Below are positions 1-64,000 of a stretch of DNA of 64,000 bases, in pieces. The position numbers and the translations under genes were made by a program. Position 1 is the first letter of the stretch; every line of letters begins with the position of its first letter. The DNA comes from Telmatobacter sp. DSM 110680 (lineage in GTDB: Bacteria > Acidobacteriota > Terriglobia > Terriglobales > Acidobacteriaceae): assembly GCF_039994875.1 (NCBI RefSeq), contig NZ_CP121196.1, forward strand, positions 620,001-684,000, given 5' to 3'. The notes beneath the pieces are model-generated. The model searched no databases and was not told where the DNA came from. It saw only the letters and a list, made by a program, of their open reading frames with translations.

Positions 1-76
1 CATTAAGAAGGCGGCCTCGTGGGAAGTGCAGTGAAACCACAAGTACACGTCATGACTTAGCAGGAGATGAGAGATC

Positions 77-1714
77 ATGAGGTATTGCACCAAATGTGGA
101 AACCAGCTTGAAGCTAACCTCAAGTTTTGCACTCAATGCGGCGCGCCAGCGCAGGCGCAACCGGAAACGCCGCAACTCGGAGACACTCAGCAACCAGCGT
201 CCAATCCCGCCCCTCAAGCCCAGCCGGTCCCCACTCCGCCACCAGCACCCGCTGCTGGGTGGCAAGCCCTGCCAGTCTCACCGATGCAGCCACAGCCTCC
301 TGCCAAGAAAAGCAGTTGGATTCCAGCCGTTCTCATCGCCCTTTCCGTGCTTGCATTCATCGCAGTTCTTGGCATCGGCGGATTGGTTTATGCCGGGTAC
401 AAGGTCAAGCAGAAAGCTACCGCAATGATTCACAAGGCAGAGAAGGACTCGTCCCCGCTCGGCCGCCTCGCTACTGATCTGAAAAGCGCTGACGCGAAGC
501 CGCGGGAGGCGCCGGACACGAATTCCCCGGATGCCTCCGCAGTGCTCGGCGATCTTGCCAAAATGCTCGGCGCGGCCACTCCCGAGATGACGCCGGGCGA
601 TGGAGATCCCGTTCCCAGCGTGTCCGAGCGCGATCCGGTCGAGCCCTGCCCCGCAGCATCTTTACCTCCGGAAAGCAGTGCGCGCATCCCACTGCAGGAA
701 GGCACCGTAATCACGACTGCCTGGGGCGTCAAATACCAGGACGTAGAGAGCCGTATTTCCGTCATGACCCCGACACCTGTCGCTATCGCGACGTCGCACA
801 CCACCAGCTCTTATAAAGACGACAATGGACGTGAACAAACCCCGTCCGCCCACAATTCCACTGTCTGCAATGTAGACATCGCATCTGCGGGCACCTATGT
901 GACGGTGGTAGGCACCCACATACCCGGCCTCATCCACGGTGTTACGCGTCTCAGAATGTCGGACAAGTCATTCAGCGAGGTCAAAGCCTCGGGCAAAACC
1001 AACTTTGAGTATCTTGATTTCATGCAGGCTGGCAATGCTGTGAAGCCGGTCCATGATGCCGGCCCTCTTGCTCGCGTCGAACCCCAGGATGTGCCATACC
1101 CGATGATCCTGAATGACGAGCGCACCACACTCCCATCGATTCATCTCGCCGGCATCTTCGAATCCAAACCTCCAGATCCAAGATCCAAAAAATGGCGTCC
1201 CAACCACGCCGCAGTCGACCTCTACGTTCTCGATGATGCAGCGGATCCCCTCGTCTTGCTCTGGAAGGAAAAAGATCCCGCCTTTCACGATGGCAAGTTT
1301 CGCGTCGAAGTCGTCAAGATCGACTTCAAGACCCAGCACCCTGTCAACACTGTCGAGAAACAGCTAACTGAACAAAAGCGCGCCGTCACCTACGGCATCT
1401 ACTTCGACTTCAACAAAGACACCATCAAGACAGAATCAGAGCCGGTGCTAAAGCAGATCGTCCAGGCCATGGCGGATAACCCCGCGTGGAAGCTGACCGT
1501 CGAGGGCCACACCGATAACATTGGCGGCGATTCCTACAATCTCGACCTATCTAAACGCCGGGCCGCAGCAGTGAAACAAGCGCTGGTCATGCGCTATCAC
1601 ATCGCCGCCGATCGTCTCTCGACCGATGGCTTCGGCGCATCCCGCCCCGTGGAAACTAACGACACGCTCGAAGGCCGCGCCCGCAATCGCCGTGTTGAAC
1701 TCACTCGCGAATAA
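77..1714 (+). CDS. zinc-ribbon / transmembrane / OmpA-domain fusion protein
   Basis: 545 residues. An N-terminal zinc ribbon has Cys4, Cys7, Cys18 and Cys21. A Pro/Ala/Gln-rich linker follows, then one transmembrane helix at about 81-107 and a long extracytoplasmic middle region. The C-terminal OmpA-like peptidoglycan-binding domain spans about 442-545, with the FDFNKDTIK start, the VEGHTDNIGG loop and the RARNRRVEL end that carry the usual Asp and Arg ligands for diaminopimelate. The predicted topology puts the zinc ribbon in the cytoplasm and the OmpA domain in the periplasm, so the protein could tie peptidoglycan to a cytoplasmic or membrane partner. The ATG is preceded by AGGAGAT at 62-68. 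The function is not known; the domain calls are strong, the role is inference. Confidence 0.85.
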   Translation: MRYCTKCGNQLEANLKFCTQCGAPAQAQPETPQLGDTQQPASNPAPQAQPVPTPPPAPAAGWQALPVSPMQPQPPAKKSSWIPAVLIALSVLAFIAVLGIGGLVYAGYKVKQKATAMIHKAEKDSSPLGRLATDLKSADAKPREAPDTNSPDASAVLGDLAKMLGAATPEMTPGDGDPVPSVSERDPVEPCPAASLPPESSARIPLQEGTVITTAWGVKYQDVESRISVMTPTPVAIATSHTTSSYKDDNGREQTPSAHNSTVCNVDIASAGTYVTVVGTHIPGLIHGVTRLRMSDKSFSEVKASGKTNFEYLDFMQAGNAVKPVHDAGPLARVEPQDVPYPMILNDERTTLPSIHLAGIFESKPPDPRSKKWRPNHAAVDLYVLDDAADPLVLLWKEKDPAFHDGKFRVEVVKIDFKTQHPVNTVEKQLTEQKRAVTYGIYFDFNKDTIKTESEPVLKQIVQAMADNPAWKLTVEGHTDNIGGDSYNLDLSKRRAAAVKQALVMRYHIAADRLSTDGFGASRPVETNDTLEGRARNRRVELTRE

Positions 1715-1888
1715 TCAGAGATGCCTCTCTCTTGAACAGAAAGTTCTCCGACCTGGCGGATGACTGCATGAACGGATAATCGCGAATCCGCCCCGCGGCT
1801 ACAACACGTGAACCACATGCCGTTTAGTCGCCGACCCGTAGAAGTCCGTAAAATCTGAACCAACGATCTCAAGGATGGATCAGCTTGT

Positions 1889-2572
1889 TCAGTTGGGCTG
1901 GTACGTGAGTTGCTCCCAGTCGTGTTGATTGTCGGGTGGCTGCGAGAGATTGCTCGGGACAACTCTGCCGCTGGCCCGATCCTTGTAGTAGTACGGCTCG
2001 TTGGCGAGTTGATATTCGTGGCCGTCGGAATCAGTGTACTTCGATTGCCCAAGAATGGCTTCTCGCGAGTAGCGATTGACGGCATTCGATCCGTCGTCAG
2101 AGCTGGCAGCTCCCGTGCCCGAAGACGAACTTGACCCCATGAGGACGAAGTCGACAGGCTGCACATCGGCTCCTGTTTTGAGGCGATAAATCTCCGCCTC
2201 CAGTTTGGCCATCTGCGCTGTGTTCCACTGCATCTGGGCTTCGCACGGCGGTGCAGAATAGTTCCAGGGATTCATCTGCTGTATCTGGACGGCACATTGG
2301 GCGTTCTGGTTCTGCAGCAGATTCCATTGCGTCTGCAGCTTGGCGAGAACCTGGCTGGAATCTGTCTGGCTGGAATTCGTCGATCTGGATTCGCCAGAAC
2401 GGGCAGGGATGCTGGCCGCGGCGGCACTCGCGTCGCTACTATATGAGGAACGCGATCGGCTGCTGGAGCTGGGTGGATTGATGAAATTCTTGTAGATTCC
2501 GCCGAGCGCTATGAACACAACAAGCGCGATGATCTTGACGCGGAGAGGCAGCGCTTTGATTTTTCCCCACAT
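1889..2572 (-). CDS. membrane-anchored hypothetical protein
   Basis: 227 residues, not recognised. One hydrophobic helix lies at about 12-28 after a basic N-terminus, followed by a Ser-rich stretch (about 34-60), a Gln-rich helical region containing two cysteines, and a Ser/Gly-rich linker. The C-terminus contains a compact motif (DGHEYQLANEPYYYKD) that looks like a small folded unit. The topology suggests an inner-membrane anchor with a periplasmic tail. The start is supported by AGGAGA five bases upstream of the ATG. It is convergent with the OmpA fusion gene, with 174 bp between them and no clear terminator. Confidence 0.6.
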   Translation of the reverse strand: MWGKIKALPLRVKIIALVVFIALGGIYKNFINPPSSSSRSRSSYSSDASAAAASIPARSGESRSTNSSQTDSSQVLAKLQTQWNLLQNQNAQCAVQIQQMNPWNYSAPPCEAQMQWNTAQMAKLEAEIYRLKTGADVQPVDFVLMGSSSSSGTGAASSDDGSNAVNRYSREAILGQSKYTDSDGHEYQLANEPYYYKDRASGRVVPSNLSQPPDNQHDWEQLTYQPN

Positions 2573-2891
2573 AGGAGTCTCCTTTGCACGAATCCTGATG
2601 GCTTCAATTTAAGACGGCCGGAAAAGAAGACAAAATGACCCAGCTTGGATGAAACGGTTCCTTGGTGCACGGGGTGCAGAGACGTTCCCAGGCGTGTGCG
2701 GCGGCGGAAGTATCGCCTAAGAGGACCGGCAATGATGACAATTCTGTGAAGAATCGTACCTGAAGGAGAGGGCACTTCTTTAACATTCTTTCGTCATACC
2801 AGGCGAGTTACCCACTTCACGGAAACTACTCAAATCTTGGGCTACTTCCCAGTCACTAATGGCTTAATTCCGCGTCGCGGCGTTTGGCTGG
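2573..2891. other. gene-free stretch
   Basis: This is 319 bp between two minus-strand genes. The short open frames here have no recognisable protein and no ribosome site. It probably holds the promoter of the 1889-2572 gene, but I see no clear promoter, hairpin or repeat. Confidence 0.4.
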
Positions 2892-3224
2892 TCAGGATTT
2901 GTCCAGTTCAAGCGGATCATATTCGATCGTCGCGCCTAGGTTGAAGCCATAGAGCTCTTCCTTCACGGTCGCCTCTACAGCCTGGAGGCTCCATGCGGGA
3001 TGAGTCTCCAAGGCGTCAAAGTAGCCGCCTTCCGGCGATTTCCCTCCTGCAACAAAGATGCTTGATGGCGCACTAAACAGCGACCGAATGAGCTTTTCCC
3101 GGCTTGGATCGAGAAACTGAAAACTTCCTTTTCCATCTTTGATGTCGATGATGCAGTGTATGCCCTGCGTATCCAAAACAAACCCATTTAGGCCGGGCTT
3201 GAGTTCGTAGACTGTGACACGCAT
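2892..3224 (-). CDS. small hypothetical protein
   Basis: 110 residues from the ATG at 3224, which has GAGG eight bases upstream. An upstream start at 3257 is possible but has no ribosome site. There is no signal peptide or membrane segment. The product looks like a compact cytoplasmic alpha/beta protein beginning MRVTVYELKPGLNGFVLDTQ. I do not recognise a family. The coding appearance (even composition, no rare-codon clusters) supports a real gene. Confidence 0.5.
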   Translation of the reverse strand: MRVTVYELKPGLNGFVLDTQGIHCIIDIKDGKGSFQFLDPSREKLIRSLFSAPSSIFVAGGKSPEGGYFDALETHPAWSLQAVEATVKEELYGFNLGATIEYDPLELDKS

Positions 3225-3436
3225 TTCTTGAACCTCGCGGATTACTGAATAAACCACATGGAAGAAATATCCAAGAGGATTCCACTTACGCCAAAACGCA
3301 CAGAGTGAGCTGTGATAATCGCGGGAAATAGACTACGCGATGATCGGGAGAGGTCGCGAGCTGCTGAGGTATCCCCACCCAAGAAACGGTGAAGCTGTTT
3401 CGCAAGTACGCACCGTGGTTGCAGGCTATCCAACCG

Positions 3437-5644
3437 CTACTTGGTTACTGTTTCGTCCCAGTCGAAACTCAGGTTAGAGATCTGGGTATTCAGATTGTCT
3501 AACGCCTGTGACTTCTGCTGCTCCAAGTCTGCGGTGTGTTTCCGTGTTGCCTGAAGCAGGTCTTCGGTGTGGTTAAGCTCATCCACGAAACGGCGGGCTG
3601 CATCGTTGCCTTTGAGGGCAGTCAAGTTTTCGCGATCGCGTGCTTCGTCGGCGGTAGCGGTTTGCTCCTCCTTCTTTGACTGTTCAATCTGGTGCTGCAA
3701 GTCGGCCACCTTGACCTGTGCATCGATGATCGGGTTGAGCTGGGTCTTCGCTTCCGGAACACGCTTGACGAGTTCAATGAGATACGAAGAGAAGTCCTCG
3801 TTTGCATTGAGGTTGACTCTGACGATTTCAGGTCCGTGCTCGTGCACCTCCAGCTTGGCTGTGGCGTGCGCAGAAACGGGTAGACGGAAGCGATAGAGAT
3901 TAGGTGCCGTCTCCGCGGGCTTTGATTCTTCATCGAGTACCCAATCGTTATTGCGGCGGGGATGCTCGAGCAATACCATGCGATCGACGTCGCCAGAGTT
4001 GTTGGCTGTGTAGGTCACCGATGCAACGTCCTTGTATGTCTCGATGATGGCGCCTTTACGCATTTCAACGTGGTGCAGGTTACGCTTGCTTTCGCGAGTG
4101 GCGACCTTGATACGCATCGCCTGGTCAGCGGCGTAGGAGAGCAAGCGCTTTTCGCCGGGATGGATGGGATCGAGAAGGCCTTCGCCAGCGAATTCACCAC
4201 TCTCAAAGATGGAAAAGCTTCCGGAGTCGAGAGTTAGCTTGGTTGTGTTTTCTAACCAAACGGCACGGAGTGGATGGGCTTCAGCCTCGCTCCACAAGGT
4301 AACGTGCTCTGCAGGGAATTCCTGTTGGAGAATCGCCACCATCGCGGATTCGTTCTTGAGGATGGTGACAGGCTGGGTGAGGGAATATTCAAAGAAGTCA
4401 TCGAAGGCATTCGTGGAAATGTCGCCTTCCTGGAGTGCATCGGTGGCGCGGAAGACGCCGCCTGTACTTGCATTAGTAGCCATTCCCATACTGCTGCTGT
4501 GACTGATGCCGGCGCCATTGCCGAACCCGCGCCCTTCCACGGTTACCGTTTGGTTGGCAGCTTTTGCCATCGGACGTGGAGCGCTTGCTGGAGGTGGCGC
4601 AAAGAGTTTTGCAGCTACTTCAGTCCTGTCCTTCTGCTCCGACTCTGCCGCCTCGTGAGTCTGCGGAGTTGTTTGGGCTTCTGTAGCGATGGGGATTTCG
4701 GGACGTCGAGCGTAGAGCGGCTGCGAAAGCGGCTGGATGAAGCTCTGCGGCGCACCGGCGACAAGGGCAAGTTGGACGTTATCCCAATCGGCACCAACGG
4801 TATTGTCGACGACAGCCCAGCCTTGCATCGTCGCGCTGCCGCTGGCTTCACGTGGAAAAACGAGGCGGTAGGTGGCTTTCCAGACGGGAACTTCGCTAAT
4901 GTAGCTGACGCGCAGTTGGCGCTCGCCGTGTCCAAGGGAGTTGAGGGTGAGGTGGCGCAGACCAGTGGAGTGAGTAGTTGAGAGTAACTCGAGATAGCGA
5001 TCGAGCTGTCCCTGTAGATTTGAATCGGTCGGGCGAACACTGAGTGCCGGGGTGAGTTCGATCACGCGGACTCCGCCGGAGGTTGCAACGAGAGTCAGAT
5101 AGAACTTGTCGACGGTGTTGGGACTGTCGGAACCACCGGATTTCTCGGTGCGCGATTCGATCGACATTAGCCGACCAGAGATCGTTCCGCCGGGCCCTCC
5201 GGTGACTTCGACGCGCTGGCCACGCAGGGCCTGGAAGAGCTCAGTTGAGGTAGGATCTTCTGACATTCCCAGCGAAAGCGATTTAAGCTGCTCGGCAAGC
5301 GGGGTGGTGGAGTTGTAGTTGACGCCGGCGATGTGTCCGCCGCCCTCGTCGAGCACGGTAAGCGACTGAAGGACGTCGTTCAATTGAGGTGAAGTGAAGT
5401 CGATGGCCACTCGCTGGTTGCCGTTGACGGTGCCGGCGTGTTCGAAATATCCCACTCCATTCTTGTAGAGCACCACCTTTCGGACAGGCAGATCTTTCAC
5501 CACAGACTCTTGCGCCGCTCCTAACTGTAACCCCTCTGGTCCAGCCAACTTTGGCGGCGTTGAGGGAAGTTGAAGCTTCTTAGTTTGGGCCGCTAAGGCC
5601 AAGGTGCATGAAGCAAGGCAAAAGGCGATAAGGGAGAGACGCAT
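3437..5644 (-). CDS. secreted DUF4139 domain protein
   Basis: 735 residues from the ATG at 5644, which has a GGAGG site 3 bases ahead and opens a good signal peptide (MRLSLIAFCLASCTLALAAQ). The frame is open further upstream, but without a ribosome site or signal sequence. The N-terminal part starts with a beta-rich VVLYKNGVGYFEHAG segment. The middle shows the DUF4139-type pattern around VSYISEVPVWKATYRLV. The last ~90 residues are a charged coiled coil (LQHQIEQSKKEEQTATADEA). Proteins of this kind (MuiA-like) are envelope proteins of unknown biochemical role. It is a single gene with no obvious operon partner. The domain call is fairly sure, the function is not. Confidence 0.75.
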   Translation of the reverse strand: MRLSLIAFCLASCTLALAAQTKKLQLPSTPPKLAGPEGLQLGAAQESVVKDLPVRKVVLYKNGVGYFEHAGTVNGNQRVAIDFTSPQLNDVLQSLTVLDEGGGHIAGVNYNSTTPLAEQLKSLSLGMSEDPTSTELFQALRGQRVEVTGGPGGTISGRLMSIESRTEKSGGSDSPNTVDKFYLTLVATSGGVRVIELTPALSVRPTDSNLQGQLDRYLELLSTTHSTGLRHLTLNSLGHGERQLRVSYISEVPVWKATYRLVFPREASGSATMQGWAVVDNTVGADWDNVQLALVAGAPQSFIQPLSQPLYARRPEIPIATEAQTTPQTHEAAESEQKDRTEVAAKLFAPPPASAPRPMAKAANQTVTVEGRGFGNGAGISHSSSMGMATNASTGGVFRATDALQEGDISTNAFDDFFEYSLTQPVTILKNESAMVAILQQEFPAEHVTLWSEAEAHPLRAVWLENTTKLTLDSGSFSIFESGEFAGEGLLDPIHPGEKRLLSYAADQAMRIKVATRESKRNLHHVEMRKGAIIETYKDVASVTYTANNSGDVDRMVLLEHPRRNNDWVLDEESKPAETAPNLYRFRLPVSAHATAKLEVHEHGPEIVRVNLNANEDFSSYLIELVKRVPEAKTQLNPIIDAQVKVADLQHQIEQSKKEEQTATADEARDRENLTALKGNDAARRFVDELNHTEDLLQATRKHTADLEQQKSQALDNLNTQISNLSFDWDETVTK

Positions 5645-6054
5645 GAATCCTCCATTCGAACAACGGTCAATTCGAAAACGTGCTGGAGCAAACAAACGGA
5701 ATGCTACTCGTTTGGACCCGGGCAAAGGCGAAAAGGTCCCCATGATATGTACTTCTCCCTTTGAACGGAGAGGTGGGATTTGCTTGCAAGGAATTTGTGG
5801 GCGAGGAACGGAATTATTCAAAATGTCAGCCGAAGGATACGGGTCGAGGAGGCCGGGAACGAAGAGCTTGAGCAAATAGCCTTCTCCATGCCAGCCTGCA
5901 ACTGAGGATGAAACAATCGAACACGTCTTCTGTTCGACCGTCGAGCAATCCGGACACCAGCCCGTTCCTCGGTCTCAGATTCGAGATTTGGGGCGACCGA
6001 ATATGGCCCTCTTGCATAAGATTCTGAGTGGTAATGATTTGCGTTGAGGCATTC
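5645..6054. other. gene-free divergent spacer
   Basis: This is 410 bp between the DUF4139 gene (minus) and a small plus-strand gene, expected to hold both promoters. The only structure seen is an inverted repeat at 5917-5937, listed separately. No convincing -35/-10 pair could be assigned by eye. Confidence 0.35.
5917..5937. promoter_or_regulatory. 7-bp perfect inverted repeat, possible operator
   Basis: TCGAACA (5917-5923) and TGTTCGA (5931-5937) are separated by 7 bases. The repeat lies in the divergent spacer about 118 bp before the small gene at 6055. No regulator gene is adjacent. A chance palindrome is possible. Confidence 0.25.
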
Positions 6055-6336
6055 ATGAACTTTGACTTAAAGGCAGCCGCGATTCTGCGAAAGCTCATCT
6101 ATCCAATTCAATTCCAAGCGGACCCATTGGACGGAATAGACCGCGTCATCACTCAAGTGGTGTTTGCGGACCATACGAGGGTGCCCCGGTCGGATGTCAT
6201 TGCAGCGATTGACGCTGGTCTGGCCAGCGACGCCCAGCTTTCTGGCCTCATCCCTCAGAGCCACTCGGAGGCAGTGATCCGTAGCTTTCTTTCAGCCTTG
6301 CGCATGCACCTTGAAGCCGATTCAACGAGAAGCTAG
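6055..6336 (+). CDS. small hypothetical protein
   Basis: 93 residues from the ATG at 6055, chosen because GAGG sits five bases upstream; GTG 6028 and ATG 6034 are in-frame alternatives. It reads as an all-helical, cytoplasmic protein (MNFDLKAAAILRKLIYPIQF). No signal peptide and no recognised family. The body alternates hydrophobic and charged residues like a real protein, but support is limited. Confidence 0.4.
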   Translation: MNFDLKAAAILRKLIYPIQFQADPLDGIDRVITQVVFADHTRVPRSDVIAAIDAGLASDAQLSGLIPQSHSEAVIRSFLSALRMHLEADSTRS

Positions 6337-6597
6337 ATCCGCAGCGAGTGGCCCAGAGCTCACGGACCTGAGCTAAGCATGACGCGCGGTGCAAGTTGCG
6401 GCAGCTGCAACGAGGTGCCGATCCGTGCGCTTGCCAACCCTCGGCTAATTGACCGCAGAAGCGATAGTAATCCCAAAAGGGGTCATGTCCGAGTAGCCCA
6501 CGACCCACTCGGAACCCCTATGCAAGTACGAATTCATTAAGCTAATGGCCGACAACCGGTGCGCCCGTTAAGATAGCTCATCCCCCGGGAGGCCTGA

Positions 6598-7845
6598 ATG
6601 AAGTCGAACCACGCCGTTCCTCCTGTCTGGTTAATGGGCCTCTCCAACGCCACCCTTGGACTCAGCACTGGCATCATCTTCTTCGTCATGCCCCAGTTGC
6701 TGGCCGCGGAGCACATCCCCGAGGCCAAAATCGCGGCCATCACCGCCGTGGCCATGTCTGCGAATTTCTGGGCTGTCATCTTCTCACCGATCCTCGACGT
6801 ACATTTCAGTCGCCGCTGGTATGCCGCTTCCTTTGCCTGGTTGGCGTCCGCTCTCCTCTTCACCGCTGTCTTGAATCTCCGTCATCTGCTTCTCCTTGAA
6901 GTTGTGCTCACGCTCGTCGTAGTCACAGCGGGCCTTTCCGCTTCGGCGCTCGGCGGATGGCTCTCATCAATTTGTCCTCACGATAAACAGAACCAACTTA
7001 GCGCCTGGATGAACATCGCACTCGTCTGCGGCACCGGAATTGCATCGGTCATGGGAGGCGAACTGGTCCGTCATTTGCCCGTGATCCTTGGCGCCGTCAT
7101 CGCAGGTGCCATGATCTCCATCCCCACCATCATCTTTCTCTTCATGCCCGCTCCGGGACCTGACAGGCGTCTCGCCGGCGAGAGCTTTGCTCAATTCAAC
7201 CGCGAGGTGCTGGCACTGTTACGCCGTCGGCAAGTGCTCATCGCTCTGCTTCTCTTCGTCTCGCCGTGCAGTTCCTTTGCTCTTACCAACATCCTGGGTG
7301 GCCTCGGCGCCGAGTTCCACGCCTCGCCGCGAGTTGTCAGCCTCGCTGGAGGCGGCGGGGCATTTATCTCAGGACTTCTTGGGTGTCTTCTGTTTCCTCT
7401 GATTGCCCGCGGCAGGCGCCTGCGCCTTCTCTATCTGGTCAACGGTATCGTGGGAAGCCTATTCACGCTCAGCCTCATCGTGCTACCCCACGTACCGTGG
7501 ACCTTCGGCCTTGCTCTTCTCGGTGAATTCCTCTTCCAGGCCGGCTCCTATTGCATCCAGATCGGGATCGTCTTTGAAACTATCGGCAAAGACAATCCGC
7601 TAGCCGCTACAACGTTCGCATTCCTCACCGCGGCCACCAACATCCCCGTCACCTACATGATGGTCGCTGACGGCCGTGGATACGCCATGAGCGGCTTAGC
7701 CGGCAGCTTTTCCATCGACGCGGCCGTCAGCATAGTGGCGTGCATCCTGCTGGGCCTGTTCCTCTATTGGATCCCCGGCGGAGGATTCGGCAAAGACCTC
7801 AAAACAATCGAGCCGCACGAGCCGCTCCTCCAGCAAGAGCGATGA
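6598..7845 (+). CDS. MFS transporter
   Basis: 415 residues with about 12 hydrophobic helices, the size and layout of a major facilitator permease. The N-terminal half has the helix 1 pattern LMGLSNATLGLSTGIIFFVMP, and an FSPILDVHFSRRW segment sits in the loop-2/3 position of the family signature. The overall look is like AmpG/PAT-type importers, but the substrate cannot be told. The ATG follows GGGAGG at 6588-6592. The gene stands alone, with no enzyme partner on either side. Confidence 0.8.
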   Translation: MKSNHAVPPVWLMGLSNATLGLSTGIIFFVMPQLLAAEHIPEAKIAAITAVAMSANFWAVIFSPILDVHFSRRWYAASFAWLASALLFTAVLNLRHLLLLEVVLTLVVVTAGLSASALGGWLSSICPHDKQNQLSAWMNIALVCGTGIASVMGGELVRHLPVILGAVIAGAMISIPTIIFLFMPAPGPDRRLAGESFAQFNREVLALLRRRQVLIALLLFVSPCSSFALTNILGGLGAEFHASPRVVSLAGGGGAFISGLLGCLLFPLIARGRRLRLLYLVNGIVGSLFTLSLIVLPHVPWTFGLALLGEFLFQAGSYCIQIGIVFETIGKDNPLAATTFAFLTAATNIPVTYMMVADGRGYAMSGLAGSFSIDAAVSIVACILLGLFLYWIPGGGFGKDLKTIEPHEPLLQQER

Positions 7846-7960
7846 TTTCGCGTGCCACTTCGAATGGTGGGATCACTGTGCCTGATGCGAGGACGGCAGA
7901 CCGGAACGCCACTCATGCACTGAGAATCGACCATCGGAGTATGAGTGCTCAACGTTGTTA

Positions 7961-8469
7961 TCAGTTCGCGTGTTTGCCTGCATCGCAGCAAGCGAAGGCT
8001 AAGATTAGGCATAGGAAGGATTGTCCACGATCCGCTCGGAACCCAAAGGTTAAATCATCAGCCGTCTTTACGAAACGCGCATCGATCCCGCCCATCAAAC
8101 CTGCAATGAAATTGAACGAGAGAGTCCCGGCGACCCCGGTGATGCAGCCTGATAACGCATAGGCGGCCATCGCGGCCACAGCATAAAGAACTGGTGACGA
8201 CGCCGTCATGGATTTCGGAATATTTATGTTGAGATTGAAGTGCACGAAGGGAAACACAATTATCCCGATTGGATAGGTGAACTGCTGCATCTCTTCGAGG
8301 AAACAGTATTGGATGAAGACGAGTACTGGCGGCTACGATGTCGACGACGAATATAAGCCACTGAAGAGACAATGCCGCAGAGCAGCAGGATGCTTCGTAA
8401 TGTCCTTGCAGTTCGCAGTTCTTTTTCTACGGGAACTATTTGTGCCTGAATCGTGTCCACCCCTTTCAT
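7961..8469 (-). pseudogene. decayed small membrane-protein gene
   Basis: Pieces of one hydrophobic protein appear to be spread over several minus-strand frames. From 8469 a start plus helix (TLRSILLLCGIVSSVAYI) is open. After a shift near 8350 the reading continues as VVDIVAASTR. From 8290 the third frame gives two hydrophobic helices (VLYAVAAMAAYALSGC and AGTLSFNFIAGLMGG) ending at 7961. A stop lies just before the last piece. The N-terminal part faintly resembles small DUF998-like membrane proteins; this is a guess. The whole 7846-8593 stretch otherwise has no gene and may be a decaying region. Confidence 0.25.
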
Positions 8470-8593
8470 CGGTCAGCGGGTGGTAGACCCAGCACTTAGA
8501 ACACAGCCTAGCCAGATGTCCGCGGCCAGGCCAAGGCAAAATGGACCTTGCATAGATACTCTTTCGGTTAATGGAGTCGAGTTCCTTGCAAAT

Positions 8594-11155
8594 CTATTCC
8601 AGATGACCGGGATCCATTTCTTGGCTGCGAAGTTTGATCATTTCCAAGGCTCGAAGCACGAATGCATTCCATGCAAAGACGCGGTGATATCCAAAGAATC
8701 TGTTTCTCTCATCGGTCGGCAGATACTCCTGACTCGTTGGGTAGTTTTCGTCTATGTGCAGTTCGGCCCACATTCTGTTTGCAATCGCATGCTCTGACTT
8801 CTCCCACCCATGGAGTTTCCCTGTGACATACCCGCAGATTTCGATCCTCATCCAACTTCCGCCGTTGTAGTACACGCCGTCGGCAGCTTTGTTTGCATAG
8901 CCGGCAGCATAGGAGTCGCTGACCATCGGGTGCCACTTTTCGTTGAAGTAACTCCAGTCTTTCCCTCCTTGCGGCAGACCGATGAAGATTGGTCTTACTG
9001 AGCCACCTTCTTCAGGGAATGGGCAATTGTTGCGCGGCAACATGACTGGAATCCGGTTGAGGTGACTGATAACCATTTCGTCCGTCAGAATCTTCCGATT
9101 GAAAAGCCAGAGCGATAGAAACTCAGGAAAGATATCGGCAAAACCAATAGCATCGCGAATATTTCGTGACGGGCAAAGAAATCCAAGGCTCGCGTCATAG
9201 TAGCTGCGATACCCTGCCTCCGCCTTTGCAATGTAGTTCTCCGCGATAGTTGCGCTTAATTGTGGAATCTCCAGCTCTCGAATCGTTCTCAGCAACACGG
9301 CCAACATTCCCTGGTTCTCGCAGAGAATACTGGTGCCCTCGGGATATTGAATTACGTCGAGTTGACCCATGACAAACTTGGCTGTGCAAACAGCTTCGCG
9401 CTTCGGGTCGTAAGCAGCAAGGCAGTATTCCGCCGCTCGGCGAACTTTGTCCATGGGAAGCTTGGTACCGAATCGACGTCGATTGAGGAGCGCCCACATC
9501 AACCAGAGTGGCGTTGAATCGTTGGACTTGCGTTCCAGGTTGGCGATCTTCGGTTCGACCAGGGTGTTGATCGCTCCGTCCTCTCCCTGGTTGTCCGCCC
9601 ATAGGGCAAAGACTTTCTCGTTCAGTGTGCGATCGTAAATGCCGTTGAGAGAGTAAAAGCTATCTCGCAGGTACATCTCGCCTGCAGCTGAATACCAGAT
9701 GCTGGGCGCCAACATGGGCCGCAGACCCTCTTGCTCACCAATCCAACTCAACATCATCACGTCCGCATAGAGCACCTTCTCGGTGTCGCCCCCTTTGAAA
9801 CCCATGCCGTCTGCGAGGTGAAGCTGACTTGCGAGGCGATAACCGCTTAAAGTATCGAGGACCGTATCGCTGACGAATATGAACGTAGTCTTCGATTGCG
9901 GCCGGTCCATCTCCAAGCGGTGGTAAGGCTCATTCCGGGTTACGATACGAGAGACCTCTAGATCGCTTACTTCGAACGACGGCAGTTTGCCACCCTCAGA
10001 TCGAAGTTCCGCCTCGGCAAGAAAATCAGGGAGTGACAAAACAATCGCGGCGCCCACCCCTTGCAGAGCGGGCACAACAAACGAATGATGGAATTCTGCG
10101 AATACCGATGGGGATGCTGGTGCCGTGTCATTGAACAGCGTGAGATCGCCAAGCTTGTGAAACTCGTCGTCCACGTCCCATGCGTGGATAGAAACCGGAA
10201 CCGCAGAGCGATATTTGAGTGCCACAGAATAGATATCGCCGCCTCTTGCCGAAAGTGGCACGAGAACGAAATCTTTAACCGTGCTGGGAGACAGCTTGAC
10301 GACACCGTCTTGCTGTTCGACTTTGACGTTGCCGCTCTTTTTCCACGCTGATGGAGCGGCGAGATCAACCCGGATGTGCGAACCCTCCCCAGACATCTGG
10401 ACAGTGGATTCTCCAAATGTCTGCTGGATGAATGAGCCTCGCTCCGCACGATCAGCGATGTTTGGGAGACTGTAGAGATTCAGATCGGGGATTCTGGCCG
10501 GAGCTGGCTTCACGGGTGTTCCATCACGCCGTATGATCCGGCTCCATTGATTGCGATATCCGGAATCTGTGAGAAGGCCCACGGTCACTCCATTTTGGGT
10601 GCGGAAGCCGGCAGCTGGGAAATATTCATGCAGTGCCCCGCCTTTGCAATCCGCATGATCGAAACTCCAGAGCTTTGCGGGAACTGTCTCGGGATCCAGA
10701 CGATTTGTAATCTGGTAAAGCAGCGCGAACATATCAGCCTGTCGCAAATGAATCGTCTTTTTTATTACCTGTGTCGATACAATTTCGTACCTGACTTCGA
10801 CGAAAACAGTCGTGCGTAGATTGATGAGTTGCATTTCTCCTGAAAGATGAACCTGCCTTCCGTCGCCCTTCCAGGATGCGGCTTTCCAATCATCGACCCG
10901 ATCTTCGAGACTCCTTTCGTCGTTCTGGAAGACGGCTGAGAACTCCCCGCCGTTACGATGCCGCGCGATAGCACGACCACGATAAAGAATCGTGACTCCG
11001 TACCCATTTTGGGCATCGCCAGTCGTCTCAAGAGAGATCCCATCAGTTTCGGATGACTGAGAAGCGTATACGGATTCGGGCAGCAGAGTTGCCACTGAAG
11101 TAAGTGCCGAAAGCGCAAGAAACTCACGGCGGTCCAGTCTTGAGTGAGACGCCAT
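8594..11155 (-). CDS. Tat-exported putative glycoside hydrolase (six-hairpin type)
   Basis: 853 residues. The N-terminus has a twin-arginine signal (LDRREFLALSALTS) with cleavage likely near residue 31. A beta-rich region of about 400 residues precedes a C-terminal ~430-residue helical half containing the acidic segment WADNQGEDGAINTLVEPK and repeated W/Y-rich helices. That layout is typical of (alpha/alpha)6 toroid glycosidases. I cannot name the GH family. It is the last gene of the GH130 locus, 15 bp after the kinase gene, so the substrate is probably the same glycan. AAGGAAT about 10 bases upstream supports the ATG. The hydrolase role is inferred from fold-like features and context. Confidence 0.65.
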   Translation of the reverse strand: MASHSRLDRREFLALSALTSVATLLPESVYASQSSETDGISLETTGDAQNGYGVTILYRGRAIARHRNGGEFSAVFQNDERSLEDRVDDWKAASWKGDGRQVHLSGEMQLINLRTTVFVEVRYEIVSTQVIKKTIHLRQADMFALLYQITNRLDPETVPAKLWSFDHADCKGGALHEYFPAAGFRTQNGVTVGLLTDSGYRNQWSRIIRRDGTPVKPAPARIPDLNLYSLPNIADRAERGSFIQQTFGESTVQMSGEGSHIRVDLAAPSAWKKSGNVKVEQQDGVVKLSPSTVKDFVLVPLSARGGDIYSVALKYRSAVPVSIHAWDVDDEFHKLGDLTLFNDTAPASPSVFAEFHHSFVVPALQGVGAAIVLSLPDFLAEAELRSEGGKLPSFEVSDLEVSRIVTRNEPYHRLEMDRPQSKTTFIFVSDTVLDTLSGYRLASQLHLADGMGFKGGDTEKVLYADVMMLSWIGEQEGLRPMLAPSIWYSAAGEMYLRDSFYSLNGIYDRTLNEKVFALWADNQGEDGAINTLVEPKIANLERKSNDSTPLWLMWALLNRRRFGTKLPMDKVRRAAEYCLAAYDPKREAVCTAKFVMGQLDVIQYPEGTSILCENQGMLAVLLRTIRELEIPQLSATIAENYIAKAEAGYRSYYDASLGFLCPSRNIRDAIGFADIFPEFLSLWLFNRKILTDEMVISHLNRIPVMLPRNNCPFPEEGGSVRPIFIGLPQGGKDWSYFNEKWHPMVSDSYAAGYANKAADGVYYNGGSWMRIEICGYVTGKLHGWEKSEHAIANRMWAELHIDENYPTSQEYLPTDERNRFFGYHRVFAWNAFVLRALEMIKLRSQEMDPGHLE

Positions 11156-11170
11156 ATTTGCTGATTCCTT

Positions 11171-12118
11171 TTATCGTTCAGAGCTTGCAACTTGAGGGCT
11201 GAGCTGAATTAGGTTGGCAAGGCGCTGAGCGCGCCACACAGCGCCCTCGATACCAGCCACTTCGCGCTGGCCAACAGGCATGTTGGGCGCCGCTGCTCGG
11301 AGACCGGCAAAGAATGGTTCGCGAACCAAACGCCCTCTACCGATCACGCTGCCAATCCAAGCAACAGGAACCTCATCGACAAGGTTGTGTCTTTGGCGCA
11401 GTTTTGCGCGCACCAAAAGTACGGATTCGATCAAATCGGCTGCGGCCTGGTGCATAACATCCGCAGCCACGCTATCGCCTTCCTCGGCAAGATTGTGAAT
11501 TGCGGGAGCGAGCGCCGCAAAGTCTGGCCCTGGCGTGCTATCGCCCATATTCACCAGTTCATCAATGCATGAGGTGTCCCAAATGCGACCCACAGTTTCA
11601 AGGACTCGCGTAGGCTCATTGCGGTCGTAAGCCTTCAATGCGCGCCGGACGGCGTGTAGGCCAATCCAGTAGCCTGAGCCCTCATCGCCCAGCCGGGAAC
11701 TCCATCCACCAACGCTCTCTCTTCCGCCATCAGGGGCACGACCAATACAGTTTGAACCTGTACCTGCAATCTGCAAGATGCCTGGACCGCCCTTAAAAGC
11801 TGCATCGAGGGCAATGACCTCGTCACCGACAATTTCAGATTGCTCTACCCCGAAATCTCTGAAGACGTTTCTGATCCATTCGGCGACGCCGGGCATAGTG
11901 GAACTTGCGACGCCCACAGATGCGGCGCACACGCCACTGATACCAGCTTGTTTGTAGACGGTAGAGAGCAGCTCGCGCAGATTCTCTTCCGCCACTTCTG
12001 CGCCTACGCGGAGACGCTTGATCGATCCAGACTCCGCAAATGCAACAACCGATTCTCCTGACACGACCGAAGCACGCGTACGAGTGCCTCCGCCGTCAAT
12101 TCCCAGGACAACACTCAT
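11171..12118 (-). CDS. BadF/BcrA-type kinase, probable N-acetylglucosamine kinase
   Basis: 315 residues, the usual length of eukaryote-type GlcNAc kinases. The ATP phosphate-binding loop GIDGGGTRTRA is at residues 6-16. The second signature GTGSNCIGRAPDGG and the GGWSSRLGDEGSGYWIG segment are the family's adenosine and sugar-side motifs. It is expected to phosphorylate an amino sugar or related hexose in the cytoplasm. It sits between TPR and glycosidase genes in the GH130 locus, which fits phosphorylation of the sugar freed by a phosphorylase. GlcNAc specificity is likely by family resemblance, but other hexosamines are possible. Confidence 0.8.
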   Translation of the reverse strand: MSVVLGIDGGGTRTRASVVSGESVVAFAESGSIKRLRVGAEVAEENLRELLSTVYKQAGISGVCAASVGVASSTMPGVAEWIRNVFRDFGVEQSEIVGDEVIALDAAFKGGPGILQIAGTGSNCIGRAPDGGRESVGGWSSRLGDEGSGYWIGLHAVRRALKAYDRNEPTRVLETVGRIWDTSCIDELVNMGDSTPGPDFAALAPAIHNLAEEGDSVAADVMHQAAADLIESVLLVRAKLRQRHNLVDEVPVAWIGSVIGRGRLVREPFFAGLRAAAPNMPVGQREVAGIEGAVWRAQRLANLIQLSPQVASSER

Positions 12119-12197
12119 GGCGCACTCACTCCTCTAACAGCTGAATCTGGATTCAATTGGTCACAACGGACCTGACGGTTCAGGATTTCCTTTTCGA

Positions 12198-13772
12198 TCA
12201 TGGATTGGGTGAAGATGTCGCAGTGTCCTGCGGCTGAAAACTACCGCCTCGCTCACGTTGTTTGCGGAGCGCATCGTTTCGTTTCTTGCTTACCAACTCT
12301 TGAGTTCTCTGCGCTTCCTGTTGGGCTTCATCGCGTAACCCCAGATGTGTGTAAACCCTGCTCAACTGGAAGTGCGCGGCTCCGAACTGAGGATTCAGTT
12401 GAACAACATGCTCAAAAGCCTGCCGCGCCTTCTGCCAGTCCTCCTTCGCCTCGTACAGCTTGCCCAGTTCAAAAGATGGATCAGGTGAATTCGGATCCAA
12501 CTGCTCGGCCTGCTGAAGTGCGCCGATGGCTTCCTGTTCGCGACCAAGTCGGCTTGCCAACAGGCCAAAGTAATACTCCAGCAAATAATGGCCAGGGCGT
12601 TTGATGCGTGCTGCCTCAAGAACGCGTATCGCCTCCGTGTCATTGGCCTCACGAGCGTAAGTCTGGGCCAGGCCGACGTAGGCGGCATCGAGTTCGGGAT
12701 TCTCGGCAAGAGCAGCATTGAACGCATCGCGGGCGGCAGAATAGTCGCCCTTAATCATCTCGACGGCGCCCAGACGCAGATTTAAAGGGGAGGTCGCCAG
12801 AGTTTGGTCCATCCCAATTTGGATAAACTGGATCGCCTCGTCGTAACGGTCCATGTCCATCAATAGCCGAGTGTAATCCAGTGTTCGATCCAGATTGGAT
12901 GGGTCGGCGATAGCTGCAGCACGATAGGCATCCAATGCTTCAGACATCTTTTGCTGAGCTTCGAACGCCGCTCCGAGAAACGTGAGAGTGTTTGCATCTC
13001 CCGGTCGCTCTTTATGCAGTGCCGCAAGCAGCGTTGACGCCTCAGTTGAATTGCCGTCGTAAAGCAACGCTAGTCCCAGGTTGTATCGGTTATTCCATGA
13101 CGGGTCGATTGTGGCAATGCGTTGGAAGCAGTGAGACGCCTGCTCAAATTGCGCGCGCTGGCTCAGTAGCACCGCAATCCTGTATTCGCGTGCTGGCTGG
13201 AGTTGATCGGTCTCCTCCATCTTCTTGATTCGGTTGGCGGCATCGTCTACCCGTCCAGCACGAATCTCAGCTTCGATCAAACCTGCGCCAGCTTCCGGAT
13301 CTCTGTCGACCAATTGCCCAGCTTCATGAACCTGCTTGAGGGCTTCAGAATCATGATTCGTGGCTAGTGCCAGCAGCAACAGATAGTAGTGCGCGAAGGG
13401 ATCGCTGGGATCGAGAGCGGAAGCCTTTCGGAGTTCCGGTTCCGCGCCCGTATAATCTTTTTCGTTCAACAGGCTAAATCCAAGATTTCGATGCGGCGCT
13501 GCTTGCGATGGATCGATACGAATTGCATTGCGATAGTGAGTTGACGCTGCGGCTGGATGACCAAGGTTGGTTTCTGTGATCCCGAGCAGATTCTCAATTG
13601 TGGCATTGCGGGGGGCAGCTCGGTGCGCCTCTTCCAGCTTGACCAGAGCTTGATCGAAATGGCCTTCTCGAATCAGCCTTGCACCGTCGTCCAAGGCAGA
13701 ATTCTGCGCGGTGAGTGAATACACAGATATAAGCAATAGGACGGCAAGAGCAGGGATTCGATTCCGGTTCAT
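12198..13772 (-). CDS. secreted TPR-repeat protein
   Basis: 524 residues with a signal peptide (MNRNRIPALAVLLLISVYSLTAQ) and then about a dozen tetratricopeptide repeats, seen as recurring 34-residue A-x-x-Y/L-P patterns such as DPSDPFAHYYLLLLAL and DPNSPDPSFELGKLY. The C-terminus is charged and Gln-rich. Its start overlaps the stop of the preceding TPR gene by four bases (13769-13772), so the two are translationally coupled. It is probably a periplasmic or outer-membrane scaffold. It lies where a SusD-type glycan-binding lipoprotein would be in Bacteroidota, but no such fold is visible. Confidence 0.8.
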   Translation of the reverse strand: MNRNRIPALAVLLLISVYSLTAQNSALDDGARLIREGHFDQALVKLEEAHRAAPRNATIENLLGITETNLGHPAAASTHYRNAIRIDPSQAAPHRNLGFSLLNEKDYTGAEPELRKASALDPSDPFAHYYLLLLALATNHDSEALKQVHEAGQLVDRDPEAGAGLIEAEIRAGRVDDAANRIKKMEETDQLQPAREYRIAVLLSQRAQFEQASHCFQRIATIDPSWNNRYNLGLALLYDGNSTEASTLLAALHKERPGDANTLTFLGAAFEAQQKMSEALDAYRAAAIADPSNLDRTLDYTRLLMDMDRYDEAIQFIQIGMDQTLATSPLNLRLGAVEMIKGDYSAARDAFNAALAENPELDAAYVGLAQTYAREANDTEAIRVLEAARIKRPGHYLLEYYFGLLASRLGREQEAIGALQQAEQLDPNSPDPSFELGKLYEAKEDWQKARQAFEHVVQLNPQFGAAHFQLSRVYTHLGLRDEAQQEAQRTQELVSKKRNDALRKQRERGGSFQPQDTATSSPNP

Positions 13773-15697
13773 TGCTTCGCCCCGTGGTCTGCATGATCGT
13801 CGGTGGAGACGGCGGCTGACCTCTCGGTTTTGATGGCGCGCACCTGGGCAAAGAGCTTAGCGGCTTCGTCTGTCTTGCCCTCAGCGCGCAGGACTTGCGC
13901 AAGCTGATAGTGCACACCTCCATCGCGATCATGCGCGAGATCGCGTTTTAGAATCTCTTCAGCTTGGGCATAGTTCTTCTGCGTTGCGTAGGCTTGACCC
14001 AGTTGCTGGTATGCAGGCCACAGATCGGGCTTGCTGCGAATTGCCAACTCGAGATGGGGAATTGCCTCTGCTGTGCGATCTTTCGCGATGAGTACGGCGC
14101 CGAGTTCCCCGTTAGCCTCAGGATGTCCCGGATCAAGTTCCAATTGACGCGTCAACTCGGCAAATGCATGATCCGCATCGCCATGCTTCCAGTAGAGATG
14201 ACCGAGCCAAAAATGTACGTCGGGAAGATTCGGATCAGCTGCCTCCACGTCACGATATTCAGCAAGTGCCTTCTCGTCTTCCTCGCGATCGACGTAAAGC
14301 TGGCCCATCAACTGGTGCACATGGTAAGAATCCGGCGCGACGGCGACCAAACGGGCAATTTGTGCGATCGCCACTTGACGACGCACGACGACGAGCTCAT
14401 AGCGCGCAGAAAGATCGTTGGGGTGGATTGCCAACCAGCGAAGAAGATCTGCCTCGGCCGTGTCATAGCGGTGCTGATGCATTGCATCAATCGCTTGGGC
14501 GAAGGCACCCTCATTCGGTTTCGCCTTTTGCGGAGCAGGGGCGAGCCGCTTGTATGCTCGGGCCGCAGCAGCGTCATCTCCCGAAAGTGCATATAGGCCC
14601 GCAAGTGCGACATCTCTTGCGACGCTTGACGGTTGCGTCGCCTCCAGCTTTTGCTCCTGTGCACTGCAAAGCGCAACAAGGTCGGCATTCGCCTCGCCGG
14701 CTGAGATGCGCCCTTCTACGGGCAGTCCAATTGCATCGAGTGCTTCGCTTTCGTTGACTTTGATCGCCAGCTCGATGTTCGAAAGTCCTTCTAGTAGTTG
14801 GCCGGAGAGAATCCGCACCTCACCGCGTTTTGCCAGCACAGTTGCCGACCTTGAAGACAGCGTGCCCGCCTGCTGAAGCTGTTCCAGAGCGGCGGGCAGT
14901 TGAGCTTGATCGAGGAATACCTCGGCAAGATCGAGGTGTGCATCGACCGACTTGGGATCGCGCTGAATTGCGCGGCGCAGATGGCCTTCGGCCTTGGTCC
15001 AATCGTGGTCAACTGCATAGGTGCTCGCATAGATTCGATCCGAAATGGCCGTCCCGGCAGAGTCTTCCAGTAGCTGTTCCGATTGCTGCTTTGCGGCCTT
15101 GCCGTATGCTTCACCAAGCGCGAACAGCAAATCAGGATCATCTGAGAACAGTGCGGCGGCTTTTCGCAATTGAAGCAAGGCTGCATCCAATTGTCCTGCG
15201 TTCCAGAGCGCTGTTCCCAGCCAACTCTCAGCCTGCTTTTCCTGCGGGTTCTGTCGGACTGCCTCACGTAAAAGTGGGACTGCCTGTGCCGGATGATTCA
15301 GACGAACTTCATCAATCCCCAGCCATAGGCTTACACCGCGCATGCCGGGCCTCAGCTTCCCTGCTCTCGACAGCGCACGCACAGAATCGTCGAATTTAGA
15401 CTGAGCATAATAGACCAGCCCAAGATTTACCCACGCCTCAGGCAGTCCGGGAGCAAGCTTCAACACGGCCAAGTATTCATTGACTGCGTCATCAAGCCGG
15501 TTCTGCTGCTGTGCCTGTTGAGCAGCGAGAAAGTGTTGCTGAACCTGATCCTGGGTTTGTGAACTTAAGATCTGGGCATTGCCGAATAATGAAGGCACGA
15601 ATGCAATTAAAACTAGAGCGCAGGAATACAAAACCTGCGCGCAACGGCAAGCAAACATGGATCGATAGAATTGTATTTTCGCTTCGCTGAATGCCAT
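13769..15697 (-). CDS. exported TPR-repeat protein
   Basis: 642 residues. A hydrophobic segment at about 21-40 (LYSCALVLIAFVPSLFGNAQ) acts as signal or anchor, and TPR units fill the rest (for example APGLPEAWVNLGLVYYAQSK and PDLWPAYQQLGQAYATQKNY). It ends in the ATGA overlap with the next TPR gene. A 154-bp gap containing a strong hairpin separates it from the Oar-like receptor upstream. The two TPR proteins differ in length and sequence, so they are not a recent duplication. Likely a periplasmic partner of the receptor; this is inference from order only. Confidence 0.8.
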   Translation of the reverse strand: MAFSEAKIQFYRSMFACRCAQVLYSCALVLIAFVPSLFGNAQILSSQTQDQVQQHFLAAQQAQQQNRLDDAVNEYLAVLKLAPGLPEAWVNLGLVYYAQSKFDDSVRALSRAGKLRPGMRGVSLWLGIDEVRLNHPAQAVPLLREAVRQNPQEKQAESWLGTALWNAGQLDAALLQLRKAAALFSDDPDLLFALGEAYGKAAKQQSEQLLEDSAGTAISDRIYASTYAVDHDWTKAEGHLRRAIQRDPKSVDAHLDLAEVFLDQAQLPAALEQLQQAGTLSSRSATVLAKRGEVRILSGQLLEGLSNIELAIKVNESEALDAIGLPVEGRISAGEANADLVALCSAQEQKLEATQPSSVARDVALAGLYALSGDDAAAARAYKRLAPAPQKAKPNEGAFAQAIDAMHQHRYDTAEADLLRWLAIHPNDLSARYELVVVRRQVAIAQIARLVAVAPDSYHVHQLMGQLYVDREEDEKALAEYRDVEAADPNLPDVHFWLGHLYWKHGDADHAFAELTRQLELDPGHPEANGELGAVLIAKDRTAEAIPHLELAIRSKPDLWPAYQQLGQAYATQKNYAQAEEILKRDLAHDRDGGVHYQLAQVLRAEGKTDEAAKLFAQVRAIKTERSAAVSTDDHADHGAKQ

Positions 15698-15765
15698 TGC
15701 CTGATCCTGTTCGGAGTTTTCTAAAGATGAATTTGTAATCCGAATTAGGTAGCGCTTGAATATTC

Positions 15766-15803
15766 AACACTTCCGAACCTCGCTGAAGAGGTCCGGAAGT
15801 GTT
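15766..15803 (-). other. strong hairpin between receptor and TPR genes
   Basis: The arms 15766-15781 and 15788-15803 match at 15 of 16 positions around a 6-base loop. There is no U-run after it on the minus strand, so it is not a classical terminator. It sits 3' of the receptor stop and 5' of the TPR gene, where a stem could stabilise the receptor mRNA or partly stop transcription. The stem is seen; its role is inference. Confidence 0.6.
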
Positions 15804-15851
15804 GGGTGGTTTTCAAGGTCATACGTAACAGCTCAGGTTAACTTGTCGGCG

Positions 15852-18800
15852 TCAGAATTCGATCCGCAAAGAACCCTGAATGTTTCTCGGTCCATACGCC
15901 AGGCCTCCAGCATTTCCAAAGTTTGAATTGGTGTTGACCAGTGGGTCACAGGTTTCCGTCGCCGAAGTACTGCAACTCACTGACGTGTCAAAACCGGTGA
16001 AGGTGTGCCGGTTGAAGATGTCGAAGAACTCCACACGGAAGTCGGTGTGGACCCTTTCGGTGAACATGGGAATGGCCTTGGTGACGTTAAAGTCCTCACT
16101 CTTGTTAAACAGTTCCCTTACCCCAAGAGCCTTAGGTGCGTCTCCAAAGGTGAAGTTGGGAGCTGGCGTGAAGGCAGCCTGGTTCAGGAGGCGGCTCTGC
16201 CCCCAGACATACTTGCCGTGGAGCGCACGGACTGGTTGTCCAGAAACGATGTTGGGACGTCCGTGTGAATTGCCGGTTGCGCCTTCAGGGCCCGCGAAGA
16301 TTCCCGAAGTCCATCCGGATGAAGATACGGTGAGCGGGGTGCCACTTTGATATTTCTGGACGGCGGCAATCTTCCATCCACCAACGAGCACGTTGACGGG
16401 GCCGCCCTGGTTCGCGAACTTCTTTCCCTTGCCAAAAGGCAAATCGTAAGTCCACGCCAAAACAACACGCTGCGGGATGTCAAACGAGCTGAGCGCCTTC
16501 TCGACCTTCAGGTTGTAGGTGTTCAGGGCACCTGCATTCCCATTGCCTTCCCAACCGGCCTCACTCGGATATTCCGAATCGGCATTGGTGATGTTCTTTG
16601 ACCAGCTGTAGTTGGCTAAAACGGTCAATCCACCGCTGAGTCGCTTTGTTGCCTGCACCTGGAGTGCATGGTAGGTGTAGTCGCCAAATGGATCATCCAT
16701 CGTTGCGGAATCAACCGAGACGGTGCCGTATTGCGGGTAGGGCCGCAAAGCCTGCGAGACGGTGCCGGTGAATCCGGCAAACGGTGATGGCACTACACTC
16801 TGGCCTGCACAAGCAGGATTGCCGGACTGGTCCGCGATGTTCACCTGCAGGCATCCACCTCGGGCCATATTAACGGGATTCCCCTGGTTCGGGTCGTGCA
16901 TGAATGCCTGCAAGTGGTCGCCGTGAGCGCCTACGTAAGCGACGTCCACGATTGTCTGCAGGGGCAGCTGGCGTTGAACATCAAGCGTCCAGTTTTGGAT
17001 AGTACCTGGGCGGTCGACCTTCGACTCGATGAAGAGGGCATTGCCATTCCCGTTCATGACTGTGGGGTCGATGAAGGGCGGCTCCTTGCCGGGATAGGCC
17101 GTGATCTGCGAGAGCACGACGACCGGGGTCTGAATGCTGGCTGCGGTGGGGTAGGTGTAGCTGGAGAAGAAGCCCTGGCTATCGTTCTCAGCAAAACCTC
17201 CAACGCGTTGGGTAGAGAAGTAAATCCCATAGCCGGCGCGGATGACAGTGTTGGGATCAACTTGATAGGCGAGACCGACGCGAGGGCCGATGCCCTTCTT
17301 GAAGCTCGTCTGTGGGGTACTGCCGCCAAGGCGACCCGGTCCGTCGCCTTCGAATACGTAGGCACCAGGAAGACCTCCCGCGCCAGGATTCGGCAGAGTT
17401 GGGTTCACAAAGGACATGCGGTTTTTCTGCTCCGTCACCGGGATTGGCATGTCGTAGCGAAGGCCCAGGTTGACGGTAAGCTTGTTGTTGAGCTTCCAGT
17501 CGTCGTTGCCGAAGAAGGAAAGATACTTGGCGCGCCATCCGTTGTTCTGCGGGATTGAAACAGAAGCATTTGAGGCTGCGCCGAGGTAGAAGCTGGCGAA
17601 GCCAAAGCCGGAGTTGGTGTCAGCGGCAGTGCTTGTGGGGCCGCTCGTGAAGTTGAACTGGCCAGCGCTGCCGGTAAGAATATCCAGGTTGAACTGCGCG
17701 GCGCGATATTCGCCGCCAAACTTGAAGCTGTGCCGCCCCTTCTGCCACGAGACCACGTCGTCATATTGAAAGACGTTGTCGACAAAGGTGCTGGCGCCAT
17801 CGCTCGGGGTATTGATGCCATTGCCAGGATAGTTGTAGCTGAAACGTGGGAAGACCTGGTCCTCTACGCCCTTGAGGCCAAACTTACTGGCCCAGTTCCC
17901 GCCATATCCGCCCTGGCCCGAGCCTTCGATGCGATGGCGACGGGTGAAGCCAGCGTTGAAGTGGTTCAACATGGTGGGCGAGATGAAGAAGTCATAACCC
18001 AGACGCACATATTTGTTGCCCTGTGTGTTGCCACCTGTGTACAGGGGCCCAAGGCTCGAGGTGCTGACGTAGGGCATGTTACCGGTAAAGTAACTGCCCG
18101 AGATTTTGTTACGCGCGTTGATGTTCTGGTCCATGCGTATGGACCACTCATCGGCCTGCTCGTGGTTGGCACTGTTGACTGGGATGTTGAAATAGGGGCT
18201 GGTGACGCCTGCGGGGGCAACCGGCATAACCTTTTGCGCTGCTGCAAAAACGGGGTCTGGGGCTTCGGTGATTTTGTTGTTCGGATATGCCTGGCAGGGC
18301 TGTCCCTGGTTGGCTCCGGTGCAGGTTGTGTAGTCGTAGAGAATGTGGGCCTGGAAGTTCTGCCCGTTGACTGTCACAGGAGTGAGAAGAGCCGAGAAGT
18401 CGCCGCCGAGCATTGCCTGGGTGGGAGCAGACAGCAATGATTTGCCGCCATTTACCTGCCGGAAGCCTTCGTAATTGAAGAAGAAGAAGGTCTTGTCTCT
18501 GCCGTTGTAGAGCCACGGAACGCGCACCGGTCCGCCCAGGCTTGCGCCGAAGTCGTTCTGGGTGTCTAGAGGCTTGGTTGCTGAGTTGGCCCCGAAGACA
18601 GCATTTTGGTAATCGTTGAGCCAACTGTTCGCGTCCAGGACGCGATTCTTGAGCAGATCGTAAGCAGAGCCGTGAAAGTCGTTCTTCCCTTGCTTGGAGG
18701 CAAGATTCACCACTCCGCCGCTGGCGCTTCCAAACTCAGCATCAAACGTGTTCGTTAAGACCTTGAACTCGGAGACAGCCTCCACGCTGAACCCATAAGT

Positions 18801-19460
18801 GACCTGCATATTTGCCGAGGCGAGCTCGGTGGTCGCACCGTCAAGAAGGATGTCCTGACCGCCCTGTTGTCCTCCGCTGAGCTTGAAGTTTCCGGAGGGC
18901 GGGGAGGAGGGGTTATTGGTCATGTCGCCGGCGAATCCAGGCGCGAGAGCTGCAAAATCGAGCGGGTTGCGAATCTCACCGCCGAAAGGCAGAGGAAGCG
19001 CATCCAGCACCTGCGGGGTCATCGTGAAGCCGACTTCGGGCGATTCAGTTTCCAGATGCGATGCATCGCTGTTCACGCTGACCGTAGCGGACTCAGCACC
19101 CACCTTCAACGCTGTGTTCACCGTGGAAGTGCTGCCCACGTCGACGGCAATGCCGCTCTGACTGTAGGACTCGAACCCTGGCGCTGTCACAGTGAGCGTA
19201 TAGGTTCCGGGGGGAAGTTCACTGAACGTGAACAGTCCCTCCTCTGTCGCTTTGGAGGTATAGCTGCTGCCTGTGTTTGTTTCCTTCAGAGTTAATCCGG
19301 CGCCTGGGATGAACGCGCCATTCGCATCTTTCACAGTGCCGATCAGAGTGCCTCTGTTCGACTGGGCCAGGACGGGGATTCCGACCCACAAACTGAGCAC
19401 CACCAACAGCCACGTCGCCACTCGCCAGTACGTTTGCGCCTTGGAATCTCTGTGCATCAT
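15852..19460 (-). CDS. Oar-like TonB-dependent receptor
   Basis: 1202 residues from the ATG at 19460, chosen because AGGAGG lies six bases upstream. The frame is open further up but overlaps the MFS gene. Order: signal peptide (to about VLAQSN), carboxypeptidase-regulatory beta domain (GTVKDANGAFIPGAGLTLKE), plug domain, then a long outer-membrane beta barrel ending in SLRIEF with the terminal Phe needed for barrel insertion. This Oar type is the main receptor family of Acidobacteriota. Here it sits in a glycan locus just after an inner-membrane permease (26-bp gap), so import of an oligosaccharide across the outer membrane is the likely job. Confidence 0.9.
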   Translation of the reverse strand: MMHRDSKAQTYWRVATWLLVVLSLWVGIPVLAQSNRGTLIGTVKDANGAFIPGAGLTLKETNTGSSYTSKATEEGLFTFSELPPGTYTLTVTAPGFESYSQSGIAVDVGSTSTVNTALKVGAESATVSVNSDASHLETESPEVGFTMTPQVLDALPLPFGGEIRNPLDFAALAPGFAGDMTNNPSSPPSGNFKLSGGQQGGQDILLDGATTELASANMQVTYGFSVEAVSEFKVLTNTFDAEFGSASGGVVNLASKQGKNDFHGSAYDLLKNRVLDANSWLNDYQNAVFGANSATKPLDTQNDFGASLGGPVRVPWLYNGRDKTFFFFNYEGFRQVNGGKSLLSAPTQAMLGGDFSALLTPVTVNGQNFQAHILYDYTTCTGANQGQPCQAYPNNKITEAPDPVFAAAQKVMPVAPAGVTSPYFNIPVNSANHEQADEWSIRMDQNINARNKISGSYFTGNMPYVSTSSLGPLYTGGNTQGNKYVRLGYDFFISPTMLNHFNAGFTRRHRIEGSGQGGYGGNWASKFGLKGVEDQVFPRFSYNYPGNGINTPSDGASTFVDNVFQYDDVVSWQKGRHSFKFGGEYRAAQFNLDILTGSAGQFNFTSGPTSTAADTNSGFGFASFYLGAASNASVSIPQNNGWRAKYLSFFGNDDWKLNNKLTVNLGLRYDMPIPVTEQKNRMSFVNPTLPNPGAGGLPGAYVFEGDGPGRLGGSTPQTSFKKGIGPRVGLAYQVDPNTVIRAGYGIYFSTQRVGGFAENDSQGFFSSYTYPTAASIQTPVVVLSQITAYPGKEPPFIDPTVMNGNGNALFIESKVDRPGTIQNWTLDVQRQLPLQTIVDVAYVGAHGDHLQAFMHDPNQGNPVNMARGGCLQVNIADQSGNPACAGQSVVPSPFAGFTGTVSQALRPYPQYGTVSVDSATMDDPFGDYTYHALQVQATKRLSGGLTVLANYSWSKNITNADSEYPSEAGWEGNGNAGALNTYNLKVEKALSSFDIPQRVVLAWTYDLPFGKGKKFANQGGPVNVLVGGWKIAAVQKYQSGTPLTVSSSGWTSGIFAGPEGATGNSHGRPNIVSGQPVRALHGKYVWGQSRLLNQAAFTPAPNFTFGDAPKALGVRELFNKSEDFNVTKAIPMFTERVHTDFRVEFFDIFNRHTFTGFDTSVSCSTSATETCDPLVNTNSNFGNAGGLAYGPRNIQGSLRIEF

Positions 19461-19486
19461 GTCGTGCCTCCTAATAATCATTGTTT

Positions 19487-20773
19487 TCATGCCTCCGAAG
19501 TGAGTCCGGTGAAGCTTGCGGCGGTGGAGGTGGTGCCCGCTGCGGCAAGACCGCGAAAGATCTGGCCAGCTACCCGGATGGACAACAACTGCAATAGCGC
19601 AATTACAGGTAAGGCGTACTTGAGTGCGGCATTGCCGGACCAGCCGTAAGCAATGGCGAGGAATAGTCCACACCCCAGACAGCGCCCCGTGAACAGTCCG
19701 AATTCGTGATTGAAAATGTATGCGTACTCATTGCGCTCCTCGAGCCGCGAGACTACATCGATGACCTGCAACTGAATCGGATAATAGGCAAGATCCAGAA
19801 GCGGTTTAGCCAGCAAGAGACATGCGATGAAGATCAGTACGCCGACGGCATTGAAGAGCAAGGTATTAGCGATTGCGCCCAGGAAGAAAAGCAGGAGCGC
19901 TGCGGAAAAGACAATGATGCGATGTTTGGGAGCGGCAATACGGCCAACCGTATACATGATGCAAGCCGTAAACACGCCACCGATGGCCTGGGTTGCTCCC
20001 AGAGTTCCCTCTTGCCCTACCAGCAGCATGATGAGCATGGCTGGCGCGGTAACGATATATCCCTGCGCCAGGCCTTTGAGGAGAGCCAGCTCGAGCATCC
20101 GCCACCATAGCCGATGAAATCGGAAATAAACAAAGCGCGTGTGTTTTGGATTTCGGAAGGTGCCTCGTTCAAGAATGCCTGCAGCGAGAATCGTCAGGCC
20201 AAACACCACCATAGCTACGATGTGGTACGCGCGATTAGGGATTCCTCCCAGCCAGCCGTACAGAGTGGTCCCGCTGATGAACCACCCGATCGAAGCCGGA
20301 ACCGCAACTGCAGCCAGGGTGGCCACGAAGTTTTCGATTCCGTAGTAATAATTCCTATTGCTGTCCTCCGTCGCAGTCAGGGCGAGGAAACCACGGTTGG
20401 CCCAGAATAGCCCGGTTGCCAGTCCCATGGTGAATCCTGATGTGGCTACGCCGATGGGAGTGAGGATGCTCAGTTGCATCATCAGCATCATCGCAACTCC
20501 CGACAGAAGCATTCCCGCGGCGTAGAGATGCTTGGCTCCGATGCGGCCGAGCAGCTTGCCGTTTATATAGAAAGCCAGCGGAGTGGCCGCGTAGATCGAC
20601 AACTGGTAAGTGACCACTTTGGCAACGGCCCGGGAGTTCCGCATGACATATGCCGCCACGAAAATCTCAATCACTGGCAGGACAAGGGCATACATCATGT
20701 TGGAGACCATCAATATCTGCATCGAACGCGAGCAACTTCGGAAGACTTCAAACTCTTTGCGTAGACGGTTCAT
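19487..20773 (-). CDS. MFS-type inner-membrane transporter of the glycan locus
   Basis: 428 residues from the ATG at 20773, which overlaps the GH130 stop in an ATGA (20770-20773). About 12 transmembrane helices are visible, with a basic mid-loop (GTFRNPKHTRFVYFRFHR) between halves as in MFS proteins. A longer frame upstream would lie inside the GH130 gene and is unlikely. Coupling to the phosphorylase gene upstream and the receptor gene downstream suggests it carries the oligosaccharide from periplasm to cytoplasm. The exact MFS family is not recognised. Confidence 0.75.
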   Translation of the reverse strand: MNRLRKEFEVFRSCSRSMQILMVSNMMYALVLPVIEIFVAAYVMRNSRAVAKVVTYQLSIYAATPLAFYINGKLLGRIGAKHLYAAGMLLSGVAMMLMMQLSILTPIGVATSGFTMGLATGLFWANRGFLALTATEDSNRNYYYGIENFVATLAAVAVPASIGWFISGTTLYGWLGGIPNRAYHIVAMVVFGLTILAAGILERGTFRNPKHTRFVYFRFHRLWWRMLELALLKGLAQGYIVTAPAMLIMLLVGQEGTLGATQAIGGVFTACIMYTVGRIAAPKHRIIVFSAALLLFFLGAIANTLLFNAVGVLIFIACLLLAKPLLDLAYYPIQLQVIDVVSRLEERNEYAYIFNHEFGLFTGRCLGCGLFLAIAYGWSGNAALKYALPVIALLQLLSIRVAGQIFRGLAAAGTTSTAASFTGLTSEA

Positions 20774-21837
20774 GCTGTCACCGTCGGAGTCAAAGGGAGG
20801 CTCGCAAGGATGCCAGCAATCGACATTTGCGCGGCGCATATCACGCTGTCGGCGGCGCCGTAGTAAAGCGTTAAGTTGTCCCCATCGACCAGGTGGCCAT
20901 TGGTGAAAATAACGTGGCCGAAAAAGCCCTCCTGCTCGTAAGGAGCCAGCGGCTCCATGATCGGATTCTCGGAGCGTGCGATCACTCGCCAGGGTTCCTC
21001 AAGATCTAGCAACAGAGCGCCGAGGCAATAGCGGTTTTCCTTGGTCGCGCCGTGATAAATCTCCAGCCAGCCTTCGGCAGTTCGGATCGGTGCCGCGCCG
21101 GCTCCAACACGCGCACTATCCCAATACCCCTCGCGGCTCTGGGCCAGGCAGCGGTGCCGACCCCAGTGAATTAAGTCCGGCGACTCTGCCAGCCAGATGT
21201 AGTTACCGCCCAGTTCCGGGCTGCTGGGCCGATGGAGAGCGTAGTACTTGCCACCAATCTTCTCTTCAAAGAGAGCGCAATCTTTGTTGTGCGGAGGAAA
21301 AATCATCCCCTCATGTGCGAAGTTCTTCCAATCGCGCGTGGTCCTCAGTCCCACGCCTACGCCATTGCTTGAAACCTCCGTGTAGGTCAGGCAATATGTG
21401 CCGTCGATCTTCGCGACTCGGCAATCTTCGATTCCGTAGGTCTCCAATTCACCGCTCCCCATAAGGGGCACACCGTGCTCCGGCTCTCTAAAATCGACGC
21501 CGTCGTTGCTCACCAGCAACCGGAGATGGGAGAGAGTGGTGAGATAGTCTTTTCCATCGAAACTGATTACGCGAGGATCCGTCAGGTCCAGCCTAGGATC
21601 ATCCGAGTTGAACTCCAGAACTTCAAGCTTGCCGTCGGCATTCAGGATTGGAAAAGAAGTTCTACCAGGAACCTGCTTGGGACGTTCGGCAACTCGCACC
21701 AGCAGCCAGGTTCTTCCGTTGTACTTGAAGACTCCCGGATTCAAAAGGCATGTAACTTCCATGCCATCCACGCTGGGACGGATGTCTGCGGGCTTGAGCA
21801 GAGGGTTCTCTCGGAAGCGTCGTGCCAGATCTTTCAT
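20770..21837 (-). CDS. GH130 family beta-mannoside phosphorylase
   Basis: 355 residues, the normal length for GH130. Visible family features are ENPLLKPADIRPS at the start, LNPGVFKYNGRTWLLVRVAE, the catalytic acid Asp87 in LTDPRV, and the NKDCALFEEKIGGKYYALHR block that shapes the sugar and phosphate sites. These enzymes cleave beta-mannosides such as Man-beta-1,4-GlcNAc or Man-beta-1,4-Glc with phosphate in the cytoplasm, giving mannose 1-phosphate; some members are hydrolases. It is the first gene of a seven-gene minus-strand locus and overlaps the permease gene. The subfamily, and so the exact disaccharide, cannot be fixed by eye. Confidence 0.88.
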   Translation of the reverse strand: MKDLARRFRENPLLKPADIRPSVDGMEVTCLLNPGVFKYNGRTWLLVRVAERPKQVPGRTSFPILNADGKLEVLEFNSDDPRLDLTDPRVISFDGKDYLTTLSHLRLLVSNDGVDFREPEHGVPLMGSGELETYGIEDCRVAKIDGTYCLTYTEVSSNGVGVGLRTTRDWKNFAHEGMIFPPHNKDCALFEEKIGGKYYALHRPSSPELGGNYIWLAESPDLIHWGRHRCLAQSREGYWDSARVGAGAAPIRTAEGWLEIYHGATKENRYCLGALLLDLEEPWRVIARSENPIMEPLAPYEQEGFFGHVIFTNGHLVDGDNLTLYYGAADSVICAAQMSIAGILASLPLTPTVTA

Positions 21838-21982
21838 CGTGAACTCTTCGGCCGTTTGGGGAAATGGGTTTTGGGGAGCAGCATTTTAGCTGCACAACGA
21901 AATCATTCTGAAAAGCCGTCGATAAGCCTGTTCCAGTGCACACATGACAGAAAAGGGACTTACCGGAAGAATCTTTGATAAA

Positions 21983-22010
21983 CAACGCGAATAACATGTG
22001 ATTCGCATTG
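21983..22010. promoter_or_regulatory. inverted repeat in the divergent promoter region of the glycan locus
   Basis: CAACGCGAAT (21983-21992) and ATTCGCATTG (22001-22010) pair at 9 of 10 positions around an 8-base spacer. It lies in the 416-bp gene-free region 21838-22253 between GH130 and the regulator gene, about 145 bp before the GH130 start. Apart from this I see no clear promoter boxes in the region. A partly similar sequence lies at 25246-25268. Confidence 0.5.
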
Positions 22011-22253
22011 TGTTTGTCGAAGTTGACTGCGAGGGATTTTTCGCCTGGGACCTCCAAGCACGAGTTTCCCCGAGAAGAAGCCCATCATGTACTGCAGGAA
22101 TTTTTATGCTGAATCGACGCATAGGTCTGTCCCAAACAGGCTTTCATTCGTTGAATGGATGCGCTACAATCAGCGCGCACTCAAGAACTTCTTGTGAGCG
22201 CCAAGATTGGATTTGAAAATCGGTTGTATCAAGCGAAATGGAATCAGACTCGG

Positions 22254-23534
22254 ATGAAGGAAGTAGATCCGGAACTTCGGGCTGACGCCCGCTGGCAGTT
22301 GATCGAAAGAATCACAGCCAGCCCGCCGTTCCAGAAGTCGGCGCGTTTAAGAGAACTCCTTCGCTTCATGGCCGAAAGGTCAATTCGAGGCGAAATCCAG
22401 GATCTGAGCGAACACCGAATTGGCAGCGCTGTTTTTGGTAAGGCCGAAGGCTATAGCGTTGTCGAGGACAGTTCAGTACGGGTTCACGTTCGGCAGCTGC
22501 GTCTCAAGCTCCACGAGTATTTCGACGGAGAAGGACGAGAAGAACCATCCATCGTCGAGATCCCAAAAGGGGCCTACACAACCCTCTTTCGGCCCGTTGA
22601 GCACAGGACTTCGACGGCTCCGGTGCCCGTCGCACAAAATCAATTGGGACCCGGACTCTGGATCAGGGTGCTGCCCTGGGCCCTTGCGGCGTGCTTTTTC
22701 GCCACCACTCTAATTGCCTGGTTCAGTCGTCCGACGATTGCGAATCCACCTGCGCCGCCCTGGCCGCTGGCTGCACTTTTTAATCCGCCCAACAAACCGG
22801 TCGAAGTAGTCGTTGCGGATGTCAATTACGGGATGACTCGTCTGGTGGACGAGCAGCCCGTGACACTCGAGCGGTATCTGAGCCCCTCTTATCGAAGTGG
22901 CGAAGATCTGTCTAATGCTCACCCGACGAGTCGCGAAGCGCGCATGATGAAGTACTTGTCCGGCTCACTGCTAACGTCATATGCGGACCTTGTCGTGGTG
23001 GACACTCTCATGCGGCTGAGTGGGAGCTCGCGCGACTGGCTTGCGATTCGATCGGCGAGAGAGTTGCGACCGCGTGACTTGGAGGCCGGCAATTTTGTCT
23101 TTGTAGGTAGCCCCAGTTCAAATCCCTGGGTGTCCTATTTTCAAGACAAGCTCAACTTTCAGGAAGGCGAAGGCAAGGTTGGCGAAAGCCTCAAATTCTT
23201 CCGGAATGCCCATCCGAAACCGGGCGAACAAGCAACCTACCAGGGTTTAGCCTTCACCGGGAGTTCAGGGGAAGATTACGCGACAATCTCATTGTTGCCA
23301 CTTGCCAACGGCCGAGGTAGTGTCCTCATCCTGCAAGGATTGCAACAGGAGGGGACCGAGGCGGCTGGACTGTTCCTGGCCGATGCCGGCAATCGGCAAA
23401 AGCTCCAACAAGCCCTCGGCTTCTCCGGCTCGCCTACCCAGCCCGTCTACTTCGAAGCCCTCATCAGGACTCAGGCAGTTGCAGGCGCTCCCAATGCAAC
23501 GTCAATCATCTCCACACGCGTGATCAACCCCTGA
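22254..23534 (+). CDS. ToxR-like membrane-anchored transcription regulator
   Basis: 426 residues from the ATG at 22254. A start at 22155 is also open, but the added residues do not look like protein. The N-terminal ~115 residues show the acidobacterial DNA-binding domain: RLRELLRFMAERSIRG, LSEHRIGSAVFGK, SSVRVHVRQLRLKLHEYF, VEIPKGAYTTLF. One transmembrane helix at about 137-156 follows, then a ~270-residue periplasmic domain without TPRs. This is the plan of a one-component sensor that reads the periplasm and binds DNA. It is divergent from the GH130 locus and is the natural candidate to control it. Confidence 0.75.
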   Translation: MKEVDPELRADARWQLIERITASPPFQKSARLRELLRFMAERSIRGEIQDLSEHRIGSAVFGKAEGYSVVEDSSVRVHVRQLRLKLHEYFDGEGREEPSIVEIPKGAYTTLFRPVEHRTSTAPVPVAQNQLGPGLWIRVLPWALAACFFATTLIAWFSRPTIANPPAPPWPLAALFNPPNKPVEVVVADVNYGMTRLVDEQPVTLERYLSPSYRSGEDLSNAHPTSREARMMKYLSGSLLTSYADLVVVDTLMRLSGSSRDWLAIRSARELRPRDLEAGNFVFVGSPSSNPWVSYFQDKLNFQEGEGKVGESLKFFRNAHPKPGEQATYQGLAFTGSSGEDYATISLLPLANGRGSVLILQGLQQEGTEAAGLFLADAGNRQKLQQALGFSGSPTQPVYFEALIRTQAVAGAPNATSIISTRVINP

Positions 23535-23581
23535 AACTGTCGTGCATCGCCGAACGTCGACGCACGGTTCGGAAATCAGCC

Positions 23582-25102
23582 CTAACTTCGAATCTCGACG
23601 GCCTTCGCCTCAAAGGGACGCAAAATCAACTCTCCGGTCCCCGCATGGGTTTGCAGTGGCTTCTTGCGCATCAGGTCATACAATCGGTCTTCTTTATTCG
23701 GCATCGCAACTGTTACGCGCTTCGCTTCCGGCCAAGGATTGTAATACAGAAATGCAGGTGGCAGATCTGGCTCCATAAAGTCCGTTTTACCCAGATCCCA
23801 GCGCAACAGCCATGGATCTCCCTGCGTCTGAATCATCTTGTCCAGCCACATCGCATACGCGCCCCCATAGATTGAGCGGTGCGCGGCGAAGTCCCCGGTT
23901 GCGTAGGGACTGTGCCCTTTCTCTTCCCTGCTCAACCGCTCGTAGGGGAACATCGGCGGCAGTTCTGGACGACTTTGATTCTCGTGCGGCAAGTACTCCG
24001 GATAAAACAAGCGCATGTTTGCTGAGACGTTTAATGCCAGGCGCGCCACCTCGCCAGCTAACTCCGGACGGAATCGAACCGCCGGCAAAAGATACGGCAG
24101 CGTCACCATCGACTCCATACTGTAGGTTTGGCCGGCAGGCTCCGTGCAGAAGCCTGCCATAAGGCCATTGACCTCGCGTCCGCCCCACCTGCCAGTAGCC
24201 ATCAGCCCGATCTTGGCATCAAGCACGAATCGCAAGGCTTTTTCCGCATTCGTGGGATGGCCCATCGCTTCCAGTCGCGCGGCTGCCAACACTGCCATAG
24301 CCCCGCTTGGAATCTCATACCAGGGGTTCGCCGCAAAATCGAGATAGCGGTCAATCGCGATCTTGGCTTCCGCGAGAAATGTTTCCTTACCAGTCAGCTT
24401 CCACGCCAGAAGCATCACATAGCTGTAGCCGCCCACAGCGTCGGGTTGTCGATAGATGTCCTGCCTGGTAAAGGCTGCAGCTTTTGCAAAGTCGTAACCC
24501 TGACTATTGAAGTCGTAGTGGATTTGCTGCGCCATGTCCTTCAGCCGCGTCGCGCTTTTCTCTACCCGCGCTAGCCATTCCGGATCCTTTACAAAGCGCA
24601 ACCGGATCAGCCCATAGGCCATCGCAGTGACATTCATCAGGTACCAGTACTCGCAGAGCGTCGCACCCGCCCCATCAAGAAACAGCCCATACGGCTCGCT
24701 GAAGTAGCCCTTTAGTGAGGTTGCGAGGCCATCCAAACCCTCTCCTCGGAGTTCCTTGCCGAGAGCCATTGGTGCGTAGGTTGTCAGTCCTCCGTCCTGC
24801 TCGCCTTGAAGCGCGGAAGGAAAAACCTGGCGGCCATCTTTCGCGATCGTATTCAACCCATGTGCCGGGTCCATCACCCACGCGTCAAAGGCATTGGCGA
24901 GCGCATGGAAATCCAGCGGACGCTCCTCTGGCCGAGCCGGCAGCCCGCTCCAGCCAGGCGTTGCTTCGGCCCATGCGATTTCCTTTTCAGCGCATGCGAA
25001 GAATCCCAGTGCAGCAAATCCTGCCACGAACTCTCTACGGCTGGACAGCCAATCGCCTCCGGTCAGTTCACTTTTCTCTCTTGCCGTCTTTTCCACGTTC
25101 AC
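23582..25102 (-). CDS. Tat-exported toroid-type glycosidase-like protein
   Basis: 506 residues. Twin-arginine signal LSSRREFVAGFAALGFF with a Cys soon after (FFACAEKE). The body is helical with repeated Tyr/Trp-rich segments (CEYWYLMNVTAMAYGLIRLR, GGYSYVMLLAWKLTG, GAYAMWLDKMIQ), as in (alpha/alpha)6 proteins such as lyases and unsaturated glucuronyl hydrolases. No family was assigned and no catalytic residues are claimed. It converges on the regulator gene and lies next to the GH130 locus, so it may work on the same glycan. It is unrelated in sequence to the other Tat protein (8594-11155), judged by eye. Confidence 0.6.
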   Translation of the reverse strand: MNVEKTAREKSELTGGDWLSSRREFVAGFAALGFFACAEKEIAWAEATPGWSGLPARPEERPLDFHALANAFDAWVMDPAHGLNTIAKDGRQVFPSALQGEQDGGLTTYAPMALGKELRGEGLDGLATSLKGYFSEPYGLFLDGAGATLCEYWYLMNVTAMAYGLIRLRFVKDPEWLARVEKSATRLKDMAQQIHYDFNSQGYDFAKAAAFTRQDIYRQPDAVGGYSYVMLLAWKLTGKETFLAEAKIAIDRYLDFAANPWYEIPSGAMAVLAAARLEAMGHPTNAEKALRFVLDAKIGLMATGRWGGREVNGLMAGFCTEPAGQTYSMESMVTLPYLLPAVRFRPELAGEVARLALNVSANMRLFYPEYLPHENQSRPELPPMFPYERLSREEKGHSPYATGDFAAHRSIYGGAYAMWLDKMIQTQGDPWLLRWDLGKTDFMEPDLPPAFLYYNPWPEAKRVTVAMPNKEDRLYDLMRKKPLQTHAGTGELILRPFEAKAVEIRS

Positions 25103-25250
25103 TTTGCCCTCTTTGATCTTGAGTTCGCGCCCATCAGAAAGTCTTCTTCAGCGTCTCGCCGGAGAACCTAAAAACAAGCAGACCCCATTCTCGACATGAA
25201 TTGCGAAACCGCCAAGGGACTAACGCCGAAATCAACGCACAAAACATTGA

Positions 25251-25264
25251 ATTCACTTGTGAAT
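25251..25264. promoter_or_regulatory. perfect palindrome in divergent promoter region
   Basis: ATTCAC (25251-25256) and GTGAAT (25259-25264) are separated by TT. It lies in the 356-bp gene-free spacer 25103-25458 between the Tat-exported protein and the CRTAC1 protein. Read with one gap, the surrounding GAATTCACTTGTGAATCGC matches the minus strand of the inverted repeat at 21983-22010 at about 14 of 18 places. No other structure was seen in the spacer. Confidence 0.4.
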
Positions 25265-25458
25265 CGCATCAAGTCTTCCGCTACCGCAGAGTTCGGAAGG
25301 CACAGAATATGTGATGTGAAGCTGATTGCTGCAGCGGTAAGACCTGCTTCGCCGGACTTCGGAGTCTCAATTACGCGAAGACTCCTTGTCAAGCATTCAG
25401 AGGCCATTCACATGCCGCGATATGCCGGCAACCATGCAGTGCTAGAATTCCGGAAAAG

Positions 25459-27198
25459 ATGAGCAATCGAGCCACAGTCTCTTTGATCTTGCTCTTCTCT
25501 TCTCTCACTCTCTGTGCACAAACTCCCACAGCTTCCGTGACCTTACCGCTCGCGCAACCCGCTGTGCCGCACTTTCGGGATGTTTCGACGGAGGTCGGAA
25601 TTCGCACTCTACCTCACACCAATCTGGACAGGCGCTACGTCATCGAAACCATGAGTGGGGGAGGAGTTGCGTTTCTCGATTGCGATAACAACGGCAAATT
25701 GGACATCGCCGTAGTGAATGATTCCTCAATCGACCGCTACCTCGCTGGTGGCGATCCCATGATCACCCTCTACCGACAAGATGACAACGGCAAGACACTG
25801 CATTTCACCGACGTCACCGCGGCCGCAGGATTGACCACCAAGGGCTGGGCCACTGGGATTGCGGTCGCCGATTATGACAACGACGGTCTTCCCGATATTT
25901 ATGTCTCCGGCTACGGCCACAATGTTCTCTACCACAATCTAGGCGGCTGCAAATTCACAGATGTCACGGCAAAAGCAGGCGTCGCCGGCGGAGGCTTTAG
26001 TGCTGGAGCCGCCTGGGCCGACTATGACCGTGATGGATTTGTAGATCTTTACGTCGCTCGCTATGTCTCAACTGATCCCCGCCATCTTCCCGACCCTCAA
26101 CGCAAGGTTTACAAGAACGTCCTCACCGAACTGCCAGACAAAATGCCGGGTGAAACCAACCTCCTCTACCGCAATCGAGGCGACGGAACCTTTGAAGAAG
26201 TTGCGGCGAAAGCTGGTGTCCAAAACCCTCAGAAAGCTCACGGCATGGGCATCTGCTGGGGAGATTTCGACGGCGATGCTTGGCCCGATCTCTATGTCAC
26301 CAACGATGCTTCCAGCAATTTTCTTTTTCACAACAAGAGAGTCGGAACCTTCGAAGATATCGGCCTCAATTCAGGGACCGCCTACGGTGAGATGGGGCAA
26401 ACCTTTGGCAACATGGCATGCGATCTTGCCGACCTTGATCACAACGGAAGGTTTGACCTTTTCGTGACCCGATTTGCAGGTCAGCCCGCCAGCCTCTACA
26501 TCAACGACGGCCACAACGAGTTTCATGATGCGGCAGATCGCGCCGGAATCGCCGTCCCAACTTCTCCGCCCGTCAAGTGGGGAGCGAACTTCGCAGACTT
26601 CGACAACAGCGGATGGCACGATCTTCTCATGGCCTCGGGTAACTTCTCGACTTTGCTCGATGGCGCGCCTAGCGAACCGCCTTTTGTCGAGCCGATCGAG
26701 CTTTTCCTCAATCAGACAAATGGCACGTTCCGTGAAGTTGCCGCCGATACAGGCTTGAATGCAGGCCCCCTGAAATCTCGTCGGGGAACAGCCTTGGGCG
26801 ACGTCAACAACGACGGAAGACTTGACATCCTCGTCTTCAACGTTGGCGCTCCACCGTCGCTGTTTCTCAACGAGACCAGGAATGACAACCACTGGATCAC
26901 GCTGCGCCTGGTCGGCACAAAGAGTAATCGCATGGGCATCGGAGCACGAGTCACGGTCACCACCGGTAACATCAAGCAAGTGGATGAAGTGCGCGCCGGA
27001 GGAAGCTATCTCTCCACCAGCGACCCACGCCTACATTTTGGACTCGGATCAGCTCCCTACTTTGACCGTATCGAAATCCAATGGCCCAGTGGCTTGCACG
27101 AACAATTCACAGGCGGCCCTGGCGATCGGTTTATATCTTTGGTGGAAGGAAGCGGCACCTCATTGCCATCGGGGCAAGCTCATCCGAAGGAAAAGTAG
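25459..27198 (+). CDS. secreted CRTAC1-family protein (FG-GAP repeats plus ASPIC/UnbV domain)
   Basis: 579 residues. A signal peptide (MSNRATVSLILLFSSLTLCAQ) is followed by at least five FG-GAP/VCBS repeats with calcium-binding D-x-D/N-x-D-G loops, for example FLDCDNNGKLDIAV, VADYDNDGLPDIYV and WGDFDGDAWPDLYV. The ASPIC/UnbV C-terminal domain includes NRMGIGARVTV and IEIQWPSG. This is a beta-propeller extracellular protein class common in Acidobacteriota and Planctomycetota with unclear function. It faces away from the Tat-exported gene across a shared spacer. Confidence 0.88.
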   Translation: MSNRATVSLILLFSSLTLCAQTPTASVTLPLAQPAVPHFRDVSTEVGIRTLPHTNLDRRYVIETMSGGGVAFLDCDNNGKLDIAVVNDSSIDRYLAGGDPMITLYRQDDNGKTLHFTDVTAAAGLTTKGWATGIAVADYDNDGLPDIYVSGYGHNVLYHNLGGCKFTDVTAKAGVAGGGFSAGAAWADYDRDGFVDLYVARYVSTDPRHLPDPQRKVYKNVLTELPDKMPGETNLLYRNRGDGTFEEVAAKAGVQNPQKAHGMGICWGDFDGDAWPDLYVTNDASSNFLFHNKRVGTFEDIGLNSGTAYGEMGQTFGNMACDLADLDHNGRFDLFVTRFAGQPASLYINDGHNEFHDAADRAGIAVPTSPPVKWGANFADFDNSGWHDLLMASGNFSTLLDGAPSEPPFVEPIELFLNQTNGTFREVAADTGLNAGPLKSRRGTALGDVNNDGRLDILVFNVGAPPSLFLNETRNDNHWITLRLVGTKSNRMGIGARVTVTTGNIKQVDEVRAGGSYLSTSDPRLHFGLGSAPYFDRIEIQWPSGLHEQFTGGPGDRFISLVEGSGTSLPSGQAHPKEK

Positions 27199-27219
27199 GA
27201 TCGCCGAGCAGGGCGCCCA

Positions 27220-27408
27220 ATGACCTCAACGCACATGATGGAGGTCCCATTCAGAAAAGAAGCGCAGTATCTCGGCGCATCCATCGTGTACGTCAGGGAA
27301 CAGATGGGACACAGCTCGATTCAGGTCACAGTGGACACCTATGGTCATCTCGTTCCAGGAGCAGATGTCTCGTATGTAGATCGATTGGATGCAAAGGCCC
27401 GGACGTGA
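27220..27408 (+). pseudogene. 3' remnant of a tyrosine recombinase (integrase) gene
   Basis: Only about the last 45 residues of a phage-type integrase are left: LGASIVYVREQMGHSSIQ, then VTVDTYGHLVPG with the catalytic Tyr, and VDRLDA before the stop. The Arg and HxxR boxes, and everything before them, are missing. The reading begins just after the CRTAC1 stop. It points at the 3' end of tRNA-fMet about 210 bp away, the usual place for an integrase. The rest of 27199-27616 has no gene. Confidence 0.8.
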
Positions 27409-27616
27409 TGTTCGCTTTTCCGTCGAAATCTCCCGCGCGAAATCTCCCGCGAGGGCACGAAGTTCTTTGGACACCGGATCGCTCTGCTCGAGCATATATA
27501 TAGATAATCTTCAGTCTTTCAATCATCTTCTTTCTGGTGATGGGACCAAACGCAACTCAGGCGCAACCTCAAAAGGAGGGTGCGCCCGATGCATCAACCC
27601 AAGTTGTTGATTCAAT

Positions 27617-27693
<77 letters not shown>

Positions 27694-27910
27694 TCCTTAG
27701 TTTAACAACCCACCTTGGGCGGGTCAAATCCCTGGCAAACGCGCCAAGCGACCCGCCGCCGCTCCATCCGTTACACTTCTGGCAGCCTTTGCGATGTGGC
27801 ATTCAGCTTGCGCTAAAACCGGCGTTTTGGCTCCTCGGTCTTCTTGCGAGGCGACGACAATTGGCCGACACACATAAAGAGTTCCAGGCAGACTCCCAAG
27901 GAGCCACAGG

Positions 27911-29383
27911 ATGTCCCACCTTTACGTTGCAGTTTTGGTCGTCATCGTAACTGTCCTTCTTTCTGTGGCCATCTTCAGGACGACCCTCGTCAAAACCAAG
28001 GCCGATTACCTGGTTGCGGGGCGATCCCTGCCTGCTTTCGTTCTCGTTCTCACGCTGCTTACTTCGTGGATCGGTGCAGGCTCTCTGTTCGCGGGCGCTG
28101 AAAACGCCTACAAGAATGGATTCGCAGCCTTGTGGCAGCCGGCAGGTGGATGGCTCGGACTGCTGCTCATCTATTTCATCGCTCCGCGCGCGCGCAAATT
28201 CGCACAGTTCACATTGCCAGACCTGCTTGAGGCACGCTACAACCAGGTCGCCCGCGTGCTCGGCACGTTTGCAATTCTCTTCGCCTACGTTGGAATCACC
28301 AGTTATCAATTCAAAGGCGGCGGCGACGTTCTGCATCTCATCTTTCCAGACACGGTCTCCTCAGAACTCGGTACCTACATCATTGCGGTCTTCGTCATCG
28401 TCACCACTGCGTTAGCGGGCATGTCCTCGGTGGCTTACATGGATGTGGCGATCGGCTCCCTGGTGACAGTCATTTGCCTCATTGCAGCGCCTTACCTGTT
28501 TCTCCAGGCAGGCGGATGGGCCGGTCTGCACTCCGTTCTTCCGCCACAGTATTTCGAGGTGCTCGGCAACTATCGCCTCTCCCCCACCGGTGCCGAACTA
28601 CCAGTCGCCATGGGCCTGATTCGCGCTCTCGAATTCCTTGTTCCGACCATGCTGCTGATGTTGGGAAACCAGGTGATGTATCAGAAGTTCTTCTCCGCAA
28701 GGAGCGAAAAGGACGCGCGCTATTCCGTAGTCGGCTGGATCATCGGCACGCTAGTTCTTGAAACCCTCATCGTCGCGATCGCCGTCTTTGGACGCGCCCT
28801 TTATCCCACCGGCGAAGTTGCTCTCCATCCGCGCGAGATCATCCCTTACACCGCGCGGCACGGACTCCCCGCGGTACTCGGTGCGGTTCTGTTGGGCGCA
28901 GTGTTTGCCAAGGTCATCTCCACCGCTTCGAACTACCTTTTCTCGCCGGCGACCAATCTCGTCAACGATGTGTTTGTGCGTTATATCGCACCCGACGCTT
29001 CAAACAAACGGGTGCTCATTATCTCGCGTCTTGCAGTTGTACTGCTTGGCTGCTGGGCTCTCTATCAGGCCGTGTATGCAGAAAGCATTCTGCAAAAAAT
29101 GCTGTGGGCTTACACCATCTACTCCGCCGCGCTCACACCAGTTGTTCTCGCTGCTTTCTATTCCAAGCGCGCTACAGCCTGGGGAGCGGTCGCCGCCATC
29201 GCCGGTGGAACGGTGGTCACGCTCGCCTGGGATCTTCCCTTCGTCAAAGCTCTCTTCCCGCACATCATTGCTGATCGCGACGCAATTTTCCCTGCGCTGT
29301 TCGTAGCTGTTACCGCTCTGATCGTGGTCAGCCTGTTTACTGCGCCTCCGCGAGAATCTCAACTCGCGCAATTCGCTGATTAG
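27911..29383 (+). CDS. sodium:solute symporter family protein
   Basis: 490 residues with about 13 hydrophobic helices, the normal size of the SSS family. Family features: YLVAGRSLPAFVLVLTLLTS after helix 1, WIGAGSLFAGAENAYKNG in helix 2, and FAKVISTASNYLFSPATNLV in the sodium-site helix. It is an inner-membrane sodium-coupled importer; the substrate (sugar, amino acid or organic acid) cannot be read. It lies 72 bp before alr on the same strand. The ATG at 27911 follows GAGCCACAGG, a weak site. Confidence 0.85.
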   Translation: MSHLYVAVLVVIVTVLLSVAIFRTTLVKTKADYLVAGRSLPAFVLVLTLLTSWIGAGSLFAGAENAYKNGFAALWQPAGGWLGLLLIYFIAPRARKFAQFTLPDLLEARYNQVARVLGTFAILFAYVGITSYQFKGGGDVLHLIFPDTVSSELGTYIIAVFVIVTTALAGMSSVAYMDVAIGSLVTVICLIAAPYLFLQAGGWAGLHSVLPPQYFEVLGNYRLSPTGAELPVAMGLIRALEFLVPTMLLMLGNQVMYQKFFSARSEKDARYSVVGWIIGTLVLETLIVAIAVFGRALYPTGEVALHPREIIPYTARHGLPAVLGAVLLGAVFAKVISTASNYLFSPATNLVNDVFVRYIAPDASNKRVLIISRLAVVLLGCWALYQAVYAESILQKMLWAYTIYSAALTPVVLAAFYSKRATAWGAVAAIAGGTVVTLAWDLPFVKALFPHIIADRDAIFPALFVAVTALIVVSLFTAPPRESQLAQFAD

Positions 29384-29455
29384 CGACTCAGCATCGTCAA
29401 CCGTATCACCGTCGATAGCCGCAACAATGCCCTAGACTGATACTTGGACAGTCCG

Positions 29456-30637
29456 ATGCATACGCGCCCTTGCTGGGTCGAAATCAATACCCGCTCTTTC
29501 GAAAATAACTTTCGCTTTCTCGCGGACCTTGCTGGTCCCCACGTCGATTTGCTGGCCATCGTCAAGGCCAATGCCTACGGACACTCACTCCGACTCTGCG
29601 CTCCCGCCGCGGTTCGCGCCGGTGCAGAGTGGCTTGGCGTCACCAGCGTGGAAGAAGGGATCGAGGCTCGGCGTCTCTGCGCGGACACACGCATTCTCGT
29701 TATTGGCGGTGCTTTCCCCGGTCAGGGAAAAGATGTTCTGCATCATAAGTTGACCCCAATTGTGTGGGACGCATGGCAGTTTGACGAACTCGAAGACGCT
29801 GCCCGTGCAGCTGATATGCGCTCCGTCTCCATTCATCTCGAGATTGATACGGGTATGAGCCGCCAAGGCGCGGATCTGCAATCGCTTCCTTCGCTTCTCG
29901 CGCGCTTTCATCGCGATTCGCCTCTGCGCCTCGAAGGCGTGATGACCCACCTCTTTGCCGCCGACGAAGCCGATGAAGCGGTCACCGACAATCAGTTGGA
30001 GCTCTTGGAAGATGCTTTGAGTTTGATTAACACCACCGGTGTTCATCCCGGCGTGCTCAATGTCGGAAACACCGCCGCACTGCTCGCCGGGCAGGCACCC
30101 AAAATATCCGCACTTGCTTCACGCTTCGGAATGAAAACCCTGATTCGTCCCGGACTCGCGCTCTACGGACTCGTTCCGGAATACGATCCAGGATTCTTGT
30201 CCAGCGAGCCTATCTCTCTCGGCCGTTCGCGCCGTGAGCTGCGCCCTGTACTCAGTTGGAAATCCAGGGTTGTGAGTGTGCGATCCATTGCGCCCGGTGC
30301 TGTCGTAGGCTACAACGGAACCTTCGTCGCCACCGAGCCCATGCGGCTTGCGCTTGTCGCCGCAGGATATGCCGACGGCCTCGATCGCCAGCTCGGCAAT
30401 CGCTTCGAGCTTCTTGTTCGTGGCCAGCGTGCACCATTAGTCGGACGAATCAGCATGGATCAATCCGTCATCGATGTCACCGATATTTCCGACGTAGCCG
30501 CGGGAGATGAAGTCGTAATCCTGGGGAGCCAGATCTCCGAATCGATAACCGCCTTCGATCACGCCAAGGCGACCGACACCATCCCATGGGAAATATTTAC
30601 GCGCATCGGCGAACGCGTTCCCCGTATTGCCATTTAG
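29456..30637 (+). CDS. alr: alanine racemase
   Basis: 393 residues from the ATG at 29456; an in-frame TTG at 29444 is the alternative. PLP-dependent enzyme that interconverts L- and D-alanine for peptidoglycan. The PLP lysine is Lys37 in AIVKANAYGHS. The second catalytic residue is the Tyr in VGYNGTFVA, and the substrate-side motif RISMDQSVIDVTD is present. Length fits the family. The stop overlaps the stop of the convergent kinase-like gene by four bases (30634-30637). It probably shares a transcript with the symporter upstream. Confidence 0.93.
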   Translation: MHTRPCWVEINTRSFENNFRFLADLAGPHVDLLAIVKANAYGHSLRLCAPAAVRAGAEWLGVTSVEEGIEARRLCADTRILVIGGAFPGQGKDVLHHKLTPIVWDAWQFDELEDAARAADMRSVSIHLEIDTGMSRQGADLQSLPSLLARFHRDSPLRLEGVMTHLFAADEADEAVTDNQLELLEDALSLINTTGVHPGVLNVGNTAALLAGQAPKISALASRFGMKTLIRPGLALYGLVPEYDPGFLSSEPISLGRSRRELRPVLSWKSRVVSVRSIAPGAVVGYNGTFVATEPMRLALVAAGYADGLDRQLGNRFELLVRGQRAPLVGRISMDQSVIDVTDISDVAAGDEVVILGSQISESITAFDHAKATDTIPWEIFTRIGERVPRIAI

Positions 30638-31314
30638 CAGGGAGCCCCGGTAGGCCCGATAGAACTTGCAGCACTTGCAGGAACGGCAATCTCCAATTCT
30701 GCCGCTCCGCTCACCGACGCGATCATCGCTTCAGTCCCCATCGCAGAGTTCAGCAGCATGTGATAAAGCCCGCGCGAGCACCACTCCTGCTGATAAAACT
30801 TGCGAATCACTGCAGCGCGCCGCTTGTCGTAAGCCGCCAGCGCCTGCTCCGCATTCTGCGCCTGCTTGGGGAACGCCTGCGTAAACCAGTCGCGCTTCGC
30901 CTTCATCGTTGCATATACAAAAATGTGAAAACATCCCGGCTGGCAAGCCAGTGCGCACGCTGCGCCTCGGCCAACCAGCACGCAGTTCCCCTGCTTCGCC
31001 GCCGCCAGAATCTCATCGCGAATCAGCGTCAGCATGCGCTCGGAATCAAATACCTGCTCTTCGGAGAGGCCGGTCATCTGGTATGCCGTGTCATGCCAGA
31101 ACACTTTGCCGTAGCGGTAGTACCAGGGATCGAGCCGGTCATCGAATTTAGCGGCCAGTTCCGGCGAAACACCCGCCCGCTTAGCCGCCGCACTCACCAG
31201 TTCAGAGTCCAGCAACCGCCAGCCCAGCCGCTCAGCGAGATCGTGCGCAAACTCCCCGCCCCGCGAACCGTATTCCCGCTCTACCGTAATCACCCGGATC
31301 GGCGCATGCATCAT
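30634..31314 (-). CDS. cytidylate kinase-like family protein
   Basis: 226 residues from the ATG at 31314, which follows AAGGGGTGG; the frame is open to 31365. The start RVITVEREYGSRGGEFAHDLAERLGW is the nucleotide-binding loop of the cytidylate kinase-like (AAA_26) group, with an altered P-loop (EYGSRGGE). It is longer at the C-terminus and lacks the classical CMP-kinase signature, so it is probably not the housekeeping Cmk. The cytoplasmic role is unknown. Convergent with alr, with overlapping stops. Confidence 0.8.
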   Translation of the reverse strand: MMHAPIRVITVEREYGSRGGEFAHDLAERLGWRLLDSELVSAAAKRAGVSPELAAKFDDRLDPWYYRYGKVFWHDTAYQMTGLSEEQVFDSERMLTLIRDEILAAAKQGNCVLVGRGAACALACQPGCFHIFVYATMKAKRDWFTQAFPKQAQNAEQALAAYDKRRAAVIRKFYQQEWCSRGLYHMLLNSAMGTEAMIASVSGAAELEIAVPASAASSIGPTGAPC

Positions 31315-31423
31315 CAGCCACCCCTTGCCACTGGAGCATACAACGAAAGAGCATTTACCCCGCAAGTGAATAGACTCCCTGAAAACGTCTACGGTTGCAT
31401 TGGATTAAAAACAACACCTTGAC

Positions 31424-31447
31424 TATCTACAATACTTATTGTAGATA
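31424..31447. promoter_or_regulatory. PadR operator over the padR promoter
   Basis: TATCTACAATA (31424-31434) and TATTGTAGATA (31437-31447) form a perfect 11-bp inverted repeat around CT. A -35-like TTGACT lies at 31419-31424, and -10-like candidates (TAGATA 31442, GATAAT 31444) fall inside or next to the palindrome. The padR ATG is at 31456, so a bound dimer would block the promoter. Autorepression is expected from PadR biology. Confidence 0.8.
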
Positions 31448-31455
31448 ATCTAGGC

Positions 31456-31785
31456 ATGGGAAAGCCCAGCGATCTCGTCCAAGGCACACTCGACCTGCTC
31501 ATCCTCAAGACCCTCCTGCCTGATTCCATGCACGGATGGGCCATTGCAAAACGAATTCAACAACTCTCCGGGGAAGTCCTCCAGGTTCAACAAGGCTCGC
31601 TCTATCCCGCCCTCCACCGGCTCGAACAGCAGGGCTGGATCAAAGCTAAGTGGGCCGAAAGTGAAACAGGACGAAAAGCCAAGTTCTATTCACTTACCGC
31701 AGCCGGACGCGGCCAGCTCGAGAAAGAAACTGCAAGCTGGAATCGACTCTCCGCCGCCATCAACCTGGTCGTGAGTGAGATGTAA
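31456..31785 (+). CDS. PadR family transcription regulator
   Basis: 109 residues, a typical short (subgroup 2) PadR. The winged helix is [25 protein letters not shown] followed by [24 protein letters not shown], then the wing and a short C-terminal dimer helix. It precedes two ADOP permease genes by 32 bp, the standard acidobacterial arrangement. There is no clear ribosome site, and the predicted start of transcription is very close to the ATG. It likely represses itself and the permease pair through the palindrome at 31424-31447. Confidence 0.92.
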
Positions 31786-31817
31786 CGCGTCACCTGACAC
31801 ACGCAAGGGAGGGGAAC

Positions 31818-34478
31818 ATGCGCTGGTTACATCAACTTCAAATGCGATTCCTGATGCTTTTTGGTCGAGCTGGCGCTGGCAGCCACCTTGAGGACGAACT
31901 CAGCTTCCACCTCGAGCGTCAGATCCAGGAGAACGTCGCCGCCGGCATGACCCGCGAAGAAGCACGCTACTCCGCCCTTCGCACCTTTGGCAATCCAGCA
32001 CTGCTTCGCGAACAGACACGATCAACCTGGTCATGGTCGTCTTTGGAATCCATACTCCGCGATGTGCGCATCGGGTGCCGCACACTGTACCGCGCCCCTG
32101 GCTTCGCACTCATCGCCGTCTTCGTGATGGCACTCGGGCTTGGCGCAAATGTAGCTCTCTTCACGATCGTCCGCGGAGTGCTTCTCAAGCCGCTGCCATA
32201 CGTCGACCCCAACCACCTCATCATGCTCTATGAAAGCGAGCACGGCCCCTCCGCTAGAGCACAATACGCGCCCGTCGATCCGAGGAGCTTCTTCGATTGG
32301 CAGAAGTCCGCGACTGGCGTCGAGCAGATGGCAATGGTCTCACCGTTTCAGAGCTATAACGTGTCGGCCGAAGGCGGCAAACTCCCTGAGAGGATTGATG
32401 CCGGCTGGTGCTCGTGGAACTTCTTCTCCATCCTCGGTGTTCAACCTGCGATTGGCCGCAACTTTGCCGCGAGTGATGACCAACCCGGTGCCGCAGCTAG
32501 TGTCCTCCTCACAAATACATTCTGGAAACGCCGCTATGCCGGCGATCCATCCATCGTCGGAAAGACTGTGTGGCTCGATGCCCATCCCTACACGGTTCTC
32601 GGAGTCCTTCCTTCCTGGTTTGTGTACTCCGGCTCCTTCGGTGGTAAGAACATTCAAGTCTGGACACCTTTCAACCACGAAGCGCCTCCCAGTCTCCTCG
32701 CCACCTACGAAGATCACGAAGCCCTCGTAGCTGCGCGCATCAAACCTGGCTCAACGCTCCAAAGCGTCGTCGCTCAGATCAACACGATCCAGCAGCAGAT
32801 CAAGAAAGAACACGCGGGGCCCGCCGTGCATCCCTTCGCCAGCGGTCGCCTCATGCTCGACGATGCCGTGCAGGATTACAAAACTCCGCTCTATGTCCTT
32901 CTCGCCGCTACCGTTTGTGTTCTGTTTATCGCCTCCATGAATGTTGCCGGCCTCCTCGTTGCACGAACCGCAGCGCGCGGCAAAGAAATAGCAATTCGCA
33001 CTGCACTGGGCGGCGGCCGCCTCCGACTGGTGCGAGAACAACTCACAGAGAGCGTTCTCATATGCGTCACAGCGGGTGCCATCGGAATCGCGTTCGCGTG
33101 GACAGCGCTGCAATTCATCGCCCATTTCCAGCCCGATATGAACCGCATAGAATCTGTGCGGATTGATGGGGTTGTGCTTCTTTTCACCTTTGTTGCGATT
33201 GCCGTTTGCGCGCTCTTCTCCGGAGCTCTCTCTGCATTCAGTCTTGAGAGCCGTCAGCTTTTGAGTGCCCTGCAGGAATCTTCTCGTTCCACTAAGGGAA
33301 GTAAGCGGCGCGCCACGCTTCGCCGCTCGTTGCTGGTGATCGAAGTCAGCCTCACCGTGGTTCTGCTTGCCGGGGCCGGCCTTCTCCTCAAAAGCTATCA
33401 GCGTATGCGCGGCACGGACCTCGGCATCCCCATCAAAAACACTCTCACCATGCATCTCAGCCTGCCTGAAGCGCGTTATAAGGAACCCGCCAAACAGGCC
33501 GCCTTCTTTGAACAGCTCATCACGCAGGTCCGCGCTCTTCCCGGTGTCGGCAGCGCTGGCCTTGTCTCCACCGCGCCCGGTCAGGGCTGGGGCGGCGACA
33601 GCCTCGCGGACATCGTTGAACGCCCGCTTCGCCCCGAAAATTTCCTCGACATGCACATGCGTGCTGCGGATCCGGGTTACTTTGCAGCCGCAGAGATCCC
33701 GCTGATGCGCGGTCGCATCTTCACATCCGATGAGCGATTCGCCCGCGGCAAAGTCGCGGTCATATCGCATCAAGCCGCGCTGCAACTCTTCCCCAAAGAA
33801 GATCCCATCGGCAAGCACCTGCGTTTCGACTTCTCCCATCAGGAGCTGGAAATTATCGGCGTTGTCGCTGACACGCGATGGGACATACACGAAGATCCCA
33901 AACCAACCATCTATCAACCCCTCTTTGGCAGCGATTTTGCTGGCGCCACGATTTTCGTTCGCAGCGCCCATAACGTGGAATCGCTCGCTATGCCCATCGA
34001 AAGCATCATTGGCCATCTCGACCGCGATTTGCCCGTCTCCAACGTGAAGACTCTCCGCGAAACCATCGACAAGTCCACAATCGATTCCCAATTCGACTCG
34101 CTGCTCGTGCTGGCCTTCGCAGTGATCGCGCTGATCCTCGCTGCCGCCGGTCTCTACGGAGTCCTCTCCTATCTCGTAACCCAGCGCACGTCCGAACTCG
34201 GCATCCGCATGGCACTCGGTGCAAAGCGCTCGCAGTTGTTGCGGGCAGTCCTCTTCGATGGCCTGCGCCCTGCCCTTCTCGGTCTCGTGGTTGGATTCGG
34301 AGCAAGCGCATTTGCCGTGCGCCTCATCAAATCGATGCTCTATCAAACAGAGGCGCTCGATCCCACAGTTTTCACAGCGGTTTTAGCACTCCTGCTAACG
34401 GTGGCGATTCTTGCCTGCCTGTTCCCCGCATGGCGCGCTTCGCGCCTTGATCCTATGCAGGCGCTGAGAACGGAATAA
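31818..34478 (+). CDS. ADOP-type ABC permease (MacB/FtsX-like), copy 1
   Basis: 886 residues. The N-terminal permease-prefix region (FHLERQIQENVAAGMTREEA) precedes TM1 (GFALIAVFVMALGLGANVAL), a MacB-like periplasmic domain, and FtsX domain 1 (TM helices about 360-470). Then come a second MacB-like periplasmic domain and a C-terminal FtsX domain (about 760-880) ending in AWRASRLDPMQALRTE. No ATPase gene is nearby, as is usual for acidobacterial duplicated orphan permeases. The ATG follows GGGAGGGGAAC. Function is unproven; such proteins are thought to be mechanotransmission or efflux permeases. Confidence 0.9.
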   Translation: MRWLHQLQMRFLMLFGRAGAGSHLEDELSFHLERQIQENVAAGMTREEARYSALRTFGNPALLREQTRSTWSWSSLESILRDVRIGCRTLYRAPGFALIAVFVMALGLGANVALFTIVRGVLLKPLPYVDPNHLIMLYESEHGPSARAQYAPVDPRSFFDWQKSATGVEQMAMVSPFQSYNVSAEGGKLPERIDAGWCSWNFFSILGVQPAIGRNFAASDDQPGAAASVLLTNTFWKRRYAGDPSIVGKTVWLDAHPYTVLGVLPSWFVYSGSFGGKNIQVWTPFNHEAPPSLLATYEDHEALVAARIKPGSTLQSVVAQINTIQQQIKKEHAGPAVHPFASGRLMLDDAVQDYKTPLYVLLAATVCVLFIASMNVAGLLVARTAARGKEIAIRTALGGGRLRLVREQLTESVLICVTAGAIGIAFAWTALQFIAHFQPDMNRIESVRIDGVVLLFTFVAIAVCALFSGALSAFSLESRQLLSALQESSRSTKGSKRRATLRRSLLVIEVSLTVVLLAGAGLLLKSYQRMRGTDLGIPIKNTLTMHLSLPEARYKEPAKQAAFFEQLITQVRALPGVGSAGLVSTAPGQGWGGDSLADIVERPLRPENFLDMHMRAADPGYFAAAEIPLMRGRIFTSDERFARGKVAVISHQAALQLFPKEDPIGKHLRFDFSHQELEIIGVVADTRWDIHEDPKPTIYQPLFGSDFAGATIFVRSAHNVESLAMPIESIIGHLDRDLPVSNVKTLRETIDKSTIDSQFDSLLVLAFAVIALILAAAGLYGVLSYLVTQRTSELGIRMALGAKRSQLLRAVLFDGLRPALLGLVVGFGASAFAVRLIKSMLYQTEALDPTVFTAVLALLLTVAILACLFPAWRASRLDPMQALRTE

Positions 34479-34492
34479 CTGGAGGAATAGCA

Positions 34493-37138
34493 TTGCGTTG
34501 GATTGAACAACTCCGAATGCAAATTCAGATGCTGCTCGGTCGCGAACGAGCCGGCACGCGCCTCAACGACGAACTGGCGTTTCATCTCGACCGTCAGATC
34601 GCTGAAAACATCGCCGCAGGCATGACTCCGGAGGAAGCCGGCTATTCCGCTCTCCGCACATTCGGCAATCCCGCCCTTCTTCGGGAGCGGACACGAACCA
34701 CCTGGAGTTGGAATGGTCTCGAATCGCTTCTGCGCGACTTCCGCTTTGCGTTTCGCGCCTTGCGCCGCACTCCCGGCTTCACCGCAATTGCGATTGTCGT
34801 CATGGCTCTCGGGATCGGTGCGAATGTCGCGCTGTTCACCGTCGTGCGCAATGTAATCCTCAAACCGCTACCATTCAAAGATCCTGATCGTCTTCTCATG
34901 CTTTACGAAGACAGTGTTCACACTCCCGGAAAGCCGGATTTCAATGTCGTCGCTGGTGGGGTCTACCAGGAATGGAAAAAGCAAAACCATACCTTCAGCA
35001 ATCTCGCGCTGGTAGGAAACACACACGTTAATCTGTCGGGGTCGAGCGGCCAGCTTCCTGAGAAGCTTGCCGGTGCACAATTTTCCTGGGATCTTTTGCC
35101 GACCCTCGGCGTCGAGCCGGCGCTAGGTCGGAATTTTGTAGAGTCGGAAGACAGCCCTTCGGCCAATGGCACGGTTCTACTCAGTTGGAGACTGTGGAAG
35201 CGGCGTTTCGGCGGCAATCCCGCCATCCTGAATCAATCCATCTTCATTGATGCCGCGCCGTACATGGTCATTGGCGTTATGCCAGCCTGGTTCGATTTTC
35301 CGCGACCTCAAACCCAGTTGTGGTTACCCGTCTCTCACGAGAGGCCGATGAAAACCATGACGACACTGAGCGATCACACGTTTGGTGTTGTTGGTCGCCT
35401 CAGGCCAGGTATTTCGGAAGCGCAAGCCGAAGCCGATCTGAGTTTGATCTCGCTTCATCTCCACAACGCGAATCTCAGCGATCCGTTCGTTTTCAAATCA
35501 GCCAACAGCCGGCCGCTGCTCGAGCACATGGTGGGACCCATCAAGCCGGCGCTCTACGTCTTGCTCGCGGCTACCACTTGTGTATTGCTCATTGCATGTC
35601 TGAACATCGCCAATCTGCTAATAGCGCGCGCGACTGCGCGACGTAAAGATCTCGCAATTCGAAGCGCTCTCGGCGGCGGCCGGCTTCGTCTCCTCACAGA
35701 ACGCCTCATGGAAAGCCTGCTGCTTTCAGCCTTCGGCGGTGCGTTTGGCATCCTTCTGGCGTACGCGGCATTGCAGTGGCTCATCCAGACGCGGCATGAC
35801 ATGAGCCGCGTCGAAACCATTCACTTCGATGGTGTGGTTATCGCATTCACAGGCGGAATCATCTTCTTCTCCGCTCTGTTCTCGGGCGTTATCTCGGCAA
35901 TTAGCACCGGAGACGCAGCCATCCTCAGCACGCTTCACGAGTCTTCGCGCGGACTCAGTGGAAGCCGCGAAAGGACAAGCCTGCGCCGCGTCCTGCTGAC
36001 ACTTCAGGTGGGGCTGACAGTGGTCTTGTTAGCGGGCGCAGGCCTCCTGGTCAAAAGCTACGAGCGCCTTCGCTCAACCGATATGGGCTGCAGCACTCAG
36101 AATGTGCTGACCCTGCGTACAGGACTTCCCGATGCACGTTACAAAACCCCCGCTGAGCGTGTGAACTTCTTCGATACGCTTCTCGACCGAATTCGCAACG
36201 TACCCGGAATTACAGCGGCGGGAATCGTCGAATCGGTCCCCGGACAGGGCTACTGGGGAGACACGAGCTTCACAATTGTCGGCCACCCGCCGCTTCCACA
36301 GGGCTCAGGAATCTGGGCGCTCAATCGAAGTGCTGATCCCGGGTACTTTCAAGCGATGGGGATTCCCATCCTGCGAGGACGCACCTTCAATCCTGCGCTT
36401 CGATTGAAACTGGCCAATGAAATCATCGTCGATCAGACCTTCGTCAATAAGTTCATGCCCGGCGAAGAACCCATCGGCAAGCACGTTCACACGAACGACA
36501 AGGACTATGTGATTGTCGGCGTCGTCGGCGCCACACGGTTCCAACTCGGTGAAGATCCAAACCCTATAAAGTACTTCTCACTCGGATCAGGAGAGGCTCC
36601 CGTCGTAGCCATCGTGATCCGGTCGAATCAGGACGTCGCGCAATTCGCTCTTCCCGTACAGCGAATCGTTTCAGACATGGATCGCGACCTGGCCGTCTCC
36701 GACATTCTCACCATGGACCAGTTGTTGGGCAAATCGACTCTCGACTCCAGCTTCAACGCGATTTTGCTCACCGCGTTGGCTGTTCTCTCACTAATCCTCG
36801 CGGCGGTCGGCATCTTCGGCGTTCTTTCCTATATCGTCGCGCAACGTACCGGCGAGATTGGCATCCGCATCGCGCTCGGTGCGCAGCGAGAGCAGGTACT
36901 CCGACTGATGCTGGTCAATGGAATGTGGCCCGCGCTAATCGGCCTCGTTGTCGGCCTGGTCGCTGCCGCAGCCGCGACACGTCTGCTTCGCACGTTGCTC
37001 TTTGCGACACAGCCCCTTGACCCCGCGGTCTTCGCTTCGGTCGCCGCAACGCTGCTCGCGGTTGCAGCCATCGCCTGCCTCATTCCCGCATGGCGCGCCT
37101 CACGCCTCGATCCCATGCAGGCCCTCAGAACCGAGTAG
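34493..37138 (+). CDS. ADOP-type ABC permease (MacB/FtsX-like), copy 2
   Basis: 881 residues, a clear paralogue of the preceding gene in the same domain order: prefix FHLDRQIAENIAAGMTPEEA, TM1 GFTAIAIVVMALGIGANVAL, end AWRASRLDPMQALRTE. The start is TTG at 34493, supported by GGAGG at 34481-34485 and by alignment of the N-terminus with copy 1; no nearby ATG fits. The gap to copy 1 is 14 bp, so both are co-transcribed. The periplasmic domains differ more than the membrane parts, suggesting different ligands or a heterodimer. Confidence 0.9.
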   Translation: MRWIEQLRMQIQMLLGRERAGTRLNDELAFHLDRQIAENIAAGMTPEEAGYSALRTFGNPALLRERTRTTWSWNGLESLLRDFRFAFRALRRTPGFTAIAIVVMALGIGANVALFTVVRNVILKPLPFKDPDRLLMLYEDSVHTPGKPDFNVVAGGVYQEWKKQNHTFSNLALVGNTHVNLSGSSGQLPEKLAGAQFSWDLLPTLGVEPALGRNFVESEDSPSANGTVLLSWRLWKRRFGGNPAILNQSIFIDAAPYMVIGVMPAWFDFPRPQTQLWLPVSHERPMKTMTTLSDHTFGVVGRLRPGISEAQAEADLSLISLHLHNANLSDPFVFKSANSRPLLEHMVGPIKPALYVLLAATTCVLLIACLNIANLLIARATARRKDLAIRSALGGGRLRLLTERLMESLLLSAFGGAFGILLAYAALQWLIQTRHDMSRVETIHFDGVVIAFTGGIIFFSALFSGVISAISTGDAAILSTLHESSRGLSGSRERTSLRRVLLTLQVGLTVVLLAGAGLLVKSYERLRSTDMGCSTQNVLTLRTGLPDARYKTPAERVNFFDTLLDRIRNVPGITAAGIVESVPGQGYWGDTSFTIVGHPPLPQGSGIWALNRSADPGYFQAMGIPILRGRTFNPALRLKLANEIIVDQTFVNKFMPGEEPIGKHVHTNDKDYVIVGVVGATRFQLGEDPNPIKYFSLGSGEAPVVAIVIRSNQDVAQFALPVQRIVSDMDRDLAVSDILTMDQLLGKSTLDSSFNAILLTALAVLSLILAAVGIFGVLSYIVAQRTGEIGIRIALGAQREQVLRLMLVNGMWPALIGLVVGLVAAAAATRLLRTLLFATQPLDPAVFASVAATLLAVAAIACLIPAWRASRLDPMQALRTE

Positions 37139-37140
37139 TG

Positions 37141-37180
37141 AAGAAAAAACGAAAAGGCGCGAAGTTTTCGGCTTCGCGCC
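37141..37180 (-). terminator. intrinsic terminator of the sigma/DUF4097 operon
   Basis: GGCGCGAAG (37156-37164) and CTTCGCGCC (37172-37180) form a perfect 9-bp stem with a 7-base loop. On the minus strand it is followed by a U-rich tract (37155-37141). It stops the minus-strand operon just past 37272. On the plus strand there is no U-run, though it may still help end the permease mRNA. Confidence 0.8.
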
Positions 37181-37271
37181 CAAGTCCAACCCACCCAGTT
37201 TTCTGTTTTGCTTCTTACCCCAACTCTCAGCCCAGTTTGTTACTCCCTGTTCCCTATTCCCCGTTCCTGCT

Positions 37272-38873
37272 TCATTGCGTTACCGGTGGCGCCGGCGGCG
37301 CTTTTGGAGCTTTCAAATGGGGCGCAGCCGGAGATGCAGGACCCGCGACCGTGGGCGGTAGCGGTGGAACATCATCCCCGCGCTTGATGTGAATGTCACC
37401 ATTCTCCGCAGTGAGCGTTACCTTCGGCCCACCCGCACCAATCTTGCCGTTCACTGTCTTGCTTTCATCTCCGCTCACTGCCAGAGGAAAATCGCTGACG
37501 ATGTCCCCGTTGCGCGTGCTTCCGCTTACAGAAGCCGCGGCATTGGGAGGCAGAGTCAATTCCACGTCGCCTTTTCGATTCTTCGCTTCAACTGCATAGT
37601 TCCCAGCCGTCTCAACTGCGATCCGGCCATCACGATCTTCAACGTAGCTATCCCCATACACCTGGCTCAGGTCCACGTCCTTCGAGTGGGTCGTTACGCG
37701 CACCTGGCCCTTCGCCTGGGTCACGCGCAAAGTATCGGAATTCAGTGTCAGATCCCCCGGAAGAGTAGCCACATCCATGTCCGTAATCGAGGTATGCACA
37801 TGAATCTGTCCGGTGACATTCTCCATGTGTACATCGCCGAAAAGCTCACCGTTGATCGTCACCTTGCCGGTGATCTCCGACAGAGTGAGGTCGTTGCAGT
37901 TTCCCTCCGCCGTCAAATCGCCATCGATCTGATGTGCGGAGAAGTCTCCTTTATCCGATGAGAAATGCACCTGCACCGAGCCCTTGATAACGCTCAAGTG
38001 CACGTCTCCATGGTTGGAGTTGATATTCGCGCCCCCGTCAAGGTTCGCAGCCGTCACATCGCCGTGGCCGGAGTGCACCGTGATGTGCGCGCTCTTCGGA
38101 ACCGTGATGGTCAGGTTCAGTCGACCGTTGTTATTGCTGTCTGACTTCACCAGCACGGCGCTCCCGCTCACTGTCACATGCGCCTGCTCCGCATCGAAGA
38201 TCTTCTTCGCCTCATCTTCCGAACCGGCATACGCAACCTCGTGCGCCTGCACTTCGATGCTCGGAGAATCGCCGGCCGTGATGCTCACATCACCACGCGG
38301 GTTCTCGATATGCACTGCGGCATCCGATGGAATCTGCACCTTCAAAACTTGCTGTTCCAAATCGTGCTCAGGCAGGCCAAACATGTTGAAGAAGTTGTTC
38401 TCGTCGTGGTCACCCCAATCGCCTCTCCACGGACCCCACATACCCCGCGTCGTTCCCGATGCGAAGAATCCGATCACAGCGAGCAGAATCAAAATCCCCA
38501 CAAACCCGGTTCCGCGGCGTACCGGAGCTTCGCGCCGCAAATCTAAAGCCCACTCCGCCAGCATCGCCAGTCCCGCGGCGATCAGCATGAGCGGCCACCA
38601 TTTCCCGTACCATGTCCAGAAATTCTCCGGAGCAATGCGGCCTGCATAGATCAGCAGCCACACCACGCCGATCGCAACCAGAATCAATGGCCCAACAACA
38701 GAAGGAACCCGCGGCCCGTACGCACCTTGAAACTTCGCCTTGTATGCGTACTGCTGCGCTTTCCACGCATCCCGCTGTGCACGCCACGCCGCGCGTTGCT
38801 GCTCGCGGTATACACGCCACTGCGTACGCGGATCATAACCACCCGGAGGCATATTCGGAGGCACGCTGCTCAT
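37272..38873 (-). CDS. membrane protein with C-terminal DUF4097 beta-helix domain
   Basis: 533 residues. The N-terminal ~55 residues are rich in Arg, Gln and Trp (RAAWRAQRDAWKAQQ). Three transmembrane helices follow at about 58-78, 92-110 and 122-139, a LiaF/DUF5668-like core. The rest is a DUF4097 repeat domain with many GDV, GDI and GDL turns (PRGDVSITAGD, NHGDVHLSVI), expected to form a right-handed beta helix outside the membrane. The tail is Pro/Ala-rich. Last gene of the sigma operon; its start overlaps the previous stop by four bases. Probably an envelope sensor or effector. Confidence 0.82.
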   Translation of the reverse strand: MSSVPPNMPPGGYDPRTQWRVYREQQRAAWRAQRDAWKAQQYAYKAKFQGAYGPRVPSVVGPLILVAIGVVWLLIYAGRIAPENFWTWYGKWWPLMLIAAGLAMLAEWALDLRREAPVRRGTGFVGILILLAVIGFFASGTTRGMWGPWRGDWGDHDENNFFNMFGLPEHDLEQQVLKVQIPSDAAVHIENPRGDVSITAGDSPSIEVQAHEVAYAGSEDEAKKIFDAEQAHVTVSGSAVLVKSDSNNNGRLNLTITVPKSAHITVHSGHGDVTAANLDGGANINSNHGDVHLSVIKGSVQVHFSSDKGDFSAHQIDGDLTAEGNCNDLTLSEITGKVTINGELFGDVHMENVTGQIHVHTSITDMDVATLPGDLTLNSDTLRVTQAKGQVRVTTHSKDVDLSQVYGDSYVEDRDGRIAVETAGNYAVEAKNRKGDVELTLPPNAAASVSGSTRNGDIVSDFPLAVSGDESKTVNGKIGAGGPKVTLTAENGDIHIKRGDDVPPLPPTVAGPASPAAPHLKAPKAPPAPPVTQ

Positions 38874-39196
38874 GACTGTCCTCCTTCGGGACCCTTCCCG
38901 TAGTCTTGCGTTGCCGGAACAATCGATGTGCCCGGCTGCGGTTGCGCAGCAGTTGCCGCGGCCGGGTTAACAGCCGCGCCATAAGGATAGGGAGAGCCCG
39001 GATACGGCGTCTCATCTCCCGCGGCGGCCAGTGCAGCTCGCTCAGCCAGCTTCAGCACTCCGATAAGAATCAGCAGCAGCGGAAAGAACAGACTCCAGAA
39101 ATCAACCAGGCCGGCCTGATGCATCAGCAGAATCGTGCCAAGCAGCAGCAGAATCGCCGGACCCCTCAATCGGCGGATCAATATGTAGCGGTTCAT
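38870..39196 (-). CDS. small LiaF/DUF5668-type membrane protein
   Basis: 108 residues with two hydrophobic helices (GPAILLLLGTILLMHQAG and LFFPLLLILIGVLKLAE) in the spacing seen in LiaF-type toast-rack protein anchors, followed by a Pro/Gly/Ala-rich cytoplasmic or periplasmic tail. Its start and stop overlap both neighbours by four bases, so it is translated in step with them. Probably a subunit of the same membrane complex as the B-box protein and the DUF4097 protein. Role inferred from context. Confidence 0.72.
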   Translation of the reverse strand: MNRYILIRRLRGPAILLLLGTILLMHQAGLVDFWSLFFPLLLILIGVLKLAERAALAAAGDETPYPGSPYPYGAAVNPAAATAAQPQPGTSIVPATQDYGKGPEGGQS

Positions 39197-40005
39197 TGCT
39201 GGCCCCCTTTCGTATCTTCAAAACGACGCACGATCAGCCAAACACCCAATGCGATGAATACCAACGGCCATAAGAACTTGAATACATGTTCCGCCAGCAA
39301 TCCCAGCTGATTGAGCAGCAATATCAGTCCGAACCCGATCAGGATCAGCGCGCCAATCGGCTCCTTGCGCTTCCAGAACATCGGTGGCACCGGAGGCACA
39401 GGGGGGATTGCGGGGTCCACAAACCCTGGGGGGGGAGGGGGGGCATACGGCGCTTGATACTGCGCATACGGAACCTGCTGATACCCGCTCGCTCCCGGCG
39501 CCGCCGGTCCAGTCCCTGGTACTCCCGGATTCACGGGCACGCCCGGCCGATGGCTAGGCCCACCGAGGTTGAGCCAGTTGCCCACCTCGTTCAGACCCAG
39601 CGGATCCGGTATCGGCTGCCCATCGCGAATCGCCTTCGCCGTGTGGAACGCCTCAAACGACTGGTACAGAATCCACGCCGGGATAAACAATCCGAATAAC
39701 CCGAAGTGGGTCGTGATGCTGATAATCACGACAAAAATCACGACGTGGATCAGCCCTTTGAAGTACTGTCCGTTATACATCGCGCCCACGCCGGGAATAA
39801 TTCCGAGCACCGCGGCGACTGACGGATTCGGGCCGCCGACACTGGGCGCAACAAACGGTTGCTGCACGTTCTGCCAGGCCATCGAGCACGGCTCGCAAAG
39901 AATCTGTCCATTCCCCGCATGGCGAACGCAGGCCGCGCAAAGCGCTTTGCCGCAGTTCTGGCAATAGGCCGTCGCACTAACTCCTTGATGATTTACGCAG
40001 TCCAT
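39193..40005 (-). CDS. B-box zinc-finger membrane protein
   Basis: 270 residues. The N-terminal B-box-like zinc finger has Cys3, His6, Cys15, Cys18, Cys23, Cys26, His29, Cys37 and Cys40. Two to three transmembrane segments follow (VAAVLGIIPGVGAMYNGQYF, VVIFVVIISIT). A Pro-rich linker is next, and two C-terminal helices (IGALILIGFGLILLLNQLG, LWPLVFIALGVWLIV) match the DUF5668/LiaF pattern. The linker is encoded by a run of 8 G, an A and 7 G (39428-39443). It overlaps the anti-sigma gene by 13 bases. Likely a cytoplasm-facing sensor or adaptor. Confidence 0.78.
   Translation of the reverse strand: MDCVNHQGVSATAYCQNCGKALCAACVRHAGNGQILCEPCSMAWQNVQQPFVAPSVGGPNPSVAAVLGIIPGVGAMYNGQYFKGLIHVVIFVVIISITTHFGLFGLFIPAWILYQSFEAFHTAKAIRDGQPIPDPLGLNEVGNWLNLGGPSHRPGVPVNPGVPGTGPAAPGASGYQQVPYAQYQAPYAPPPPPGFVDPAIPPVPPVPPMFWKRKEPIGALILIGFGLILLLNQLGLLAEHVFKFLWPLVFIALGVWLIVRRFEDTKGGQQ
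39428..39443. repeat. homopolymer tract G8-A-G7 within coding sequence
   Basis: A run of 8 G (39428-39435), one A, and 7 G (39437-39443) encodes the poly-proline linker of the B-box protein on the other strand. Such runs slip easily in replication. A one-base change would remove the two C-terminal helices and uncouple translation of the downstream genes. Confidence 0.9.
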
Positions 40006-40865
40006 ACTGTGCTCCCTTCCCGTATTGCCATGTCGTAACCGGGTTGCGTAGAGCCGCCGGAATGCGCGGACTGAGTCCCCAGACCACAGGTTTCATTCGC
40101 TGGGGTGAGTTGCCGGTCGTGAAGCGTAACGGATGTTTCCAGATAATCAGAGTCCCGGAGCGATGGAGCTCCGGATTGCTGTGGCGGATCGACGCGGGAC
40201 CCGCCGTCTTTCCGGTTAGGGTTTTGTTTTGACTCCCCCGGCGCCGCCGGCTGAGTCTGCTGTTGCTGAGGCTTGGCGTTCTGGCGCAGTTCGCGCATGC
40301 GGGACTGCACTTCGTACACCAGCCGCAGGTGATCGTAATAGCGAATAATCGGCGTTGACGCCATGGTCAGCCGGCGTTCCATGAAAGAACGAACCGCCGT
40401 TGGCCGCAGATTCGAGAGCCTGAAATCGGTCAGCTTTACGCCCGTCATGTTCAGCGTCAAAGCGATTGAGAAGAACGCCATCGCCGCCGTCATTAGCAGC
40501 CGGGGCTCCGCAAAGCGGCGAATCCGCCCCATCATGCCCGGGCGCTGCCACGCTGGAATCGCCATCGGTACAACATTGCCCGCGGTCGCCAGCTTGTATT
40601 CAGAAGTGTGTCCCGGACCGGTCTGCGCCAGGATCTTATCCAGTAGACCCTCCGGGACCTCTGGTTCCGGGCTTAAGAACTCCAGCCATTCGCGCCCACG
40701 CCGGGCTTCCTCAAAGAGAGCGGTGCATGACGGGCAGACAGCCATGTGGGAGGAGAAAGTTGCCTCATCCTCCGGCCGCAACAGCCCGTCCAGTGCGTCG
40801 GCCAGGAGAGTTTCCCAAAGCCCGCAAGCTGGAGAGTTCGGAATGTTTCCGCGGTCTGCCATCAC
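39993..40865 (-). CDS. anti-sigma factor with zinc-binding HC2 domain
   Basis: 290 residues. The zinc anti-sigma domain has Cys14, His40, Cys44 and Cys47 (H-x3-C-x2-C). A single transmembrane helix lies at about 122-141, and a Gln/Pro-rich periplasmic tail of ~150 residues follows. It overlaps the ECF sigma gene by four bases (40862-40865), the standard sigma/anti-sigma pairing. It should hold the sigma factor at the membrane until an envelope signal arrives. The tail has no recognised sensor fold. Confidence 0.85.
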   Translation of the reverse strand: MMADRGNIPNSPACGLWETLLADALDGLLRPEDEATFSSHMAVCPSCTALFEEARRGREWLEFLSPEPEVPEGLLDKILAQTGPGHTSEYKLATAGNVVPMAIPAWQRPGMMGRIRRFAEPRLLMTAAMAFFSIALTLNMTGVKLTDFRLSNLRPTAVRSFMERRLTMASTPIIRYYDHLRLVYEVQSRMRELRQNAKPQQQQTQPAAPGESKQNPNRKDGGSRVDPPQQSGAPSLRDSDYLETSVTLHDRQLTPANETCGLGTQSAHSGGSTQPGYDMAIREGSTVWTA

Positions 40866-41485
40866 ATCACCTCCCGCTTATTACGTTCCAGCAGGCGTGC
40901 AAGTTCCGCACGTCCTCTGCTGATGCGGGATTTAACCGTCCCTTCCGGTATGCCCAGCACCTGGGCGATCTCTTTGTAATCCATGTCTTGTAAGTCCCTT
41001 AATATGACTGCTTCGCGCAGCTCTACCGATACCTTTGCCAAGGCTCCCTGCACCATCTTGGCCAGTTCCTTCTGAGCCGCCTTTTCATGCGGTGAAGGTC
41101 CACTTGCCGTCAGCCTGTCAATCGGCCGCAATTCGTCGGTTTCTTCCCAACCCGCATCCAGCGAATCCGTAGCCCGCTGATTCCGGGTGCGGCGGAAGTT
41201 ATCCACCAGCAGGTTGCGGGTCATCGTCGTGATCCACACCTGCAGGCTGCCCCTTGTGGTGTCAAAACTGGCTAAATTCGAATAGATCTTGAGGAAGACG
41301 TCCTGGGTAAGATCCTCAGCGTCCGCGGGATTGTTCGTAAACCGGTAGCAAAGCCCGTAGACACGGCGATGATGGGTACGAACCAGTTCGGCCCATGCCC
41401 CAGAATCCCCGTCCATACACTTGCGGACGACTTCAGACCAGTCGATCTCGAGCGGCCCGCTCGTCTGGCGAATGTCCGGTGTCAT
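40862..41485 (-). CDS. ECF RNA polymerase sigma factor
   Basis: 207 residues from the ATG at 41485, which has AGGAAG eight bases before it; the frame is open to 41623 but without a ribosome site. Region 2 spans about 34-102 (ADAEDLTQDVFLKIY, WITTMTRNLLVDNFRR) and region 4 about 150-200 (LREAVILRDLQDMDYKEIAQ, PEGTVKSRISRGRAELARLL). It is the first gene of a five-gene operon with its anti-sigma factor, and probably directs its own promoter in the 270-bp spacer 41486-41755, where no promoter could be read with certainty. Confidence 0.92.
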   Translation of the reverse strand: MTPDIRQTSGPLEIDWSEVVRKCMDGDSGAWAELVRTHHRRVYGLCYRFTNNPADAEDLTQDVFLKIYSNLASFDTTRGSLQVWITTMTRNLLVDNFRRTRNQRATDSLDAGWEETDELRPIDRLTASGPSPHEKAAQKELAKMVQGALAKVSVELREAVILRDLQDMDYKEIAQVLGIPEGTVKSRISRGRAELARLLERNKREVM

Positions 41486-41755
41486 GGTTTTGGCTTCCTG
41501 ACCGTGGCCCTGGATCGGCCTTCGAGGCGCCCCAGCATTCTGAGGTTCCAGCTTGCGCCGGATAGGCACCTTTGGCGCCACCAGCCCTGCCACGCTCCAG
41601 CTTAATGTACCCGCACAAGCCATGGAGGCCTATACGCATGATTTTGTTGTGCAGTTCCCCAGAGCGTAAATGCTCCTTCAGTCTTACCAAACCAGAACGA
41701 CGCCTATGCTAGGAATGGAACCACGATCCGTTTAACTTGGACGGGCACCCCGAAA

Positions 41756-42706
41756 ATGAAGACCCACTCCGCATCGAGCGACGCACATGTTGAATTCGGC
41801 CAGAAATGGCGAGAAGCTCTGAAGCTTCTGTCCATGCGCCGCGATGCCGCCTCTCGCCGAAACTTCATTGAGGGGATTCTGACCCAACTCGATGGCATGC
41901 GATCGACCTATGAGCGACTTACCGGACGGTCTTTCGCCGAAGCCAGAACGTTCGAAATCGGATACGGCGCCCAGCCCTTCCGCCTCATCGCCTTGATGAG
42001 CATGGGCATCCGGGTGCGGGGCATCGACCTCGACATGCCCATGCTCCGCTTCAGCCCGGGAAGTCTCCTGAAAATCGTCGCCAGAAACGGAATCGAGCGC
42101 GGCCTGAAGACCGGCGTACGCAGCCTCCTCTTTGACCGGCGCGACTATGCGGATCTGAAGTCCGCTTTACAAAAACGCGGCTACCCGATGCGCATCAACT
42201 CCGCCGACCTTCTCGTAGGTGACGCCGCCACCTCCGACTTCGGAACCGAATCTCTCGATCTCGTGTATTCGCAGGATGTCTTCGAACACATCCCCCGCGA
42301 GGGCATCGAGAAGATCATGGCTCGCCTCGCCACTCAAATCGTCCCGAACGGCGTGGCCCTGATTACACCCAATATCTTCACCGGCATCACCGGCGGCCAC
42401 CTGCCTGAGTGGTACTGGGACTCAGAGGATAATGATTCACCTCGCCGTTCCGAGCCATGGGAACATCTCCGCAAAAATCGCTTCCAGGCCAACACCTGGC
42501 TCAACCGCCTCTCGCGCAGAGACTACCGCCAGCTCTTCAGCCGCCACTTCGACATCCTCGAAGAAAATGTCCAGGCCCCCAATCTGGGCCGACATCGCCT
42601 GACCCCCGAAATCAAAGCCGAGCTAGCCCAATGGGACGACGAGGAACTCCTCTCAAACACCGTCCAATTCGTCCTCCGGCCTAAACCGATCGCAGCTTCG
42701 AAGTGA
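41756..42706 (+). CDS. class I SAM-dependent methyltransferase
   Basis: 316 residues. SAM-binding motif I is FEIGYGAQP (about 66-74), with the acidic loop end GIDLDMP (about 89-95). A post-motif LDLVYSQDVFEHIPREG is typical of Methyltransf_11/12 proteins, followed by IVPNGVALITPNIFTG. Likely cytoplasmic, acting on a small molecule or lipid/sugar; the substrate is unknown. No partner genes: it diverges from the sigma operon and converges on a secreted protein. The ATG has a poor ribosome site. Confidence 0.82.
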   Translation: MKTHSASSDAHVEFGQKWREALKLLSMRRDAASRRNFIEGILTQLDGMRSTYERLTGRSFAEARTFEIGYGAQPFRLIALMSMGIRVRGIDLDMPMLRFSPGSLLKIVARNGIERGLKTGVRSLLFDRRDYADLKSALQKRGYPMRINSADLLVGDAATSDFGTESLDLVYSQDVFEHIPREGIEKIMARLATQIVPNGVALITPNIFTGITGGHLPEWYWDSEDNDSPRRSEPWEHLRKNRFQANTWLNRLSRRDYRQLFSRHFDILEENVQAPNLGRHRLTPEIKAELAQWDDEELLSNTVQFVLRPKPIAASK

Positions 42707-42733
42707 AAGGGAAGTGAGGCCAGTTCGTGCCCT

Positions 42734-43615
42734 CTACCTTCCAGCCGCGCTCATCATTTGCAGTAGTTCAGCCGCAACTTCAGGCTTCGGCTCGCCGCAG
42801 GTCGGACAGGCCGCGCCGCCGGCCGGAATATTGAGCCAGTAGCCACTCACCACATCCGAGATTGCTTGCACACAGGCGAACAGTTCTTTGGCCGTTACGC
42901 TTCTTCCCGTTGGATTGGTACTGATGCCGGCCAGCAGAATAATGTTGGGATTTGCGCGGCGGGCCTGCTGCGCAGCTCTGCGCACGTAGGAAGCAAAATC
43001 GCGCGCATCCAGTTCCGCTCCCTGCGCCTGGATTTCGTACACATCGGCACACTTCGCCACGCTCCCTGCAATTTTCGCGCGTAGGAACCGATCAAAACGA
43101 TCCGGCCCTCCGCCCACAAGATCCGCCGCCGGCGCAACGATCAGCAGGCGGTGCTGCGCATGCACAAGGTCTGCGATCTTGCAGGCGTATTCGCCAGGAT
43201 TGCGCTGCTCCTCTTCTGGCGTGAACTGCCACTTCTCCGGGTCATACATTACAGCGCCCACACCCTCATCGCAACACCGGTCGATTTCGCTCGCGCTGCG
43301 AATCGAGATTGTTCCGATCGCATTCCACTGCACATAAGGCGGCGTCTTCAACTTCCCCACCATAAAAGTGCACGGACTTCCAAAATACCGCTGTTGCTGT
43401 TCAATCGGAATGACGGAAACGGAATGATGCAGCGACCCCGCGTTGACGATCCACCGCACGCCGGCGCTGCCATCCGCCTTCGCGCATGGTGGAGGCTCGA
43501 CGTGTTGCGCCTGTGCTGTCGCAGTTCTCACTGCACAAAAAAGAACTGCGGCAGCCACGGCCGCTCGGGACAATCGACAAGATCGCTGAGAAACGCCGGT
43601 CCATTTCATTGCCAT
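42734..43615 (-). CDS. secreted hypothetical protein
   Basis: 293 residues, not recognised. A basic N-terminus and hydrophobic core (LSRAAVAAAVLFCAVRTATAQA) make a signal peptide. The mature protein has about eight cysteines (for example SEIDRCCDEGVGAVMYDPE, GGAACPTCGEPKPE), which suggests disulfides in the periplasm. Alternating beta strands and helices (LLIVAPAADLVGGG, NIILLAGISTNPTG, YWLNIPAGGAACP) look like a TIM-barrel layout, but this is only a reading of pattern. It stands alone between a methyltransferase and AraC. Confidence 0.55.
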   Translation of the reverse strand: MAMKWTGVSQRSCRLSRAAVAAAVLFCAVRTATAQAQHVEPPPCAKADGSAGVRWIVNAGSLHHSVSVIPIEQQQRYFGSPCTFMVGKLKTPPYVQWNAIGTISIRSASEIDRCCDEGVGAVMYDPEKWQFTPEEEQRNPGEYACKIADLVHAQHRLLIVAPAADLVGGGPDRFDRFLRAKIAGSVAKCADVYEIQAQGAELDARDFASYVRRAAQQARRANPNIILLAGISTNPTGRSVTAKELFACVQAISDVVSGYWLNIPAGGAACPTCGEPKPEVAAELLQMMSAAGR

Positions 43616-43723
43616 CAGTATGCACTGAATACATCGAACTCATGCATTCCGTTCGTACCGCGAATTCCAGAACCGCATTGCAAACTGCATAGAGAAACGT
43701 CGGCGGTTTTCGCGAACGACTTC

Positions 43724-44668
43724 TCAGCCTTGAGCGGTTTCAAGAACTCCGCGTCGCGACTTCACATCCCGCATCGGCGGCTGGCCGAAGAACCGGCTGT
43801 ACTCCCGGTTAAACTGGCTGGCGCTTTCATACCCGACTTCAAAAGCCGCGCTCGCCGCATCCAGGCCCGCATTCAACATCCGTTCGCGCGCCACATGTAA
43901 TCGAAGTTGCTTCTGATACTGCAAAGGGCTCATCGCCGTCAGAGACCGGAACTGATGATGCAGTGTCGAGACGCCCATGCGCGCCATGCTCGCCAGTTCC
44001 TCAACCCGCAGCGGCTTCGCATAGTTGGTCCTCAACCACTCCACCGCCTTGGCTGTCCGGTGGCTTTGCTCGCCCAGCGTAGCAATCGCGCGCAGGTGTT
44101 TTCCCTGCGGACTGCGCAGCAGCCGGTAAATGATCTCCCGCTGGATGAGGCTGCTGAGAATCGGAATGTCTTCCGGCGCATCCATCAGATTCACCAGCCG
44201 CGAACAGGCATCCAGAAGTTCCAGCGACGTGATGCCGACGGCCATGGCGCGCGCATCGGCCGATTCCTCGCGCAGATGAAACTCCTGTTGCGACAGAATC
44301 TCGCGCACCGCCGGCATTTCGAGTTTCAGAATCAGGCCGAGAAGCGGCTGCTTCTCACTCGCCAAAATCACCTGGCTCACGACGGGCAAGTCAACCGAAG
44401 TCAGAAGAAAATTCGAGCCGTCACATATATAGGTCGTCTTGCCGACGTTGATGCGCTTTTGTCCCTGCAGAAAAACAACCATGCTCGGCTCGTAAGCCGC
44501 TGATGCGCAGGCAGTGGTGACAGAGCGACGGTAGATACGCAAACCGGGTATCTCCGTATCCATGTCTCCTTCCGCGACGGCGCGATCGGCAATCTTGCGT
44601 GCCAGCGCTTTCCGCGCATCAATCACATCCTGATTAGCCCTCGCGTCCTCATGCATCGACCTCTTCAC
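43724..44668 (-). CDS. AraC family transcription regulator
   Basis: 314 residues from GTG 44668, which has AGGGAG eight bases upstream; GTG 44677 and ATG 44656 are alternatives. The N-terminal AraC_N-type cupin domain (SMVVFLQGQKRINVG, GSNFLLTSVDLPVVSQV) is followed by a C-terminal double helix-turn-helix (VEELASMARMGVSTLHHQF, AAFEVGYESASQFNREYSRF). Regulators of this subgroup are commonly divergent to aldehyde- or alcohol-reducing genes, as here. It probably senses a small organic compound and activates the operon starting at 44848. Confidence 0.9.
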   Translation of the reverse strand: MKRSMHEDARANQDVIDARKALARKIADRAVAEGDMDTEIPGLRIYRRSVTTACASAAYEPSMVVFLQGQKRINVGKTTYICDGSNFLLTSVDLPVVSQVILASEKQPLLGLILKLEMPAVREILSQQEFHLREESADARAMAVGITSLELLDACSRLVNLMDAPEDIPILSSLIQREIIYRLLRSPQGKHLRAIATLGEQSHRTAKAVEWLRTNYAKPLRVEELASMARMGVSTLHHQFRSLTAMSPLQYQKQLRLHVARERMLNAGLDAASAAFEVGYESASQFNREYSRFFGQPPMRDVKSRRGVLETAQG

Positions 44669-44738
44669 CGTCTTCACTCCCTGAAATTTAAGTTAATCCA
44701 AAATTTATGGAGGTATGCACAAAAATCCATGCATCGAC
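44650..44738. repeat. 11-bp direct repeat in the araC/adh region
   Basis: CATGCATCGAC occurs at 44650-44660 (inside the araC 5' end) and at 44728-44738 (divergent spacer), with starts 78 bp apart. Two direct half-sites are common for AraC proteins that loop DNA. No other promoter element was clear in the 179-bp spacer. Chance is possible. Confidence 0.35.
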
Positions 44739-44847
44739 AGAATCAGGCAAGAGATTGGCAGGATCGGGATACCTCCACAGAGCCTCGGTTTCGTACTCTG
44801 ATTTCGGAGCAGAATGCTCGAATACACTCCGGATCTTGAGGTCCCCT

Positions 44848-45906
44848 ATGTACAAAGCCAAAGCTTACGCCGTAGCCAGCGCAACATCGCCGTTTACCTC
44901 CACCTCCATCAGCCGTCGCGATCCAACTGACCACGACGTGCAGATCGAAATCCTCTTCTGCGGCATCTGCCATTCCGATCTTCACCAGGCCCGCAACGAA
45001 TGGAGCGGGATGATGCCAACCGTTTACCCCTGCGTTCCTGGACACGAGATTGTCGGTCGCGTCACCAAGGTCGGTTCCGCAGTCAAGAAGTTCAAGCCGG
45101 GCGATCTCGCCGCAGTCGGCTGCCTCGTCGACTCTGACGGCACATGCCCCGAGTGCAAGGCGGGATTCGAGCAGTTCTGCCCCAACATGACCCTCACCTA
45201 CAACTTCCCTGACAAGAACAGCGGAGGCGTCACCTACGGTGGATACTCCGACAGTATTGTCGTGACTGAACATTTTGTTCTGAAGGTTCCAACGAATCTT
45301 GATCTGGCCGGAACGGCTCCATTACTTTGTGCGGGAATCACGACTTACTCGCCCATGCGCCACTGGGGCGTCACCAAGGGCAAGAAGGTTGGCGTTGTCG
45401 GCCTTGGCGGACTGGGCCACATGGGCGTGAAATTTGCGCACGCCTTCGGAGCACATACCGTTGTCTTCACCACCTCGCCTGCAAAAAAAGACGACGCTCT
45501 GCGCCTCGGCGCCGATGAGGTTGTGATTTCAAAGAACGCCGACGAGATGGCAAAGCATGCCGGAAGCTTCGACTTCATCCTCGATGCGGTAGCCGCCGAC
45601 CACGATATCAACGCGTACATCCAGATGCTTCGCCGCGACGGCAACATCACCATGGTGGGCGCGCCCGAAAAGCCGCTGCCCGTGTCCGTCTTCGGCCTTA
45701 TCTTCGCGCGCCGCAGCTTCTCCGGCTCGCTCATCGGCGGCATCGCCGAGACTCAGGAGATGCTCGACTTCTGCGGCAAGCACAACATCACTTCCGATGT
45801 CGAAGTAATTCCAATTCAGAAACTCAACGAGGCTTATGAGCGGCTGGCCAAGTCGGATGTGAAATACCGCTTCTCCATCGACATGGCTTCGCTCAAGTCT
45901 GAGTAG
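44848..45906 (+). CDS. zinc-dependent NAD(P) alcohol dehydrogenase (YahK/CAD type)
   Basis: 352 residues from the ATG at 44848 with GAGG upstream. Catalytic zinc ligands Cys41 (CGICHSDLH) and His66-Glu67 (GHE) are present, as is the cofactor fold VGVVGLGGLGHMGVKFA. Members reduce a broad range of aldehydes to alcohols with NADPH. The structural zinc site is odd: the usual first Cys of VDSCxxC is Asp97 (VDSDGTCPEC), leaving Cys100, Cys103 and Cys111. First gene of a seven-gene plus-strand operon divergent from AraC. Confidence 0.9.
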   Translation: MYKAKAYAVASATSPFTSTSISRRDPTDHDVQIEILFCGICHSDLHQARNEWSGMMPTVYPCVPGHEIVGRVTKVGSAVKKFKPGDLAAVGCLVDSDGTCPECKAGFEQFCPNMTLTYNFPDKNSGGVTYGGYSDSIVVTEHFVLKVPTNLDLAGTAPLLCAGITTYSPMRHWGVTKGKKVGVVGLGGLGHMGVKFAHAFGAHTVVFTTSPAKKDDALRLGADEVVISKNADEMAKHAGSFDFILDAVAADHDINAYIQMLRRDGNITMVGAPEKPLPVSVFGLIFARRSFSGSLIGGIAETQEMLDFCGKHNITSDVEVIPIQKLNEAYERLAKSDVKYRFSIDMASLKSE

Positions 45907-45943
45907 CAATACGAGCAAATCAAGAACGAAGATCAGTTGGTGA

Positions 45944-46954
<1,011 letters not shown>

Positions 46955-46976
46955 ACAACTGCGCGGGAGATTGATT

Positions 46977-47447
46977 ATGAAGACTCTGACTTATGGCGTC
47001 ATCGTTCTGGTCGCAGTGTTCACCACCCTGGTGCAAGCTCAATCGGCAAAGGGCCAAGCCACTGACCGCGAAAGACTCATCGGCGCGTGGCATCTCGCGC
47101 ACATCGATTCACCCGGGCCGGATGGTAAGTCCGCCAACATCGTTCAACCGCAGGGAATGCTGATCTACACACGCGATGGCCACATGTCCGTGCAGCTGAT
47201 GTACCCGAAGTCGGCGAATGCTCAGAACAACGAGTATGTCCAGGATGGCTACGAGGCCTCGTTCGGCACCTACGATGTTGATGAGGCTGCGCATACGCTG
47301 ATCCATCACGTCCAGGGTTCGATTACCCGCGATCAACTCGTCGGCAAAGATCTTCCACGTGTTTACCAGCTCACTGCAGACGGTCATCTGATCATCAAGT
47401 CCGCTCGACCTGAGGAACACTGGTCCGTCACTTGGGAGCACTACTGA
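46977..47447 (+). CDS. secreted lipocalin-like domain protein
   Basis: 156 residues from the ATG at 46977; the frame continues upstream into the AKR gene but this ATG opens a signal peptide (MKTLTYGVIVLVAVFTTLVQAQ). The mature part matches the lipocalin-like (lipocalin_5) pattern: RERLIGAWHLAHIDSPGPDG, GMLIYTRDGHMSVQLMYP, YEASFGTYDVDEAAHTLIHH and a final beta strand. Expected to be a periplasmic beta barrel binding a small hydrophobic ligand. Its place between two aldo/keto reductase copies is notable. Confidence 0.78.
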   Translation: MKTLTYGVIVLVAVFTTLVQAQSAKGQATDRERLIGAWHLAHIDSPGPDGKSANIVQPQGMLIYTRDGHMSVQLMYPKSANAQNNEYVQDGYEASFGTYDVDEAAHTLIHHVQGSITRDQLVGKDLPRVYQLTADGHLIIKSARPEEHWSVTWEHY

Positions 47448-47463
47448 ATAGCCAATCAGGTAG

Positions 47464-48512
<1,049 letters not shown>

Positions 48513-48517
48513 TCATC

Positions 48518-49282
48518 GTGAATATTACTTTCGAAAACAAAGTTGCCCTCGTTACCGGCGCCGGCTCCGGACTGGGCCTCGCGACCGCCAAGGCGTTTGC
48601 AGAATCCGGTGCATCGGTAGTCCTCGCCGATTGGAACGAGAAAGCTGCGCGTTCTGCCGCAGATGAACTCGCAGCCAGTGGTCACAAGACCCTTGCCGTG
48701 GTCTGCGACGTCTCTGACGATGCCCAGGTTGAAGCGATGGTTCAACAGACCGTGGAAAAATTCGGCCGCCTCGACGCAGCCTACAACAATGCCGGCGTTC
48801 AAAACGTTCTCGCGGAAACTGCCGACACCACGCGGGAAGACTATGACAAGGTGATGGGCATCAACCTTCGCGGCGTCTGGAGTTGCATGAAGTTCGAGTT
48901 GCAACAGATGCGCAAACAAGGCAGCGGCGCCATCGTCAATTGCTCTTCCCTCGGCGGCCTTGTCGGGGGTGCTGAGCGAGGAATCTACCACGCAGCCAAA
49001 CATGGCGTCATCGGATTCACAAAGAGCGCTGCACTGGAATACGCTGCTCGTGGCATTCGTGTCAACGCCATTTGCCCTGGACTCATCTGGACACCCATGG
49101 CCGACCAAATGGTTGCTGCAGGTCAGGGCGATGCCCTCGATGCCATGGTGAAGAGCGTGCCTATGGCCCGCTACGGCCGCCCCTCAGAAATCGCCGACGT
49201 AGTTCTGTGGCTTTGCAGTTCCGCATCAAGCTATATAACCGGTCAGTCCATTTCGGTGGATGGCGGATTCATCATGCGCTAA
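48518..49282 (+). CDS. short-chain dehydrogenase/reductase
   Basis: 254 residues from a GTG start 16 bp after the AKR gene, with AGGAA ahead. Classical SDR: TGAGSGLGLATAKAF cofactor loop, NNAG (residues YNNAGVQN), catalytic Ser in NCSSLGG, Tyr and Lys in IYHAAKHGVIG, and the C-terminal SSYITGQSISVDGGF. NAD(P)-dependent oxidoreductase in the cytoplasm; the substrate is unknown. Part of the AraC-linked operon. Confidence 0.92.
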   Translation: MNITFENKVALVTGAGSGLGLATAKAFAESGASVVLADWNEKAARSAADELAASGHKTLAVVCDVSDDAQVEAMVQQTVEKFGRLDAAYNNAGVQNVLAETADTTREDYDKVMGINLRGVWSCMKFELQQMRKQGSGAIVNCSSLGGLVGGAERGIYHAAKHGVIGFTKSAALEYAARGIRVNAICPGLIWTPMADQMVAAGQGDALDAMVKSVPMARYGRPSEIADVVLWLCSSASSYITGQSISVDGGFIMR

Positions 49283-49345
49283 CTTCAAGATCCAAGCTAG
49301 ACACGTAAACATCGCACGAGACAAAGGCAGGGAGGTAAACCAGAA

Positions 49346-49741
49346 TTGTCAACATGGCCAAAAGACGAGCTAAGCAAGATCGCCGAGTCCGATGACTTGC
49401 ACATCGCGCCGTTTCGCGAAGATGGAATTACCTACGGAACACCAACGTGGATCTGGTCTGTAGTCGTCGACAACGCCCTCTACGTGCGTGGATACAACGG
49501 ACCAAAGTCTCGCTGGTACAAGGCCGCGATACAACAAAAAGCAGGACGCATCATCGCTGCCGGCATGACTAAAGAAGTTTCGTTCGAGAAAGTAGAAGGA
49601 ACAATCAACGATCGCATCGACGATGCCTACCGCACGAAATACAAGCAGAGTCCGTATCTCGCTCCGATGATCAGCGCGCAGGCACGCTCCGCCACCGTTC
49701 GAATCGCGCCGCGCGACGGCAAAAAACTCGAGCAACGATGA
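49346..49741 (+). CDS. DUF2255 family protein
   Basis: 131 residues from TTG 49346, supported by GGGAGG at 49330-49335; no ATG fits. The DUF2255 pattern includes LHIAPFREDGITYGTPTWIW, NALYVRGYNGPKSRWYKA and DAYRTKYKQSPYLAPM. These proteins resemble flavin-binding split barrels (nitroreductase/deazaflavin-like), but the activity is not known. Small cytoplasmic member of the redox operon, 63 bp after the SDR. Confidence 0.8.
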   Translation: MSTWPKDELSKIAESDDLHIAPFREDGITYGTPTWIWSVVVDNALYVRGYNGPKSRWYKAAIQQKAGRIIAAGMTKEVSFEKVEGTINDRIDDAYRTKYKQSPYLAPMISAQARSATVRIAPRDGKKLEQR

Positions 49742-49794
49742 CCATCTTTACGGCTTAACAGCTTCTAAAACAATGGATACACCGAGGAAAACTT

Positions 49795-50190
49795 ATGGAC
49801 ATCAAAAGAGCAGGCTCTCAACCTTCAGGAAAAGGACCATCAGACTGGTTCACCGGCACGGTGCGTGTCGATCCGCTGTTTACTGCACCCGAGCCGGCAC
49901 GCGTCGTTGGTGCTCACGTTACCTTTGAACCCGGAGCGCGCACGGCATGGCACACTCATCCGCTCGGTCAGACACTCATCGTCACTTCCGGCTGCGGACG
50001 AGTGCAGCACTGGGGCGGCCCGATCGAGGAGATTCGTCCAGGAGATGTCATCTGGTTCGCGCCCGGAGAAAAACACTGGCATGGTGCCGCACCAACAACG
50101 GCCATGACCCACATCGCGATCCAGGAAAAACTCGACGGCAAAACTGTGGAGTGGATGGAGAAGGTAAGCGACGAGCAATATCAAAAATAA
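49795..50190 (+). CDS. cupin-domain protein
   Basis: 131 residues, a single small beta barrel. Metal ligands are visible as His53, His55 and Gln59 ([11 protein letters not shown]) and a later His in GEKHWHGA (His94 or His96). It resembles the cupins annotated as (R)-mandelonitrile lyase-like or linked to carboxymuconolactone decarboxylases. Likely binds a divalent metal; the reaction is unknown. Last gene of the AraC-linked operon, followed by a terminator. Confidence 0.85.
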
Positions 50191-50208
50191 TTCTCTCGTA
50201 GACAAAAA

Positions 50209-50235
50209 GAAGCCGGCGTTCAAAGCGCCGGCTTC
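50209..50235. terminator. bidirectional intrinsic terminator
   Basis: GAAGCCGGCG (50209-50218) and CGCCGGCTTC (50226-50235) give a perfect 10-bp stem with a 7-base loop. An A-rich tract lies on the left and a T-rich one on the right, so it can end both the plus-strand redox operon and the convergent minus-strand glgC. Confidence 0.88.
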
Positions 50236-50255
50236 CTTAATTCAACGTATTCGAA

Positions 50256-51509
50256 TCAATATCGATCACCAAACTCCGGCTCGACGGGGTTCTCAAACAG
50301 CGATGCGTCGCGGGTCACAATCGTCAAGCCCGAAGGCGTAACGAAATAACGTCGCTTATCTTCCACCGGATCGTAGCCGATAACCGTTCCCTCCGGAATG
50401 TGCACGTCGCGATCGATGATCGCGCGTCTGATGCGGCAATGCCTACCGATCTGCACATGCGAGAAAATGATGCTCGAGTCAACTTCTGAGTAGGAGTTGA
50501 CGCGCACATCCTGCGACAGCACTGAATTTGAAACCGAAGCGCCCGAAATAATGACGCCGGCCGTGATCACCGAGTTCACCGCCATGCCCGTTCTACCCGG
50601 CTCTCCAAACACAAACTTCGCCGGCGGATATTGCCGGACACGCGTGCGCATCGGCCAGTTCTTGTCGTACAAGTTGAACACCGGCGACACCGAACACAAA
50701 TCCATATTGGCTTCGTAATAAGAATCCAGCGTGCCCACGTCGCGCCAATAGAGCGCCGTCTGCTTGTTTTCATCGACGAAGCTGTAGGCCATCATCTTTT
50801 TCTTGCCCAGCATATTAGGCAGGATGTTGTGGCCAAAGTCGTGCTTCGAGTTGGGATCCTCGGCATCGGCAATCAGCGCCTTCAGCAGAACTTCCGTATT
50901 GAAGATGTAGATGCCCATCGAGGCTTCAACTTTGTCGGGATTGAAGGGCGATCTGAATGTGGTCGTCGTCGGTTTTTCAAGGAAGCCCTGCAACTCGCCA
51001 TTCTTGCCCACGTCGACCACACCAAAGCGCGCGACCTCATCAGGAGAGATCGGGAGCGTCGCGAGGGTCACATCGGCGTGCGTTTCCCGGTGATATTCCA
51101 GCATGCGGCTGTAATCCATCTTGTAGATGTGGTCGCCGCTCAGGATGATCATGTGTTTAGGCTGTTCGCTGCCGATGGAATAAATATTCTGATACACGGC
51201 ATCCGCCGTTCCCATGTACCAGTTGGTGCCGGTGCGCTGCATGGGCGGCAAAAGTTCAAAGAACTCGCCAAGTTCCTGCGCCACAATGCCGGTCCAGCCT
51301 TCGCGGATATGACGATTCAGCGAGAGAGCTTTGTACTGAGTAAGAATGAACACTCGACGCAGGCCGGAATTGATGCAGTTCGACAGTGTGATGTCGATGA
51401 TCCGGTAATGGCCGCCGAAAGGAACAGCCGGTTTGGCGCGGTCGCGGGTAAGCGGAAAGAGCCTTTCTCCGGCTCCGCCCGCAAGCAAAACACCCAATGT
51501 GTCTTTCAT
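50256..51509 (-). CDS. glgC: glucose-1-phosphate adenylyltransferase
   Basis: 417 residues, the normal GlgC length. Makes ADP-glucose for glycogen. The N-terminal nucleotidyltransferase fold has LAGGAGERLFPLTRDRAKPA, PFGGHYRIIDITLSNCINSG and SGDHIYKMDYSRML. The C-terminal left-handed beta helix (SSIIFSHVQIGRHCRIRRAI) carries allosteric sites. It is a lone gene, not beside other glycogen genes. The 266-bp upstream spacer (51510-51775) has no clear structure. Confidence 0.95.
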   Translation of the reverse strand: MKDTLGVLLAGGAGERLFPLTRDRAKPAVPFGGHYRIIDITLSNCINSGLRRVFILTQYKALSLNRHIREGWTGIVAQELGEFFELLPPMQRTGTNWYMGTADAVYQNIYSIGSEQPKHMIILSGDHIYKMDYSRMLEYHRETHADVTLATLPISPDEVARFGVVDVGKNGELQGFLEKPTTTTFRSPFNPDKVEASMGIYIFNTEVLLKALIADAEDPNSKHDFGHNILPNMLGKKKMMAYSFVDENKQTALYWRDVGTLDSYYEANMDLCSVSPVFNLYDKNWPMRTRVRQYPPAKFVFGEPGRTGMAVNSVITAGVIISGASVSNSVLSQDVRVNSYSEVDSSIIFSHVQIGRHCRIRRAIIDRDVHIPEGTVIGYDPVEDKRRYFVTPSGLTIVTRDASLFENPVEPEFGDRY

Positions 51510-51775
51510 GTCCGTATGAGCCTGCCTTATCGCGTTGTCTTTCCGGAGTGCTTCTCAGCGCGAAACCTATATGCCGTTATCCGGTACGGCGTGTTTCAGA
51601 GCAGGATTTTGAAAATCGGCCTCTGAACGGCGAAGGATACCACACGGAGATAACACGTGCAGCATCTCCCTGTTACAGGGCGTTGGCATCATCGAAAACG
51701 GGCCAAAGTAAGGCCATGTGCGGGCGGGGCTGCGCTGAAATTCCGGTGCTTTGAACGCCGGATGTGGAGACAATC

Positions 51776-52528
51776 CTATCGGCGCTTGGCCTTGAATCGA
51801 TATTCAACCCCGACAGAGATCGCGAAGTTCACATCCGTCTGGGTGGCCTTGGTACCGTAGTTGATGCCGTAGCGGGTCATCACAGCATCGGGAGTAATCC
51901 TGAATACCCAGCGCTCTGACCGATTCAAATCCATGTGGCCGCCGATAATGGCGGCCGGCGCCATCTGGTCGTTATAAAAGCCAACAGTCGACGGAGGCTG
52001 GCCAAGCAGATCCTGCTCGAATTTCCCGTAGACGCCGCCAAACAACGCGTGCGCAATTAGCGCGCCATGCTTGTTGTGCGGTCCGAGCCATTCCGGCCCA
52101 CCTACGAAAAAGTACTGCGCAACAAACGGACCATTGATGCTGTGCGTCGCGCCATTGCTGTCGATAAAAGAGTTCGGCGCCGCGCCGCTGGTACCCACAT
52201 AGCCGCGGCCGCTGCCTTCGAGAGCCCAATGCCGGCTGAACCAGTACGAGGCAGAAAGATCCAGGCCGCCGAGGTTCGATCCCTGCAGAAGGTTGGGACC
52301 AGCCTTCATATGGTCGTACGCCATTCCCAGCGAAACGTCGAACTTGTTGTCGTATCTCACCCTGGCCAGCGGATCGATGGCGATATAGGTGCCGTTGCCG
52401 CTGGTTTGCGAACCGGTGGATTGCACCGACGGCTGCACCTGGCTGGAGGCGTGCGTAGCGGAGGCAAGCAGACCAAGGACAAGGACTGCCGAAAAGAATG
52501 AAAACCTTACTGGGAGACGCATCAACAC
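51776..52528 (-). CDS. outer-membrane beta-barrel protein
   Basis: 250 residues. A signal peptide (FSFFSAVLVLGLLASATHAS) and a short Ser/Gln linker precede repeating amphipathic strands (DPLARVRYDNKFDVSLGMAY, LGGLDLSASYWFSRHWALEG, VNFAISVGVEYRFKAKRR). This suggests an eight-stranded OmpA/OmpW-sized barrel with a YRF near the C-terminal end, a common acidobacterial family of unknown function. No operon partner. Confidence 0.72.
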   Translation of the reverse strand: MLMRLPVRFSFFSAVLVLGLLASATHASSQVQPSVQSTGSQTSGNGTYIAIDPLARVRYDNKFDVSLGMAYDHMKAGPNLLQGSNLGGLDLSASYWFSRHWALEGSGRGYVGTSGAAPNSFIDSNGATHSINGPFVAQYFFVGGPEWLGPHNKHGALIAHALFGGVYGKFEQDLLGQPPSTVGFYNDQMAPAAIIGGHMDLNRSERWVFRITPDAVMTRYGINYGTKATQTDVNFAISVGVEYRFKAKRR

Positions 52529-52615
52529 AAAGCTTACAGGACCATACCTTCGCGGGACAATGAGTGGGACTGGGGGTTAGACGCAGTCAAGGGCCCCTAA
52601 GCTAGCGACTATTTG

Positions 52616-53224
52616 CTAAGGCTCGCACCGCTCAGCCCAGTTGGCATACAGCAGGTAGCGCATCGTCTTCAGGATTTCGGCGATTGAATTGGATTGCGTT
52701 TCGCCTGGCTGCATGGGCGGCGCGGCATGCATCCGCCAATCCAACGATGTGTGGCTAAAGATCAGTGCCGCACGCGCAAGATGGTAATCGCTTGAAACAA
52801 TCTCCGCCGAATGCCATCCGTGCGTCTGCATGATCCGCGCCGAGTAGCAGGCATTCTGAATCGTGTCGGTTGCCTTCGTCTCCACAAAGATGGCCGAGGG
52901 AGGAATGCCCTGCGCAGCGGCAGAGCTGGCCATCACATCCGCCTCCACGTAATGGTTGTGCGCCGGGCCGCCCGTGAAAAGCAGGCGCGGAGCGATTCCG
53001 CGCTCGTACTCCCGTACCGCCTCCGTCACGCGCGCAAGCTGCTCCGGTGTCGGGTTGCCGTCGGCATCTGCTGGGGTGCCAAGCACCAGAATGGCGTCGA
53101 AGTGATCGCTGCTGGTGTTCGCAGTCGGGGCAACTCGACGCGCAATCACGGCCCAGCCAACCAGCATTACGGCAAGGACAAATCCAACCAGCATTGTCCG
53201 CACAAGCCAACGGCTGCCGCCCAT
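52616..53224 (-). CDS. YdcF/DUF218 family membrane protein
   Basis: 202 residues. One transmembrane helix at about 9-28 (TMLVGFVLAVMLVGWAVIA), then the DUF218 domain with AILVLGTPADADGNPTPEQL, LLFTGGPAHNH and EIVSSDYHLARAAL. SanA/ElyC/YdcF relatives act at the envelope in cell-wall or vancomycin-related traits; the precise activity is unknown. Standalone gene between an outer-membrane protein and a nitroreductase. Confidence 0.85.
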   Translation of the reverse strand: MGGSRWLVRTMLVGFVLAVMLVGWAVIARRVAPTANTSSDHFDAILVLGTPADADGNPTPEQLARVTEAVREYERGIAPRLLFTGGPAHNHYVEADVMASSAAAQGIPPSAIFVETKATDTIQNACYSARIMQTHGWHSAEIVSSDYHLARAALIFSHTSLDWRMHAAPPMQPGETQSNSIAEILKTMRYLLYANWAERCEP

Positions 53225-53397
53225 CCGGATGGGCTTATAACGATGACGAGGCCGGCGGGTCGGAGCGCGCTGGCGTGTCTTGCGGGTTGGTGAGGCAATA
53301 GGCAGAACAAACTCCAGCCTCCACTTTACGGGGGAAAACTCTGCAGCGGAGGCACGGAGGTATTAACTGGATTGAGGCGGCGACTTTCGCGGAACCT

Positions 53398-54021
53398 TCA
53401 GCCCAGATCCGCAGCGTGATCCCATCCGGACAAAACAATCTCGCTCAGTGGTTTACGACCGCGGGGCGACTGCTCCTGTCCCTGGTAATGTTCGCCAAGA
53501 ATGGAAGGTTCGCCCTGGTATCCCATCGCCATTACCGACCCGATCGCGTAAACCTCTGGAATTGCAAAGGCTTCGCGGGCCTTCGCCTGGTCAAAACCAG
53601 CCATCTGGTGCGTGGCAATCCCCATGGAAGCAGCTTGCAGGGTGATAAATCCATCCGCAGCCCCGAGGTCGTGCAACGCGTAATTATTGGGCGAGTCATT
53701 GTGACTGAACCGCGTCTTGGCAACGCTCAGGATCAGCACTGGAGCCGTCGTCGCCCAGGCGTTATTGAAAGGAACCAGCGCATCGGCGATCTTCTTATAA
53801 GTCTCAGAGTTACGATGGCCAATGATGAAGCGCCAAGGCTGCTCATTGAACGAGGAAGGCGCCCATCGGGCAGCTTCAAAGATCACCTTCAAATCCGCCG
53901 GACTAACATCCCGATCGGCAAATGCGCGCGGACTCCAGCGCTCTAAAATGACGGGCAGAACGCCCTCGGTCGAGGGTTGCGCATATTTCATCTGGTGAAC
54001 TTCACTGGCGGTTAGCGGCAT
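53398..54021 (-). CDS. nitroreductase family protein
   Basis: 207 residues from the ATG at 54021, which has GGAG eight bases upstream; the long open frame upstream lacks protein character. FMN-binding features: ERWSPRAFADRDVS near the N-terminus, ARWAPSSFNEQPWRFIIG and the late MAMGYQGEPSILGEHY. These are dimeric FMN oxidoreductases using NAD(P)H on nitro compounds, quinones or similar. No operon partner; a redox detoxification role fits the neighbourhood loosely. Confidence 0.9.
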   Translation of the reverse strand: MPLTASEVHQMKYAQPSTEGVLPVILERWSPRAFADRDVSPADLKVIFEAARWAPSSFNEQPWRFIIGHRNSETYKKIADALVPFNNAWATTAPVLILSVAKTRFSHNDSPNNYALHDLGAADGFITLQAASMGIATHQMAGFDQAKAREAFAIPEVYAIGSVMAMGYQGEPSILGEHYQGQEQSPRGRKPLSEIVLSGWDHAADLG

Positions 54022-54443
54022 CGATACACTCCAAGGAAAAGTCTTTGCAGTAAGTGGGATGCGCTTGACGCCCTCGGGATGCGCTATCTCGGCATCGGAC
54101 TCACAAGCACTTTGATTTCCCGCACTTTTCCTCTGAATGAGTGGCGCTATTTTCAGGATTAGTGCATTGTTTTGGAAGGCAAGTTGCCAAGACCGAGCAG
54201 ACGCTTTGAGGCAGAATCCACCACACCGGACTGCGATACGCAATCAACGTCTCTCATCCCCTATTCACATTGTTTTGGAATACTTCGGCTGGATCTTCCC
54301 CGACCTGTCGTAGCTCGAACTGCCCACGCAAAGATGCGCCAGACCTTGCGCGGAAGTTCTGAAAAATCTGGTCGAGCGTAAGACTAAGCCTGCGCACGCC
54401 CGGCAAGACTCGCCATTTCGAATTACTAACTTTTGGAGGTTTC
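54022..54443. other. gene-free divergent spacer
   Basis: This is 422 bp between the nitroreductase gene (minus) and the second Oar-like receptor (plus). It should hold both promoters. No palindrome, repeat or clear promoter pair stood out; TTGGAGG just before the receptor ATG is its ribosome site. Confidence 0.35.
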
Positions 54444-57400
54444 ATGACCAGTTTCAAGTTGAGGGGACGCTCTGCGCTTTTTGCTGTCCTGCTTGCTCTA
54501 CTCTCTATCTCGCACGCCGCCCAGGCCCAGTCCGCAGTCGACGGCGCCGTTGGCGGCAACGTTCTCGATAGCACCGGAGCAGTTGTCGCCAACGCCGCCG
54601 TCACTGTCCGCAACATCGACACCAACGCCCAGCAACAAGCGGTCACCGACGGTTCCGGCTACTTCCGTGTCATTCACCTGCAGCCGGGTGTCTATGAAGT
54701 CACCATCACTGCTTCGGGATTCGACACGTACGATGCAAAGAGCGTCACAGTGCAGGTTGGATCGCTCACCGACGTCGATGCGCGCCTCAAAGTCGGCAGT
54801 TCTGCTCAGACCGTAGAAGTGACGAGCGAAGCCCCGCTCGTGAATACCGCAACACCCGACTTTGCTGGCGTCGTTGACCAGATATCGCTGCATAATCTGC
54901 CGGAAAACAACTACCGCTGGTCGGCCTTCGCGTTGCTGACTCCTGGCGTCGTGAATGACAGCAACGGCTTCGGCTTGCTCAGCTTCCGCGGCCAGAGCAC
55001 CTTGCTCAACAACGTCACCATCGACGGAACCGACGACAACCAGGCCTACTTCTCTGAAGAGCGAGGGCGTACGCGCGCCGGCTACTCCACCATCAAGGCT
55101 GCCGTGCAGGAGTTCCAGGTAAACACCTCGAACTACTCGGTCGAGTACGGCCGGTCCGCTGGCGGCATCGTCAACTCCGTCACCAAGAGCGGTTCCAACG
55201 CACTTCACGGCGAAGGCTACTACTACGATCGCGACAGCGCGTGGGCAGCGCAGAACACCTACGTGACGCATCCCGTTCAGGTCTCGACCAATCCCATCAG
55301 CTATGCCGTGCAATCGTTCAAGCCCACCGATCTCCGTCGCCAGTTCGGCTTCGGCGTCGGCGGTCCGATCCTGCGCGACAAGCTCTTTTTCTTCCTCGCC
55401 GCGGACCGCTTCTACCACGACTTCCCCGCGGCTTCCACCATCACCGGCACCAGCGCCAACGCAAACTTCTACACCGCACCCGATGCCGATATCTCCACCA
55501 CAAGCAAGACCTGCGGTGGCACAGGATCTGCGGCTCCCAGTTATCCCGACGCGCAGGTCTGCCAGTTCGCTGCGAACACCGGCCTGGCCTACACCGCGGC
55601 AGCTCCGCTCTATTCGAGCTATATCAACAGCCTCACCTCCGTGCTGGGAACCGTTCCCCGCATCGGCAAGCAGGTCATCTACTTCCCCAAGGTCGACTGG
55701 CAGATCAACCAGAAAAACCACGCCTCCGTTGAAGCCAATCAGATGCGCTGGACATCTCCCGCAGGCATCCAGACTGCACCCGCGGTCGCATACGGCACAG
55801 CCAGCTTCGGCAACGACTACGTCCGCGACAACTGGATCGTCGGCAAACTCGACAGCTTCCTCAGCACCCACTGGAGCAATGAAGCCCGCTTCATGTATGG
55901 CCGCGACTTCGAGTTTGAATTCAACCAGAAGCCGACCGCCTACGAACAATCGAATCTCATCAACACGCCGGCAGGTTATGTAAATCCTCTCGGACTGCCC
56001 CCCAACGTCTTTCTGAGCGGATTTTTCCAGTTCGGCACACCGCAGTTCCTGAATCGCGCCGCACTTCCCGACGAACGCCGCTGGCAGCTCGCCGATACCC
56101 TGGTTTGGGTGCACGGAAACCACAACATCAAGTTCGGCGAAGACTATCTCCACACCGACGACCGCATTTCAAACCTCTACAACCAGTACGGCGGTTACAG
56201 CTACACCGGAAACACCCCGCTCGGCAACTACGTCTCCGACCTTTATCTCTCCCAGAATCCCGTCACCGGCAAGGTCGCGGAAAACTACAACTCCTACAGC
56301 CAGGGCGTTGGAGCTGCAGGACTCGACTTCACCACTGGCGACTATGCTCTGTTTGTCCAGGACGAGTGGAAGGTAAACCCGCGTCTGAGTCTGACCCTGG
56401 GCGTCCGCTGGGAATATGAAAAATTCCCGTCACAGCAGTTGCCCAACTCCCTGTTGCCGCAGACCAACACCCTGCACGACAACAAGAACAACATCGGCCC
56501 CCGCGTCGGCTTCGCATATGACGTCTATGGCGGCGGAAAAACGATTCTTCGCGGCGGCTACGGCGAATTCTTCGCACGCGCCATCAATTCCACTCTCTAC
56601 CAGGCTCTGATCGGCACCGGAGTCTCCGCTGGCCAGGTGAACCCCACCATCAACCCCGGAACCCCTTGTGCACCGAAGTTTCCCCAGATCGATGCATCGA
56701 GTTGCCTGCAGGGTTCCAGCGGCAACGCAACTGCCTATTACATCGATCCAAACTTCAAGGTTCCTGAGATTCATCAGGCCGACCTGACGCTGGAGCAACA
56801 ACTAAGCAAGAACGACGTCTTTAGCATCTCGTGGCTTGGATCATGGGGCCGCCGTCTGCCTGACTTCGTCGACACCAATCTTCCAGCGCCGACGCCGACG
56901 ACCTTCACCGTCACGGGTGCTGGACCTCTCCCCGTTGGAACCACAATCGACGCCAACGTCTACTTCTACGACACCGCCAACGCAAATCATCGCCCCAATC
57001 CCAACTTCAGCTCCATCACCGACATCTTCAGCGGCGTAACTTCGAACTACCAGGCACTGGTCGGTCAGTTCAAGCACCAGATGTCCTACCATGTTTCGTT
57101 CGGCTCCAACTTCACCTGGTCGCATGCACTCGACTACGGCGAAAACAACACCACGGGCGCATCGGCTACCGCGCTGCTCGATCCCAATAACATCAAGCTC
57201 GAATATGGCAATTCGAATCAGAACGTGCCCTATCGCTTGCTGATCTACACCGTCACGGATTCACCATGGCATGTTCACGGACCGCTCGGCTACCTGCTGA
57301 ATGACTTCGAACTCGCTCCCACCTTTCAGACGCAGAGCGGATTGCCCTATTCGGTCGGCATCAGCGGATCCTCGGCCAAACTCTATCCCGGCGGATCAAC

Positions 57401-57770
57401 CACCCAGCAGTCGATCATCAACACCAGTTCCTTCAACGGATCTGGCGGCACCAACCGCGTTCCGGGCCTCAACCGCAACGAACTCCAGTATCCAAAGACC
57501 TGGGGTGTCGATATGCGCGCCTCCAAAAGATTCGTCGTGCGCGAACACTACAACCTCGAATTCCTTGCGGAAGCCTTCAACCTCACCAATCATCAGAACG
57601 TAACGGGACTGGGTACAAACGCCTACTCCATCTCTGAGAACACGGCAACCCACACCAACAACCTGGTACAGTACACGTCCACCCAGTTCCAATCCGTCAC
57701 CAGCACCGGCAACAGCAACTTCGCCTATAACGTGCGCCAGTTGCAGATGGCCGTCCGTCTGAACTTCTGA
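54444..57770 (+). CDS. Oar-like TonB-dependent receptor, second copy type
   Basis: 1108 residues. Signal peptide (ALFAVLLALLSISHAAQAQ), carboxypeptidase-regulatory domain (GGNVLDSTGAVVANAAVTVR), plug domain, and a long barrel ending LQMAVRLNF with terminal Phe. It differs clearly in sequence from the receptor at 15852-19460 and has no transporter or enzyme next to it, so its ligand is unknown. A terminator follows at 57793-57820, so it is probably transcribed alone. Confidence 0.9.
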   Translation: MTSFKLRGRSALFAVLLALLSISHAAQAQSAVDGAVGGNVLDSTGAVVANAAVTVRNIDTNAQQQAVTDGSGYFRVIHLQPGVYEVTITASGFDTYDAKSVTVQVGSLTDVDARLKVGSSAQTVEVTSEAPLVNTATPDFAGVVDQISLHNLPENNYRWSAFALLTPGVVNDSNGFGLLSFRGQSTLLNNVTIDGTDDNQAYFSEERGRTRAGYSTIKAAVQEFQVNTSNYSVEYGRSAGGIVNSVTKSGSNALHGEGYYYDRDSAWAAQNTYVTHPVQVSTNPISYAVQSFKPTDLRRQFGFGVGGPILRDKLFFFLAADRFYHDFPAASTITGTSANANFYTAPDADISTTSKTCGGTGSAAPSYPDAQVCQFAANTGLAYTAAAPLYSSYINSLTSVLGTVPRIGKQVIYFPKVDWQINQKNHASVEANQMRWTSPAGIQTAPAVAYGTASFGNDYVRDNWIVGKLDSFLSTHWSNEARFMYGRDFEFEFNQKPTAYEQSNLINTPAGYVNPLGLPPNVFLSGFFQFGTPQFLNRAALPDERRWQLADTLVWVHGNHNIKFGEDYLHTDDRISNLYNQYGGYSYTGNTPLGNYVSDLYLSQNPVTGKVAENYNSYSQGVGAAGLDFTTGDYALFVQDEWKVNPRLSLTLGVRWEYEKFPSQQLPNSLLPQTNTLHDNKNNIGPRVGFAYDVYGGGKTILRGGYGEFFARAINSTLYQALIGTGVSAGQVNPTINPGTPCAPKFPQIDASSCLQGSSGNATAYYIDPNFKVPEIHQADLTLEQQLSKNDVFSISWLGSWGRRLPDFVDTNLPAPTPTTFTVTGAGPLPVGTTIDANVYFYDTANANHRPNPNFSSITDIFSGVTSNYQALVGQFKHQMSYHVSFGSNFTWSHALDYGENNTTGASATALLDPNNIKLEYGNSNQNVPYRLLIYTVTDSPWHVHGPLGYLLNDFELAPTFQTQSGLPYSVGISGSSAKLYPGGSTTQQSIINTSSFNGSGGTNRVPGLNRNELQYPKTWGVDMRASKRFVVREHYNLEFLAEAFNLTNHQNVTGLGTNAYSISENTATHTNNLVQYTSTQFQSVTSTGNSNFAYNVRQLQMAVRLNF

Positions 57771-57792
57771 CTTGTCGTCGCATCAACTTGAG

Positions 57793-57820
57793 CCGCGGCG
57801 CCCTCGGGCGTCGCGGTTTT
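57793..57820 (+). terminator. intrinsic terminator of the receptor gene
   Basis: CCGCGGCGCCC (57793-57803) pairs with GGGCGTCGCGG (57806-57816), 10 of 11 plus one G:U, followed by TTTT. It starts 23 bp past the receptor stop. Confidence 0.78.
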
Positions 57821-57856
57821 GACTGGCAAAAAACGTCTTTGCTTTTCTGGAGGAAG

Positions 57857-57876
57857 CGTGAGGCTTCAGCCTCACG
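57857..57876. repeat. short REP-like palindrome
   Basis: CGTGAGGCT (57857-57865) and AGCCTCACG (57868-57876) with two bases between. It lies in the 326-bp spacer 57771-58096, which otherwise has only the terminator. It resembles small extragenic palindromes, but no second copy was seen in this window. Confidence 0.4.
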
Positions 57877-58096
57877 AATAAGGCCACCCGTTTTTCCCAA
57901 TCTGATCGTGTGATCGTCAATTCGGACCCAACGCGTTCAGATCACGCCTGCTTCCGGGTTGGCCACAACTCGCCAGAAGTGCATGACAAGGCCAGTTGCA
58001 CCGCAACGAATTCAAGGCCTCTCGATTATGCACACGGAACTTGCCATGTATCAGTTTATGTGACAGGCTTTCCGTATCCTCCGGAGGCCAAGCTCA

Positions 58097-59992
58097 TTGC
58101 GCCATGCCTGTTTCCTTGTAGCATTGGGCCTGATCCCGCTCGCCGCTGCGCCTCTCAGTCGCGCCCAGGCGATCGTTACGCACAGCGCCAATGGACCGGC
58201 AAGTCTCGACGGTCCGTGGCTTCTCTACGAAGGCGATCCTCCCGGCGGCGAATTCGCTTCTGCAGATACGCGCCCTGGCCAAAATTTCACCCTCGGCACT
58301 ACAGAGCGTGTCTCACCCCAGGGATCGAAAGTCGTTTGGCTCCGCACCACCGTGACGCCGGACGAACAGGTCTCTAACCCCGCACTGCTCGTGAATCCCA
58401 ACGCTGAGGAGTGCCAGGTGTTTGTGAACCAGCAGAAAGCCGCTGACTGCAGCAACTGGCCCCGCACAACAGATGCTGCACGCCGTTGGCTGCTGATCCA
58501 CCTGCCCGCTGGTCAAGCCAAGGTTGCGCTTCGCATTGTTGGAATCGACGGCGGAGCTGCAAGACTCCCGCGCGCCGGTGAGGTGCTTTTCGGCAGCGCG
58601 CCGGTTCTCAAAGATATACGCACGGCCACAGACGCGACCCACTTTTATCGCTACCTGCCACAAGCGCTACTCTGCGCGGGCGAGCTGCTCGGTGGAGTGA
58701 TCCTGCTGCTGGTCTTTCGCAACGACCCTCACGGACGAGCTTACCTATGGTTCGCAGCTTTTCTTTTTCTTGATGGGACGATGTCGCTGGAATCGGTCTT
58801 TAGCTGGGTGTACCCGCTGCTTCCACTCACGTTCGCACCTCTCACGGACGCTCTTGGGATGATCGGGCGCTATGCGCCGTTGGTTGGCTTCATCGCGGCC
58901 TTTACCGGCGTTCGTCTCAACCGTTGGATGCGGGGTTATCAGGTCCTGCTTTTAGCCATTCCGGTGCTGTTTGGCCTTCCTTTCTTGAGCCTGCAATTCA
59001 CGTGGCTGCCTCGATTGTCCGATACGGCATTCCATCTGATCCTGCTCGTCGTTCAAGTTCCTTTTGTCGTCGGCTCGCTGGGTTTTCTAGGGTGGAAATG
59101 GAAACGGGGAAATGCCGAGGCTGGTCTGCTACTGCCCTCATTTCTTCTGGCAAGTATCATCGAAGTACTTGGAATCACCGTACCCTGGTTCAGGGCTTTC
59201 CATGTCAGACGCTTTCGCTTTGATTTCGACGATCTGTCGATGTTCTTCTTCCTGGTTTCCATCGGTCCGGTCCTGTTGTCCCGCCATCGGCGCATCACTC
59301 TCGAGCACGAACGGGCAACCGCCGAACTCGACGCCGCGCGGGAGATTCAGCAGCGACTGGTGCCAAAAACGATCCCTGCTCTTATCGGTTGTTGCATTGA
59401 AGCCGCCTATCTGCCCGCGGAGGAAGTTGGCGGGGACTTCTATCAGATCCTTTCGCGTCCGGACGGCAGTCTTGTGATTGCGGTCGGCGATGTTAGTGGC
59501 AAGGGCCTGAAAGCCGCTATGACCGGCGTCCTCGCAATCGGCGCTCTGCGCACCCTTGCTTTTGAAGGCTTGGGGCCCGCTGCGATCCTGATGCGCCTGA
59601 ACGCCGAGCTCGTACGCGCCAGCAATGGGGGCTTCGTCACCTGCTTTTGCGGAGTGCTCGATTCCTGCGGCACCTTGCGCTATGCCAATGCCGGGCACCT
59701 TGCCCCTTTCCGCAACGGCCGGGAGATCGACGTTGCCGGAACTTTGCCTCTCGGAATCGTTCTAGACGCGGCATACGAAGAAAGCACGCTTGCGCTGGAC
59801 CCCGGCGATCGCCTCACCCTGCTCTCCGATGGCGTCGTTGAAGCCCAGAACGCCGATGGCGAGCTCTTCGGGTTTGAACGTACTCGTCAAATCAGCGCCC
59901 AGGCAGCTCAGAGCATCGCCGAGCAAGCGCAACGCTTCGGTCAAACTGACGACATAACCGTCCTCACCCTCAATCGTCTCGCTATCGCTTGA
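58097..59992 (+). CDS. 7TM sensor with SpoIIE-type protein phosphatase domain
   Basis: 631 residues from TTG 58097, backed by CGGAGG at 58082-58087. Order: signal peptide, a beta-rich periplasmic domain to about 190 (7TMR-DISM extracellular style), about seven transmembrane helices (200-400), a coiled linker (ERATAELDAAREIQQRLVP), and a C-terminal PP2C/SpoIIE domain. That domain has the metal-site motifs EEVGGDFYQIL, AVGDVSGKGLKAAMTG and the final QTDDITVLTL, so it should be active. Likely dephosphorylates an anti-anti-sigma partner in response to a periplasmic signal; no partner is next to it. Confidence 0.87.
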   Translation: MRHACFLVALGLIPLAAAPLSRAQAIVTHSANGPASLDGPWLLYEGDPPGGEFASADTRPGQNFTLGTTERVSPQGSKVVWLRTTVTPDEQVSNPALLVNPNAEECQVFVNQQKAADCSNWPRTTDAARRWLLIHLPAGQAKVALRIVGIDGGAARLPRAGEVLFGSAPVLKDIRTATDATHFYRYLPQALLCAGELLGGVILLLVFRNDPHGRAYLWFAAFLFLDGTMSLESVFSWVYPLLPLTFAPLTDALGMIGRYAPLVGFIAAFTGVRLNRWMRGYQVLLLAIPVLFGLPFLSLQFTWLPRLSDTAFHLILLVVQVPFVVGSLGFLGWKWKRGNAEAGLLLPSFLLASIIEVLGITVPWFRAFHVRRFRFDFDDLSMFFFLVSIGPVLLSRHRRITLEHERATAELDAAREIQQRLVPKTIPALIGCCIEAAYLPAEEVGGDFYQILSRPDGSLVIAVGDVSGKGLKAAMTGVLAIGALRTLAFEGLGPAAILMRLNAELVRASNGGFVTCFCGVLDSCGTLRYANAGHLAPFRNGREIDVAGTLPLGIVLDAAYEESTLALDPGDRLTLLSDGVVEAQNADGELFGFERTRQISAQAAQSIAEQAQRFGQTDDITVLTLNRLAIA

Positions 59993-60054
59993 CGATCACT
60001 CTTTTGGGGGTTCCCCTTTGCGTTTTGCGAAAAGTGTAAGACCGATTCCAGGCG

Positions 60055-60438
60055 TCAGGCGTGGACGGCAATCTTCGTCTGCGCGAGAGGTGCTGATAAA
60101 GCCGGCTGCTTGAACACCTTCGTCGCAAAGAATTCGATCATGAGACCGAACAGCGCATTGACGCAGAAGTTCACCAGCGGCAACAATACCGGACCCAGGT
60201 TCATGAAGAGCGAGTAGGAAAAGATCGAGCCAACAACCAAGCCGACGATGGCGCCGTTCGCCGCCCAGTGCACTCTGAGATTCGAAATGCCGATGGCGAA
60301 TCCCATCACCGCACGATTGAGCAAAACCCACAGCAGTGTGACAACGCTGAATTTGAGAATGTGGCCATAAAATGCTCCGCTAGCGCAAATCAAACCTGCA
60401 ACCAGACCGAACAGAATTGCGATTGTGATCCGCTTCAT
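60055..60438 (-). CDS. small integral membrane protein, unknown
   Basis: 127 residues from the ATG at 60438, preceded by AAAGAAGGTAAGG; ATG 60462 is an alternative. Four hydrophobic helices are visible (ITIAILFGLVAGLICASGAF, LKFSVVTLLWVLLNRAVMGF, AIVGLVVGSIFSYSLFM, LVNFCVNALFGLMIEFFATK). No family recognised. Lies between the convergent phosphatase gene and the RAYT element. Confidence 0.65.
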   Translation of the reverse strand: MKRITIAILFGLVAGLICASGAFYGHILKFSVVTLLWVLLNRAVMGFAIGISNLRVHWAANGAIVGLVVGSIFSYSLFMNLGPVLLPLVNFCVNALFGLMIEFFATKVFKQPALSAPLAQTKIAVHA

Positions 60439-60565
60439 TGCCTTACCTTCTTTCAAGCACACGCACGCTTAGGGCAGGGATACGCCGCGAACAGAAGAGA
60501 TGTTCCAGAAGGCCGACTAATCTCTTCGACAGAAACTCAGGTTGGGAGGACACATTGGCGGGTGC

Positions 60566-60601
60566 GGGTGCCCCCGGTCCCTAGCTTTTGGGGACCGGGG
60601 A
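60566..60601. repeat. left 36-bp inverted repeat of the RAYT element
   Basis: Exact reverse complement of 61229-61264. Within it CCCCGGTCCC and GGGGACCGGG form a hairpin around TAGCTTTT, so each copy is a REP-like unit. The GGTG at its outer end recalls the tetranucleotide of REP sequences. Confidence 0.92.
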
Positions 60602-60656
60602 GTCAGGCTCACTGATCACTGCAGTCGGATTCCCGGTTGGAGTATCCTCGCGGTGC

Positions 60657-61249
60657 ATGAAAGGCCAGCGCATCCGTTATCAGCAAACAGGCGAGTTCCA
60701 CTTCCTCACCTTCAGCTGCTATCGGCGCCGTCCTTACCTGGCCACGGTCGCCGCCATGGAACTCTTTGAAGATGCGTTGGAGCGGGTCCGCCTGCGCTAT
60801 CGCTTTGTTGTCGCCGGTCACGTGGTCATGCCGGAGCACGTGCATCTGTTGGTAAACGAGCCCCAGCGTGTTCTCTTATCCAAGGCCATCCAGGCGCTCA
60901 AGTTGTCGGTTGCGGTGCGAGGCCGAGAAAAGCCATTCTGGCAGGCTCATTACTATGATTTCAATGTGTTCTCGCACGCCAAGTTGATAGAGAAACTGCG
61001 CTACATCCATCGAAATCCCCGGGGTCCCCGGCGCGCGAACTCTGTGCGCTGGGGTGGAAGTCAGTCCGCCGCGGACTGGTCGCGAAGCCGGAAGACTGGC
61101 GCTGGTCAAGCCATCGCCACTATCAAACTGGCATCCGCGGGTCCGTAGAGATTGAGTCGGCATGGACTGCTAGGCACAGGGGCGGGCAGTTGCCGGAGTG
61201 GATGCTCTACCGGCAGTCGGCCTCTTCTTCCCCGGTCCCCAAAAGCTAG
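60657..61249 (+). pseudogene. REP-associated tyrosine transposase (RAYT), frameshifted
   Basis: A Y1/IS200-like transposase of the RAYT type. From the ATG at 60657: FHFLTFSCYRRRPYLAT, the HUH motif MPEHVHLLV, KPFWQAHYYDFNVFSHAK and the tyrosine motif KLRYIHRNP. Just after this the reading shifts. The first frame runs on as nonsense to 61148, while the real C-terminus RGLVAKPEDWRWSSHRHYQT continues in another frame from about 61070 to TAG 61247-61249. About 40 extra bases (61018-61069) lie at the break. Both catalytic motifs survive, so a truncated product is possible. Inverted REP-like repeats flank it. Confidence 0.85.
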
Positions 61250-61264
61250 GGACCGGGGGCACCC
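61229..61264. repeat. right 36-bp inverted repeat of the RAYT element
   Basis: Exact reverse complement of the left copy at 60566-60601. It contains the stop codon of the transposase second frame, so the repeat abuts the end of the gene. The 61265-61426 stretch after it has no gene. Confidence 0.92.
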
Positions 61265-61426
61265 TCAACTGGATAGCGCTCGACATCGGGGCCACCCGCC
61301 AATAAACTGCGTACCCGGGTCTCTATCTTGAGACCTGGGATAGGGCGAGCCTCTTGCGCTCTCGTGAGTAATGACGGACTGACCTGATCCGTCCTCGATG
61401 GCGGCTGAGCGCACCAACTGAGATCG

Positions 61427-61834
61427 TTATCGAGTGATTGATTCCTCATGGGGAGCGCGGGCGTACATTTCGCGCGCCGCCAATACCTGCTCAATGTTGG
61501 CTTCGGCCCAACTGCAGATGCCTTCCACCAAACTGCATAAGGAACGTCCCAGGCTGGTCAGTGAATACTCCACCTTCGGTGGAACACTCGCATAGATTCG
61601 GCGCGTGATAATGCCGTCGCGCTCCAGGGCTCTCAGCGTGTTCGTCAAAACTTTCTGCGAGATACCGTCCACCGCTCGTCGCAATTGGGCAAACCGCAGA
61701 GTGCCCTCAGCGAGGCGGCGAATGATCAGGACGCTCCACTTATCCGCGATGCAATCCAGTACCTGCCGAGTGGGACAGTTGCTGTCGAAGACGTTCCAAG
61801 GCGGGGTGGTTTCCAAAAGGTGACTATCACTCAT
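61427..61834 (-). CDS. HxlR family transcription regulator
   Basis: 135 residues, the usual HxlR length. Winged helix with the family pattern: CPTRQVLDCIADKWSVLIIR (Cys at the start), RFAQLRRAVDGISQKVLTNT and VEYSLTSLGRSLCSLVEGIC. Members often sense electrophiles or quinones, sometimes through the conserved Cys. It is divergent from a secreted protein gene with only 60 bp between the starts, which contain a palindrome. Confidence 0.92.
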   Translation of the reverse strand: MSDSHLLETTPPWNVFDSNCPTRQVLDCIADKWSVLIIRRLAEGTLRFAQLRRAVDGISQKVLTNTLRALERDGIITRRIYASVPPKVEYSLTSLGRSLCSLVEGICSWAEANIEQVLAAREMYARAPHEESITR

Positions 61835-61843
61835 AAAGGTGCC

Positions 61844-61866
61844 TACTTGTTATTGCATTGCAAGTA
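61844..61866. promoter_or_regulatory. likely HxlR operator
   Basis: TACTTG (61844-61849) and CAAGTA (61861-61866) form a perfect 6-bp inverted repeat with an 11-base spacer in the short divergent region, 10 bp before the hxlR-type start. Spacing and TACTT half-sites fit HxlR/MarR-like operators. It probably controls both genes. Confidence 0.6.
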
Positions 61867-61894
61867 TCCGAATATGCCCTATGGAGAGATCTTA

Positions 61895-62758
61895 ATGCAG
61901 GCACTAAAAGCTACAACTCTGGCGTATGCAGCAATAGCGTTGTTCGTTCTGAGCAGCGCAGCATCGGCCGCAACTTGCGACCGTGGCTGCCTTCTTGAGC
62001 AGGCAAAGCAATTCAATGCTGCAATGCTCGGCCACACTCCAGAGAAAATCCAGCTTGCCCCCGACGCGCAGATCCGCGAGAACACGAAAGCAATCACGCT
62101 TGGCGAAAGCAAATGGGTTGGGGTAACAAAGATTCTGTCGGAAGGGGTGTACACCGACCCAATTCTAGGAAATGTGATTGAACATGTAGCAGCGGAGAGA
62201 GGTTCTGGAAAGACCGTATACATCGGCACGCGGCTCAAAATGGTCGAAGGCAGAATCAAGGAAGTTGAGATCAATTTTGACGACAGCCCCAGAGTGAACG
62301 CCAAGAACCTTGTTCCCTACGATCCGATTTTCAATACCCTTGTCCCACCTGAGGAACGTTCCACGCGCGAGCAGTTGGAGCGCATCATCACCTCCTACTT
62401 CAAAGGACTGACTGACCACCAGCCTATCCAGGCTGATTACGACCCACGCTGCGACCGCTACCACAGCGGAAATCGCGTGACGCACAATCCGAAGAATGGA
62501 GTTGAGGAGAGCGGTGACGTGGGTTGTTATGAGAGCAACCTCGGCCCAAAACCCTGGGGCCCTGCAACTGAAGTTCGCATCGGACTCATCGATCCAGAAC
62601 GCGGCATCGTTATCGGCTACGCCATCCTCTACTACGGTGACAGCCCACGAAGAATGCAGATCAATGAGGTCTTCAAAATTCTCGACGGTCGCATTCGAAT
62701 GGTCGATAACATCGGGCTGATGGAAGAAGGAATTACGACATCGGGATTCACGCGATAA
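61895..62758 (+). CDS. secreted protein, possibly NTF2-like
   Basis: 287 residues from the ATG at 61895 with GGAGAG at 61883-61888; the open frame upstream overlaps the HxlR gene on the other strand and is not protein-like. Signal peptide (LAYAAIALFVLSSAASAAT), then RGCLLEQAKQFNAAMLGHTP, and a repeat of helix-plus-sheet motifs (LERIITSYFKGLTDHQP later) that looks like SnoaL/NTF2-type domains. Many acidobacterial proteins of this kind are of unknown function. Under probable HxlR control. Confidence 0.65.
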   Translation: MQALKATTLAYAAIALFVLSSAASAATCDRGCLLEQAKQFNAAMLGHTPEKIQLAPDAQIRENTKAITLGESKWVGVTKILSEGVYTDPILGNVIEHVAAERGSGKTVYIGTRLKMVEGRIKEVEINFDDSPRVNAKNLVPYDPIFNTLVPPEERSTREQLERIITSYFKGLTDHQPIQADYDPRCDRYHSGNRVTHNPKNGVEESGDVGCYESNLGPKPWGPATEVRIGLIDPERGIVIGYAILYYGDSPRRMQINEVFKILDGRIRMVDNIGLMEEGITTSGFTR

Positions 62759-63162
62759 TCCCACCTCACACGCTCCGGTCGTGTGACTGCCTTCGTCAAT
62801 TACGAGTCGATAGCCAACTCCACGCTCATTCCGCCGGATGGGTTCTTGTCAACTCCCCAATCGCCTGAAAAATGGCGCAAGTCGTTAAATCCAGATACCA
62901 AATTCCTTCGCTGACTTTGCACTGAATTAAACCGCAAAGGCGCACAATCTCAATAGAGCAGCGAAATTGCCGCGTCCGGCTCAATCGAGCAGCACCGCAA
63001 CACCTGACACTCATTGGAATCGCTCTTTAGCTAAAGTCCGCGGGATTTCGTGACATAAGCCCTTTGCTGAGAGGATTCTGCGGCGAAGTTCAATGATAAG
63101 AATAATTTGCAGCGCACCGCATCCCGTAACTCGTTTATCCGGAGGAATTTAGACCCAGAATG

Positions 63163-63194
63163 CCCCCCGGGGGGTACCCCTCATCTCCGGAGAT
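63163..63194. repeat. cluster of GC-rich palindromes downstream of asnS
   Basis: CCCCCCGGGGGG (63163-63174), GGGGTACCCC (63171-63180) and ATCTCCGGAGAT (63183-63194) are all perfect palindromes, just 3' of asnS on its strand. No U-run follows, so it is not a standard terminator. It lies in the 443-bp gene-free spacer 62759-63201, in which I see nothing else. Confidence 0.55.
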
Positions 63195-63201
63195 AAGCCC
63201 C

Positions 63202-64000
63202 TTACGGATAAATCCGGTGCAGCGTCCTCGCAAACGGAATCGTCTCCCGCACATGATCGAGCGCGCAAACCCATGCCACCACGCGCTCGATGCCCATGCC
63301 GAATCCTGCGTGCGGCACTGATCCGTACCGCCGCAGATCGAGATACCACTGGAAAGCTTCCATGGGGAGTTGATGATGCTCAATTCGGCTCTTCAACAGC
63401 TCAAAACTCGACACGCGCTGCGAGCCGCCGATCACTTCGCCGTAGCCTTCGGGCGCAAGCACGTCCACGCACAAGGCAAAGTTCGCGTCCTTCGGATCGG
63501 GCTCCATGTAGAACGCTTTCACCGCCGCTGGGTAGCGGTGAACCATCACCGGCCGGTCGAACTGCGAGCTGAGCCAGGTTTCATCCGGCGAACCGAAGTC
63601 GTTGCCGTATTCGAAAGGCTGTTCGAGAATTCCCTTGGCATGCGCCTCGTTCAGCATCTTCGCCGCTTCGTCATAACGGAGTCGCGGAAACGGCGGCACA
63701 ATCTTCTTCAGCGTTTCAATGTCGCGACCAATGACCTGCAGTTCTGGAGCGCGATTCTTCACCACAGACTGCACGATATGGGAGATGAAGTTCTCCGCCA
63801 GTTCCATGAGCCCATCGAGATCGCAGAACGCAACCTCTGGCTCGACCATCCAGAACTCCGTCAGGTGACGGCGCGTCTTAGACTTCTCCGCGCGGAACGT
63901 CGGCCCGAAGCTGTAAACCTTGCCCAGCGCCAGCGCCGTCGACTCGATGTAGAGCTGGCCAGACTGCGTGAGGTACGCAGGATCGCCAAAGTAGTCCACC
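63202..64000 (-). CDS. asnS: asparagine--tRNA ligase, C-terminal part (runs off the window)
   Basis: The last ~266 residues are in the window; the N-terminal anticodon-binding part lies past 64000. Class II synthetase motif 2 ([20 protein letters not shown]) and motif 3 ([13 protein letters not shown]) are intact, and [20 protein letters not shown] and the Pro-Ala-x-x-K-x-F-Y-M segment point to AsnRS rather than AspRS. Charges tRNA-Asn in the cytoplasm. The in-frame ATG at 63999 is internal, not the start. Confidence 0.92.

Follow-up and report, generated by a model that had tools for sequence, protein, structure and literature searches.

The window, a stretch of 64,000 nucleotides from the genome of Telmatobacter sp. 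DSM 110680, carries on its minus strand a series of genes that starts with a GH130 mannoside-phosphorylase-like enzyme (20770-21837) and an MFS transporter (19487-20839). These are followed by an Oar-type TonB-dependent receptor (15852-19460), two TPR genes, termed TPR1 (13769-15697) and TPR2 (12198-13772), a BadF/BadG-type (NagK-like) sugar kinase (11171-12118) and, finally, an exported protein of 853 aa (8594-11155), which has a twin-arginine-like N terminus and belongs to no Pfam family. The two large TPR proteins that a preceding sequence-only reading had placed behind the receptor gene are thus indeed found there, on the minus strand and with the receptor directly upstream; a plus-strand reading of the TPR interval was ruled out by its 45 stops. 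The stop codon of TPR1 and the start codon of TPR2 could be read to overlap in the four bases ATGA (13769-13772, minus strand). Most relatives retain this overlap, even those of only 33-42% identity, and it bears out the translational coupling that had been proposed for the pair. Between the receptor stop and the TPR1 start lies a 17-bp hairpin, CAACACTTCCGGACCTC-TTCAGC-GAGGTTCGGAAGTGTTG (15765-15804, minus strand).

In a Pfam scan the receptor matches PF25183, OMP_b-brl_4 (8.7e-186), and PF13620, CarboxypepD_reg (1.4e-20), and it thus combines a CarboxypepD_reg domain with a TonB-dependent barrel, as Oar-type receptors do. Its open reading frame starts at 19673, and since the signal peptide begins near 19460, the true start is probably at approximately 19460. 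As an open frame the receptor overlaps the MFS gene by 187 bases, with 19461-19673 as the stretch in question, and this overlap is likely not real. The same architecture has been described for Oar of M. xanthus (PMC6434023). However, the Myxococcus gene adjoins exbB and exbD and its product exports a protease, whereas the window receptor is part of a sugar locus with a TPR pair. The locus also resembles GH130 mannoside loci with MFS transporters in that GH130 and MFS genes lie directly upstream, but it adds the receptor and the two TPR genes, and this trio also occurs in loci without GH130.

TPR1 is a 642-aa protein with a predicted signal peptide of approximately residues 1-41; its mature form of 601 aa (65.9 kDa, pI 5.3) comprises about 16 TPR-like helix pairs. 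TPR2 has 524 aa with a predicted signal peptide of approximately residues 1-22, and its mature form of 502 aa (55.8 kDa, pI 5.2) comprises about 14 TPR units. Pfam TPR families match the two proteins with E-values down to 1.7e-35 and 4.4e-39, respectively, and both show the tandem 34-residue helix-turn-helix repeats of the TPR superfamily; no domains other than TPR or helical-repeat families were detected in the Pfam scan. None of the named TPR families (PrsT, MamA, PilW and others) exceeds its NCBIfam cut-off, the best scores being 136.6 against a cut-off of 312.2 for PrsT and 130.3 against 200 for MamA. Both signal peptides are of the Sec type. The context of the cleavage site is A^Q (...NA^Q and ...TA^Q) and is found again in orthologues, and neither protein has a lipobox in its first 60 residues. 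A soluble periplasmic protein is therefore the simplest prediction for TPR1 and TPR2. Thus, the export that had been claimed for the pair is supported, the predicted route ending in the periplasm.

AlphaFold models of each protein alone are all-helical, with pLDDT values of 89.1 and 90.7 and pTM values of 0.77 and 0.71 for TPR1 and TPR2, respectively, and show uninterrupted TPR superhelices of about 14-16 repeats without an additional domain. Foldseek matches include the TPRs of O-GlcNAc transferase, consensus TPR proteins, APC/C subunits and similar proteins; the TM-scores are modest, as is expected for long flexible solenoids. Moreover, residues of the concave TPR groove are more conserved than those of the outer helix (P = 0.002 for TPR1 and 4.7e-05 for TPR2). 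These P values come from a second look in which the helix phase was fixed, after a first count that mixed helix A and B phases had shown nothing. The groove conservation fits the binding of a partner in the groove. TPR2 has a short tail that is predicted to be disordered; close orthologues carry the sequence SFQPQ, or one very similar to it, in this tail.

We searched for TPR1 (E <1e-40) and for the receptor (E <1e-150) separately in 60 related genomes and recovered both in the same seven. The order receptor-TPR1-TPR2 is found in all seven sampled genomes that have a receptor at least 43% identical; for two of them the assembly breaks at the junction, and the contig ends share sequence that bridges the gap. 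The receptor and the TPR pair are both missing from the remaining relatives searched. An eighth, more distant receptor match (36%, genome G033) also has a TPR gene next downstream, and the order receptor-TPR1-TPR2 is likewise present in genome G443 of a phylum-wide sample. A scan of one genome per species yielded 24 loci, whose clear homologues belong to Acidobacteria and show the trio wherever the contig reaches; cultured carriers include Paracidobacterium acidisoli 4G-K13 and strain KBS 146. One exception to the layout is L105, in which the receptor is divergent.

The genes around the trio are less constant. Three loci (L095, L096 and L098) have the trio without GH130 and MFS and carry other enzymes instead, namely a transaldolase in L095, ThuA and PQQ proteins in L096 and two GH127 enzymes in L098. 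The trio is thus constant while the enzymes vary, which makes it a module of its own, and its persistence without GH130 and MFS ties the TPR pair to the receptor; a GH130-dependent role of the pair is ruled out by the same three loci. The BadF/BadG-type kinase is not constant at the loci of relatives, and the 853-aa protein follows TPR2 in several of them. Full-text literature searches did not turn up any account of a pairing between TPR genes and TonB receptors in Acidobacteria. The trio is real, conserved and, in the searched literature, undescribed; the protein folds themselves are ordinary.

The core of the hairpin between receptor and TPR1 is kept in 9/9 aligned loci, and further loci fold similarly. 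A strong hairpin of the CUCCCGGACCUC..GAGGUCCGGGAG type is found in the window and in L087-L092, L094, L099 and L104; at the equivalent position, the distant loci L095, L096 and L044 carry hairpins that differ in sequence. The hairpin of the window is not an intrinsic terminator, as it has no T-tract and is absent from the list of a terminator scan. Covariation is not significant compared to shuffles, so that the conservation is one of pairing and no proof of an RNA function. Searching for the hairpin as a dispersed repeat gave no exact consensus match in 21 genomes, with a strict pattern that misses the window's own variant. The hairpin could set unequal amounts of the receptor and the TPR pair.

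How general is the association between Oar-type receptors and TPR genes? The Telmatobacter genome encodes about 40 PF25183 receptors and at least about 52 TPR genes, as counted with one TPR model on 150 of 445 first-look candidates. For seven of the 40 receptors the gene that directly follows is a TPR gene in the same orientation, compared to about 0.4 expected, and a few further receptors have a convergent TPR neighbour. With an assumed total of about 5200 genes the P value of this excess is approximately 1e-7, and it still is 2e-4 if 160 TPR genes are assumed; the genes near receptors were called with a procedure of our own, which may have overlooked a few neighbours. Together with the recovery of receptor and TPR1 in the same seven of 60 genomes by separate searches, this argues against a random association of TPR genes with Oar receptors. 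Among 60 Oar-type receptors of eight other genomes, chosen from the best-scoring part of the list, three are directly followed by a TPR gene. This is a weak excess, with P ranging from 0.02 to 0.28 according to how many TPR genes are assumed. A TPR gene upstream, which served as an internal control, was found for one of 100 receptors. Most TPR neighbours whose N terminus could be read reliably start like a signal peptide, and none has a lipobox. About 90 of the 100 surveyed Oar-type receptors are not directly followed by a TPR gene, which rules out that Oar receptors in general have such a pair as their partner. On a receptor tree, inferred by FastTree and containing several long branches, the TPR label requires nine changes, at least eight of them on starred branches, compared to 16.8 for shuffled labels. 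All nine loci in the clade of the window carry the label, a count that is partly circular because it was TPR1 that led to most of these loci; the search of the 60 genomes that started from the receptor is free of this circularity.

We tentatively propose, giving it close to an even chance, that TPR1 and TPR2 are translated together and act in the periplasm as a scaffold or adaptor pair, specific to a single clade of Oar-type receptors that belong to sugar-uptake loci in Acidobacteriaceae. The two proteins would be made together, exported and soluble in the periplasm. There the pair would contact the receptor by docking on its periplasmic side, at the plug or the CarboxypepD_reg domain, and/or it might hold exported partner proteins encoded at the locus, either of which may help to hand on the incoming saccharide. 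Support for such a scaffold comes from the strict inheritance and order of the trio, the ATGA overlap, the signal peptides, the TPR solenoid models, the conserved groove and the recurrent TPR association on the receptor tree. A periplasmic scaffold or adaptor is favoured because of the groove conservation and the precedent of LbcA, an exported TPR protein that serves as an adaptor on the periplasmic side of the outer membrane and for which a role in wrapping clients and passing them to CtpA has been proposed (PMC8764530). LbcA (PA4667) is found among the profile matches of the TPR proteins, and the pair resembles it in that both are large exported, or in the case of the pair predicted to be exported, TPR spirals. 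However, LbcA is a lipoprotein with a protease partner, whereas the window pair has no lipobox and no protease gene was recognised at the locus. Several points weigh against the scaffold: most Oar-type receptors do without a TPR neighbour, which means that such a partner is no general need; the excess is weak outside the own genome; the location is a prediction from sequence; and the hairpin between the receptor and the pair may mean unequal expression and not a fixed 1:1 complex.

Acidobacteriota have a major part in degradation in soil, and each of their genomes encodes dozens of Oar-type receptors; to our knowledge, few studies have dealt with their saccharide uptake. A clade of receptors that is always inherited together with an exported TPR pair offers a defined and testable handle on this uptake, and the pair is a candidate for a transporter accessory other than SusD. 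A broader version of the proposal is possible but clearly more doubtful. It holds that in Acidobacteriota, which are SusD-less in the tested genomes, dedicated periplasmic TPR scaffolds bind Oar-type receptors and form a class of accessories that acts from the inner side of the outer membrane and was acquired several times on the receptor tree.

TPR proteins such as BepA and LbcA act on the folding, insertion or turnover of envelope proteins. The pair might accordingly be assembly or quality-control factors that fold, insert or turn over the receptor or exported enzymes without any role in transport. The TPR-family matches include BepA, LapB and PilW, all far below their cut-offs, and the presence of LbcA (PA4667) among the profile matches points in the same direction, as a spiral like that of LbcA can wrap a client (PMC8764530). 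A receptor-specific pair would, however, be unusual for general quality control, there is no recognised protease gene at the locus, and the similarity is one of TPRs in general. We consider this reading rather unlikely.

Somewhat less credit goes to an independent function, in which the exported TPR proteins only share regulation and a transcript with the receptor and serve, for example, another substrate or envelope stress. In its favour, TPR genes are common in the own genome, and Oar-associated loci also carry CRTAC1/ASPIC and phosphatase-like proteins. Against it, the order of the trio is constant while the surrounding enzymes change, and the receptor and the pair are jointly absent from the other relatives searched.

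The sequence-only reading had put the TPR proteins in the place expected for SusD and likened them to it. SusD consists of four TPR units, with a proposed receptor contact, and a glycan-binding part (PMC3969230); it is a surface lipoprotein and as such located outside the cell (PMC11658791). SusC/SusD systems (RagA/RagB, NanO/NanU) and the window locus are alike in that a TonB-dependent receptor of a glycan locus is followed by a helical protein with TPR units. The window pair, in contrast, consists of two exported TPR superhelices that are predicted to be soluble and that show neither a SusD profile nor a lipobox nor the arrangement of four TPR units plus a ligand-binding part. PF07980 (SusD_RagB) was detected in 0/60 related genomes while a Bacteroides control was positive, the Pfam scan gave no SusD family match for TPR1 or TPR2, and SusD is not among the 50 best fold matches, all of which are TPR superhelices or other helical-repeat proteins. 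SusD homology is thus ruled out, and neither the likeness nor the expected place is supported, the latter also in view of the roughly nine in ten receptors that lack a TPR gene directly downstream; the analogy covers the order of the genes and the type of repeat but does not extend to the family.

A surface lid, in which one or both TPR proteins would cover the receptor from outside in the way that SusD covers SusC, could appeal to the gene position behind the receptor and to the TPR units that SusD likewise uses for its proposed receptor contact (PMC3969230). It is improbable in light of the missing lipobox and SusD match, the ordinary TPR superhelices recovered by the fold search and the models, which show no inserted ligand-binding part. 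Of the two roles suggested for the pair, cap or scaffold, the scaffold therefore stays plausible, while capping of the outer face is unlikely because there is no lipobox.

A divergent gene on the plus strand (22155-23534) encodes a candidate ToxR-like membrane regulator, as judged from a winged-helix match (PF00486, E = 0.013, below the cut-off) and one hydrophobic segment (169-190). The gene is conserved at the locus, and its relatives also adjoin other Oar receptors. In a sensor branch, the TPR pair would report receptor occupancy to this protein, which in turn would control the locus. The conservation of the gene near the module and by other Oar receptors, as well as the hydrophobic segment and the weak winged-helix match, agree with such a role, but the gene was not seen at L095, L096 and L098, which keep the trio, and we regard a sensor as equally improbable as the lid. 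Finally, it is very improbable that the TPR proteins are cargo of an Oar-type channel, even though M. xanthus Oar is needed for secretion of the 50.8-kDa PopC (PMC6434023, PMC11658791) and the mature TPR proteins have 66 and 56 kDa, as the locus encodes sugar enzymes and a transporter and, the signal peptide apart, nothing points directly to export.

In addition to the periplasmic scaffold pair proposed here, the Oar loci show some further features. The proteins encoded at 8594-11155 and 23582-25102, both on the minus strand, are conserved and exported, have an RR motif near the N terminus and match no Pfam or NCBIfam family; they are candidates for unrecognised carbohydrate-active enzymes. 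An Oar receptor elsewhere in the own genome (5085286-5087885) is split into two frames, with an inner TGA, and is a possible pseudogene or frameshift. CRTAC1/ASPIC-UnbV FG-GAP proteins recur next to Oar receptors and TPR genes, in the window at 25459-27198 (plus strand) and in L064, L073, L076, L052 and L171, and may be one more component of such systems. A second Oar-TPR locus, with an Oar receptor and a TPR protein of 503 aa, is common to genera and was found in L049 (own genome, 116460-132450) and L128. It encodes phosphatase- or sulfatase-like proteins with twin-arginine-like N termini, and an open-ended protein of 1282 aa that joins FG-GAP, a thioredoxin-like part and TPRs.
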